Source of the DNA: a virus
Strand: one strand, 5' to 3'
Length of the DNA stretch: 40,850 nucleotides
Virus record (IMG/VR): IMGVR_UViG_3300009128_000048
Span: 1-40,850 of that record
Shown here: positions 1 to 40,850 of the stretch, piece after piece
How positions within the stretch are numbered: position 1 is the first letter of the stretch
How the letters are laid out: each line of letters starts with the position of its first letter
Position numbers and translations under genes: made by a program
Notes under the pieces: model-generated
What the model was told of the DNA's origin: nothing
The model's database searches: none
Seen by the model: only the letters and a program-made list of their open reading frames with translations

Positions 1-105
1 ACGAATTATACAATACTCCATTCCTTTATAGTCTGGTGCTGGAGTGGTTTGAGACTTTTTGACATACTCTATGTTGTCAATTTTAATAACTTCTGGTTGT
101 TTCAT
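1..105 (-). CDS. Small phage protein, C-terminus off the left edge
   Basis: This leftward gene starts at the ATG whose first base is 105 and runs off the window after 35 codons (MKQPEVIKIDNIEYVKK...YCIIR), so its C-terminus is missing. Upstream lies TTAACC followed by 9 nt and the ATG, the same pre-start motif seen at most leftward genes, and no Shine-Dalgarno sequence. The last visible residues (EYCIIR) resemble a small phage family I remember as continuing with a T-Y-S-A-G motif, but that part is outside the window, so the family is a guess. It is the last visible member of the leftward early block. Confidence 0.6.
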   Translation of the reverse strand, partial: MKQPEVIKIDNIEYVKKSQTTPAPDYKGMEYCIIR

Positions 106-146
106 AGTTATTTTGGTTAAATTATAATCTTATTTTATAGTTAATT

Positions 147-305
147 TTAGGTTTCATAATTAAATACCTCATTAATGCTTTTTTCCTGAAAGCCATAAGC
201 CAATAATGCAGGAATGATTAAGCTTTCCACGACTTCTGCCAAATCAACAATACCATCCATTTCAATGGCTATTTTATTATTTTCTGATTCTAGTGTTATT
301 TTCAT
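147..305 (-). CDS. Small acidic hypothetical protein, 52 aa
   Basis: This 52-residue frame starts MKITLESENNKIAIEMDG and ends NEVFNYET. It looks like the many small phage proteins that have an acidic beta-hairpin N-terminus followed by one hydrophobic helix (LAEVVESLIIPALLAYGF). No function is known to me. The start is supported by ATAACC plus 8 nt before the ATG and by its place in a row of short leftward genes with 40-50 nt gaps. No membrane segment or metal-binding motif is evident. Confidence 0.6.
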   Translation of the reverse strand: MKITLESENNKIAIEMDGIVDLAEVVESLIIPALLAYGFQEKSINEVFNYET

Positions 306-356
306 AATCTTATGGTTATTATCTATTTTCTAAATATTCATAAGTTTGACATTCGA

Positions 357-611
357 CTATTTCGTAGGGGTTACTTTAGGTTGTGGAACAGTTATTTTAA
401 CGCACTGCATACCTTCATTGTGGCATAGCACACAAGTGTGATCACCGACAGGAAATGCTTCACATCTACCATATTTGGTATGAAATGGTGTAGATTTGAT
501 CTCCTGTATTACAGGTTTTTTACTTTCTGCAAATTGTATTGAGAAATAAAATAGTGCAACTAAGCCTACTCCAGCAACTATTGCACTGAAAATGTATAAA
601 AATTTATTCAT
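357..611 (-). CDS. Small membrane-anchored Cys-rich protein, 84 aa
   Basis: The N-terminus (about residues 4-27) is one hydrophobic segment, so this is probably a single-pass membrane protein with the remainder outside the cytoplasm or a periplasm-like space. The C-terminal part holds four cysteines and two histidines (GRCEAF, DHTCVLCHNEG, MQC), including CVLCH. CxxCH is the classical haem c attachment motif, but here it may simply be a metal site or disulphides. The start follows CTAACT plus 8 nt. It sits directly after the lysozyme-like membrane gene on the same strand, so a role at the envelope is possible. Function unknown. Confidence 0.6.
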   Translation of the reverse strand: MNKFLYIFSAIVAGVGLVALFYFSIQFAESKKPVIQEIKSTPFHTKYGRCEAFPVGDHTCVLCHNEGMQCVKITVPQPKVTPTK

Positions 612-634
612 AATTGTAAAGTTAGATTATATTG

Positions 635-664
635 TTGGGGTTTTTTAACCTTGGTTATCCCCAA
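635..664 (-). promoter_or_regulatory. Nested inverted repeat after the lysozyme-like gene
   Basis: TTGGGG (635-640) pairs with CCCCAA (659-664), and inside it TAACC (646-650) pairs with GGTTA (653-657). It lies in the 67-nt gap between the lysozyme-like gene and the 84-aa gene. There is no T-run after it on the minus strand, so it is not a clear intrinsic terminator. A TATAAT sequence on the minus strand (626-631) follows, just before the 84-aa gene, without a convincing -35 box. Confidence 0.35.
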
Positions 665-678
665 AACAAGCGATATTA

Positions 679-1464
679 CTACATCCGTATTGTGTAATTT
701 TCACCCACCTTTGCATTAAGTATACCTGATAATGCTCTTGATGCGTTAGCATTCCAGTTGTATTCAGAGGTGGCATAGCACTTATAAGGAATTATGGCAT
801 CTTTGCAAATGTATTTTGCACCAATCACCTTGCGACCACCATTGCTTAACTGACCAATCATTGTGTTGCCTTTCAAATATTTATTATTTAGAGTGTCAAT
901 TATAGCTTGCCATCCCTCAAATGCTGAATTGAATCCTACCCTATCACCTCTGTCGTTATTGCCAACATTCCCATAGTTGTGCTCAGTGGACATCTTCAGA
1001 CCACATTGTGTATCAGCCCAGCTAATAGCAAATACAATCTCTGGTTTTACTTTTTTGTATTCAGCATACCATTTTATTTTATCTTTTATTTTTATTGTTT
1101 CTTTGTCACAGTGTTTTGCTATCCAATCATCCAGCCCTGTAGACTTTTTTACATCAGGGTGCTTTTCTCCTTGAGGATTGTATTCTGCTGGAATTCTCTT
1201 TGGGTCAATGTCTGAATTAAAAGCATAAGTATAGGCATAGGAGCAGATTACCATGCTAACCAAGATTATTGCCCCTGCGTTTTTTGAGCGAAATGAATTT
1301 AATATTCCTAAGCTGATAGGTCTGATTGATTTTAACCATAGTTCTTTTAAAATCTTCAGGGATTGCAATATCATCCAAACTACGATATTGGCTACCATCC
1401 TTGATAGCTCCCAAGTAGTGGCGAGTATTCTTTTTAATGTTATTTTTACTTCTTTTGAGTTCAT
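679..1464 (-). CDS. Membrane-anchored lysozyme-like (transglycosylase/glucosaminidase fold) protein
   Basis: This 261-residue protein has an amphipathic N-terminus, a transmembrane segment at about 64-82 (AGAIILVSMVICSYAY), then a soluble domain. Residues 134-200 look like a lysozyme-superfamily core: KVKPEIVFAISWADTQCG followed by NYGNVGNNDRGDRVGF and EGWQAIIDTLNNKYL. The sequence NWNANASRALSGI near the end is a further recognisable block. I remember similar NxGNVGN-type proteins from candidate-phylum bacteria, but this is unverified. The usual catalytic Glu is not obvious; the equivalent helix has Asp151. The start has TTAACA plus 9 nt upstream. The first 209 nt overlap the 99-aa gene in another frame. 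It may act in cell entry or lysis, separate from the endolysin at 38975. Confidence 0.6.
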   Translation of the reverse strand: MNSKEVKITLKRILATTWELSRMVANIVVWMILQSLKILKELWLKSIRPISLGILNSFRSKNAGAIILVSMVICSYAYTYAFNSDIDPKRIPAEYNPQGEKHPDVKKSTGLDDWIAKHCDKETIKIKDKIKWYAEYKKVKPEIVFAISWADTQCGLKMSTEHNYGNVGNNDRGDRVGFNSAFEGWQAIIDTLNNKYLKGNTMIGQLSNGGRKVIGAKYICKDAIIPYKCYATSEYNWNANASRALSGILNAKVGENYTIRM

Positions 1465-1555
1465 TTTTATATTTGTTAAGTTTTAAATGGTGGTATAATT
1501 CAAGCCCAAGTGAGAGCAAGAATATGATGCCTATGGTGTAGTAAAGTTTCATCAT
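1256..1555 (-). CDS. Small type II membrane protein overprinted on the lysozyme-like gene
   Basis: The 99-residue frame begins MMKLYYTIGIIFLLSLGLEL, a single hydrophobic helix, followed by a basic, helix-rich tail. TTAACC lies 13 nt upstream of the first of two adjacent ATGs. Its last 203 coding nt are also the start of the lysozyme-like gene in a different frame, and its TAG lies just before an internal Met of that gene (Met71). Spanin pairs often show this kind of overlap, but there is no lipobox in the overlapping gene, so the spanin idea is speculative. Both frames have their own pre-start motif, so both are probably translated. Confidence 0.5.
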   Translation of the reverse strand: MMKLYYTIGIIFLLSLGLELYHHLKLNKYKNELKRSKNNIKKNTRHYLGAIKDGSQYRSLDDIAIPEDFKRTMVKINQTYQLRNIKFISLKKRRGNNLG

Positions 1556-1582
1556 TTTTGTTTTTTTGGGTTAAGAAATAAA

Positions 1583-1729
1583 TTATTTTTTAGATGATGG
1601 TTTCAAATCCTTTCCTTTTATCTCCACAGTTGGTTTCCAGAATAGAAGTGGAGCAATGTCTTTTAGCAAGTTGTGCAGGATATTTGTTTTTGGCCAATGT
1701 TTTGGTCGTTCTACTTTTGGTGTTTTCAT
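1583..1729 (-). CDS. Small basic hypothetical protein, 48 aa
   Basis: This short frame begins MKTPKVERPKHWPKTNILHN and ends DLKPSSKK. It is strongly basic and Pro/Trp containing, with no membrane segment or cysteines. It starts 2 nt after the stop of the YqaJ gene, with the leader TTAATA plus 8 nt, and is followed by 27 nt before the next gene. Tight spacing and the shared leader support a real gene. Function unknown. Confidence 0.5.
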   Translation of the reverse strand: MKTPKVERPKHWPKTNILHNLLKDIAPLLFWKPTVEIKGKDLKPSSKK

Positions 1730-1731
1730 AA

Positions 1732-2319
1732 TTATTTTATTAAGGATTTAATTTTATTGATTTTTTCTTTACCCATTCCCAAGCCTCTTTTTATTTTTTC
1801 ATAAGCAAGTGCATCAGGGAGGATCCTTTTCACAATCATTGATTGTTTGAAGTTAGGATTATAAACTACATAATCCCACCACTTCCTTCCTGTCACAAGC
1901 AGAGTCATTTGAATCTGCCAATTGTGGGCTGAATCCATTTTGCCCTCAACTAAGTCTTTGAAATAATTCGTATCATTCTTGCACTTTATTTCAACTCCAC
2001 CATCTTCACCAATTAACCCATCTGGACTTGCTCCAGACAGTTCATCATGCTCAATGAATCCAACTTGGTCAACAGTCAGTCCTGTCTCCAATTCATAAAT
2101 AGCTCTTGCCTGCTCTTCAAGTTCATTGCCCCTCTCCATATCACGATTCGTATAATTGTCTCTTGGGGCAGTTGAATAGTAATCTGCCATCAGTGAATAA
2201 ATATAAGTGTCAAGTCCTTTGCCACAGTTGCCTATGGCTTGAGCATGAGATGCAGTCATTTTACCTTTCCTAAGATCAAACCACTCATCTGTGCCCTGAT
2301 TAATCTGATGTATTTTCAT
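1732..2319 (-). CDS. YqaJ-family (lambda-type) recombination exonuclease
   Basis: The 195-residue protein fits the YqaJ/lambda-exonuclease branch of the PD-(D/E)xK nucleases. Visible motifs are the N-terminal TDEWFDLRKGKMTASHA block (10-26), GNELEEQAR (64-72), and the catalytic core GASPDGLIGEDGGVEIKCK (96-114) with Asp100, Glu110 and Lys112. It should resect double-stranded ends 5' to 3' and feed single strands to the RecT-like annealing protein next to it. The two genes overlap by 20 nt, the usual arrangement for a two-component phage recombination system. CTAACC precedes the start by 10 nt. The length is normal for the family. Confidence 0.88.
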   Translation of the reverse strand: MKIHQINQGTDEWFDLRKGKMTASHAQAIGNCGKGLDTYIYSLMADYYSTAPRDNYTNRDMERGNELEEQARAIYELETGLTVDQVGFIEHDELSGASPDGLIGEDGGVEIKCKNDTNYFKDLVEGKMDSAHNWQIQMTLLVTGRKWWDYVVYNPNFKQSMIVKRILPDALAYEKIKRGLGMGKEKINKIKSLIK

Positions 2320-3082
2320 TTTTTTCTTGGGTTAGTTGATTTTTACGCTTTGTAACATACTCATTGAAATCCTTGCCCAAACCTTTGTTGTCCATATAAT
2401 ATGCCCTAAGAGATTCAACATCTTTTATCTCATCAATCTCCTGTTTATATTTTATATCAAGGTCAAGAGGATTGTCTAAATCACAATTCTCATTATCATT
2501 CTCTTCAATGTTCTGGTATATATCAGAGAAGTGAATCTTGCAGGCTTTTTTCATTATAGTCTTCATAGCCATTTCCTTGAACCACTTTGCCCAAATATAA
2601 TCTGTTCGGGCCACCTTCCTGTGTTTGTCGATGTCTTCTTTTGTTAGGATGGTGATAAATTCACCCCTTTTGTTCTTCATTACACAGTATCCACCAATTA
2701 TGTCAACTTCCTTCTGATTGAATGGATCGCCAAATTTGTGGGTATATTTCACTGAACCACTTTCTTTTGAGAAGTCAAAAGTGTCACCTTTATACATCAA
2801 TCCTAAGTCTATTTTACTTTCAGGATAAGAAAGGAACATCTTATTTTTATAGGCAATGTAATCATAGCTTATGCCTGTCTTCTGTATGGTGATGTGCTCA
2901 CCATCAAATATCAAGCCATCCTTGGCAACTCTACGAAATAGCTCAGCCATGTCTTCATCAGACCTACTCTTGAGCCAATAATTCTTGTCATCCATCGTGA
3001 GCTTGACTATGTATGAGGCAAACTTCTCAGCATCCTCTACAGGATAATCTTTTAAAAGATTTTTAATATTATTTTTGTTCAT
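2300..3082 (-). CDS. recT: RecT-family single-strand annealing protein
   Basis: The 260-residue protein carries the RecT core: YKGDTFDFSKESGSVKYTHK (97-116) followed by IIGGYCVMKNKRGEFITIL (128-146), then EDIDKHRKVA, and a WAKWFKEMAMKTIMKKACKI helix (164-183). It is expected to coat single-stranded DNA produced by the neighbouring exonuclease and anneal it, for recombination and end repair during replication. It overlaps the exonuclease gene by 20 nt. The 100-nt gap upstream holds competing inverted repeats that may regulate this pair. The start has CTAACC plus 8 nt. The acidic C-terminus (EENDNENCDLDNPLDLD onward) is typical of such proteins. Confidence 0.85.
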   Translation of the reverse strand: MNKNNIKNLLKDYPVEDAEKFASYIVKLTMDDKNYWLKSRSDEDMAELFRRVAKDGLIFDGEHITIQKTGISYDYIAYKNKMFLSYPESKIDLGLMYKGDTFDFSKESGSVKYTHKFGDPFNQKEVDIIGGYCVMKNKRGEFITILTKEDIDKHRKVARTDYIWAKWFKEMAMKTIMKKACKIHFSDIYQNIEENDNENCDLDNPLDLDIKYKQEIDEIKDVESLRAYYMDNKGLGKDFNEYVTKRKNQLTQEKNENTSD

Positions 3083-3140
3083 GGTTGTGTGGTTAGTGAT
3101 ATATTCTTTAGCATCACTGAAAGGTTAGACTATATAAAGT

Positions 3141-3184
3141 GGAAAGCTCAAGCCCTTACGAAGTTGAGCCTTCCCGTAAGGGCT
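3141..3184 (-). promoter_or_regulatory. Competing hairpins in the recT leader
   Basis: Two strong inverted repeats overlap. Repeat A pairs 3141-3151 with 3164-3174 (11 bp, one mismatch). Repeat B pairs 3151-3160 with 3175-3184 (10 bp, perfect; AGCCCTTACG and its complement). The 3' arm of A lies in the loop of B, and the linking segments (0-3 nt) are too short for a full pseudoknot, so the two stems should exclude each other. The element sits between the 86-aa gene (whose TAG is inside the stem) and recT. No T-run follows, so it looks like a translational or processing switch more than a terminator. Confidence 0.5.
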
Positions 3185-3443
3185 ATTGCAGAATCCTTAA
3201 AGCTTGCTCAAGTGGTATTCCCTCATATTCTTTTGCTTCATTTTTAGATTCTTTTAGAAAAATATCATGGTAGTGGTCAAGCCTGTCCTTGACATCACCC
3301 CATGTAGCATCTGAAATGATTACTCCGTACCCAATCTCTGTTAAGCAGTATTTATCAGCTCCTTCCTCGTTGAGATAATTTAAAATAAGAAATTTGTGCT
3401 CTCCGATGGGATATCTAAAAAAGTTTATTATTTCGTTTTTCAT
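3183..3443 (-). CDS. Hypothetical protein, 86 aa
   Basis: I take the start as the ATG beginning at 3443 (MKNEIINFFRYPIGEHK), not the in-frame ATG 18 nt upstream, because the leader TTAACT plus 8 nt fits the motif at the other leftward genes. The protein is a mixed alpha/beta soluble sequence ending KEYEGIPLEQALRILQ. I do not recognise a family. Its stop codon lies inside the stem of the competing hairpin upstream of recT, so its end may be co-regulated with recT. Confidence 0.6.
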   Translation of the reverse strand: MKNEIINFFRYPIGEHKFLILNYLNEEGADKYCLTEIGYGVIISDATWGDVKDRLDHYHDIFLKESKNEAKEYEGIPLEQALRILQ

Positions 3444-3494
3444 AATTTTGTAGTTAATCATCTAACCTCTCAGTGATGTTAAAGAGCAAGTGAA

Positions 3495-3662
3495 TTAAAC
3501 CAATTCGTGACACATGCAGTCACAGGGTTTGTCAAGGACTTTATTCTCAACAGCATCTTTCATATTGGCATCAAGCTCAAGTCCACAGTTTTGGCAAATC
3601 ATTTCTTCACAGCAGTGTTCATAGTCTTGCATGTCTTCGTCGTGGAATGGTATATAAGTCAT
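3495..3662 (-). CDS. Small Cys-rich zinc-binding-like protein, 55 aa
   Basis: The likely start is MTYIPFHDEDMQDYEHCCEE at 3662, preceded by CTAACT plus 9 nt. A longer frame from 3722 would overlap the upstream gene and lacks the motif. Cysteines are arranged CC-x4-C-x2-C (HCCEEMICQNCG) and CDCMCHE near the C-terminus, which suggests one zinc site. The protein is acidic. The upstream gene stops 4 nt before it, so the two are probably co-translated. Function unknown. Confidence 0.6.
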   Translation of the reverse strand: MTYIPFHDEDMQDYEHCCEEMICQNCGLELDANMKDAVENKVLDKPCDCMCHELV

Positions 3663-3666
3663 AATT

Positions 3667-3828
3667 TTATAAGTTAGGAAATGATTGAGAGATCTCTTCT
3701 TGCCTATTCTGCCAGTCTTCAAGCTCTTGAGCTGACATCTGTTCAGGTCTTGGTGGATATTTGTGAGGGAAAGTGGCCTGATGGAACAAGGCCCGAGTTT
3801 CCTTCAGTGCTTTTGATGGATCAGTCAT
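3667..3828 (-). CDS. Small hypothetical protein, 53 aa
   Basis: The frame reads MTDPSKALKETRALFHQATF and ends EEISQSFPNL. Two in-frame ATGs exist, at 3837 and 3828. The pre-start TTAACA motif lies 9 nt before the second but directly against the first, so 3828 is preferred. The middle (PHKYPPRPEQMSAQELEDW) is Pro-rich and acidic. I do not recognise a family. It is one of a chain of short leftward genes between the block B promoter and recT. Confidence 0.55.
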   Translation of the reverse strand: MTDPSKALKETRALFHQATFPHKYPPRPEQMSAQELEDWQNRQEEISQSFPNL

Positions 3829-3855
3829 GGGGGTCATTGTTAAGTTGATAAATTA

Positions 3856-4062
3856 TTAAACTCTGTTTTTTATTTCTTGCAATCTTTTATTCCTGTCCAC
3901 ACTTTTGTAAGCCATTTTTCTAAGCTCTTTTTTCATGTTATCTATTTTTTCACAGTCCTCTAAGCTATTGGCTATGTATTTGAATTGGTTTAGGTCAGTC
4001 TCAATTTGCCTTACCCAACTATCTTGGTAAATGCTGACTGCTTGTGAGTAGTTATTTTCCAT
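3856..4062 (-). CDS. Small helical hypothetical protein, 68 aa
   Basis: This protein is highly charged and probably all helical (ETDLNQFKYIANSLEDCEKI followed by MKKELRKMAYKSVDRNKR), with coiled-coil potential. No membrane segment or enzyme motif is present. Its leader is CTAATA plus 12 nt, AT-rich and without Shine-Dalgarno. Function unknown. Confidence 0.55.
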   Translation of the reverse strand: MENNYSQAVSIYQDSWVRQIETDLNQFKYIANSLEDCEKIDNMKKELRKMAYKSVDRNKRLQEIKNRV

Positions 4063-4092
4063 AATTATTATTGTTATTAGGTTTATAAATTA

Positions 4093-4353
4093 TTAGCATT
4101 GGCAATTATCAGACTCTTCATCACAGAAGTCGCATTCTGTATCAAGTTCAACACGACAAAGTGATATCTCTTCCATCAATTTTTCTGCCTCAAGCAAGTT
4201 CCTCCTTATTACATCAGTCTTTGTTTCAGTGCTTTTGTCTCCAGCTGATTCAGCTGATCTAGAGATATCAGTTGCTTCTCTTCTTAGTTCTGCCAACTCT
4301 CTGGCAAAGTACTCAGCATTGGCGATAAGGTTATCAAGTTTTGAATTATTCAT
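4093..4353 (-). CDS. Coiled-coil protein with Cys-rich tail, 86 aa; first gene of block B
   Basis: Residues 1-70 are predicted helical with heptad-like spacing (LDNLIANAEYFARELAELRR). The C-terminus is CDFCDEESDNCQC, four cysteines in an acidic context, probably a metal site. This is the first gene after the promoter at 4411-4439; the transcript leader of about 50 nt contains a small hairpin and the TTAACC plus 9-nt pre-start motif. No family recognised. Confidence 0.6.
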   Translation of the reverse strand: MNNSKLDNLIANAEYFARELAELRREATDISRSAESAGDKSTETKTDVIRRNLLEAEKLMEEISLCRVELDTECDFCDEESDNCQC

Positions 4354-4379
4354 GGTGTTTTTGGTTAAGTAAGTATTTT

Positions 4380-4399
4380 GGGAAAGGTTTTGCTTTCCC
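4380..4399 (-). promoter_or_regulatory. Hairpin in the block B leader
   Basis: GGGAAAG (4380-4386) pairs perfectly with CTTTCCC (4393-4399) around a 6-nt loop. It would be near the 5' end of the transcript from the promoter at 4411-4439. There is no T-run, so it may protect the 5' end rather than terminate. Confidence 0.4.
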
Positions 4400-4410
4400 T
4401 TAACAACCTA

Positions 4411-4439
4411 ATTATCCTCCAACTTTGAGAAAAAGTCAA
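4411..4439 (-). promoter_or_regulatory. Leftward promoter of block B
   Basis: On the minus strand TTGACT (4434-4439) is separated by 17 nt from GATAAT (4411-4416), followed by TAGG. This is the best sigma-70-like promoter in the window. The -35 box overlaps the descending arm and T-tract of the block A terminator. The spacer begins TTTTC, as in the other phage promoters listed here. It should drive the genes from 4353 leftward. Confidence 0.75.
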
Positions 4440-4474
4440 GCCCTTTTTCAAAAAAAGTTGAAAAAGCACTTGAC
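4430..4474 (-). terminator. Intrinsic terminator after thyX
   Basis: Arms 4435-4451 and 4458-4474 pair over 17 positions with two mismatches around a 6-nt A-rich loop. On the minus strand the stem is followed by TTTTT (4430-4434). It lies 16 nt past the thyX stop and should end the leftward block A transcript. Confidence 0.75.
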
Positions 4475-4490
4475 TAAATCCAAAAAGGTT

Positions 4491-5297
4491 TTATAGTTCA
4501 GGGTTAAACTTGTCACTACCAATGATTAATTGGGCTATTTTTATTTTTTCTTTAATGTCAGTATCTTCTTCTTTGTGGATGTATTTCTTCTTATTCTCTT
4601 GTAATTTGAAGTGACCAGCAATAGGACAATCTCTATCAAGATCAGACTGGTAAGGGCACTTTCCCTCCTTGACACATTTTGGAGCAAGCATATCGGCTAA
4701 AAAGGGGTGAATTTTTGTTGCAATTTCCTTTTTCATCAAGCCAACAATCTTTGGCCAGAAGTTTTGAGCCTGAATGCACATCCTTTTCTCTGCCATATCA
4801 ACTAAAGTCTTGAAGGTATAGCTAACCATTATATGAGTATTTGTGGCTATTGGCAACACTGCCCTAGCATCTTGAACTGAAACACCTCTTTTAATAAGTT
4901 CAGCATACGAATCAAATGACTGTTTCATAGACTTTTCATACACAGCCTTGTCTTTATCCTTTATTGTTGAAGGCAAGTGGTAGTTGAAGTCAGTGAAGTT
5001 GGTAAATCTCATTGATTGTTGAGCATAACTGGCACCAATTCTGGTTCTAACCATTTGGTGAGTAAATGCTCTGGGGACATTTTTTAGTTGAAATGTCAAA
5101 CTAATTTTCTCAAGGCAACCTTTTAAGTGGCTTTTGAGTGCTTCTTTTATCCCTGCCATAGCTTGATCCATTGGGGTATCAGCTAAGTTTGTCACAGGAG
5201 TTTTGCAGTCATACATTTGTATTTCTGCATAGATAGTCCTTATTGGATCATTTGTCCAACTCAATAAATGGACTTCTGGCTCATTGGTGTTAATCAT
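4491..5297 (-). CDS. thyX: Flavin-dependent thymidylate synthase (ThyX)
   Basis: The 268-residue protein matches ThyX, which methylates dUMP to dTMP using FAD, NADPH and methylene-tetrahydrofolate. The signature region is VPRAFTHQMVRTRIGASYAQ (74-93) followed by QSMRF. The usual RHR triplet is RTR (84-86) and one extra residue lies before the first Ser, so the motif diverges from the common form. The second conserved block, DARAVLPIATNTHIM (143-157), is present. The C-terminal part has Cys208, Cys214 and Cys224 (KCVKEGKCP, DRDCP), an unusual addition. It overlaps the polymerase gene by 8 nt and is the last gene before the block A terminator. The divergence leaves room for a related pyrimidine-modifying activity. 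Confidence 0.82.
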   Translation of the reverse strand: MINTNEPEVHLLSWTNDPIRTIYAEIQMYDCKTPVTNLADTPMDQAMAGIKEALKSHLKGCLEKISLTFQLKNVPRAFTHQMVRTRIGASYAQQSMRFTNFTDFNYHLPSTIKDKDKAVYEKSMKQSFDSYAELIKRGVSVQDARAVLPIATNTHIMVSYTFKTLVDMAEKRMCIQAQNFWPKIVGLMKKEIATKIHPFLADMLAPKCVKEGKCPYQSDLDRDCPIAGHFKLQENKKKYIHKEEDTDIKEKIKIAQLIIGSDKFNPEL

Positions 5298-8200
5298 TTT
5301 TTGCTGGGGTTAAGCAAGTAAGTGAATCTAAAAATATCATTTGTTTGTCCTCCACCACATTTCCTGCAACTGCATACACAGCTGTCTTTGATAAATTGCT
5401 CCAAATTTCATTTTTAAACTCTGGATATTTTTTCCTATTCAATGTGGCAAAGGAATATTCAGTATCATCTTCCATTATGAAATTCATGAATTCATTGAGG
5501 TGCTCTCTGTCATAGTCAGTATATGCATCTGCTTTTATTCTCATATTCCCAATTTCATTTATGTCTCGCAAATTCCTTTCTTTGATTATAACTGGCAGAC
5601 ACACTCTCCTTCTGCCTTTTGATTGCAAGGTGTCAAGTGTAGTCAATTCATATTTTGGATACAACTGCTTGCAAGCTTTTGCATATCGTTCATAAATTCC
5701 AAGAGACACTCCATATGGCATCACTTCAACCATCTCTTCAGGAGTTGGCATGTGACTTTCATCAGGATCATCAAATAAACTCATCTGGGCTCTTTCCATC
5801 CCAAGCTCTCTAAATGCACTTCCTTTCCTTAGCTTTTCAATTATTCCTGCACCAAGCTTGGTTCTTTTCTTGAAGTCTTCAAAGTCTTTGTATGGCTGAC
5901 CTATAACTATTTTCTTAGCAGTAGTTTCACCTATTCCTTTTAAATCTTTGAATCCTGCAGTGATTGCATCCTTTCCTTTTATCCTAAAACTTTCACCACT
6001 TGAATTTATTTCAGGCAATTCAAATTTTATCCCCTCTTTTTGTAGTTCTCTAACAATCTTATTTAATTTTTCAGAGTCCTTTTCAAGCCTACAAAACTCA
6101 CAGTAAAACTCCATCGGGTAGTAAGTTTTTATATACATGCCCCAATAGGCAAGCAATGAATAGCTGACAGAGTGACTTTTATTAAATGCCCATGAACCAA
6201 AGGTACAAACATTATTCCAAATTTCCTCCAAGTCCTCCTCTGGATATCCATTCCTCATGCCTCCATCCATGAATCTGTCCTTGAATGTATTGAACTTCTC
6301 TTCCCCTTGAGACTTTGATATTAGCTTCCTTATTTCTGCAGTGTCCTCCCAAGACATCAGACCAATGTTCCTCATAGCCATCATCACCTGCTCCTGATAT
6401 ATTATCTCTCCATATGTGTCTTTTGTTAGCTCTGCATATATTGGATTCATCTTTGGCATTGGCAATGAGCCACTTTTTCTGTCCAAAAATCTTGTTGTTG
6501 CTCCTGCATTCAGGCATCCAGGACGGGACAACGCATTGATGTGAGTTATTTCTTCAAAATCTTTTGGCATCATCTGCTTGGCAATTGAGCCAACTGCAAA
6601 TCCTTCAAATTGGAATATCCCAAACAACTTTCCTGTCTGGAATGTTTCATACACCTTTTGGTCATCTAATGGTAAAGAATAGTAATCTACCCAGTTGCCA
6701 TATTTTATCTTTATGGTTTTTCTCACTCTGCTTAGGAAAGAAAGATATTTTATCCCTAAGATATCCATCTTCAGGAATCCTCTTTTCTCTGCTGTCTTTT
6801 TGTCAGCTCCAAGAATCATTTCTCCTCTGACTTTAGTTAAGGTGAAGTGTTTGTCCAAGTCTACATTCCCCACAATCACTCCTGCAGCATGGCTCGACAT
6901 TTGCCTATATTGTCCCTCTAAAGTTGCAGCAAAATTAAACTGGGGATGCTTCTCAACAACCTCTTTTGCTTTTGGAAATTGCTGGATGGTATCTTCAACT
7001 GTAAATGATGCTCGGGAATCACCTCCAGACCTTTCAACCAAAAGACTTTTTAGTGTTTCAACCTCTTCAAATGGAATCTTAAAGATCCTGCCTATATCAG
7101 TAAAACAAACTTTTCCTTTCATTGTTGAATAAGTTGCCAAAGTTGCAACTCTTTTTTCTCCATAAGTTCTGGCTAGATATTCTTTGACTTCATGCCTCCT
7201 ATCATCCTCAAAATCAGTATCAATATCAGGAGGATCCATCCTATTTATATCAATGAATCTTTCAAAAATCAATCCAAATTTCATTGGATCAACTTCAGTT
7301 ATTTCCATAAGATAACTAACCAAGCTCCCTGCTGCTGAACCACGAGCAGGACCAACAAATATTCCTTCATCCTTTGCCCACTTTATCATATCCCAAGTTA
7401 TCAAGAAATAATCCACATAATCTTTTTTCACAATTATATCAATTTCTCTTGCAAGCCTTTCATTGTATTCATCTGTATCTGGCATCTTCCTTTTTCCTTT
7501 TCCAACTTCAATGGCATCCAGGAACAGTTTCTTTTTATCTCCATCATATGGAAATGTGACTCTTCCTTCAACTTTCAATTCCACATTGCACTTTTCAGCA
7601 ATTTTATAAGTATTGGCTATGGCTTTGCTAAAATCCTTATTGGAATATTTTTTTAATTGAGCTTTTGCCTCTTCATCTGTCATCTGATAGAAGATTGGCT
7701 CTTCATAGTGCCACCTTTCTGGATCATCCATAGTTCGTCTGGAGCCAATACACATCATGATCTCTTGAGCAGGTTCATGTTCTAACTTTGGATAGTGACA
7801 ATCACAAGTTAACACCATCTCAGTTCCAGTTTCTTCTGCCAAGTCATACAATTCATCTCTTTTGTCCATATATTTCGTATGCATCAATTCAATGTAAAAA
7901 TCTTCACCAAATATCCTTTTAAGCCTTTCCAAGTCCATCTTAACATAGGCAGCTTCCCCATCTTGTAGGTGTTTGTGGATTAGTCCATTGGGACACCCTG
8001 ATAAACAAATAATACCATCCCCAAATCTCTCAAGCAACTCCCAATCAACTCTAGCTTTATAATAAAAGCCACTAATTGCTGCTTCTGATACCATTTGCAT
8101 CAGATTGGAATATCCTTCATTGTTTTTTGCAATCAAGGTCATGTGGTACCTTCGTTCTTTTGGCTCACAGACTTTCCTATCAGGAACAAAATATGCTTCA

Positions 8201-8388
8201 ATCCCAAGAAGAGGATTTATGCCTTGCTTTTTTGCTTCCTTATAAAAAGCATAGTGCCCAAGACAATTTCCATGATCAGTTATAGCTATGGCTGGTTCAC
8301 CAAGCTCTTTGCATCTTGAAATTATTTGCTCAGGGAGACCATAGCCATCAAGGAAGCTGTATGTTGTGTGGTTGTGAAGTTGAATCAT
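5290..8388 (-). CDS. dnaE: DNA polymerase III alpha subunit (DnaE type) with PHP domain
   Basis: This is a 1032-residue C-family replicative polymerase. It begins with a PHP domain: HNHTTYSFLDG (5-15), ITDHGN (36-41), GIEAYF (62-67) and TCDCHY (194-199), so most PHP metal ligands look intact and 3'-5' exonuclease activity is possible. The palm holds GPARGSAAGS (346-355), PDIDTDF (387-393) and KMDILG (540-545), giving Asp389, Asp391 and Asp542 as likely catalytic acids. A helix-hairpin-helix region follows (KGIGETTAKKI, about 817-827). QMSLF (868-872) matches the internal beta-clamp-binding motif. It should synthesise phage DNA using the host clamp. The start lacks Shine-Dalgarno. The gene lies 1 nt after DUF1599 and overlaps thyX. 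Confidence 0.93.
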   Translation of the reverse strand: MIQLHNHTTYSFLDGYGLPEQIISRCKELGEPAIAITDHGNCLGHYAFYKEAKKQGINPLLGIEAYFVPDRKVCEPKERRYHMTLIAKNNEGYSNLMQMVSEAAISGFYYKARVDWELLERFGDGIICLSGCPNGLIHKHLQDGEAAYVKMDLERLKRIFGEDFYIELMHTKYMDKRDELYDLAEETGTEMVLTCDCHYPKLEHEPAQEIMMCIGSRRTMDDPERWHYEEPIFYQMTDEEAKAQLKKYSNKDFSKAIANTYKIAEKCNVELKVEGRVTFPYDGDKKKLFLDAIEVGKGKRKMPDTDEYNERLAREIDIIVKKDYVDYFLITWDMIKWAKDEGIFVGPARGSAAGSLVSYLMEITEVDPMKFGLIFERFIDINRMDPPDIDTDFEDDRRHEVKEYLARTYGEKRVATLATYSTMKGKVCFTDIGRIFKIPFEEVETLKSLLVERSGGDSRASFTVEDTIQQFPKAKEVVEKHPQFNFAATLEGQYRQMSSHAAGVIVGNVDLDKHFTLTKVRGEMILGADKKTAEKRGFLKMDILGIKYLSFLSRVRKTIKIKYGNWVDYYSLPLDDQKVYETFQTGKLFGIFQFEGFAVGSIAKQMMPKDFEEITHINALSRPGCLNAGATTRFLDRKSGSLPMPKMNPIYAELTKDTYGEIIYQEQVMMAMRNIGLMSWEDTAEIRKLISKSQGEEKFNTFKDRFMDGGMRNGYPEEDLEEIWNNVCTFGSWAFNKSHSVSYSLLAYWGMYIKTYYPMEFYCEFCRLEKDSEKLNKIVRELQKEGIKFELPEINSSGESFRIKGKDAITAGFKDLKGIGETTAKKIVIGQPYKDFEDFKKRTKLGAGIIEKLRKGSAFRELGMERAQMSLFDDPDESHMPTPEEMVEVMPYGVSLGIYERYAKACKQLYPKYELTTLDTLQSKGRRRVCLPVIIKERNLRDINEIGNMRIKADAYTDYDREHLNEFMNFIMEDDTEYSFATLNRKKYPEFKNEIWSNLSKTAVYAVAGNVVEDKQMIFLDSLTCLTPAKND

Positions 8389-8389
8389 A

Positions 8390-8668
8390 TTAAATTTTTC
8401 TAGTTGCCATGACTAAACCATCAATGGCATAATTGAGTAAATCTGTGTATGTGTCAATGACACTTTCATCAACCTGTGGTTGAATATCATTCCAAATTAA
8501 TGATTCAAGCCTTTTTGCTTTTCTCATTATGTCAATGAAATTTCCTTTCAGCCCATATGGATGGAGAGAGTCTCCCACTCCATAGTCATTCATTTTTTTG
8601 AATTTTATTGCAAGTGCTTCATCTATAGCTTGCATAAATTCATCATGCATTTGTGGTAATTTGCTCAT
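8390..8668 (-). CDS. DUF1599-like nucleotide-metabolism protein
   Basis: The 92-residue protein shows the pattern I associate with DUF1599: KKMNDYGVGDSLHPYGLKGN, then RKAKRLESLIW and a C-terminal DTYTDLLNYAIDGLVMA. The family is usually placed near the all-alpha (MazG-like) nucleotide pyrophosphohydrolases and may bind or hydrolyse a nucleotide, but the substrate is not known. It overlaps the fused pyrophosphohydrolase/nucleotidase gene by 26 nt and sits 1 nt before the polymerase gene, which fits a role in nucleotide supply for replication. Confidence 0.7.
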   Translation of the reverse strand: MSKLPQMHDEFMQAIDEALAIKFKKMNDYGVGDSLHPYGLKGNFIDIMRKAKRLESLIWNDIQPQVDESVIDTYTDLLNYAIDGLVMATRKI

Positions 8669-9548
8669 ATATTTGCTTGTAGTTAGAGAATATAGTGATG
8701 TTTTTGTTCAGCACTTCATATCTTGTGCTAAGAGAGTCAAGGAGATAAACTTTGATACCAAGCCTTGATATTTCTCTCGCATTGTGCAAGTCATCTTCAA
8801 TGAAGCACTTTATTTTCTTGCCATACTCAATCAGCTTTTCAAGCTTGTCATCCCCAAATAAAAGTCTATCAAATTTCACTCCATTCAAGATCAGCCAAAT
8901 ATAAGTATCAACCATAACTGTATTGTATTTTTTCGCAGGTCTATTGCTCACAAGAATTATGCTATGAGTTTGACTTAATTTATTTACAAATTCAACTGCT
9001 TCTTTTATTGGTTTCAAAGTTGCCTTCATTCCTCCTGTCCTGTATTCTCTTTTTATTTCATAGTATGTCTCAACTGTTATTCCTGTGGCATCAATTATTT
9101 CAGATTTTATATCAGATCCTGTTAGCTCCTCTGGCTTTATATTTGTGCCAAGTCTTTGGTTGAAATAATCAGCCACCCCAACTTTGTATTCAGCAAGGAT
9201 GCCATCAATATCAACTGCAATTATTTCCTCCTTCAATTTTGCATTTTGAGAATCAACCATCTTTACTACAGTGGCATGCTTTTGGAATAAGGCAGTTTCA
9301 ACATCATGGCAACTCAGCCCTGCCTCAACTGCCATTTGCATGACATATTTTAATATATCTGCAATTTCAATAGCAATCTGCCTTTTGTCTGTTGTCTTTT
9401 TGATTGGATCAAGTTTCTTCCAATCAATCAGCTCAAGCATGCTGACAATTTCTCCAATTGTGAAAAGAGAAAGTTCATGAAGAGCAGGTGGATTCTTTAA
9501 AATCCCTTTTATTTCTTTTTGATTATTATAGATATCTTGCAATTCCAT
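8643..9548 (-). CDS. Fused MazG-like NTP pyrophosphohydrolase and HAD 5'-nucleotidase
   Basis: Two domains are visible. Residues 1-105 are all helical with acidic residues as in MazG-like pyrophosphohydrolases (FTIGEIVSMLELIDW, then QIAIEIADILKYVMQMAVEA). From about 108 a HAD fold begins with AVDIDGILAEY (Asp113 and Asp115), then IILVSNRPAKK (motif II) and CFIEDDLHNARE (motif IV), resembling 5'(3')-deoxyribonucleotidases. A single protein could convert a dNTP to dNMP and then to a nucleoside, removing one base from the pool. The substrate cannot be read from the sequence. The gene overlaps its neighbours by 23 and 26 nt, so it is translated with the polymerase and ThyX operon. Confidence 0.72.
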   Translation of the reverse strand: MELQDIYNNQKEIKGILKNPPALHELSLFTIGEIVSMLELIDWKKLDPIKKTTDKRQIAIEIADILKYVMQMAVEAGLSCHDVETALFQKHATVVKMVDSQNAKLKEEIIAVDIDGILAEYKVGVADYFNQRLGTNIKPEELTGSDIKSEIIDATGITVETYYEIKREYRTGGMKATLKPIKEAVEFVNKLSQTHSIILVSNRPAKKYNTVMVDTYIWLILNGVKFDRLLFGDDKLEKLIEYGKKIKCFIEDDLHNAREISRLGIKVYLLDSLSTRYEVLNKNITIFSNYKQIYEQITTNA

Positions 9549-10428
9549 TTGATAGTTTGATTACATCTGTTAAAGTATATTTTTTGTTCCAGACACCATA
9601 TCTGCCAAACATAATCATTGGCTTTAATTTTGGCATCAATTTGTTTATATTGGTTTGGCAAGTGGAGCATATTTTTCCTATGGGGTGCTTCTCTTGTGAG
9701 ATTAAATCACCCAATTCCAATTCATTGATAATGTTCCCAGATAAATCTGTGCTTGAACTTTCAGCCATAGCTGTATTATCTGTTATGGTCACTCTACTTA
9801 TATTGCTTGGATGACTTGTGTCATATACTATTTGATTTGGCAAGTCTGTGGTGAACAAACTAAAAATCAAAGGGAATTTTGAAAACCACTCCCACTTTGG
9901 TTCATCCATCAGTGCCAAAGTCACTGGCAGTGGAATACTATTAAAGACCACATTCTCTGAAAATTTGAACTCAATTTCACTCTCCTTGCTTTTGATTTTC
10001 ATCCTCTCACCACTCATGTCAATTTTATCTATATGGAATTTAGTCCAGTCATTAAATATAGTTTTATCAAATTCTTTCAAGTCTTTTGGTCTATAAAAAT
10101 CACCCCACTCTTTCAACCTTTTTATGCTGCTTTTTATATGAGGGTGATTGCCATATATCTTTGTCTTGTACAAAAATTCATCTGTCTCACTTGCTTTAAT
10201 TTTAAATTTATATCCATCCCAAATGCTTATAGGCATTTCAATTCTTTCCATTTCAATATTCACCAAAGGATATTTGAATATGAAAAAACCTTTGGGGATG
10301 GGGCTGATTGCATCTGCATAAATTTTTATGTCACCAAATTCACTTCTATAAGGAGAGTGGCTTAGGCAATGAGCAAGGATTCTTCCACTAATTCCTGCAC
10401 CTAATATAATTATATCTTTTTTAGGCAT
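9526..10428 (-). CDS. Rossmann-fold FAD/NAD-dependent oxidoreductase-like protein
   Basis: The N-terminus has a dinucleotide-binding motif (KKDIIILGAGISGRILAH, GAGISG at 10-15). The middle is poorly conserved. Near the C-terminus MFGRYGVWNKKYTLTDV resembles the end of flavin proteins such as UDP-galactopyranose mutases, where a Gly-Arg segment contacts FAD. ICSTCQTNINKL adds a CxxC pair. The substrate is unknown. Its position, second in the nucleotide-metabolism operon with ThyX, suggests a redox step on nucleotides, folate or a modified base. A sugar-modifying role is the alternative. Confidence 0.55.
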   Translation of the reverse strand: MPKKDIIILGAGISGRILAHCLSHSPYRSEFGDIKIYADAISPIPKGFFIFKYPLVNIEMERIEMPISIWDGYKFKIKASETDEFLYKTKIYGNHPHIKSSIKRLKEWGDFYRPKDLKEFDKTIFNDWTKFHIDKIDMSGERMKIKSKESEIEFKFSENVVFNSIPLPVTLALMDEPKWEWFSKFPLIFSLFTTDLPNQIVYDTSHPSNISRVTITDNTAMAESSSTDLSGNIINELELGDLISQEKHPIGKICSTCQTNINKLMPKLKPMIMFGRYGVWNKKYTLTDVIKLSNGIARYL

Positions 10429-10717
10429 TGTTTAGATGTATGTTACATAAATAAGCATCCTTTCCTGACTGTTCCCAATCAAGATATTCTTGGGCTGAAA
10501 GTTCATTAGGGCAAGATGGGCAGGTGCACCAAAGGGCAATTCTGCCATAGTCAAGCAAGCCTGAAATGACCCACTGCTTGGTTGTCTCCATCCCAACAGT
10601 TTTGAATTCATTCAACTTTTTACTTTTTAATAGTTGGGTATAAGTGATACCAAATTCTTTTAGTTCTGGTAACTCTAATGCCTCTGAAAAACTTATTAAT
10701 TTATAAGGTATTGTCAT
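10421..10717 (-). CDS. Small Cys-containing protein, first gene of block A
   Basis: The 98-residue protein begins MTIPYKLISFSEALELPELK and has WCTCPSCPNELSAQEYLDWE then YLCNIHLNNA near the C-terminus, an arrangement (CxCxxC, later CxxH) that suggests one zinc site. It is the first gene after the leftward promoter at 10743-10771, so it is likely to be expressed early. The leader is only about 20 nt and holds GTAACC plus 9 nt. No family recognised. It overlaps the oxidoreductase-like gene by 8 nt. Confidence 0.65.
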   Translation of the reverse strand: MTIPYKLISFSEALELPELKEFGITYTQLLKSKKLNEFKTVGMETTKQWVISGLLDYGRIALWCTCPSCPNELSAQEYLDWEQSGKDAYLCNIHLNNA

Positions 10718-10742
10718 GGTGTGTTTGGTTACTTGTGAACTA

Positions 10743-10771
10743 ATTATAGGTTATTTTTTTCAAAAAGAAAA
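10743..10771 (-). promoter_or_regulatory. Leftward promoter of block A
   Basis: On the minus strand TTTTCT (10766-10771), 17 nt, TATAAT (10743-10748), TAG. The -35 and the TTTTG start of the spacer match the diverging rightward promoter almost exactly. It should start a transcript around 10736 and drive the block A operon. Confidence 0.65.
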
Positions 10772-10775
10772 GAAG

Positions 10776-10804
10776 AAATGCTTTTCTGATTCCTGAAAAC
10801 ATTT
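10776..10804. repeat. Imperfect inverted repeat between divergent promoters
   Basis: AAATGCTTTTC (10776-10786) and GAAAACATTT (10795-10804) are complementary apart from one missing base, with 8 nt between. It lies between the two -35 boxes and could be an operator for a switch protein. The region 10805-10852 beyond it is A/G-rich with no other feature I can name. Confidence 0.35.
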
Positions 10805-10852
10805 TAAAACAACTTTTGGTCAGGGTAGGAAAAAAGAAAATAAAAAAAAGAC

Positions 10853-10881
10853 TTTTCTTTTTCATTTTTTTGGAGTATAAT
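10853..10881 (+). promoter_or_regulatory. Rightward promoter of the replication/late block
   Basis: TTTTCT (10853-10858), 17-nt spacer beginning TTTTC and ending GGAG, TATAAT (10876-10881), then TAG. It is nearly a mirror copy of the leftward promoter. The transcript would start near 10888, just before the structured leader. Confidence 0.68.
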
Positions 10882-10902
10882 TAGTTTAGATTTTAAAAAT
10901 AA

Positions 10903-11005
10903 CCTCGCTTAAAATGGGAAAAAGTAATTTTGTTTGTTTGTATGGCTCACCACTGCAATGCTTTTTTTCTTTTAAGCGAGGATTTAGGCTTGTGGTGAGC
11001 TTTTT
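10903..11005 (+). ncRNA. Structured leader RNA, possible pseudoknot/attenuator
   Basis: Two perfect inverted repeats are interleaved. Stem 1 pairs 10903-10914 (CCTCGCTTAAAA) with 10970-10981. Stem 2 pairs 10945-10953 (GCTCACCAC) with 10992-11000. The order 1-2-1'-2' is that of a pseudoknot, with loops of 30, 16 and 10 nt that could span the stems. Stem 2 is followed at once by TTTTT (11001-11005), as in an intrinsic terminator, 15 nt before the first gene. It could be a transcription attenuator or antitermination site, or a short RNA product. No known RNA family recognised. Confidence 0.55.
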
Positions 11006-11019
11006 AAGCAAATAAAAAT

Positions 11020-11175
11020 ATGAACATTGATGTTTGTGATCATTGTGGGGAGCCTGCAGAAAGATATATAAAAGATGAAATGAATTCCTGCTTTTTGGGG
11101 GAAGGACATTGGGCACTGTGTGAAGAGTGCTGGAGTGAATTCCTTGGATTTGTAAACCAAAATAACAATGAGTAA
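11020..11175 (+). CDS. Small zinc-ribbon protein, 51 aa
   Basis: The frame reads MNIDVCDHCGEPAERYIKDE and ends GFVNQNNNE. Cysteine pairs CDHC and CEEC with 26 residues between, plus a His before the second pair, suggest a single zinc ribbon. It is the first gene of the rightward transcript and overlaps the replication protein by 8 nt (ATGAGTAA), so the two should be translationally coupled. The leader is TTAAGC plus 10 nt. It may bind nucleic acid; nothing more can be said. Confidence 0.65.
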   Translation: MNIDVCDHCGEPAERYIKDEMNSCFLGEGHWALCEECWSEFLGFVNQNNNE

Positions 11176-11914
11176 AATTTATCAAAAGAAAGAGTACAAT
11201 CCACCTGCATTACCATTTTATGTGGATGCATGGCTGTCTAATTTAAAAATTAGGTCATATTCCCATGAGAAACGCTCTGTGTATGTTGAGTTGCTTTTCC
11301 TATCATGGAAAGATGACAACACAATGCTGCCAGATGATGCAAAAGTTTTAGCAAAACTTTGTGAAACCACAGAAGAAATTATTGAGGAAATTATTGGTAA
11401 CCATTTTCTCAAATACCGATGTGGTAGCGAAAAAAAAATATACAACAAAAAATTAAAAGCGATTAAAACTGATATGTACAAAAACCACATTAAACGTGTT
11501 ACTGCAGGCAGAAAAGGAGGACAAGCAAAGCCTAAGCAATGCTTAAGCAATGCTCAAGCAAAGCCCAAGCCTTTTTCTTCTTCTCTTTCTTCTTTTTCTA
11601 ATACTAAAAAGATATCTAAAGATATCCAAAAAGTCGAGCAAAGCTCTCCTTCTCCTTCTCAGATAGCAAGAAAATTCTTTAATACAGATGAACCAAAGGA
11701 AAAAATCATTGCTGAACTGACTACATCTGGTTGTCCTATTGATTTGGCCAGAGTGGAAATTGTGAAGTTCGTAGATTATTGGACAGAACCAAACAAGAGT
11801 GGTTCCAAAGTTCGCTGGGAGACTGAAAAGACCTTTGAGATAGGGAGAAGGCTCAAAAATTGGTTCCGGAATTATAATAAATTTAACCCAACACAAAATG
11901 AATACATCGCTTAG
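11168..11914 (+). CDS. DUF1376-type phage replication protein
   Basis: The N-terminal 90 residues carry the DUF1376 (YdaU-like) pattern: PPALPFYVDAWLSNLKIRSY (12-31), then VYVELLFLSWKDDNTMLPDD (38-57) and AKLCETTEEII. This domain is typical of phage replication initiators related to lambda O. The middle is a low-complexity Ser/Lys linker. The C-terminal part, FVDYWTEPNKSGSKVRWE then KTFEIGRRLKNWFRNYN, is the block often found at the end of such proteins. It probably binds the origin and recruits the helicase. No helicase or loader gene is in the window, so host proteins or genes outside it would be needed. It overlaps both neighbours. Confidence 0.75.
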   Translation: MSKIYQKKEYNPPALPFYVDAWLSNLKIRSYSHEKRSVYVELLFLSWKDDNTMLPDDAKVLAKLCETTEEIIEEIIGNHFLKYRCGSEKKIYNKKLKAIKTDMYKNHIKRVTAGRKGGQAKPKQCLSNAQAKPKPFSSSLSSFSNTKKISKDIQKVEQSSPSPSQIARKFFNTDEPKEKIIAELTTSGCPIDLARVEIVKFVDYWTEPNKSGSKVRWETEKTFEIGRRLKNWFRNYNKFNPTQNEYIA

Positions 11915-12311
11915 CACTGAACCAAAAGATCATCTGATCATCTTTTCTGCTAGTGAGGAACGAGCCCCAATGCGAGTTACTCAAAGAAAAGCAGATGTGA
12001 TATTGAAATTTCTTAAAGACAAAGGTGCATCATATCTGGACTTGACTAATGATGAAGGACGATATTCAGAAACAATTCAGAAAAGGACAATCAGAGGGAT
12101 GAAGAAGATTGCCACTGATGACTCTCACCAAGGATCAGTTTGGATTTGTCAGTTTGGAATTGACCATGCATTAGGATACCAGTGTAGTTGTGATGAGAAA
12201 TATGGATTCTGGCTACATCTTTTTGAATGGTGTCAAGAGAAGTATGGAGTTTCATATGTGCAAAATGTAACTTCAGCAATGAGGAAAGAATTTTTAGCTA
12301 CAAAAACATGA
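11898..12311 (+). CDS. Hypothetical protein, 137 aa
   Basis: The gene starts 17 nt inside the end of the replication gene, with TTAACC plus 9 nt before the ATG, and ends in the ATGA overlap with RusA. The protein is soluble, with one CSCDEKYGFWLHLFEWCQEK segment. The N-terminal half (MRVTQRKADVILKFLKDKGA) looks like a helical nucleic-acid-binding region. I do not recognise a family. Its place between replication and resolvase genes suggests DNA replication or recombination. Confidence 0.65.
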   Translation: MNTSLSTEPKDHLIIFSASEERAPMRVTQRKADVILKFLKDKGASYLDLTNDEGRYSETIQKRTIRGMKKIATDDSHQGSVWICQFGIDHALGYQCSCDEKYGFWLHLFEWCQEKYGVSYVQNVTSAMRKEFLATKT

Positions 12312-12649
12312 TATTTGAATTTCCATTCCTACCACCAAGTGTGAACCAAGCATATTACACTGACTTCCAGACAAGAAGCAGGCACAAATCAGCTAAGTAC
12401 AAACAATTCATAAATGACATAAGGGCATTTGTGCCAAAGGAAACAATCTTGGGAGACATTGAAGTTGAGTACAATTTCTATTTCCCTGACAAGAGAAGGA
12501 GGGATGTTGCAAACTTTGAAAAGTGCCTGACAGATACACTGGTTGAATATGCAGTAATTGGTGATGATAGCTTTATACAGAAGATGAAACTTGAGAAATA
12601 TTTTAATAAAAACAAACCACTAACAGTGGTGCAAATCAAACAATTATGA
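12308..12649 (+). CDS. rusA: RusA-family Holliday junction resolvase
   Basis: The start is set by similarity and by the ATGA overlap with the previous gene: MIFEFPFLPPSVNQAYYTD. The 113-residue protein has the RusA pattern, with the LPPSVNQ N-terminal strand, RRRDVANFEKCLTDTL containing the conserved Asp pair, and GDDSFIQKMKLEK with further acidic residues. RusA enzymes are Mg-dependent dimers that cut four-way junctions. Here it would resolve recombination intermediates before packaging. An ORF can be read from 12227, but the extra 27 residues are in another gene's region and unlike RusA. Confidence 0.85.
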   Translation: MIFEFPFLPPSVNQAYYTDFQTRSRHKSAKYKQFINDIRAFVPKETILGDIEVEYNFYFPDKRRRDVANFEKCLTDTLVEYAVIGDDSFIQKMKLEKYFNKNKPLTVVQIKQL

Positions 12650-12765
12650 AGAAAAAGAATAAACCTAAAACCACAGGCAAAAAATGCTACAAGTGCGGAG
12701 AAAAGGCTGTGCTTGACAAAGCATATAGGAAAGGCAAAATTGTTCCAGTTTGTAAAAATCACTAA
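12646..12765 (+). CDS. Tiny zinc-binding protein, 39 aa
   Basis: The frame MKKKNKPKTTGKKCYKCGEK continues to PVCKNH. It has CYKC and C-x2-H, enough for one zinc site, in a very basic context that would suit nucleic-acid binding. Its ATG overlaps the RusA stop (TTATGA) and it ends 1 nt before the next gene. Function unknown. Confidence 0.6.
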   Translation: MKKKNKPKTTGKKCYKCGEKAVLDKAYRKGKIVPVCKNH

Positions 12766-12766
12766 C

Positions 12767-12937
12767 ATGCCATTACACACATACCAATGCAATAAATGCA
12801 AAACTAAATTCCAAAAGATAGTTCACTTCAAGGAATTATCAACACCATGTGAAAAATGCGGGAAGAGGGCATACAGGATTTTATCTGGTGCTCCAAGATT
12901 TAAATTCAATAAGAGTTTTGATTTTCGCACAAGATAG
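12767..12937 (+). CDS. FmdB-like zinc-ribbon protein, 56 aa
   Basis: The start MPLHTYQCNKCKTKFQKIVH is typical of the FmdB/CxxC-CxxC regulatory-protein ribbon: a YxCxxCxxxF strand, then CEKCGKRAYRILSGAP. The C-terminus SGAPRFKF also fits. An upstream in-frame Met at 12713 lies inside the preceding gene and is unlikely. Proteins of this kind are thought to bind zinc; the role in phages is not established. A promoter for the next segment overlaps its 3' end. Confidence 0.7.
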   Translation: MPLHTYQCNKCKTKFQKIVHFKELSTPCEKCGKRAYRILSGAPRFKFNKSFDFRTR

Positions 12938-12945
12938 AGTATAAT
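12918..12945 (+). promoter_or_regulatory. Rightward promoter upstream of the packaging genes (distal)
   Basis: TTGATT (12918-12923), 16-nt spacer, TATAAT (12940-12945), TAA. It lies in the 3' end of the FmdB-like gene and is about 100 nt upstream of a second promoter. Confidence 0.55.
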
Positions 12946-12976
12946 TAAGCTGTCATGATAAATGGCATTAAGGTAA

Positions 12977-13013
12977 CTGCCAAGAGGTGCTCTACACAGG
13001 GCCTTTTTGGCAG
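12977..13013 (+). repeat. Short inverted repeat between tandem promoters
   Basis: CTGCCAA (12977-12983) pairs with TTGGCAG (13007-13013), followed by GGGCTTTACTTTTT. The 95-nt stretch between the two promoters also holds a 29-codon frame starting at 12955 whose stop lies in the next -10 box; I do not call it a gene. A short transcript from the first promoter is possible. Confidence 0.3.
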
Positions 13014-13016
13014 GGC

Positions 13017-13045
13017 TTTACTTTTTCAAAAAAACAAAGTATAAT
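13017..13045 (+). promoter_or_regulatory. Rightward promoter of the packaging genes (proximal)
   Basis: TTTACT (13017-13022), 17-nt spacer starting TTTTC and ending AAAG, TATAAT (13040-13045), TAA. It fits the phage consensus and would start transcription about 17 nt before the ATG at 13069. Confidence 0.65.
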
Positions 13046-13068
13046 TAAAATGCTATAACCATTCAATT

Positions 13069-13254
13069 ATGAATATAACACGAGAAGCAATTGAAGATTT
13101 GTCCTATCAATGTTTCGCTCATCGTGAAGATATTCGTGGAAGAAAATTAGAGTTGTGCCAGAAACTTGGACAGCTTGTTTTAGATATGCCTGACAGGATG
13201 GTTTTAGACAAAGGGCCAAAACAATTAACCTTTATGTACAATGTCAATGACTGA
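13069..13254 (+). CDS. Small hypothetical protein, 61 aa
   Basis: This small basic, helical protein (MNITREAIEDLSYQCFAHRE onward) is first after the proximal promoter and overlaps the terminase small-subunit candidate by 14 nt. ATAACC plus 8 nt precedes the ATG. I do not recognise a family. Its position suggests packaging or late gene control. Confidence 0.6.
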   Translation: MNITREAIEDLSYQCFAHREDIRGRKLELCQKLGQLVLDMPDRMVLDKGPKQLTFMYNVND

Positions 13255-13702
13255 TGCCAAAGGAAAGAGTGGAAGACCAAGCAAGATAGTAAAGTTCACA
13301 GAAGCATGTGAAAAGATAATGAACCAGCACGAACTTGCAGGAAAGGGACTTGGATCTGTTATTATATATACAGACAAGGAACTGATGGAGTTAGTCAATG
13401 AACAGCTTGACAAGGAAGATAGGATTGGGATGACTGCTTTTGGTGACTGGAAGAACAATCCGAGGGAGGGAGATGAAAGATTTGAGCGATTTTCGAGTGT
13501 TTATAAAAAGGCACTTCACACTCAAAAGATGAATTTATTTGAAAGATATGGCAAGGAGAAGTACCAATGGACTAAGTGGGCATGGGTGCTTGAAAGGAAA
13601 TTTTCTGAATGGAATAAAGTTGACAAGAAGTGGCATGGTGAAGACAAAGAAGCTCCATTAACAACATTGGCTGATTTTGTTAAAAGTGTGGTTGAAAAAT
13701 AA
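13241..13702 (+). CDS. Probable terminase small subunit
   Basis: The 153-residue protein begins with a basic GRPSKI segment, then a helical region YTDKELMELVNEQLDKEDRI that could be a helix-turn-helix DNA-binding domain, and a long helical middle ending KYQWTKWAWVLERKFSEWNK. This layout (DNA-binding N-terminus, W-x2-W-rich helix, short C-terminal tail) and its position directly before the large subunit fit a small terminase that recognises phage DNA. TTAACC ends 10 nt before the first ATG, which favours 13241 over the ATG at 13247. The call rests mostly on context. Confidence 0.6.
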   Translation: MSMTDAKGKSGRPSKIVKFTEACEKIMNQHELAGKGLGSVIIYTDKELMELVNEQLDKEDRIGMTAFGDWKNNPREGDERFERFSSVYKKALHTQKMNLFERYGKEKYQWTKWAWVLERKFSEWNKVDKKWHGEDKEAPLTTLADFVKSVVEK

Positions 13703-13704
13703 TG

Positions 13705-13790
13705 CCACTCCACATCTCTTTCTTCTAAAGAAATGAGCATGTCACCCTTGGTGGAATAAATACTGTTAAGGAGTTTATGTGGGGTGACAT
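13705..13790 (+). promoter_or_regulatory. Alternative inverted repeats before terL
   Basis: ATGTCACCC (13739-13747) pairs perfectly with GGGTGACAT (13782-13790). The same 3' segment can instead pair, with two mismatches, between 13705-13715 (CCACTCCACAT) and 13777-13787. The 108-nt gap contains no gene that I can support. A leader structure controlling terminase translation is possible. Confidence 0.4.
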
Positions 13791-13810
13791 TATCTATCAA
13801 CCAGAAGTGA

Positions 13811-15289
13811 ATGGCAAATGACCCAACTATTTTTCAAAAAAAGATCCAGGAAAATCCACTCATTTTTTATGATGAGGCACTTGGGTGTGGGCATTGGGGG
13901 AAGCAGGATGACATAACACTATCTGTTTTTAATAACCAGAGAACCACAGTAAAGTCTTGCCATGGTTCAGGGAAAAGTTATATTGCAGCAAGAGTTGGTC
14001 TGGCATTCCTATTTGCACACAAGAACAGTGTAGTATTAACCACTGCACCAACTTTCAGGCAGGTGGAAGATGTTATCTGGAGAGAGTGGAGATTTGCTCA
14101 CAGTTCAGCCAAAATCCCGTTAGGTGGCTCGTTATTGCAAACAAGATATGACATTGACCCAAAGTGGTATGCAAAAGGAATAAGTTCAGATAAACCAGAC
14201 AATGTTCAGGGATACCATGCTGACCACATCCTAGTAATTGTTGATGAAGCAGCAGGTGTAGAAAAGGACATTCTTGATTCAATACAAGGTTTGCTTACTT
14301 CAGAAAGTGTCCATCTGCTATACATCGGGAATCCAACAGTTGGAGTGGGACCATTCTACAATTCATTCAAATCAAATTTGTTTGAGAAGATCAGCATTAG
14401 TGTATTTGATACTCCAAACTTCACGAAAAATGGAATAAAGAATTTGCAGGACTTAAAAGCATTTAGGAAGAGAGAAGACATAGTTGATTTGCCTCTTGAT
14501 ACTCCACAATTAGTGACTCCATTGTGGGCATGGGAAAGACTCTGGGACTGGGGTGAAGACAGCCCAATATTCAAGGCAAGGGTGTTGGCTGAATTTCCGG
14601 AAGAGGGGAGTGATACACTCATTGGCTTGCATCTGGTTGAGCAGGCTTTGAGGAAAGAATATACGACAGAGGAATTGACTCATTTTCCTCATAGAAAAAC
14701 AATTGGAATTGATGTGGCTAGATATGGGGATGACACCACAGTGTTTGTAGCAATGCATCACCACAGACACATAGGCACTGAATGGCACAATGGTAAAGAT
14801 TTGATGGTTACAGCAGGGACAGCAATAAAGATGTTCCATGATCTGGGGATGGAGAAAAGCAGGGACACATTTGTTGTTGATGATACAGGGCTAGGTGGAG
14901 GTGTGACTGATTCTTTAAAAGAACAGGGATACAATGTTATGCCAATCAACTTTGGTAGCAAAAGCACTGAGGAGGGATTTGTGAATATAAAAGCTGAAAT
15001 GTTCTGGTATTTACGTCAGATGTTCAGAGATGGGATGATTGATTTGCGAGATGATGGCAAGCTGGTGGCACAATTGCCTACAACCAAATATTCCTACAAC
15101 AGTCAGGGGAAACTTCAGATAATGTCCAAGGAGAAGATGAAAGCTGAAGGATTGGAAAGTCCTGACTTCGTGGATGCTTTAGTATTGGCTATGTATGGGC
15201 ACAAAGTAATCAAAGGTGGACATTTGTACACAGGAAAAGAGGGAGAAGTGACAACTTTGGCAGGAAATTTACTTAAACAAAAATTCTAA
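13811..15289 (+). CDS. terL: Terminase large subunit
   Basis: The 492-residue protein is a packaging motor ATPase with nuclease. Walker A is KSCHGSGKS (48-56), Walker B LVIVDEA (141-147), and the coupling segment YIGNP (171-175). The RNase H-like nuclease domain has GIDVARYGDD with Asp301, VDDTGLGGGVTD (356-367) and SPDFVDALVLA with Asp455. It translocates DNA into the prohead through the portal and cuts concatemers. The leader TATCAACC plus 8 nt precedes the ATG. A 1-nt overlap (TAATG) joins it to the next small gene. Confidence 0.95.
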   Translation: MANDPTIFQKKIQENPLIFYDEALGCGHWGKQDDITLSVFNNQRTTVKSCHGSGKSYIAARVGLAFLFAHKNSVVLTTAPTFRQVEDVIWREWRFAHSSAKIPLGGSLLQTRYDIDPKWYAKGISSDKPDNVQGYHADHILVIVDEAAGVEKDILDSIQGLLTSESVHLLYIGNPTVGVGPFYNSFKSNLFEKISISVFDTPNFTKNGIKNLQDLKAFRKREDIVDLPLDTPQLVTPLWAWERLWDWGEDSPIFKARVLAEFPEEGSDTLIGLHLVEQALRKEYTTEELTHFPHRKTIGIDVARYGDDTTVFVAMHHHRHIGTEWHNGKDLMVTAGTAIKMFHDLGMEKSRDTFVVDDTGLGGGVTDSLKEQGYNVMPINFGSKSTEEGFVNIKAEMFWYLRQMFRDGMIDLRDDGKLVAQLPTTKYSYNSQGKLQIMSKEKMKAEGLESPDFVDALVLAMYGHKVIKGGHLYTGKEGEVTTLAGNLLKQKF

Positions 15290-15441
15290 TGACAATAAAA
15301 CAGCTTGATGAAAAAATAGATAGGTTGATATCAATTGTTGCAAGAATAATTAAGATGGATGAAGATGAGCTCAAGAGTTACTCAGAAAATAAATCAATCA
15401 GTGATAGAGTAAAGAAAATATCACGCCAAACAAATTTATAA
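15289..15441 (+). CDS. Small helical protein between terL and portal, 50 aa
   Basis: The frame MTIKQLDEKIDRLISIVARI ends VKKISRQTNL. It is a charged, probably coiled-coil protein, and its ATG shares the last base of the terL stop, so it is translated by reinitiation. No family recognised. Its position suggests head assembly or packaging. Confidence 0.6.
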   Translation: MTIKQLDEKIDRLISIVARIIKMDEDELKSYSENKSISDRVKKISRQTNL

Positions 15442-15458
15442 ATTAATAATAAAAGATT

Positions 15459-17744
15459 ATGCCATCAACCACAAAAGACAGACAAAGGGTCGTCAGAGAT
15501 ATTGTCCACAAAGGAAAAAATCCTTCTAGCAAGAATGAGAAAATAGGAGTTGAGCATGGTAAAGTTGGGACAGATATCTTCAGTGGTTACATTGATGTTG
15601 ATTATCAGAATGCATGGAAAGACCTGCAAAAAAGGATTGATACAATTGATGAAATGATTGGCAGTGATGCTACTATAACAGCTGTGCTTGATGCTTACAA
15701 GAACCCAATAATGTCAAGCAGATTTTATGTTAAGCCTGCATCTGAAGAAAAGACTGATGTGGAGATTGCTGAGATGATTGAAAGGAATCTATTCCAGGAA
15801 TTGAGTGGTGGATTCAAAAATACTTTGTGGGAAGTGCTGACGATGCTTGATTATGGCTTTTCTGTATTTGAAAAAGTGTACAAAGAGAAAGATGGGATGG
15901 TTATGCTTCACAGAATGGCTCCAAGATTGCAGAGTTCAATAGAAAAATGGGCTATTGATGGGATGCCATGGAAAGATGGACATCCTGCAGGAATAACTCA
16001 GCAGATAAACAACTCTGATGATGCTGTGGATACAAACAACCCACAAATACCTTGGGACAGCCTGATGGTGTTCACATTTAAGAAGCAGGGGAATAACTTT
16101 GAGGGGAAAAGTGTGCTCAGATTTGCATATCTCCATTGGTATATGAAGAATCTGCTATACAAAATAGCAGGAGTTGCAGCTGATAGGTTTGGGGTTGGTA
16201 TTCCTTTCATAAAGCACAAAACAGGAGCAACTGACAAGCAAATAGATGAATATGCCAAGTTGGTTGAAGCACTAAAAGCCAATGAAAAGAGTTATGCGGT
16301 GTTTGATGAAACTGTAGTTGAGTTTGGCATACTTACTCCATCAGGAAATGCTGAGAAGAGTTCAATCAGTGAGATGGTAAAACACCACGACAGAAAAATA
16401 TATGATTCAATCCTTGCTGGATTCTTGAATCTTACTAGTGGTGAGGGTGGCAGCAATGCTCTGAGTAAAGACCAAAGCTCATTCTTCTTAAGAGGACTTC
16501 AGGGAATTGTGGATTATATCTGTGGGGTATTCAATGAGCACATAAAACAGCTAGTTTATATCAACTATGGTGAGCAGGAAGAATACCCAAAACTTTGTGC
16601 TTCTGATATTGGGCAGATAAGCATGGATGAATATGTTAGTAGCCTTGCTGCAGCAAAAGAATCAGGAATGCTAAGCTGGTTGCCTAGTGATGAGGATAAA
16701 ATGAGGGAACAATTAAAATTAGCTCCAATAACTGACAAAGAAAGAGATGAAATTGAAAAAGAGAAAGAGGAGATGAAAAAAGCCATTCAACCTAAGCCTG
16801 AAAAAGATGAAGACAAGGATGACAAGGAAGAGCTTAGTGAAAAGCCTGTGAAAAGATTTGCTATCAAGGGAACTGTTAGAGAAGAGGCATTTGTGAAAAA
16901 CATATCTGACTTTGAGAATTATATTGAGAGTGAATATAACACATATCTTAAAAAGATTGTGATGGCTGAAGGGAAAATACGAAAAGCATTAGTCACAATT
17001 TATAACCACAGTGATGTTGAGCTGGTGGATGGAGTAAGAGTGCTGGCATTCACAAAAAGAAACAGAGACCTGCAGAAAAAGGCAATAAATTTCATCAATG
17101 AAGTACAGAAACGATTATCTTCAGAGCTATTGAATGGTACTATCCAGAATAGATTATTTGAAAGGACTAAAAATATGGCAAAGAATACAGTCAGGACTAA
17201 TCTTAAGCTATTGAAGGAAATTCAGGTTAATGAGGCACAGTTTAACAGCTTTGTTCATGGTCATGTTAGTAATGTGGAGGGAGTTTTGTTCAATGAACCA
17301 AGAAGGATGAAAGAGGGTGTAATATTGAATTATGGTTCACAGGTTAGTGTTGATTTAGCTGTTAAAAATGTAGCAGGAATACAATTTAACAGGAATGTTC
17401 TTAAGTTATCCACAGTTACTCATGCAAGAGGAGCTTTTAATGCAATCAGCTATGACAATTCAGTTAAGAATGGGTTTACTATGTTTAAGACAGTTGTGCC
17501 AAAGAAAAAATTAAAAGAAATTAATCCAAGTGGAATGACTGCCAGCATATTGTTCATGATTCTTGCTGCTGCTGTTATCAACAAACGAATCAATGAAAAG
17601 ACAGATGGGAAAAATACAGATGCAATTACTGGATTGAACTTACACCACAATGCTTACATGTATTATTATCCTATTGCTGCAGAAGACTTGGAGGAGGAAG
17701 AAAAGGTGGCTAAAAGACAGCGTGAAAATTTTAAAAATCAATAA
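15459..17744 (+). CDS. Portal protein (DUF935/Mu gp29-like) with long C-terminal extension
   Basis: Residues 1-450 look like DUF935 portal proteins: DYQNAWKDLQKRIDTIDEMI, FQELSGGFKNTLWEVLTMLD, the MLHRMAPR segment, DSLMVFTFKKQGNNFEGKSV, KNEKIGVEHG at the N-terminus and HDRKIYDSILAGFLNLTSGE. The portal ring is the DNA channel and the docking site for terminase and tail. After an acidic Lys/Glu-rich linker (about 425-465), roughly 290 more residues follow (helical, ending EEEEKVAKRQRENFKNQ). Mu has a separate head-morphogenesis protein F at this point, so a portal-F-type fusion is possible, but I cannot identify the second domain. At 761 residues it is much longer than usual portals. Confidence 0.8.
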   Translation: MPSTTKDRQRVVRDIVHKGKNPSSKNEKIGVEHGKVGTDIFSGYIDVDYQNAWKDLQKRIDTIDEMIGSDATITAVLDAYKNPIMSSRFYVKPASEEKTDVEIAEMIERNLFQELSGGFKNTLWEVLTMLDYGFSVFEKVYKEKDGMVMLHRMAPRLQSSIEKWAIDGMPWKDGHPAGITQQINNSDDAVDTNNPQIPWDSLMVFTFKKQGNNFEGKSVLRFAYLHWYMKNLLYKIAGVAADRFGVGIPFIKHKTGATDKQIDEYAKLVEALKANEKSYAVFDETVVEFGILTPSGNAEKSSISEMVKHHDRKIYDSILAGFLNLTSGEGGSNALSKDQSSFFLRGLQGIVDYICGVFNEHIKQLVYINYGEQEEYPKLCASDIGQISMDEYVSSLAAAKESGMLSWLPSDEDKMREQLKLAPITDKERDEIEKEKEEMKKAIQPKPEKDEDKDDKEELSEKPVKRFAIKGTVREEAFVKNISDFENYIESEYNTYLKKIVMAEGKIRKALVTIYNHSDVELVDGVRVLAFTKRNRDLQKKAINFINEVQKRLSSELLNGTIQNRLFERTKNMAKNTVRTNLKLLKEIQVNEAQFNSFVHGHVSNVEGVLFNEPRRMKEGVILNYGSQVSVDLAVKNVAGIQFNRNVLKLSTVTHARGAFNAISYDNSVKNGFTMFKTVVPKKKLKEINPSGMTASILFMILAAAVINKRINEKTDGKNTDAITGLNLHHNAYMYYYPIAAEDLEEEEKVAKRQRENFKNQ

Positions 17745-17749
17745 AACAC

Positions 17750-17778
17750 TTTGTTTTTCTGAAAAAGTAAAGTATAGT
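17750..17778 (+). promoter_or_regulatory. Rightward promoter for head genes
   Basis: TTTGTT (17750-17755), 17-nt spacer ending AAAG, TATAGT (17773-17778), TA. It follows the portal stop and precedes the protease gene by about 45 nt. The spacer resembles those of the other promoters. Confidence 0.55.
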
Positions 17779-17822
17779 TATTTTAGAAGTCCTGATTCAA
17801 GGTCGGATTAATTCTCAACAAT

Positions 17823-19112
17823 ATGCCATTTGGTCCTTACGAGAATTTCAATGCCTGCTTGCTAGATCAAAAGAAAAAAGGTCACTCTGCTGAGTCTGCA
17901 AATAAAATTTGTGGTGCTCTTCAAGCTAAACTAGAGAAAAAGGAGAATAAAAATCAGATGTCTGATCTTTTCTATCTATTCAGTGATGCAAAGGTAGAAT
18001 CTGGGAAAAACTTTGATCCTGATGCCACTTTTGAATTGATTACTACAGACAAGCAATATGATACAAGATATGGCAATTTTTCATATTCAGAAAAAGATTT
18101 AGAATCAATGGCAAAGAATTTCAATAGTGAAGTGCGAGGTGTTGAGATTGCAGTTGATATTAACCATGATAGAGAGAAAAAAGCCTATGCATGGGTTCAG
18201 CCAAAGTCAATGTTCGTTGCACAATCTCAGAAATTATCAGGCAATTTCAGCTTATATGCAAAATTATACAAATATACTCCAGAGGGAATGGAATTGATGA
18301 AGACTGGTGCATTTAGATATTTCTCATTAGAGATAATGCCTAAATGGACTCGTTTTGTCAATGGTGTGAAGAAAGTGTTTGAAAATGTCATTTTTGGTCT
18401 AGCATTGACCAACAGTCCTGTAATTAAGGACATGATGCCAACATTTAGTGAAGATTTATCATTTAACTCCAATAATATGGATACACTAAAAATTTATCTA
18501 GCCAGCCTATTGGCTAAAGACATCGTTACCACTGATGAAAAAACCACATTGAAAAATATGGTTGCTAAACTTTCTGAAGAGGAAGCAGAAGAGGTGACAG
18601 AAGATGTTGAAAAAGTAGAAGAAAAACCAGAAGAAGCAGAGGAGGAAGAGAAAAAGGAAGAGGAAGCTGCTGAAGATTCTGAAGAAGAAAAAGAAGAGGA
18701 GAAAAAAAAGGAAGAAGAAAAAGACCTTTCTGAAGTTTCCTCTAAACTTTCTGAAACTCAACGTGAGCTTAGCGAGGTAAAAGCTGAGTTGCATGAAAAA
18801 AATACTCAGGAATCTGCTGAGAAATTTATTTTATCTGATAAAGTCACTACTGGCTTCATTAGAAAAGACAAAGAAGCAGTTGTTGAGTTTGTAAAGACAT
18901 TAAGTAAAGAGCAGTCAAGTGCTTTTGCTGAATTGATGTCAAAAGTTCGCAATGTAAAATTTGGTGAACTTGGTAAAACAGAGGAAGCTAAAGATGCTGA
19001 GACAAAAGAAAAAGAGGCACAAGCATTAGCTGAAAAAATCTCTAAAGAAAAAGAAATTCCAAAATGGGAGGCTTTATCAGAAGCTTATGATCAGCTTGGA
19101 ATGGCAAAATAG
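17823..19112 (+). CDS. Prohead protease/scaffold (Mu gpI-like)
   Basis: Three regions are visible in 429 residues. Residues 1-45 form a small N-terminal segment (MPFGPYENFNACLLDQKKKG). Residues 46-210 are a protease domain like Mu gpI, with VDINHD (111-116, His115), RYFSLEI (165-171, candidate Ser168) and LALTNSPV. The remainder (about 225-429) is an acidic, Glu/Lys-rich coiled coil typical of an internal scaffold. A second Met at 46 (MSDLFYLFSD) could give a shorter form. It should help capsid shell assembly and then cleave itself and other head proteins. Its own promoter lies just upstream. Confidence 0.82.
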   Translation: MPFGPYENFNACLLDQKKKGHSAESANKICGALQAKLEKKENKNQMSDLFYLFSDAKVESGKNFDPDATFELITTDKQYDTRYGNFSYSEKDLESMAKNFNSEVRGVEIAVDINHDREKKAYAWVQPKSMFVAQSQKLSGNFSLYAKLYKYTPEGMELMKTGAFRYFSLEIMPKWTRFVNGVKKVFENVIFGLALTNSPVIKDMMPTFSEDLSFNSNNMDTLKIYLASLLAKDIVTTDEKTTLKNMVAKLSEEEAEEVTEDVEKVEEKPEEAEEEEKKEEEAAEDSEEEKEEEKKKEEEKDLSEVSSKLSETQRELSEVKAELHEKNTQESAEKFILSDKVTTGFIRKDKEAVVEFVKTLSKEQSSAFAELMSKVRNVKFGELGKTEEAKDAETKEKEAQALAEKISKEKEIPKWEALSEAYDQLGMAK

Positions 19113-19139
19113 TTTTTATTTCTATAACTTATATTTAAG

Positions 19140-19550
19140 ATGGCTAATCCAACAGGAATTCAAAAACGTCTTCTTGGTACTCACACAGTTCGTATTGATA
19201 CAAACTTGAGTGACAAAGAAGGATATGCAGTAGTCTTTGATACTACTGATGACAATGTTGTAAACATTGCATCTGACCAGACTCTTCCACCATTTGTGTT
19301 AGAGGAGGGTGCAAATGGAGCAACAACAGAAACAGTTGGCACAATTGCTCTTCCAGGATCAATCACTAAGTTCAAACTTGGTGAAACTGTTGCTGCAGGT
19401 AAACTTTTAGTGCCTACAGCTACAGCTACTTGGGAAATTGCAGATGCTGCTGGGGAAAGATATGGTGGTATTGCTCTTGAGAACGGAACAAGTGGTGATA
19501 TCATAATGGGAGTTGTGGTGCTTGGTGAAGTAGAAGCAAGTGATGCGTAA
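19140..19550 (+). CDS. Head decoration-like protein
   Basis: The 136-residue protein is beta-rich, Gly/Ala/Thr-rich, and looks like small capsid decoration proteins (related to DUF2190) found between protease and major capsid genes: GSITKFKLGETVAAGKLLVP then GERYGGIALENGTSGDIIMG. It would bind the shell outside to stabilise it. The leader ATAACT plus 10 nt precedes the start. Confidence 0.7.
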   Translation: MANPTGIQKRLLGTHTVRIDTNLSDKEGYAVVFDTTDDNVVNIASDQTLPPFVLEEGANGATTETVGTIALPGSITKFKLGETVAAGKLLVPTATATWEIADAAGERYGGIALENGTSGDIIMGVVVLGEVEASDA

Positions 19551-19577
19551 TTTTATTTAAATAACTAATATACTAAA

Positions 19578-20522
19578 ATGAGTTTTCCAAAATTAACTAA
19601 CTCACGGAAGGATACTCAGTTGACTAATATCCTACAGGCTTACACCAATCAGGATTACATCGCTGGCCAAATCCTTCCTACAGTTCCAAACCTAAGTGAA
19701 GAATCTGGGTACATTGCTGCAATAGGCAATGAACACCTACGTGTGTTTGATTCAAAGAGAGCTGTCTGGGATGAGACAGGACATAGAATGGAATTTAAAA
19801 TAACAAATGATGATACTTATAAAATTGATTACTATGATCTTGAAGCTTATATTCCAGATCGTCTTCAAGACCAAGCACAAAAACCTTTCAACATGAAAAG
19901 AGATGCAGCAATTAGCTTAAAGCAGGCAATGATGCTTGAGCGTGAAGTTGCATTGGCTACTGCTATGACTAGCACAACTATTCTTAGCAACAACACCACT
20001 CTTTCTGGCACTTCTCAATGGACTGATTATGTAAATTCAACTCCAGAATCTGACATTGAAACAGCCAGAGACACAGTTCAGGCTGCAATTGGTCGTGAGG
20101 CAAATAGCATTTATCTTTCTCGTAAAGTTTTCAATACTCTAAAAAGACATCCTTTCTTCCTAAATCTTGTAACAGGAGTAAAAGTTCTTTCTCCAAGCAT
20201 TCTTGTAGGGATCTTAAAAGATTTCTTTGAATTAAAGAATGTTGTTATAGGAAGTGCAATCAAAGTTTCTTCTAATGAAGGAGCTACTGAGACCAAGGCA
20301 TCAGTATGGGGAAATGATGCAGTTCTTTTCTATAAACCAGACGGACCAACTCTATGGGAACCATCTTTTGGTTACCATTTCACTTTATCTGGCAAAAATA
20401 TGAGAGTGACTGAAAGACGCCACACAAGTGATACAGGAGATTTGACTAAAGTTGAATGGGCATGGCAAGACAAAATCCTTGATGCAGATGCTGCATATCT
20501 TATAAAAGCTGCAACAGCTTAG
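19578..20522 (+). CDS. Major capsid protein
   Basis: The 314-residue protein starts MSFPKLTNSRKDTQLTNILQ and has the pattern of Mu/HK97-fold capsid proteins: TNQDYIAGQILPTVPN, YDLEAYIPDRLQDQAQKPFN, KRDAAISLKQAMMLEREVAL and, near the end, DLTKVEWAWQDKILDADAAYL. It builds the icosahedral shell. Position (after protease and decoration) and length fit. The sequence uses mostly A/T-ending codons like its neighbours. ATAACT plus 11 nt precedes the ATG. Confidence 0.88.
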   Translation: MSFPKLTNSRKDTQLTNILQAYTNQDYIAGQILPTVPNLSEESGYIAAIGNEHLRVFDSKRAVWDETGHRMEFKITNDDTYKIDYYDLEAYIPDRLQDQAQKPFNMKRDAAISLKQAMMLEREVALATAMTSTTILSNNTTLSGTSQWTDYVNSTPESDIETARDTVQAAIGREANSIYLSRKVFNTLKRHPFFLNLVTGVKVLSPSILVGILKDFFELKNVVIGSAIKVSSNEGATETKASVWGNDAVLFYKPDGPTLWEPSFGYHFTLSGKNMRVTERRHTSDTGDLTKVEWAWQDKILDADAAYLIKAATA

Positions 20523-20549
20523 TGCTTTATTAATTAACTATTTATTCAG

Positions 20550-21122
20550 ATGACTAAATATTTCAATAGAGAGAAAGTTGTTGCTAATAGAGTGCAGAAT
20601 GCTGCAAATGTTGGTACAGCAGGCACAGGTGTGACTGCAGTGGAATATGGTGATGGGTATAATCATGTAACAGTCCTTACACTAGCAGATGTTGCAATGG
20701 GGACAATCACAGGTAGTACAAATGAGGCATTTGGTGCTCTAGTTTATACTTTCCCTGCTGGCGTCCATGTTCATGAAGTAACCTATATGACTGTAGGCTT
20801 GACTACAGCAGGTACAACCACCACTGATACTCCAGATGTAGGCATTGGTTCTGTAATTGGAACTGGTGCTGTGTCAGTATTAAGTGGAACAGCTACATTT
20901 GAAGATTATGTTACAGGTCAGACTGCAGGAGACTGTGCAGGGACAGCTACAACAGTTGGTCCTCTTGGTGCAACTGCAGGAGTGCTAACTGGCATATCTT
21001 TAAATAAAGCAGCAGATGTTAAAGCAGTCCACATAAACTGTGCTGATGGCTGGCATGCAACTGCGACAGGAGCTTTAACAGCAGATGGTACTGTTGTTAT
21101 CAAATGGTCAACACTAGCTTAA
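20550..21122 (+). CDS. Small virion structural protein
   Basis: The 190-residue, Gly/Thr/Ala-rich beta protein (for example TKYFNREKVVANRVQNAANV, then VHVHEVTYMTVGLTTAG) directly follows the major capsid gene. Proteins of this kind are probably minor head or decoration components. No enzyme motif. TTAACT plus 10 nt precedes the start; a strong hairpin follows the stop. Confidence 0.6.
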   Translation: MTKYFNREKVVANRVQNAANVGTAGTGVTAVEYGDGYNHVTVLTLADVAMGTITGSTNEAFGALVYTFPAGVHVHEVTYMTVGLTTAGTTTTDTPDVGIGSVIGTGAVSVLSGTATFEDYVTGQTAGDCAGTATTVGPLGATAGVLTGISLNKAADVKAVHINCADGWHATATGALTADGTVVIKWSTLA

Positions 21123-21133
21123 TAATTTTCTCA

Positions 21134-21163
21134 GGTGGCTAAGATTCTTATCTCTTAGCCACC
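21134..21163 (+). promoter_or_regulatory. 11-bp perfect hairpin after head genes
   Basis: GGTGGCTAAGA (21134-21144) pairs with TCTTAGCCACC (21153-21163) around an 8-nt loop. No T-run follows on either strand, so it is not a typical intrinsic terminator. It could stabilise the upstream mRNA or be a processing site. Confidence 0.5.
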
Positions 21164-21196
21164 AAATGAAACTTATTATCTAATCATATAAATATC

Positions 21197-21445
21197 ATGC
21201 CAAAGAAAAAAAAGACAGCTCCAAAAGAGGTAAAAGCTCCTGTGGTTGAGCCAGAAGTTACTGAAGATGTTACATCTGAAGATCTTGCTGAAGCACTAGA
21301 AGTTGAAACTCCTGAGACTAAAGAGCCTACAGACATTGCTCTTTGCAATTTAATTCACAATGGAAGGAGATACAATAAGGGTGAAAAGGTGAAGCCAACA
21401 GATCCTTATTACTATTTCTTAAAAGAAAATGGATTTATAAATTAA
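21197..21445 (+). CDS. Small acidic hypothetical protein, 82 aa
   Basis: The N-terminal half is low complexity (Lys then Pro/Glu/Val-rich, with DVTSEDLAEALEVETPE). The C-terminal half holds DIALCNLIHNGRRYNKGEKV then DPYYYFLKENGFIN, a pattern I have seen in small phage head-tail genes but cannot name. It lies between head genes and the fibre-like cassette, where head-completion proteins would be expected. Confidence 0.55.
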   Translation: MPKKKKTAPKEVKAPVVEPEVTEDVTSEDLAEALEVETPETKEPTDIALCNLIHNGRRYNKGEKVKPTDPYYYFLKENGFIN

Positions 21446-21458
21446 CCAATAAAAAATT

Positions 21459-22070
21459 ATGCTACCATTAAAAACTTCTCAGCCATCAGATTTTATAGTT
21501 GACCCAGCAAGAGATGGCATTGCAAATGCACTTTGGTTTGCCAATAGTGGTACTTTGGCATTATCAGGTGCCTCCCCAGAGCAATTTAGATTTAACACAG
21601 ATGATGCCATAATAAGGGCAGATGTTAAGTATGGGGTATTTGAATTTGCTGTTACTTTTCCAACAACAGGAGTTCAGACACCAACAGATTTAACAGATGA
21701 TGTTGCTTTTGGATTGAAAAACATATCTATGGGTGACTATGGAAAGATTGATGTATTTGTTGACCAAAGTGGGGATTCAATAACATTTAGGACATATAAC
21801 AATGAGGGAACTATCCAAAGCACTACTTTAACTTGGGATACTGATTGGAATAATGCACTAACGATATTCAGATTTGGCTGGGGTGACAATCATGTTTCCT
21901 TAGATGTTCTTGTAAATGCAGCAACCACTTGGACTAATCTTGCAAACCATGAAACCAGCTTCCCAACACGACCTCTAAACATGTTTGTTAATGTTGTGGG
22001 GGCAGATAATTTTGATGTTGATTTTATAGCTGCAAGAAATGTACAAAATAGCTCAATAATGCTTATTTAA
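21459..22070 (+). CDS. Beta-sandwich-like hypothetical structural protein, 203 aa
   Basis: This protein has no signal peptide and is predicted to be mostly beta (ADVKYGVFEFAVTFPTTGVQ, then KIDVFVDQSGDSITFRTYNN). The composition and aromatic pattern suggest a concanavalin- or carbohydrate-binding-like sandwich, but this is only a fold-level guess. TTAACC plus 11 nt precedes the ATG. It is the last gene before the signal-peptide cassette. Confidence 0.55.
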   Translation: MLPLKTSQPSDFIVDPARDGIANALWFANSGTLALSGASPEQFRFNTDDAIIRADVKYGVFEFAVTFPTTGVQTPTDLTDDVAFGLKNISMGDYGKIDVFVDQSGDSITFRTYNNEGTIQSTTLTWDTDWNNALTIFRFGWGDNHVSLDVLVNAATTWTNLANHETSFPTRPLNMFVNVVGADNFDVDFIAARNVQNSSIMLI

Positions 22071-22080
22071 TTAAACACTT

Positions 22081-23310
22081 ATGAAAACATTCAAAAAAAT
22101 ACTTATATTGGTGGCACTTTTTTTCACCTTTGTGGTGGGGGCAAATGCCATAGATATAGTCACATCATCGGGGGTCTGGTATCGTAATGGAGTCAATATG
22201 CTCTTGAATCCACCTACACTTCAGGTAGGCTCGACAACCACAAGGATAGCAAAAGGTTGGTTCACTGATATGGATATCTCAGGAACACTAACATTTAGTG
22301 GTGTTATGGGTAGTGATTTGGATATGAATGGATACTATCTAGAGGATTCATCTGCAGGGATATTGCTATTCAGAGGCACAGGTAATACTAATAATGAAGA
22401 TTTATCATTTGACTTTGAAACGACAACTAATCAAGTTGCGATTACAAGCACTACAGGAGTAACAGGGTTAGATTTTGGAGTTTTAGAGACTTTTAGGGAT
22501 GATGATACTGCAGATTCATTTGGCAATACATTAACTGCTCCAAATGCTAGTGCTTTATGGGAGACCGCAGATGCTAATGCAAATGCACTCTTAACAACTT
22601 TACCAGAGGGTGGAGCAACTGATGTACCAGTATTTATAGTGGGTGATGCTTCTGCTCTTAATACAGACCTTGGATTATTTGATGGAATAACTGACCCAAC
22701 TGTTGCAATTTTAAGTGATGACCACTCAAAAGCTACTATGGTTAGCCATGATGGCACGAATGGTGTTGTGGAGGCTACATCAGGGAGTATTGATATCCCA
22801 GATGCAACACTTGGTCTTATTAATATGCCTCAAGATGGAGGATTAGTTGATATAATGGACATAGCTGTCTCTGCTGCTGCTGTTGATACTACAAAGCAAG
22901 GTTATACATTTAGAATTGATAATAATGCTGCTTTATCTTTATATGCTTATGATTCAGCCAACAATGGAAATGCAAATGCCCCTGTCTTACAGATCAGGGC
23001 AGGTAAAACAGAAAAGGCTGAAGCAATAGCAGGAGCTGATTCATTCAATGTAGGAGATTATCATTTTAATGTTGATACATCAGGAGGTGCTTATACAATT
23101 ACACTTGATACAGATTTTATCACTGATGGAACTCCGACAGATAATTCAATTGCTGTAATAACTGATTGGAGTGGTAATGCAGGGGCAAATAATATAACAA
23201 TAGCTACAGAAGGAGCAGAGACTATCAATGGTGCTGCAACTGTAACAATTGGAGCTAATTATAATACCTTACACATAAAATGTAATGGTTCACACTGTGT
23301 AACTTTTTAA
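22081..23310 (+). CDS. Exported fibre-like protein 1
   Basis: The N-terminus MKTFKKILILVALFFTFVVG followed by ANA is a typical Sec signal peptide with likely cleavage after Ala23. The rest (about 385 residues) is beta-rich and Asn/Asp/Thr-rich like phage tail fibres (WYRNGVNMLLNPPTLQVGST near the N-terminus). The C-terminus NNITIATEGAETINGAATVT then YNTLHIKCNGSHCVTF resembles the end domain of many fibre proteins, with the last two cysteines possibly forming a disulphide outside the cytoplasm. A signal peptide on such a protein is unusual, because phage tails assemble in the cytoplasm. It is the first of six consecutive genes with signal peptides. Confidence 0.75.
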   Translation: MKTFKKILILVALFFTFVVGANAIDIVTSSGVWYRNGVNMLLNPPTLQVGSTTTRIAKGWFTDMDISGTLTFSGVMGSDLDMNGYYLEDSSAGILLFRGTGNTNNEDLSFDFETTTNQVAITSTTGVTGLDFGVLETFRDDDTADSFGNTLTAPNASALWETADANANALLTTLPEGGATDVPVFIVGDASALNTDLGLFDGITDPTVAILSDDHSKATMVSHDGTNGVVEATSGSIDIPDATLGLINMPQDGGLVDIMDIAVSAAAVDTTKQGYTFRIDNNAALSLYAYDSANNGNANAPVLQIRAGKTEKAEAIAGADSFNVGDYHFNVDTSGGAYTITLDTDFITDGTPTDNSIAVITDWSGNAGANNITIATEGAETINGAATVTIGANYNTLHIKCNGSHCVTF

Positions 23311-23313
23311 TAA

Positions 23314-25347
23314 ATGAAAAAACTATTTAAAATATTATCGGGATTATTAGTATCATTATTAATTGTAGGGATAGTTTTTGCAGCTAATCCAATTTCTGTG
23401 GATAGGAATGCTCTTAGCTTTTATTTTGATGGTGGTAATAATAATGGTGTTGATACAGTTTGGGAAACTTCGGGTAATGGACTTGATGCTTCAGAGGTTG
23501 GTACAGTCACTTTTGATGATGACTATGTAGAATTACCAGGAACCAATGGTAACTATATGACATCCTCTGCATCAGGAGTATTTAATACAGCAAATATTTG
23601 TTTATTATATGTATTTACACCTGATTTTGAGGCAGCAGATGATAATTATGCTGTATTGATGGATGGTGATGGTGGGGCTACTAGATATGGTATTCACAAG
23701 GGGGCAGATGCAAACAGTAATTATCTTCCAGTTATACTTGGTGGCACTACTGTTGAGATTATACCATTGGCAACTTATGAACCTTACTGGAAAGCTAATG
23801 AGGAGAATGTAATTATTGTTTCGGGTACTTCGGGTGATACAAATGCTTGGTTGAATGGAACACAGATATTAACAAATGATGCTACAGCATGGACACCTCA
23901 AGACCCTGCAACTATTTATGTTGGAGCTTCTTATACAGGTGGTTCTGCATTTGATGGCAAAATCCACTCGTATCGAGCTTGGCAGAGGCAATGTACTACA
24001 GATGAGGTAACAAGATATTCAGCAAATAGATCAACAGAAATTACATTAGCAGGTGAAAGTGGTGTTACTCTTGATTTAGTAATGGGTAATAATGATGGTG
24101 CTGCAAATGTTTGGGATGGGTCAGATAACAAGTTGGATGCTACTGAAACAGGTACAGTAACTTTTGCAGATGATGGCATAACTATTCCTAATACTACTGG
24201 TAATTATGTTTCAGGTACAGGAACAGGTGTATATAATTCCGCCAATCAATCATGGGTACTTAAGTTCACTCCCAATCATGCTGTTAATGATAATACAAAT
24301 CGTGTTTATCTTGCTTCTACGACTGGTTCGATTTATGGGCTTGAAAAAACTAGCGATAATGATTTTAATCTTTATTTAGGTAATACTGGATTTTTGGCTG
24401 TAACTTTTGCTAGTTATGAGCCTTATTGGAATGACAATGCAGAAAATATATTTGTTTATTCAGGTACAACTGGTAATAATAATTTATGGCTTAATGGCAC
24501 TAAGGTGATGAGTGGTAATGCTACTGCTTGGACACCTGCCAACCCAGCAAATTATTTTGTTGGGACTAGTTCTGCTGGTACAGCTCCTTCTCATAGTAAA
24601 ATTCATTATTATAAGGTTAGGAATAGGCTATTATCAGATGCTGAAGTTGCTAGCATAAGTAGTGATAGGTCAATTTCAATAACTAGTGGCACAAGCAATA
24701 ATGTAGTTGGCTTGTGGAATATGGATAGTAATGATGTTAGTGGCACTACTGTATTTGATAAATCATTTTATGCGAATAATGCGACCTTAGTTGGTGCTCC
24801 TTCTTTTGTGACAGGAAAGAAAGGTGAAGGTGTTGATTTAAACGGAACAAGCCAATATTTAACAGCTACGGATAATGCAGGTTTTGCTTTTGGCACAGGT
24901 GATTTCACATTGGCTGCATGGGTAAACATAGATGATTTAACAAAATTACAGCACCACACTATATTCTGCAAAGGTAATCCGGAAAGTGCTGGAGAATGGT
25001 GTTTTCAGGTATTAGGAAATGCTGATAGCAGGGTAAACTTTAGATCAAATGCTACGAATGAAGTTATATCAACCTCTACATTGACGCAGGATGAATGGGT
25101 GCATGTTGTAATAACCAGAACAAGTGGTTCTTTACAGGCTTATATTAATGGAGTGGCAGATGGAGCATCTGGAGCTTTTGCAGATAATATAACTAATGCT
25201 GAAAATATAACTATGGGATATAGGAATGTTACATACAATGGTTATTTTGATGGGACTTTGGATGATGTAAGAATCTATAATGATGATCTTACAGCAGATG
25301 AAATTAGCAATTTATATAATGCAGAAAGAGTATTTTTCTTAAAATAA
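23314..25347 (+). CDS. Exported protein with three LamG-like domains
   Basis: A signal peptide (MKKLFKILSGLLVSLLIVGI then VFA, cleavage near 23) precedes two related concanavalin-like units of about 210 residues (roughly 25-235 and 250-455). Both carry TYEPYWKANEEN or SYEPYWNDNAEN and NAWLNGTQI or NLWLNGTKV. The third unit (about 465-677) is a clear LamG/laminin-G type lectin: VVGLWNMDSNDVSG, GDFTLAAWVNIDD, EWVHVVITRTSGSLQAYING and DGTLDDVRIYNDDLTADEI. Such domains bind sugars or proteins on surfaces. The exported location suggests the infected cell's surface. No membrane anchor or sorting motif is visible at the C-terminus. Confidence 0.82.
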   Translation: MKKLFKILSGLLVSLLIVGIVFAANPISVDRNALSFYFDGGNNNGVDTVWETSGNGLDASEVGTVTFDDDYVELPGTNGNYMTSSASGVFNTANICLLYVFTPDFEAADDNYAVLMDGDGGATRYGIHKGADANSNYLPVILGGTTVEIIPLATYEPYWKANEENVIIVSGTSGDTNAWLNGTQILTNDATAWTPQDPATIYVGASYTGGSAFDGKIHSYRAWQRQCTTDEVTRYSANRSTEITLAGESGVTLDLVMGNNDGAANVWDGSDNKLDATETGTVTFADDGITIPNTTGNYVSGTGTGVYNSANQSWVLKFTPNHAVNDNTNRVYLASTTGSIYGLEKTSDNDFNLYLGNTGFLAVTFASYEPYWNDNAENIFVYSGTTGNNNLWLNGTKVMSGNATAWTPANPANYFVGTSSAGTAPSHSKIHYYKVRNRLLSDAEVASISSDRSISITSGTSNNVVGLWNMDSNDVSGTTVFDKSFYANNATLVGAPSFVTGKKGEGVDLNGTSQYLTATDNAGFAFGTGDFTLAAWVNIDDLTKLQHHTIFCKGNPESAGEWCFQVLGNADSRVNFRSNATNEVISTSTLTQDEWVHVVITRTSGSLQAYINGVADGASGAFADNITNAENITMGYRNVTYNGYFDGTLDDVRIYNDDLTADEISNLYNAERVFFLK

Positions 25348-25370
25348 CTTTATAATCTAATTCTACAAAG

Positions 25371-26558
25371 ATGAACAAATTTAAAAAATTATTAATATCA
25401 CTAATTGCATTAGCTGTATTGATTACACCTGTATATGCGACATATCAGACATTCTATGATTTTGTATACATGGGTGCATCAGGATTATCAGTTGTTGATA
25501 ATTCAGGTGCTAATGTAGTATTTCAAATGCAGACCAATGGGGATTTTGATATGTATGGCACTGAAACAATAAGGGGAGACTCCCCAGCAGATGGAATAAA
25601 AGATTTACTTAATTTTTCTTCTGTTGATAATGCTGTAACTAATCTTACCATTGCAAATGCTGTTACTGGTAGTAATGCTGTTATAGGGGTGGAAAGTACA
25701 GACACAGATACAGGTATTACTGTCTCTCCAAAAGGAACTGGTCAATTTAAAATAGATGCTGATTTAGATTTAACGACTGGAAGTGTTGATATTGATGTTA
25801 TTGATAACAATGCCACTGCTGTTTCATTTGATTCAGCTGGGTCAGTAGGATTAATTGTAGTTGATACTACAACAGGAACTCCTGGTGTAACTATGAGTGG
25901 TTATCTTACTGTTGCAGGTGGAATTACAGGAGCTACTTCTACAATAGAGGGAGCTGTTCCTTCATTAATATTTATAGATACAGATACAGCTGATGAAGAT
26001 GATAGTGCTGCTATACTTACAAATTGTACAGACACAGGAAGTGGTACTGAAGATTGTGATGTAACATTTCAGCACCAAGTTGCTGGTGCGGATGTAAACT
26101 GGCTTGTTGCAGATGCAGATGGGAATATGACATTTACTACAGGAGGAGACATGGTGTTAGATGCTGATGTGGATATGACTAGCACAATTGGCAATGATAT
26201 CATAGCATTTAAGTTAACACTTGAACCACCAGGAGGAGTTAGAAATGTAGCAATAACTGGTATAGCTGCTGCTGATGTTGCTAATTTTAGTAATTTATTT
26301 GTACAAGGTAATGGTGGGGCAATAACAATTACAGCTACTCCATCAATTCCACTAGGAACAAATGGTTCAACTCTTTGTTTTGTTGGTAATAGTGATGCGA
26401 ATACTTTAACCTTTCAGGACAATGATACACTAGCAGGAAGTCAAATTGAAACTGTTGGTAATCTGAATATAACTTTGGGACTACTTGACCAAGTATGTTT
26501 TAAATATTGGGGTACTTATGGTAGCTGGCTACAATCAACACCTTATATGGACTTATAA
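25371..26558 (+). CDS. Exported fibre-like protein 2
   Basis: A signal peptide (MNKFKKLLISLIALAVLITP then VYA, cleavage near 23) is followed by about 370 residues of beta-rich, Asp/Thr/Val-rich sequence. It contains SLIFIDTDTADEDDSAAILT, a block seen in phage fibre-type proteins and echoed in the next gene. The C-terminus (GNSDANTLTFQDND, then LLDQVCFKYWGTYGSWLQST) matches in outline the ending of exported protein 3. Role unknown; binding at a surface is the simplest guess. Confidence 0.75.
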   Translation: MNKFKKLLISLIALAVLITPVYATYQTFYDFVYMGASGLSVVDNSGANVVFQMQTNGDFDMYGTETIRGDSPADGIKDLLNFSSVDNAVTNLTIANAVTGSNAVIGVESTDTDTGITVSPKGTGQFKIDADLDLTTGSVDIDVIDNNATAVSFDSAGSVGLIVVDTTTGTPGVTMSGYLTVAGGITGATSTIEGAVPSLIFIDTDTADEDDSAAILTNCTDTGSGTEDCDVTFQHQVAGADVNWLVADADGNMTFTTGGDMVLDADVDMTSTIGNDIIAFKLTLEPPGGVRNVAITGIAAADVANFSNLFVQGNGGAITITATPSIPLGTNGSTLCFVGNSDANTLTFQDNDTLAGSQIETVGNLNITLGLLDQVCFKYWGTYGSWLQSTPYMDL

Positions 26559-26575
26559 TATAACTTTTAATTAAG

Positions 26576-28063
26576 ATGAATAAATTTAAGAAATTCTTAT
26601 CATATATTCTTGCAACAGTATTTATTGCAAGTTTAAGTATCAGCCTTACATATGGCGCACCAGTTCCTGGAGGTGGAAGTGGTCAAATGATTGACAGAGT
26701 AGATATACTTCAATTCCGTGATGATAAAACAATACAGGTATTAGAGCCTACATCTGGTAATTATGCTGATTCAATATACATTGAACCTGATGATACTAAT
26801 GTGAGCTACTTTAGGTTTTATCCTAGTGCTACAGGTGTTGCAACTTTAATAGATATAGATAGTACAGATGCAGATGTTGGGTTTGGAATACAAGCAAGGG
26901 GTGCTGGGGTTATAGATTTAAAAAGTAATACAGAGGTAAATAATCAATCACTAGGGATTAAATATGTAGATGCAGGAGCTGCAGGTACCACATTTACAAT
27001 GTATCAAGATAGTGCATCTCCAGCAGCAAATGATGTTATTGCTAATATAATTTATTCTGGTGAAGATGATATTGGTGGACAAGTAACTTATGGTGATGTT
27101 GAGGTTCAAATTAAAGATCCCTCGAATGGTGCTGAGGCAAGTTCAATATTCCATAGGGCTATTGCTGGAGGTGCTTTAGAGATTTTCTTAGAGCTTAGTG
27201 GTGTAGATGATGCATTGGTAGCATATAAAAATACTGATATTCAAGGTAGTTTTGCTGTAATAGAGGAGTCAGATGGGGCTGTAGGTGCTACAGTTGAAAT
27301 ATTAAAAGATACTGCTAGCCCTGCTGCATCAGATGTAATAGGAACACAAAGTTGGATTAGTCAGGATAGTGCAACAAATGATACTACTTATGCAGAAACA
27401 GAAGTACAAATTCTCGACCCAGCAGATGGTAATGAGGATGGATTTTTAGCTCGCAAATTAATGATGAATGGTGTATCAACACAATATTTATCAGTCGATG
27501 GAAATGCTGGAGATATGGGAATAGAAATACCGATATTATTTGCCAGTTCAGTATTATTAGAAGCAAATACAGGTATTACTTATGGCGATAATACAGATCA
27601 GAATTTAGACATTTTAACTGCTGATGTTTTAGCTGGTGATTATAAATTGCAATGGGTAACTGCTGATGGTGAATTTGTTTTAACAGCTCCACTTGCATTG
27701 GATAGCTACCTTATAGTAGGTGGTGAACTCGAAGTAGAGGGAACAACAACTTATACACCTTCTAGTGATCAGGCAAGAGCTGATGATTCTACAATTACAA
27801 TTGCTAATACAATTGTAAGAGTGGCTGGTGATGGTGCTGCTGCTGTACTTGATACAAATCCTGCTGTTGAAGATGGTGCAATTGATGGTCAGATAGTTTA
27901 TATACAGGGAACAAGTGATGCCAATACTGTTCAGATTGCAGATGCTGTTAATACTGCTTTGAGTGGAGGTCAGGCTTTTACACTTGGTCAGGGTGATGTG
28001 CTTACTTTAGTATGGGATGATGGAGATAGTTTATGGTATGAAATTTCTCGTTCCGACAATTAG
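26576..28063 (+). CDS. Exported fibre-like protein 3 with internal repeat
   Basis: A signal peptide (MNKFKKFLSYILATVFIASL then SISLTYG) is nearly the same in its first seven residues as in the previous gene, which suggests duplication. Two internal units, starting around residues 140 and 228, share TMYQDSASPAANDVIANI and EILKDTASPAASDVIGT-type sequence followed by a YGDVEVQIKDP or YAETEVQILDP segment. The C-terminus, VYIQGTSDANTVQIADAVNT then ALSGGQAFTLGQGDVLTLVW, is a known type of fibre end domain. No catalytic motif is visible. Confidence 0.75.
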   Translation: MNKFKKFLSYILATVFIASLSISLTYGAPVPGGGSGQMIDRVDILQFRDDKTIQVLEPTSGNYADSIYIEPDDTNVSYFRFYPSATGVATLIDIDSTDADVGFGIQARGAGVIDLKSNTEVNNQSLGIKYVDAGAAGTTFTMYQDSASPAANDVIANIIYSGEDDIGGQVTYGDVEVQIKDPSNGAEASSIFHRAIAGGALEIFLELSGVDDALVAYKNTDIQGSFAVIEESDGAVGATVEILKDTASPAASDVIGTQSWISQDSATNDTTYAETEVQILDPADGNEDGFLARKLMMNGVSTQYLSVDGNAGDMGIEIPILFASSVLLEANTGITYGDNTDQNLDILTADVLAGDYKLQWVTADGEFVLTAPLALDSYLIVGGELEVEGTTTYTPSSDQARADDSTITIANTIVRVAGDGAAAVLDTNPAVEDGAIDGQIVYIQGTSDANTVQIADAVNTALSGGQAFTLGQGDVLTLVWDDGDSLWYEISRSDN

Positions 28064-28081
28064 AATTAATCTTAATTAATT

Positions 28082-28975
28082 ATGAATAAATTTTTAAAAA
28101 CATTATCAGGTATTATATTATTGCTAGCTGTTACGACAGCAACTTATGCCATACAAACAGGTGGTGCAGGTCATGCCAATAGAGATATTGGGGGACTTGT
28201 TGTAACTGATAACGATGGAGCAGATGCTAATACAGTATTATTAGTTACAGGTGATGGAACACATGCTAGTACTACCTTTAATGATTTGAGTACAAGCAAT
28301 CATACAGTTACAGGTGTTAATCAAGCCCACCACACTCGTATGATTCGATTAGGAAACGTAAGTTCGATATTATTTGATGAAGCAGATGATGCACTTACAG
28401 TACCACATCATGCTGATTTTGATATTGGAACAGGCGACTTTACTGTTGAGGCATGGGTTTATATGGATGATCCGCCAGAAGTCCCAAATGAAGTTTATAG
28501 AATAATGGCTCAAGGTGAAATGGAAGCAGCCAATGGAAATTGGACTTTTGGTTTTGGAAGTGCTTGGGGCGCAGGTTATCAGTTAAACTTTGCTATAAGA
28601 GTTGGTGGAGAAAATGTTGATGTGCTGTCGACAGGTATGGATGATATAGTCAAACATTCTAATCAATGGGTTCATCTAGCAGTTAGTAGAAGCAGTGGGA
28701 CAGTAAAGATGTTTTATAATGGAATAGAAGTATATTCTGGGGCCTCGGCTGGAAGTATGACAACTACAGATGCAGGAGATATATCTATCGGTGCAAGATG
28801 GAATACTGGTGCTTGGATTGAAGAATTTAGTGGACTAATGGATGAAGTTAGGTTTAGTGATGTAGCTCGTTACACATCTGATTTTACACCAGTTTATCAA
28901 CACAATGGTGAAAGTTTTGATATAGAAGATGCAAATGGTAATGACCAGAGATTATTATTTAAACAAGTTTATTAA
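28082..28975 (+). CDS. Exported single-LamG protein
   Basis: A signal peptide (MNKFLKTLSGIILLLAVTTA then TYA, cleavage near 23) is followed by a spacer and a LamG domain (about 98-275): FDIGTGDFTVEAWVYMDD, QWVHLAVSRSSGTVKMFYNG and FSGLMDEVRFSDVARYTSDF. It resembles the third LamG unit of the 677-residue protein. It probably binds glycans or protein partners outside the cytoplasm. The upstream leader is TTAATC plus 10 nt. Confidence 0.8.
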   Translation: MNKFLKTLSGIILLLAVTTATYAIQTGGAGHANRDIGGLVVTDNDGADANTVLLVTGDGTHASTTFNDLSTSNHTVTGVNQAHHTRMIRLGNVSSILFDEADDALTVPHHADFDIGTGDFTVEAWVYMDDPPEVPNEVYRIMAQGEMEAANGNWTFGFGSAWGAGYQLNFAIRVGGENVDVLSTGMDDIVKHSNQWVHLAVSRSSGTVKMFYNGIEVYSGASAGSMTTTDAGDISIGARWNTGAWIEEFSGLMDEVRFSDVARYTSDFTPVYQHNGESFDIEDANGNDQRLLFKQVY

Positions 28976-28976
28976 T

Positions 28977-29420
28977 ATGAAACTTAAAAATATAACATTG
29001 GGCATAGCAGCTATAGCCACAGTTGTGATGATATCTGTGTCTGCAAGTGGTGCTGGCAAGTGCAAGGACACAGATAAAAAATTGATGGATGGGAAAAAGA
29101 TTCTGTGGTGCGGTAGCCAAGTTGAATTAACTTCAAAAAAAGCAGACCTTGAAAAGAATTTAAAAAATGCCAAATTTGCAAAAGAGAATCTTGCTTTATG
29201 TGATTTGGATTCTGATTTTAAAAAGATTGTCAAAGACACCCTAAAGACAGAATACAATAGGCAGAAAAAAACAAAGGAGAATAAACAGTATGACTTTGAT
29301 ATCAATTATAGACCACTGCTTTATGGTGTGCTTAGCAAAGAAGTAAAAGCTCAGGATTATAAAGCAACAGGAAAAATAACAGACACAAAATTATTTCAAG
29401 ATTTAATTCTTAACAAATAA
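28977..29420 (+). CDS. Small exported basic protein
   Basis: The likely start is MKLKNITLGIAAIATVVMIS at 28977, 1 nt after the previous stop; an earlier Met (28929) is inside that gene. A signal peptide ends near SASGA (26). The mature part of about 120 residues is Lys-rich, helical, with three cysteines (GKCKDTDKK, LWCGSQ and ALCDLD). It is unlike the beta-rich neighbours. No family recognised. It is the last signal-peptide gene in the cassette and lies 4 nt before the holin-like pair. Confidence 0.65.
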   Translation: MKLKNITLGIAAIATVVMISVSASGAGKCKDTDKKLMDGKKILWCGSQVELTSKKADLEKNLKNAKFAKENLALCDLDSDFKKIVKDTLKTEYNRQKKTKENKQYDFDINYRPLLYGVLSKEVKAQDYKATGKITDTKLFQDLILNK

Positions 29421-29424
29421 TATT

Positions 29425-29613
29425 ATGTTAAAAAAATTCTTCAATACAAAAGAGGCTAAACGTGCATTATGGACAGTTTTAAATGCTGTTATGGCTTTGG
29501 CTCTGGCTTACTTTATCTATCTTGCTGGGAACAATGTAGCTTGGGCAATTGCACTTGTACCACCATTCACAGCACTTACACAATTTATAACTAAATACTT
29601 AAACTCACAATGA
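29425..29613 (+). CDS. Holin-like two-helix membrane protein
   Basis: The 62-residue protein has a charged N-terminus (LKKFFNTKEAKRAL), a hydrophobic helix WTVLNAVMALALAYFIYLAG and a second one WAIALVPPFTALTQFIT, then a short tail. Size and layout suit a class II holin that opens the membrane for the endolysin. TTAACA plus 9 nt precedes the start, and it overlaps the next gene by 4 nt (ATGA). The identity rests on topology and position only. Confidence 0.6.
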   Translation: MLKKFFNTKEAKRALWTVLNAVMALALAYFIYLAGNNVAWAIALVPPFTALTQFITKYLNSQ

Positions 29614-29831
29614 CAGACTTTGTGAATAAGCACTCATTTAAAATACAACTTAGTGTCGCCATTGCTGTGATAGGATTTGTAATTTATTGGTCTTCTGTCT
29701 CAGCCAGATATGTTTATAAAATTGAAGACAATGGCAAAAGAATAAATAAAGTTGAAGTGAAACTTGATGCACTTGCAACTAAGCAAGATTTGCAAATTTT
29801 AAAACAGGATATCAAAGATTTCATAAAATAA
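29610..29831 (+). CDS. Single-pass membrane coiled-coil protein, possible lysis accessory
   Basis: Residues 12-32 form one membrane helix (IQLSVAIAVIGFVIYWSS), followed by a charged coiled coil (INKVEVKLDALATKQDLQIL). The pattern is shared by inner-membrane spanins and by XhlA-like lysis proteins. ATGA overlap with the holin-like gene supports coupled expression. No lipobox-containing partner was found. Function by context only. Confidence 0.55.
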   Translation: MTDFVNKHSFKIQLSVAIAVIGFVIYWSSVSARYVYKIEDNGKRINKVEVKLDALATKQDLQILKQDIKDFIK

Positions 29832-29835
29832 CAAT

Positions 29836-30630
29836 ATGTACACAACAATTGCAACAGTCAGGGAATTCTCGGGATTTGATGATACTACAAAAATCTCTGC
29901 AACAACAATAAGAGGTAAAATTTCCATGGCAGATGCCAAAATTGATGGTGCCATTGGATATAGATATAACTTGCCATTGGCATACCATAGGCAGAACACC
30001 ATTACATTCAGTGACACAGGAAGTGGCTCAGGAACTTTAACAGCAACAATTAATGGAAGCACTTATGCAATAGCTATATCAAATACACTGACAGCATCTG
30101 CTGCTGCAGATTTGATGAGAGTGGCTATGGTTGATAGCTCTGATTTTATAACTCTTGGCTATATAAGTGAGGAAGCAAGTGGCGATGCAGTGCTTACAAT
30201 AATATCCCAAACTGATTCTGCAGTATTGGTAACTGCTAGTGCTGAAGTAAATATCACAGATGCTGGAGGCACTGTTCAGGGGATAACAGCCACAGCAGGA
30301 ACTGTTCAGAACAGATACACTCCGATGGTTAGCCAGCTTAGTGCAGAGATAGCCACTGCCTTGCTTCTGATGGATAATTATGGAATTGAGGCTCAGGACA
30401 CTCCCAAGGATGGGGTTGCTCGGATGGAAAGGCTTGATGAAATATTGTCTCAATTGCAGGGATCAAGTGATAGGATGACTCTAAAATTATATGATGAAGT
30501 TGACCACACAGAATTAACACAGTCATCTTCAGGTCTTCCAAGTTATAAACCTACACAGGCAACATCTGATGCTGATTATACTGGAGAGGATCCTACACAG
30601 TCAAATGTAACAATTAAAGACAAATTCTAA
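29836..30630 (+). CDS. Head-tail connector (DUF1320/Mu gp36-like) with inserted domain
   Basis: Residues 1-53 (MYTTIATVREFSGFDDTTKI, AKIDGAIGYRYNLPL) and 159-264 (NRYTPMVSQLSAEIATALLL) together match the DUF1320 gp36-like protein, a connector between portal and tail. A beta-rich insert of about 105 residues (54-158; GTLTATINGSTYAIAIS) interrupts the family between the YNLP segment and its following helix. The insert resembles extra domains in the major tail protein and hub. The insert may face outward on the neck. Confidence 0.72.
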   Translation: MYTTIATVREFSGFDDTTKISATTIRGKISMADAKIDGAIGYRYNLPLAYHRQNTITFSDTGSGSGTLTATINGSTYAIAISNTLTASAAADLMRVAMVDSSDFITLGYISEEASGDAVLTIISQTDSAVLVTASAEVNITDAGGTVQGITATAGTVQNRYTPMVSQLSAEIATALLLMDNYGIEAQDTPKDGVARMERLDEILSQLQGSSDRMTLKLYDEVDHTELTQSSSGLPSYKPTQATSDADYTGEDPTQSNVTIKDKF

Positions 30631-31073
30631 TGCTAACTTTTAAATTAGATGATAGGAAGGCAAAGAGAGTGCTAAGGAATTTAAATAAAGGAATATCTGA
30701 TTTCAAACCAGCATTAGAATTGACAAGGAGATATCAGCTTAAAGAAATTGAAAACCAATACAAAACAGAGGGTAGCAATATCCTTGGGAGTAAATGGCAA
30801 TCCCTGAAGAGAAGAACTATATTGGCAAGGATCAGAGCAGGATTTGGGGCAGGACCAATATTGACTGCTAGTGGCAAAATGAGAAAGTCTCATAGAAAAA
30901 AAGTTTTGAACAAGAACACACTTGGAATTGAGAATACTGCATCTTACTACAAATACCACCAGCAAGGCTCAAAAAGGATTCCTCAAAGGCAAGTTGTTGG
31001 GCACTCAAATAAAATGATTAAGGATGTTGTAGATATATTCGTAAAATACTTAAGAAAAATAATGCAATCATAA
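30630..31073 (+). CDS. Virion morphogenesis/tail completion protein (Mu gpG-like)
   Basis: The 147-residue basic protein has the gpG/phage virion morphogenesis pattern: ILGSKWQSLKRRTILARIRA, then PILTASGKMRKSHRKKV and ASYYKYHQQGSKRIPQRQVV. In Mu this protein joins head to tail. It shares one nucleotide with the previous stop (TAATG) and is followed directly by the tail terminator candidate. Confidence 0.85.
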   Translation: MLTFKLDDRKAKRVLRNLNKGISDFKPALELTRRYQLKEIENQYKTEGSNILGSKWQSLKRRTILARIRAGFGAGPILTASGKMRKSHRKKVLNKNTLGIENTASYYKYHQQGSKRIPQRQVVGHSNKMIKDVVDIFVKYLRKIMQS

Positions 31074-31550
31074 ATGGATGAAATTATAACCACACTAAAG
31101 ACTTTGCTTGCAGCAGCTATGGGCAGCACATATACTTATGTGTATGGAGAAGTGAAAGTTCCAAGTGATACAGTACTCCCACTGATTGAAATAATCCCTG
31201 TATCAACTATAATAAATAGGCTTGGCACAGGAGAGTTGACTGACAATGAATTCACAGTTAGGATAAATTATAAAAATACTCTGAAGAAATTTGTAGACAA
31301 TGATACAAGTGTGACCACCTTGGCTCACATGCAAGATGCAGTCAATGTGATGGAGGATAGAAGTTCAGTGACAGGGCAACCTGATTCAGATACAATTTTA
31401 GGAACAATTCTTGACAATATTAGAATTAGCAATTATGTAGATGTGTGTCAGGACATCAGCATTGAATATGATATAAATGAATATGGGGATTCCTGGATAA
31501 CAGTTGCTTCCCTTACATTTACTGCCAAAAAGAAGACTCCAATTAATTAA
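31074..31550 (+). CDS. Tail terminator-like protein (Mu gp37-like)
   Basis: The 158-residue protein, immediately after the gpG-like gene, begins with a helical segment and has PLIEIIPVSTIINRLGTGEL then EFTVRINYKNTLKKFVDN, and SLTFTAKKKTPIN at the end. Size, position and alpha/beta pattern fit Mu gp37/DUF1834-type or lambda U-type tail terminators, which cap the tail tube. The family match is by general pattern, so confidence is moderate. Confidence 0.62.
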   Translation: MDEIITTLKTLLAAAMGSTYTYVYGEVKVPSDTVLPLIEIIPVSTIINRLGTGELTDNEFTVRINYKNTLKKFVDNDTSVTTLAHMQDAVNVMEDRSSVTGQPDSDTILGTILDNIRISNYVDVCQDISIEYDINEYGDSWITVASLTFTAKKKTPIN

Positions 31551-31567
31551 TTCTTAACCACACAATT

Positions 31568-31693
31568 ATGAAAGAAGGAACTGATTACAAGCTTATAAAA
31601 ACTAAAGACGAAGATGGCAATGTCATCAAAGTTGAAGTTGAAATGCCAAAAAAGGCTGAGAAAAAGCCTGCTAAAAATAATTTAACCAAATAA
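31568..31693 (+). CDS. Small charged protein before the tail tube gene, 41 aa
   Basis: The frame reads MKEGTDYKLIKTKDEDGNVI and ends KPAKNNLTK. TTAACC plus 8 nt precedes the ATG, and a TTAACC near its own end is 10 nt before the next start. Short charged proteins at this position are common in phages with gp36/37-type genes. Function unknown. Confidence 0.55.
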   Translation: MKEGTDYKLIKTKDEDGNVIKVEVEMPKKAEKKPAKNNLTK

Positions 31694-31697
31694 CATT

Positions 31698-33257
31698 ATG
31701 CCAAATTTCGACCCATATAGTAATTATGGTTATGCTGGATTAGTCAAAGAGACCACAGCAGGAACTGCAGTTACTCCATCGAATTATTTAAGAATTATCT
31801 CTGAGAGTCTTGCTGCTAACTATGCAACTCAACCCATCAATGAAGTAGCGGGAGACCGTGAAAGATTGAGGAGAAGTGTTGAAGGGCAGATTGAGGTCTC
31901 TGGTGATATTGAATTTTTCGTTGAACCAAAAATGATTGGTCACTTCCTAAGGTCAGTCTTGGGTGCACCAACCACCCAAACTCTAACTGCTGCAACTGCA
32001 TTTAGACATACTTTTGCTGTTGGCACTCCACTTACTTATACATTTGATGTGCAAGTGGCTGATGCTCCTTGGGTACACAGGTACTTTGGGCTATTCATAA
32101 CCAATCTTAATCTAACCAGAGAAGAGAATGCCATCAAGGCTACTGCATCGTGTGTTGCACGAAAGGCATTCACTCAAGCTAGGGTTACTACAGCTGCAAA
32201 TTCTGGAACAGCTTTAACTGTTGACCAGACAGCAGGACTAACCACATCAGATACTATTATTGTTCTTCAAAAAGAAGATGGATATACAACAGTTGCTGAA
32301 TATACAATATCAGCAATAGTAAGTGAAACTGCTTTAACTGTTAGCACGATATCCACTCAGATTGATGTAGATGATATTGTTGTCATAAAAAGATTTGCAG
32401 TCTCTCAAGCTAATTATGATATGGATGACCCTTTCACCTTTCAAGGAGGAACTCAAGTTTATGTAGGTGATGATATAGATAATACATCTGAAGAATCTAA
32501 AGAAGATATGGAATTATCTCTAGTAAATGAAGTAGAAGCTAGATATTGTTCAGGACTTGAAAGAGAAGATAGGTTTGCAGCAGATATCTTAATAAAAGGA
32601 TTTACTGCAACTGGTCAAATAACTAAATATTATGACACACAAAGTTATCTTGATAAAGTTCGCAATAATGCAGAGTTTGGATTTAGAGCATTGATGCAAG
32701 GAGAGACAGCCATTGAGGCAAATGCATCAGCAAAAGCTAGAACTTATTGGGGAACAGGTAATGGTTTTTATGTAGAGGCAAGCACTGCAGGAAAAGCTGG
32801 AAATGATATAAATGTTACTTTAGCAATTGCTGCTAATGATACTTTAGCTGCTAGTATTTCAGGGAATAATGTTCTTGTTGCACTTGCTAATACTACTGCT
32901 GCAAAAAATACTGGAACATTAATTGCTGCTGCTGTAAATGCTTTAGCAGGAGTTGATTCAGTAGTTGAAGGTACAGGTGCTACAGAATTTACTGCTGCTG
33001 TTACTAATCAAAATTTAGGAGACACAATATCAGGTTCAACTGCTGCGGTAGTTGGAAGAGATGCTAGTGAAAAACCTTATTTACAATTTGATTATGCTGC
33101 AGCATTAGCTGATAACTTCAGTGTAAACAATACAGAAGATGACATTGTAACTCAAGAGATTCCACTTATGTTCCAGAAAGATGTAGATTCCTCTGATGAC
33201 CAGAGAAAGGGATACACTGCTAAGGTGAGGCTCGTCAATGATGTTTCTGCCTATTAA
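31698..33257 (+). CDS. Major tail (tube) protein with inserted beta domains
   Basis: The 519-residue protein starts MPNFDPYSNYGYAGLVKETT and has VEGQIEVSGDIEFFVEPKMI and LGAPTTQTLTAATAFRHTFA, typical of tail tube proteins, and closes with DDIVTQEIPLMFQKDVDSSD. It is longer than a basic tube subunit. Extra beta domains occur at about 165-230 (TVDQTAGLTTSDTIIVLQKE) and about 345-455 (GNDINVTLAIAANDTLAASI), probably exposed on the tail outside. TTAACC plus 10 nt precedes the ATG, and a GC-rich hairpin follows the stop. Confidence 0.8.
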   Translation: MPNFDPYSNYGYAGLVKETTAGTAVTPSNYLRIISESLAANYATQPINEVAGDRERLRRSVEGQIEVSGDIEFFVEPKMIGHFLRSVLGAPTTQTLTAATAFRHTFAVGTPLTYTFDVQVADAPWVHRYFGLFITNLNLTREENAIKATASCVARKAFTQARVTTAANSGTALTVDQTAGLTTSDTIIVLQKEDGYTTVAEYTISAIVSETALTVSTISTQIDVDDIVVIKRFAVSQANYDMDDPFTFQGGTQVYVGDDIDNTSEESKEDMELSLVNEVEARYCSGLEREDRFAADILIKGFTATGQITKYYDTQSYLDKVRNNAEFGFRALMQGETAIEANASAKARTYWGTGNGFYVEASTAGKAGNDINVTLAIAANDTLAASISGNNVLVALANTTAAKNTGTLIAAAVNALAGVDSVVEGTGATEFTAAVTNQNLGDTISGSTAAVVGRDASEKPYLQFDYAAALADNFSVNNTEDDIVTQEIPLMFQKDVDSSDDQRKGYTAKVRLVNDVSAY

Positions 33258-33265
33258 GAAACATT

Positions 33266-33297
33266 GCTCCCCCTGCTTCATGGTGGGCAGGGGGAGC
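33266..33297 (+). promoter_or_regulatory. GC-rich 11-bp hairpin after the tail tube gene
   Basis: GCTCCCCCTGC (33266-33276) pairs perfectly with GCAGGGGGAGC (33287-33297) around a 10-nt loop. It is the most GC-rich stretch here and has no T-run after it. It mirrors the hairpin after the head genes, so both may stabilise highly expressed mRNAs or attenuate. Confidence 0.55.
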
Positions 33298-33340
33298 TAA
33301 AGCCAACACCATGAATTTTATATCATAATTTATAAACACC

Positions 33341-33664
33341 ATGAGTAAATTTGTAACAGATAAATTAACCAAAATTGATTTGGGTGATGGGGAATGGGTA
33401 AAAGTACCCTCAGCTGTATCATTCAATTTGGTTAGAGACTTCACCAAAGTTCAGGCTGATAGTGATATGGAGAAAAGTATGGAGATGCTAATTGTATTGG
33501 TCAAAGGTTGGAATCTTAAAGATGAAGATGATAAACCTGCAGAGCTAACTCCTGACAACTTGAAGCGATTGGACATGAAATACATCAACATCATCATCCA
33601 AGAGCTTTTAAAAATTATGGGCATTGATGATAAAAAAAAAGCAAGCAAAGGTATGCAAGGTTAG
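33341..33664 (+). CDS. Tail assembly chaperone (G-like), unshifted product
   Basis: The 107-residue protein (MSKFVTDKLTKIDLGDGEWV onward) lies between tube and tape measure genes, the place of lambda G. It has a beta-like N-terminus, then helices (SMEMLIVLVKGWNLKDED and MKYINIIIQELLKIMG). The frame ends with a run of nine A (33632-33640) and a TAG soon after. A fraction of ribosomes should shift to make the longer product in the next entry. These proteins coat the tape measure during tail assembly. Confidence 0.72.
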   Translation: MSKFVTDKLTKIDLGDGEWVKVPSAVSFNLVRDFTKVQADSDMEKSMEMLIVLVKGWNLKDEDDKPAELTPDNLKRLDMKYINIIIQELLKIMGIDDKKKASKGMQG

Positions 33665-33852
33665 AGCTAGTAGTCAAAGGAAAAGCAAGAGATTATAGTT
33701 TGCTGGACTATAGAATGTCTGAGAAGTTTGGGTTGAACTGGGCTGAACATGAGAGCAAACGCATGAATGATATTATTATGATACTGTCCATAGAAAATAA
33801 ATTGCAATCAATTAATAGCAAGTCAACTAAAAAACCATATGGCAAACACTAA
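33341..33852 (+). CDS. Frameshifted tail chaperone fusion (GT-like)
   Basis: After codon 100 a -1 shift at A-AAA-AAA (33634-33640, followed by G) moves into a frame that is open for 70 more codons (SKQRYARLELVVKGKARDYS and so on to KKPYGKH) and stops at 33850-33852, 14 nt into the tape measure gene. Total 170 residues. The added part has no start codon at its own beginning. This is the standard organisation in many siphophages and gives a GT protein made at a fixed ratio to G. The shift has not been tested here. Confidence 0.75.
33634..33640 (+). promoter_or_regulatory. Slippery heptamer for -1 frameshift
   Basis: A-AAA-AAA in the zero frame (AAA codons at 33635 and 33638) is a canonical slippery sequence, in a nine-base A run. 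No strong stimulatory hairpin is obvious in the next 40 nt, and no upstream Shine-Dalgarno stimulator exists. Confidence 0.72.
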
Positions 33853-35434
33853 GTTAGTATTAGAAACACAGGTCAAAGGAGCAAATGCCAGTGCTAAGGA
33901 AATTAAAAAGCTGGATACTGCAGTCAGTGGTCTGAAGGACAGGATCAATAAAGCATCAGGTGCCTCCAAGGCATTTGCAGCAGGCATGCTTGCTATAGCT
34001 GGTGGTGCTGCTTATCTTGGGAAAAAGGCTCTGGATGCTGCTGCTGATTTTGAACAAAGCCAAATCTCCTTCACCACAATGCTTGGAAGTGCAGAGGAGG
34101 CAGAGATACTTTTGGCTAAGCTTGCTAAATTTGCAGCAAAAACTCCATTCTCTCTAAAAGGAGTGGAGAAGACTTCAAAGCAACTATTGGCTATGGGAGG
34201 AGCAACTAAGAAAAATATGATTCCTGTGTTAAAAGCACTGGGGGATGTTTCAGCTGGGCTGAGTGTTCCTATAGAAAGATTGGCATACAACTATGGTCAG
34301 GTTGCATCACAGGGGAAATTGACAGGGAAAGAGCTGAAGGACTTTGCAATTGCTGGTGTGCCATTGATTGGGCAACTTGCCAAACAGCTTGGAAAATCAA
34401 GAACTGAAATACAGAAGATGGTATCTGCAGGAAAGATAGGATTTGATGATGTGGAGCAAGCATTTAGAGACATGTCATCAGAGGGTGGGCAGTTCAATGA
34501 CCTGATGGACAAGCAATCCAAAAGCTTGAATGGCATGATATCCAATCTTGGGGATGCTTGGGAGTTATTCTTAAGAGGAGAGGGTGCTGCACTTTTAGAT
34601 TGGGGAAAGAAATTCATTGGGTTTGCCACTCATGTGGTTGAAAATATCCTTCCTAAATGGATTATATTTATAAAAGCATTGTCTGCAGAATTTCAGGAAA
34701 ACAAACTTGCCTTGGCTATATTGGTTGGAGTTATTGGGGGTGCACTGATTCCTGTTATATGGTCAGCAGTGGCAGCAGCAGGTGCACTATTCGTAGCTCT
34801 TGCTCCATTCATGTTGGCAGGTGCTGCTATTGCAGGATTGGTGGCAGGAATATGGTGGATAGCAACTAACTGGGACAAGGTTAAAGCAAAGCTGTCTGCA
34901 ACATGGGATAAAATGAGTGTGGGATTAAAAACATGGATAAGAGTGACTGTGGGGATATTAACCTTTGGTATGTCAGAGGTGATAGGAGTGCTTATTAAGC
35001 ACAAAGATGCAATCATAGAGGCATTTGTTAGTGGGTTCAGAAAAGCAAAAGAAACCATAGTGAATATTCTAGATGCTGCTGCAAAACGAATAGCATCATT
35101 TGTTGGGTATGTAAAATCTGCATTTGAGTCAATCAAAAATCCGATAGGTGCACTGCTTCCTGGATATACTGCTGCTGTTCAAAGTGCAGGAAAATCATTT
35201 GGAGAATGGGTAAGGGGAGAAAGAGCTGATGGTGGTCCTGTTGAGGCAGGCAGTCCATACTTGGTAGGTGAGAATGGTCCTGAAACATTTGTCCCTAGCA
35301 GGAATGGAACCATTGTCCCAAATGGGGCAGGGGGAGTTACCATAAACATCCAAACAATGATAGGTGAGGAATCCTTTGCAGAGCAAATGGGAGATATGAT
35401 CGTTAAGCGTTTAGCAGGTAATGTATTTATTTAA
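33839..35434 (+). CDS. Tape measure protein
   Basis: The 531-residue protein begins with a helical N-terminus (TQVKGANASAKEIKKLDTAV), followed by the TP901-type tape-measure block FEQSQISFTTMLGSAEEAEI, KTPFSLKGVEKTSKQLLAMG and LAYNYGQVASQGKLTGKELK. Then come hydrophobic segments (about 285-345) and a C-terminus with ADGGPVEAGSPYLVGENGPE, which is common in tape measures. At the usual 0.15 nm per residue this gives a tail of roughly 80 nm. It directly follows the chaperone frameshift region, as expected. Confidence 0.88.
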   Translation: MANTKLVLETQVKGANASAKEIKKLDTAVSGLKDRINKASGASKAFAAGMLAIAGGAAYLGKKALDAAADFEQSQISFTTMLGSAEEAEILLAKLAKFAAKTPFSLKGVEKTSKQLLAMGGATKKNMIPVLKALGDVSAGLSVPIERLAYNYGQVASQGKLTGKELKDFAIAGVPLIGQLAKQLGKSRTEIQKMVSAGKIGFDDVEQAFRDMSSEGGQFNDLMDKQSKSLNGMISNLGDAWELFLRGEGAALLDWGKKFIGFATHVVENILPKWIIFIKALSAEFQENKLALAILVGVIGGALIPVIWSAVAAAGALFVALAPFMLAGAAIAGLVAGIWWIATNWDKVKAKLSATWDKMSVGLKTWIRVTVGILTFGMSEVIGVLIKHKDAIIEAFVSGFRKAKETIVNILDAAAKRIASFVGYVKSAFESIKNPIGALLPGYTAAVQSAGKSFGEWVRGERADGGPVEAGSPYLVGENGPETFVPSRNGTIVPNGAGGVTINIQTMIGEESFAEQMGDMIVKRLAGNVFI

Positions 35435-37842
35435 TGTATATATTTATAAATGACACAGATAGGACTTCCAGTGTGGTTAGAAATTCAGTTGTCATATTGG
35501 ATGAATTGCAAGAAAGAGTAAACTCTGCCACATTAAAAGTATTTGGCTTTAGCCCATCTCAATATCAGGAGATTCGGATATTTGACGGGCATGAAATATT
35601 ATCAACTACAGCAAATAGTGTAACCCTTAGAAAAACTTATAAAAGTAATCTTGAAACTAATTTATTTAGAGTGGGAGACACTGTATATGTGGCATTAAAT
35701 GAAAGTGATGAAGAAAGTGGAACTATATCAACCTTAACTGATGATAGTGATAATTTAAAAATCACATTCTCAGCAAATTTTAGCAGTACACCAGCTCAGG
35801 ATGAACTCTGTGGAAAATTAAAGTTTGCAGGAAATATAATTGATATTAAAGATAGGAATATATCTAAATTACCCAATTTGGAATATCATATTAAATGTTT
35901 AGATTATACTCGTGTGTTTGATAAGAAATTAATTAATGATACTTATGAAGATAGAAGTGCTAGATATATTGTAAATGACTTTTGTAATGTTACTGTGAAT
36001 AAGAATCAAATTATTGATGATATGGAATATGCTAATAATGGAGCCATACAAGCAGAATGGGGTGAAAGTGTAGATGGTGACAATCCAACAATTGATGCTA
36101 GCAATTTTAAAGAAGGAGACACAGCAGGAACTTTTCCATGGACATTTGCTGCTGGGTCTTCTAATTTTTTATCATCTCCAACTCAAACTGATATTTCTGA
36201 TTTTACAGGAGTCGCAAGTGGTTTTCCTACAAAAGGAGTAATTGGGCTTTGGTATAAATTTAGTGATTATACAAATGTTTCTGTTATGAGAGTACAGATA
36301 GGAAGTGATGTTACAAATTATTATTCTTATTATATAACTCCTACAGATAATAATTGGAATTATGCTACGCTTAATATGAAGTCTCCTGATTCTACCACAG
36401 GTACTCCTGTTTGGACTGCGGTTGATTGGTTAAGATTACGAGTATTGGAGACAGCTAGTGGTAATGTGAAGGTAGATGGAATACGTATTTTAGAAGAAGA
36501 GCATTTCAAACACTTTCCTTATATTGAAGCATCATCTGATTTTGATGACTTTAGAATACCACGAGTAAAGCCTACAGAAGCACTCCAAAGACTGTCTGAT
36601 GAACTCTCTTGGTATTGGTATATAGATTATAATAGATACATTCATTTATTTCCTCAAGTTAAGAATCAAGCTCCCTTCGATTTAACTGCGACATCTGATA
36701 ATTTTAATAATTTACAAATTACTGAAGATGTTAGTAGACTTGTTAATAGGCAAGTTGTAAAAGGTGGGGATGAAACAAGTGAAGATAAATATTCACAAGT
36801 TATTGAGGGTGATAGTATAAAAAGAGAATGGATATTAAAAAATAAATTTAAAAATCTTGAAGTTGAATTAGATGATGGCAGTGTTACTGATACTACAGAA
36901 GCAGGAACTACTACTACAACAATTAATGCGACTGGACATAATTTAACAGTTGGTGATTATATAGTTAATCGTACAAGAGCAAATGCAGTTAGAAAAGTTT
37001 TAACTACACCTACTGCTGACCAATTCACTGTTGACCTTGTAACTGCTCAGACAAATGGAGATACATTTTCAACTTTTGTTGCTCAGAATGTTGGTGTTGA
37101 AGGATTAGAATCAGAAATAGGAAATGATTATATGTCTAATTTTAATGAGAAGTCTATTAGGTCTACTGAGTTGGAAGCAACTTTAGATTCAGGAGATTTC
37201 TTGATGTTTAGGTATAATGAGGTATTTCCTATATTAGTTCAGAGAACTGAGAATATTTCTGTAACATCAATGCAAGATACTCTTGGTTATTCAGATGGAA
37301 TATTTGATGGACAACCAATAGTTGATAGAACTTTAAAAACAATTGCAGAAGCACGAAAAGTTGCTGAAGCTCAGTTGAACAAATATTCAAATGCAATTAT
37401 AACTGCCACATTTACCACAACTCAAGAAGGATTGGAAAGTGGTCAATTGATAACAATCACTGATACAACAACTAGTGCAAGAAATATTGACCAAGATTTT
37501 TTAATTCAAAAAGTGCAATTAAAGCAAGTAGAACAAGGAGAAAATATCTATAAAGTAACAGCTAGTAGTCTTTTATATGGGATGATGGAATTATTACAGC
37601 AGTTACTTAAAAGCAGACGTAAACTTGATATAGAGGAAGATGCTAGAATTGATAATATAGAAGATGCTTTTGAAACTATAACAATTACTGATGTAGTTAC
37701 TGATGAAGTAGATGATAATAAACAATCTGAAACAGTAACAATAGCTGATATTATTTCTGAAGAAACTGTATTTACACCACCATTTGTATATGAACCAGAT
37801 GGAGCAAGTGTTTCAAGGTATAATTTAGCATCTTATTCATAA
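35434..37842 (+). CDS. Baseplate hub/tail tip protein
   Basis: The 802-residue protein follows the tape measure, the place of distal tail or hub proteins. N-terminal 1-160 is beta-rich (RDTSSVVRNSV-like strands then TLRKTYKSNLETNLFRVGDT). Residues about 195-350 look like an inserted jelly-roll carbohydrate-binding domain (GVIGLWYKFSDYTNVSVMRV, then RLRVLETASGNVKVDGIRIL). The hub core continues with PTEALQRLSDELSWYWYIDY. Around residues 485-550 a small beta insert occurs (TTTTTINATGHNLTVGDYIV). The C-terminal 80 residues are acidic, probably linking to fibres. The family is not certain. It overlaps the tape measure gene by 1 nt. Confidence 0.65.
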   Translation: MYIFINDTDRTSSVVRNSVVILDELQERVNSATLKVFGFSPSQYQEIRIFDGHEILSTTANSVTLRKTYKSNLETNLFRVGDTVYVALNESDEESGTISTLTDDSDNLKITFSANFSSTPAQDELCGKLKFAGNIIDIKDRNISKLPNLEYHIKCLDYTRVFDKKLINDTYEDRSARYIVNDFCNVTVNKNQIIDDMEYANNGAIQAEWGESVDGDNPTIDASNFKEGDTAGTFPWTFAAGSSNFLSSPTQTDISDFTGVASGFPTKGVIGLWYKFSDYTNVSVMRVQIGSDVTNYYSYYITPTDNNWNYATLNMKSPDSTTGTPVWTAVDWLRLRVLETASGNVKVDGIRILEEEHFKHFPYIEASSDFDDFRIPRVKPTEALQRLSDELSWYWYIDYNRYIHLFPQVKNQAPFDLTATSDNFNNLQITEDVSRLVNRQVVKGGDETSEDKYSQVIEGDSIKREWILKNKFKNLEVELDDGSVTDTTEAGTTTTTINATGHNLTVGDYIVNRTRANAVRKVLTTPTADQFTVDLVTAQTNGDTFSTFVAQNVGVEGLESEIGNDYMSNFNEKSIRSTELEATLDSGDFLMFRYNEVFPILVQRTENISVTSMQDTLGYSDGIFDGQPIVDRTLKTIAEARKVAEAQLNKYSNAIITATFTTTQEGLESGQLITITDTTTSARNIDQDFLIQKVQLKQVEQGENIYKVTASSLLYGMMELLQQLLKSRRKLDIEEDARIDNIEDAFETITITDVVTDEVDDNKQSETVTIADIISEETVFTPPFVYEPDGASVSRYNLASYS

Positions 37843-37869
37843 ATTTAATTTTTAATATATAATACAATT

Positions 37870-38349
37870 ATGAACAAAAATGATGGAATAAAATTAAAAG
37901 GTCATTATCATATTGAGATTCATGATGAAAAAACAGGTGAATTAAAAAGAACTTATGATTATGACAATTTAATAACCACAGTAGGTTTAACAGCTTTTGC
38001 TGCACAAATGGCAGGAGACCAAACAACTGATATTGGTGACAATTTATATATAGCAGTTGGTAGTGATGCAACAGCTCCAGTAATAGGTAATACAACACTA
38101 GGAACTGAAGTTGCAAGAAAAGCAGTTGGTTCAACTGCATTTTCAGGAGCAGTAACAACTAATGTAGTATTTTTTGCTGCTACAGAAGCAACTGGAACTC
38201 ATAGAGAATTTGGAATGTTTGGAGATGGTAATGCTGCTACTGCTAGTGCTGCTGCTGATTCAGGAATTTTATATTCACACGTTGCTGCTAATGTTACAGT
38301 GGCAGCAAGTGAAACTTTAACAGTATCCTTTCAATTAACTTTTAGCTAA
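37870..38349 (+). CDS. Tail fibre-like protein, 159 aa
   Basis: The protein begins MNKNDGIKLKGHYHIEIHDE and has NLITTVGLTAFAAQMAG then LYIAVGSDATAPVIGNTTLG, a pattern known from small phage tail proteins after the hub (DNLITxxGL, then VGSGTTAP). It is mostly beta. It likely attaches to the tail tip or fibre. A preceding TATAAT at 37857-37862 is an AT-rich coincidence or weak promoter. Confidence 0.65.
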   Translation: MNKNDGIKLKGHYHIEIHDEKTGELKRTYDYDNLITTVGLTAFAAQMAGDQTTDIGDNLYIAVGSDATAPVIGNTTLGTEVARKAVGSTAFSGAVTTNVVFFAATEATGTHREFGMFGDGNAATASAAADSGILYSHVAANVTVAASETLTVSFQLTFS

Positions 38350-38364
38350 TAACTTTTATAAAAT

Positions 38365-38970
38365 ATGTCTTTAATAAATAGTTCTGATGTTAGTGCAGGT
38401 GATGACATAAATGCAGTTGACCATAATCTTTTACGTGATGATATAGGTTATGCTGCACCAACTGGTATTATGAATCCTTATGCAGGTACGACTGCTCCAT
38501 CTGGATGGGTAATATGTACAGGTTTAACTCTTGGTAATGCTGCATCTGGTGCATCAGGTAGGGCAAATGCAGATACTGAATCTTTGTTTACTTTATTGTG
38601 GGATAGTTTTGCAGATGCTCAATTAGCTGTTAGTGGTGGTCGTGGTGCTAATGCTGCTGCAGATTATGCAGCAAATAAAACAATTGAAATACCTGACTTA
38701 CAAGAAAGAATGCCTGTTGGATATAAAAATGCAGGAACCTTCGATCCAATTGGTGATACTGCTGGTACTGAAACTCATACATTACTTACTGCTGAAATGC
38801 CAGCTCATACACATACAATAAATGTATACAATGCTGGTGGTACAGGTTTTGCTTATAACGGAACATCAACTACTTTAACAGGCACACCAGCTACATCTTC
38901 AACTGGTGGTGGTGGAGCTCATAATAATTTACAACCCTACTTCGTATCTACATATATAATTAAACTTTAA
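38365..38970 (+). CDS. Tail collar-domain fibre protein
   Basis: The 201-residue protein has the phage tail collar pattern: GIMNPYAGTTAPSGWVICTG (34-53), IEIPDLQERMPVGYKN, then LLTAEMPAHTHTINVY and NLQPYFVSTYIIKL at the end. Collar domains occur at fibre tips and in receptor-binding proteins. ATAACT plus 10 nt precedes the start. It has no signal peptide, unlike the cassette at 22-29 kb. Confidence 0.82.
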   Translation: MSLINSSDVSAGDDINAVDHNLLRDDIGYAAPTGIMNPYAGTTAPSGWVICTGLTLGNAASGASGRANADTESLFTLLWDSFADAQLAVSGGRGANAAADYAANKTIEIPDLQERMPVGYKNAGTFDPIGDTAGTETHTLLTAEMPAHTHTINVYNAGGTGFAYNGTSTTLTGTPATSSTGGGGAHNNLQPYFVSTYIIKL

Positions 38971-38974
38971 TAAT

Positions 38975-39550
38975 ATGAGAATAGGCTTAATAGCTGGTCA
39001 TCATCGAGCGTTCTGGTATCACTGGAGAGATCCTGGTGTATTGCCTAGTGTGAATGTTAAGCATCAAATTGCTCTAAAATATCCTGATGAGCCTATTATT
39101 AATGAGCACCACGAGGCTGAGAAATTAGTTTTACGAGCAAATTTTCAATACAGTGGTAAGGGAAAAATGCTTTTGTGTCCTTTTATATATGATCTTGGAC
39201 AAAAAAAGAAGTGGGTGGAAAAAAACAAAATAGACTGGATCATTTCAGTGCATCTCAATTCAGATAAATATAGAAGTGAACATGCAGATGGATTTGAGAT
39301 ATGGGTCAACCACAAGGACATAGCTGCTCGGATAAAAGCTCAGAAGGCTTGCAGGCTTGCAGCTAATACACTTGGGATGAGGAATAGAGGAGTCAAATAT
39401 TCTGGCAATCTCTACATACTCCACACACAGGCACATGAATTGTTATTGGAAGTAGGATTTATCAATAATTCTGATGACATGATTAAGATGAGGGAAAAAG
39501 GAGTGCAGGCTATAATTGATGTGATGAAGCATGTGGCTAGAAACAATTGA
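38975..39550 (+). CDS. N-acetylmuramoyl-L-alanine amidase endolysin (Amidase_3)
   Basis: The 191-residue protein has the zinc amidase pattern: IGLIAGHHRAFWYHWRDPGV with the first His, NEHHEAEKL with Glu, IISVHLNSD with His/Asn, and LLLEVGFINNSDDM with the catalytic Glu. It cleaves the amide bond between muramic acid and the peptide stem. It has no signal peptide and so needs a holin, presumably the pair at 29425-29831, 9 kb away. Its last 14 nt overlap the convergent HNH gene, and I see no terminator between them. Confidence 0.9.
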   Translation: MRIGLIAGHHRAFWYHWRDPGVLPSVNVKHQIALKYPDEPIINEHHEAEKLVLRANFQYSGKGKMLLCPFIYDLGQKKKWVEKNKIDWIISVHLNSDKYRSEHADGFEIWVNHKDIAARIKAQKACRLAANTLGMRNRGVKYSGNLYILHTQAHELLLEVGFINNSDDMIKMREKGVQAIIDVMKHVARNN

Positions 39551-39821
39551 TGTTGTCAGATGCCTTCAAAAATTTGGCGTGCTTTTTAGACAGATACTCT
39601 GCTCTTAAGTATGGTGTCATTTCAAAGTGAGCCTTTTTGTGGCACTTCCTGCATAGTGCCATTAGATTCTCAATGGAATCTTCACCACCCCTTGACTTAA
39701 ATCTTATGTGGTGGATATCACTGGCAATTTCTTTTTGGCAGTTCTCACACAAGGCTATGTCCTGCTCCCCATATCCAAAGTGTTTGGCATAAATTTTTCC
39801 GTGGCTAGCTTTAATATTCAT
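39537..39821 (-). CDS. HNH endonuclease
   Basis: The 94-residue protein has CENCQKEIASDIHHIRFKSR, then ENLMALCRKCHKKAHFE, the zinc-stabilised HNH (beta-beta-alpha metal) motif with the two Cys pairs and HH. The role may be packaging (as in many phages with terL) or homing. I prefer the start at 39821 because CTAATG plus 9 nt lies upstream; an in-frame ATG at 39833 is the alternative. It overlaps the recombination gene upstream and converges with the endolysin. Confidence 0.82.
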   Translation of the reverse strand: MNIKASHGKIYAKHFGYGEQDIALCENCQKEIASDIHHIRFKSRGGEDSIENLMALCRKCHKKAHFEMTPYLRAEYLSKKHAKFLKASDNINCF

Positions 39822-40227
39822 AAGGAACTTCATTAGGCTCAGGAATATAAATGGACAGCTTGATGCTTGCCCAAGTTCTTACTCTTGATAAATAATCTTC
39901 AAATTCTGATGTTGTTAAATCTGCTGTACTTGAGAATGTAACTGACTGAATTTTTTCACTCAGCTTTATCATCCTGCCAAGAAATTCATATTTTAAAACT
40001 TCATGCATTTCTGTGCTGGAATAGCCTGTTTCAGCAGAAAGTATGCTTATAACCACTCCCCAGTAATACCTATTTTGGTTATTACTGCGTTGCACATACT
40101 TTTTCCTCTTTTCTAGCGTGATTTGTACTTCTTGGGCATCAAGCCCAGCCACATGATTTAAAAACGCTTTAGAATCGTTTAAAACAAGTTTTTTATTTTC
40201 AACTTTTCCATCAAATTTTAATTTCAT
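39811..40227 (-). CDS. NinB-like recombination protein
   Basis: The 138-residue protein has the NinB/Orf pattern: KKYVQRSNNQNRYYWGVVIS, then ETGYSSTEMHEVLKYEFLGR and FEDYLSRVRTWASIKLSIYI. In lambda, NinB (Orf) binds single-stranded DNA and helps RecBCD/RecFOR-independent recombination with RecA. It fits with RecT, YqaJ and RusA elsewhere in the window. The C-terminal PEPNEVPYEY tail is typical. It overlaps the HNH gene by 11 nt. Confidence 0.78.
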   Translation of the reverse strand: MKLKFDGKVENKKLVLNDSKAFLNHVAGLDAQEVQITLEKRKKYVQRSNNQNRYYWGVVISILSAETGYSSTEMHEVLKYEFLGRMIKLSEKIQSVTFSSTADLTTSEFEDYLSRVRTWASIKLSIYIPEPNEVPYEY

Positions 40228-40230
40228 GAT

Positions 40231-40479
40231 TTATTTGGTCTTTTCGTGCTTTCCTGCACTCAAAGGATTAAGAATAAGTTCATAGATCCTTCTCATAACA
40301 CTTTCAATTCTCTCTGTAGTTATTATATCAGGCATTTCCAGATATCCCTTCACCACTTGTCTGATGTTATTTAATTCCATCTGCCTGTATATTTTTATCC
40401 TGGTTATCCACAGGCAGTCATCTATCTCTGCCCTATTCTGTAGCTCTAGTCCGTCAAGCAGGTAATCAGCTACAGCCAT
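40231..40479 (-). CDS. Hypothetical helical protein, 82 aa
   Basis: This is a helical protein (DYLLDGLELQNRAEIDDCLW, then YRQMELNNIRQVVKGYLEMP). It lies 3 nt upstream of the NinB-like gene. I do not recognise a family. It may be a small regulator or a recombination accessory. The weak leader ACAACC precedes its ATG. Confidence 0.55.
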   Translation of the reverse strand: MAVADYLLDGLELQNRAEIDDCLWITRIKIYRQMELNNIRQVVKGYLEMPDIITTERIESVMRRIYELILNPLSAGKHEKTK

Positions 40480-40488
40480 TGGTTGTAA

Positions 40489-40584
40489 TCATTCTCTCAT
40501 AATTGCATTTCTTAATTGTTGTCTGATTTCTTTAGAGTCTCCGTCATAGGCGTTGAGTAGTTGGGTGAAGTAGTTAATGCTCAT
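40489..40584 (-). CDS. Tiny hypothetical protein, 31 aa
   Basis: The frame reads MSINYFTQLLNAYDGDSKEI and ends RNAIMRE. It is coupled to the upstream small protein by an ATGA overlap and ends 9 nt before the 82-aa gene. Too short for family assignment. A real product is plausible but not sure. Confidence 0.4.
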   Translation of the reverse strand: MSINYFTQLLNAYDGDSKEIRQQLRNAIMRE

Positions 40585-40727
40585 TCTTTCATATCGTTTA
40601 TAAATTCTTTTGGTATTTCCTCATATTTATGGTTGCCATAATTTACGCCATATACACAACACAATCCCCCCTCATCACCTTTTCTGACTTCCTTTTCTGT
40701 TAATCCACATCTGATACAGGCTTTCAT
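40581..40727 (-). CDS. Small Cys-rich protein, 48 aa
   Basis: The frame reads MKACIRCGLTEKEVRKGDEG then LCCVYGVNYGNHKYEEIPKE. CxxC and CC with a later His suggest zinc binding, as in the other tiny Cys-rich proteins of this phage. TTAACC plus 9 nt precedes the ATG. An ATGA overlap joins it to the 31-aa gene. Function unknown. Confidence 0.55.
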   Translation of the reverse strand: MKACIRCGLTEKEVRKGDEGGLCCVYGVNYGNHKYEEIPKEFINDMKE

Positions 40728-40738
40728 CTTCTTATTGG

Positions 40739-40850
40739 TTAATTTATATTATTCTTAATCAGTTTAATAAGTTTTTTATATTCTTTAATTTCATTCTCAC
40801 ACCAATCTATAATAGCTTGTGGGTCATTTTTTAATGCTTCGAATATATTA
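40739..40850 (-). CDS. Small phage protein, N-terminus off the right edge
   Basis: The frame is open from the right edge and ends in TAA at 40739-40741. The visible residues are NIFEALKNDPQAIIDWCENE then IKEYKKLIKLIKNNIN, an all-helical C-terminus of a type common in small phage early proteins. The start is outside the window. The TAA is part of the TTAACC pre-start motif of the next gene. Confidence 0.5.
   Translation of the reverse strand, partial: NIFEALKNDPQAIIDWCENEIKEYKKLIKLIKNNIN

Follow-up and report, generated by a model that had tools for sequence, protein, structure and literature searches.

It is assumed that tailed phages make and assemble their fibres in the cytoplasm, and the phage exclusion proteins known to us so far are small. 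T5 Llp and the Cor family are exported to the cell envelope and are proposed to block receptors; Llp, an exported exclusion lipoprotein, is encoded beside the gene of the T5 receptor-binding protein pb5, and added pb5 alone blocks T5 infection of E. coli (PMC9586334). The target proteins of phage diversity-generating systems (DGR) have been reported to lack signal peptides (PMC6199706). We analyzed a locus that combines fibre- and lectin-type protein bodies with predicted export signals. It lies in an IMG/VR virus record whose whole length of 40,850 bases is called the window below. The late region of the window is organized as follows, where a slash marks the predicted cleavage site of each signal:

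13811: terminase gene, late region
15459: Mu-like portal gene, late region
19578: capsid protein gene (PHROG 1005), followed by small genes and then by the six-gene block
22081–23310, + strand: predicted exported fibre-like protein 1, 409 aa, signal MKTFKKILILVALFFTFVVGANA/ID
23314–25347, + strand: predicted exported protein 2, 677 aa, three LamG/ConA-like domains, signal MKKLFKILSGLLVSLLIVGIVFA/AN
25371–26558, + strand: predicted exported fibre-like protein 3, 395 aa, signal MNKFKKLLISLIALAVLITPVYA/TY
26576–28063, + strand: predicted exported fibre-like protein 4, 495 aa, signal MNKFKKFLSYILATVFIASLSISLTYG/AP, Phage_depo_C-like C-terminal domain at 27725–28060
28082–28975, + strand: predicted exported protein 5, 297 aa, LamG, signal MNKFLKTLSGIILLLAVTTATYA/IQ, predicted mature N-terminus A/IQTGGAG
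28977–29420, + strand: protein 6, 147 aa, small, Cys-containing, predicted to be exported or N-terminally anchored, signal MKLKNITLGIAAIATVVMISVSA/SG
29425–29613, + strand: small holin-like membrane protein, 62 aa
29610–29831, + strand: small membrane protein, 73 aa, holin/anti-holin PHROG 10340 (E=6e-5), DUF2730-like
from 29836: neck genes
31698: tail protein gene
33839: tape measure gene
35434: tail tip gene
37870 and 38365: ordinary tail-tip fibre genes, without signal
38975: amidase gene

The initial annotation described six consecutive genes with Sec-type N-termini at 22081–29420, and all six were recovered, in tandem and each scoring above the cut-off of our signal score. Only the sixth start was revised: position 28929 merely marks the longest reading, and the ATG at 28977, right after the previous stop, is the start. 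The genes share the + strand with intergenic gaps of 1–23 bases. They lie after the capsid gene and before the neck genes, at a distance from the tail-tip genes, where those at 37870 and 38365 encode the tail-tip fibres. A local promoter and terminator scan of positions 19500–30700 performed no better than on shuffled sequences, and PADLOC found no defence system match in the window.

The signal score was built from a classic prokaryotic cleavage-site weight matrix and from rules that asked for a basic start followed by a hydrophobic core free of charges; its cut-off was set at 3.5. When calibrated on a panel of 32 E. coli proteins, it recovered each of the five known to be exported, with plausible cleavage sites, and made four false calls, all of them N-terminal membrane helices, so that a positive call should be read as 'signal peptide or membrane anchor', either of which means export. 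The block genes scored between 5.4 and 10.1 (6/6 pass), and among the other 43 genes of the window only three passed, all small, namely the membrane proteins at 29425 and 29610 and the gene at 357–611 (−). The latter, located away from the block, codes for an 84-aa protein that begins with MNKFLYIF and has a membrane anchor as well as four cysteines. Shuffled N-termini passed at a rate of 2.6% over all window genes and of 5–22% for each of the six genes' own sequences; thus, composition accounts for part, not all, of the signal scores. The chance of six signal genes being contiguous among 49 is about 3e-6. Based on these sequence features, export of the block proteins by Sec-type signals is well supported. 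An uncleaved signal would leave the protein membrane-anchored with its body outside, and therefore 'exported' is safer wording than 'cleaved'. If the host has an outer membrane, proteins delivered by Sec alone reach no further than the periplasm; no model of a T9SS or sortase C-terminal sorting domain was among the Pfam and NCBIfam matches of the block.

The premise that fibre-like phage proteins normally have no export signal held in a comparison set taken from phages and viruses that carry similar domains: as annotated, none of the 18 proteins (fibre, LamG or neighbouring ones) passed (0/18), and one of them has a signal-like start when re-read. The core claim of the initial annotation, an exported fibre-like set unlike normal tail fibres, is supported by the six signals out of six and by the separate signal-less tail-tip fibres.

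We searched IMG/VR with a query restricted to the 112 C-terminal residues of the gene 26576 product, in a search that needed near-exact peptide matches, and counted each distinct virus once, leaving the window out. The C-terminal domain was found in at least nine distinct viruses (L015/L016, L019/L021, L020, L022, L025, L026, L027/L028, L029/L031 and L030). Among the matches listed, seven of the eight viruses with an intact gene start possess an export signal on the domain-bearing gene, which is Sec-type in L015, L021, L022, L025, L027 and L029 and lipoprotein-type in L026, where the 480-aa fibre alone matches a lipobox cysteine rule of the PROSITE PS51257 type. The domain gene of L030 has an intact start and no signal, and that of L020 is cut off at its start by the contig end. 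Since the query omitted that end of the protein, the signal in the carriers is an independent observation.

Conserved synteny in other phages, which had been proposed as a check, was indeed found, and in unrelated backbones. The capsid proteins of four of the seven signal-bearing carriers (L015, L026, L027 and L029; G2, G8, G9 and G12) have no detectable similarity to that of the window, whereas their module genes do resemble those of the window; the capsid protein of L021's virus is 42% identical to the window's. For example, L015 has a different capsid gene, four exported genes downstream of it and then two small membrane genes. Its exported set includes a fibre of 969 aa that ends in the domain seen in 26576, as well as a 126-aa homologue of protein 28977 at the same place (shuffle test 0/2000); L020 and L021 contain weaker candidates for this small protein. 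A search with gene 28082 matched L015/L016 in the signal and first residues only (64% over 32 aa, in a 62-aa protein of L015). The window membrane genes 29425 and 29610 resemble their L015 counterparts weakly, with 76 and 26 of 2000 shuffles as good, respectively, and are therefore linked to them by position and type.

The recurring gene order comprises an exported fibre, an exported A/[VI]Q[TL]G protein, a small envelope protein and small holin-like membrane proteins. A signal- or anchor-bearing second gene follows the domain fibre in the window, L015, L026, L029 and L020, with the predicted mature starts A/IQTG, A/VQLG, A/ITEG, A/VQTG and A/VQTG, respectively. A search of 108,650 aa of ORFs for A[VI]Q[TL]G, a motif picked after being seen, gave four exact matches, each at a predicted cleavage site (4/4). 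The hydrophobic stretch of the second gene is long in L020 and L026, making an anchor possible there, and for L029 the cleavage site chosen by the score lies a few residues before the motif site. The module directly follows capsid/decoration genes in the window, L015, L026, L027 and L029, the neck genes in L021, and lies in the fibre/lysis region in L025; an amidase is encoded downstream of it in L020 and L025. Across eight records, 23 of 25 module genes of at least 100 aa bear a signal versus 5 of 221 genes elsewhere, a descriptive contrast because the module limits were drawn from these genes.

Several further genes were noted in these records. FISUMP domains have a C-type-lectin-like fold that also occurs in DGR targets, and one such domain (PF09603) forms the C-terminus of a 741-aa exported protein in L021 (4831–7056) that also has a partial LamG match. 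In L029 (8040–9113), a holin-like gene is followed by a gene for a 357-aa protein that looks by eye like a papain-like cysteine peptidase and has no Pfam match. In L022 (69–4746), glycosyltransferase- and methyltransferase-like genes, recognized by eye, are located directly 5' of the exported fibre gene and may form a second surface-modifying block. Glycosyltransferase-like genes, read from sequence, adjoin the exported fibre gene of G006.

The domain content of the block agrees in large part with the initial annotation. LamG domains in two of the six genes were confirmed, with three copies in 23314 and one in 28082. The former contains two adjoining diverged copies (23545–24651) that look like a tandem duplication, and a third, stronger copy. 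Three fibre-type C-terminal domains had been proposed, of which those of 26576 and 25371 are clear and that of 22081 is weak. The C-terminus of 26576 matches Pfam Phage_depo_C (E=4e-6), alignment shows that the last ~110 aa of 25371 are a further copy of the 26576 domain, which also occurs in the MW202898 tail fibre, and the C-terminus of 22081 weakly matches a Salicola phage protein (E=3e-3). Residues 1–87 of 22081, signal included, are homologous to the exported fibre of L029 (39%, E=6e-14). A structure model of the C-terminal domain, built from 11 sequences and to be read with caution (pLDDT 66), had a tailspike depolymerase as its best PDB match in Foldseek, and the other matches included CBA120 TSP4, the capsid spike of Pseudomonas phage Pa223 and the secreted proteins CpaA and StcE. 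The structure of the small protein 28977 was predicted with low confidence (43). NCBIfam gave a partial TafC fimbrial match to a LamG gene, all else in the block falling below cutoff, and no catalytic domain was recognized among the Pfam, PHROG and NCBIfam matches of the window module proteins. Binding-type domains are present across the modules, including LamG, Phage_depo_C, FISUMP in L021 and a weak BclA_C match in L020.

The related MNKFxKxL starts had been read as a hint of duplication. Recent duplication is not supported, as no DNA repeat covers the starts and no similarity extends upstream; the first 60 bases of the six genes are 33–60% identical. The block looks like a real, shared and undescribed export module and not like a duplication artefact. 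It is missing from the relative L005/G001, whose capsid protein is 63% identical to that of the window; at the same place this relative encodes two proteins of 237 and 261 aa, neither with a credible signal or a LamG domain; the 237-aa one scores 3.8, but its core is not a signal-like hydrophobic stretch. Thus, the module comes and goes between close relatives. No match was obtained by tblastn of the L015, L027 and L029 exported fibres against 50,697 phage records. A fourth related exported fibre matched only parts of fibre proteins among cultured phages, and the three of these that were inspected have no signal. Two contig scans of species genomes with the C-terminal domain revealed no prophage copies, and no report of such a module was found in literature that covered subscription papers in part.

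Translation signals bear on the host. Shine-Dalgarno-like sites are depleted upstream of window genes (2/39 versus a 24% background), and A is enriched at −3 (67%) and −13 (74%), which suggests a host without Shine-Dalgarno initiation. This pattern resembles the situation in Bacteroidota (PMC6847099). Two module phages, G006 and G007, do use Shine-Dalgarno sites.

We tentatively prefer the scenario of a shared export module whose envelope-displayed, glycan-binding proteins would shield receptors both on the infected cell and on its debris. The host Sec system would move several proteins of fibre or lectin type, and with them a small envelope protein, out of the cytoplasm late in infection; the signals would be removed after Sec passage, and the proteins would stay in or on the envelope. 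There, their glycan- or receptor-binding domains would most likely occupy the phage's own attachment sites, preventing superinfection and keeping new virions from being lost to the dying cell or its debris. A link between export and the lysis phase would be provided by the adjacent holin-like membrane genes. Masking is favoured by the receptor-binding type of the cargo, by the block to infection that the T5 receptor-binding protein imposes when added by itself, and by the exported exclusion protein of T5, which is encoded beside the receptor-binding gene. A possible but doubtful variant is a mobile module for an extracellular fibre structure of several proteins, carried by the infected cell or by virions after release, with Sec-exported subunits docking via the mature N-terminus [VI]Q[TL]G.

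The main rival, which we consider unlikely, is exported virion decoration, in which the fibres would be secreted, fold in the periplasm or outside and join capsids or tails at burst. The position of the module right after the capsid gene in most cases (the window, L015, L026, L027 and L029) suits virion proteins equally, the modelled C-terminal domain appears to resemble tailspikes and the Pa223 capsid spike, and the conserved predicted mature N-terminus [VI]Q[TL]G is what a docking motif might look like. However, the module is not always found by the capsid gene, as L021 and L025 demonstrate, G001 lacks it despite its 63% identical capsid protein, and we know of no tailed phage that assembles its appendages by secretion followed by attachment. 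That the same bodies are nothing but ordinary tail fibres, the hydrophobic N-terminus being a virion anchor or irrelevant, is the least probable explanation: the fibre-type bodies and the PHROG tail-fibre matches in L022 and L026 would fit it, but in unrelated phages the N-termini show the classic three-part build of a signal, complete with predicted cleavage sites, comparison fibre and LamG proteins from other phages start without them, and the window encodes its canonical tail-tip fibres separately.

Two other scenarios retain export and assign it a different purpose. Secreted depolymerases or matrix-modifying enzymes could loosen capsule or extracellular polymer and help the progeny spread, as Phage_depo_C in 26576 and the tailspike depolymerase as best PDB fold match would suggest; the absence of a recognized catalytic domain among the window module proteins makes this improbable. 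Adhesion or host-surface conversion, in which the proteins would stick infected cells to other cells or particles and increase encounters, agrees with the several lectin- and adhesin-type domains (LamG, FISUMP and the weak BclA_C match) and is rated as quite improbable, since no integrase occurs in any record searched, most of them maybe fragments, and there is thus no sign of long-term conversion.

A Sec-exported fibre/lectin module that is kept in unrelated phages, and present or absent between close relatives, would mean that some tailed phages remodel the surface of the infected cell on a larger scale than the known small exclusion lipoproteins do. Its recurrence in several unrelated uncultured phages points to some tailed phages coating or masking the cell surface as they kill the cell. 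Moreover, 'tail fibre' calls in metagenomes of such phages may not denote receptor-binding virion proteins, which calls for caution in host-range prediction.

Among known systems, phage tail fibres and tailspikes, including Phage_depo_C proteins and LamG baseplate or fibre proteins, have the same body and C-terminal domains as the block proteins. They are assembled in the cytoplasm without an export signal, whereas all six block proteins have predicted signals and are encoded away from the tail-tip genes. A close case is in the Manatee Spring podovirus MW202898.1, where the 'caprin-2 domain protein' UOF83102.1 (L006:15287–18007) probably starts 11 codons later than annotated, after a Shine-Dalgarno site, giving a signal-like N-terminus, MFNKILIAIVFIITCLNAFS/DGNT, that scores 2.94, just under the cut-off. 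As in the module, this fibre-like protein is followed by a small membrane protein; however, one such gene was seen, and the phage's own neighbouring tail fibre has no signal. The FISUMP protein of L021 shares its fold type with DGR targets, whose phage members are reported to have no signal peptides (PMC6199706). A DGR system was rejected, as all 15 records searched lack a reverse transcriptase, and so was lysogenic conversion by a temperate phage (no PF00589 integrase in 11 records, where fragments and other integrase families are possible). The block is likewise signal-bearing when compared with T5 Llp and the Cor family; those proteins are small (<10 kDa) and have a lipobox, a feature absent from the modules except for the 480-aa fibre of L026, whereas the block encodes several large multi-domain fibre and lectin proteins, its six products being 147–677 aa long.
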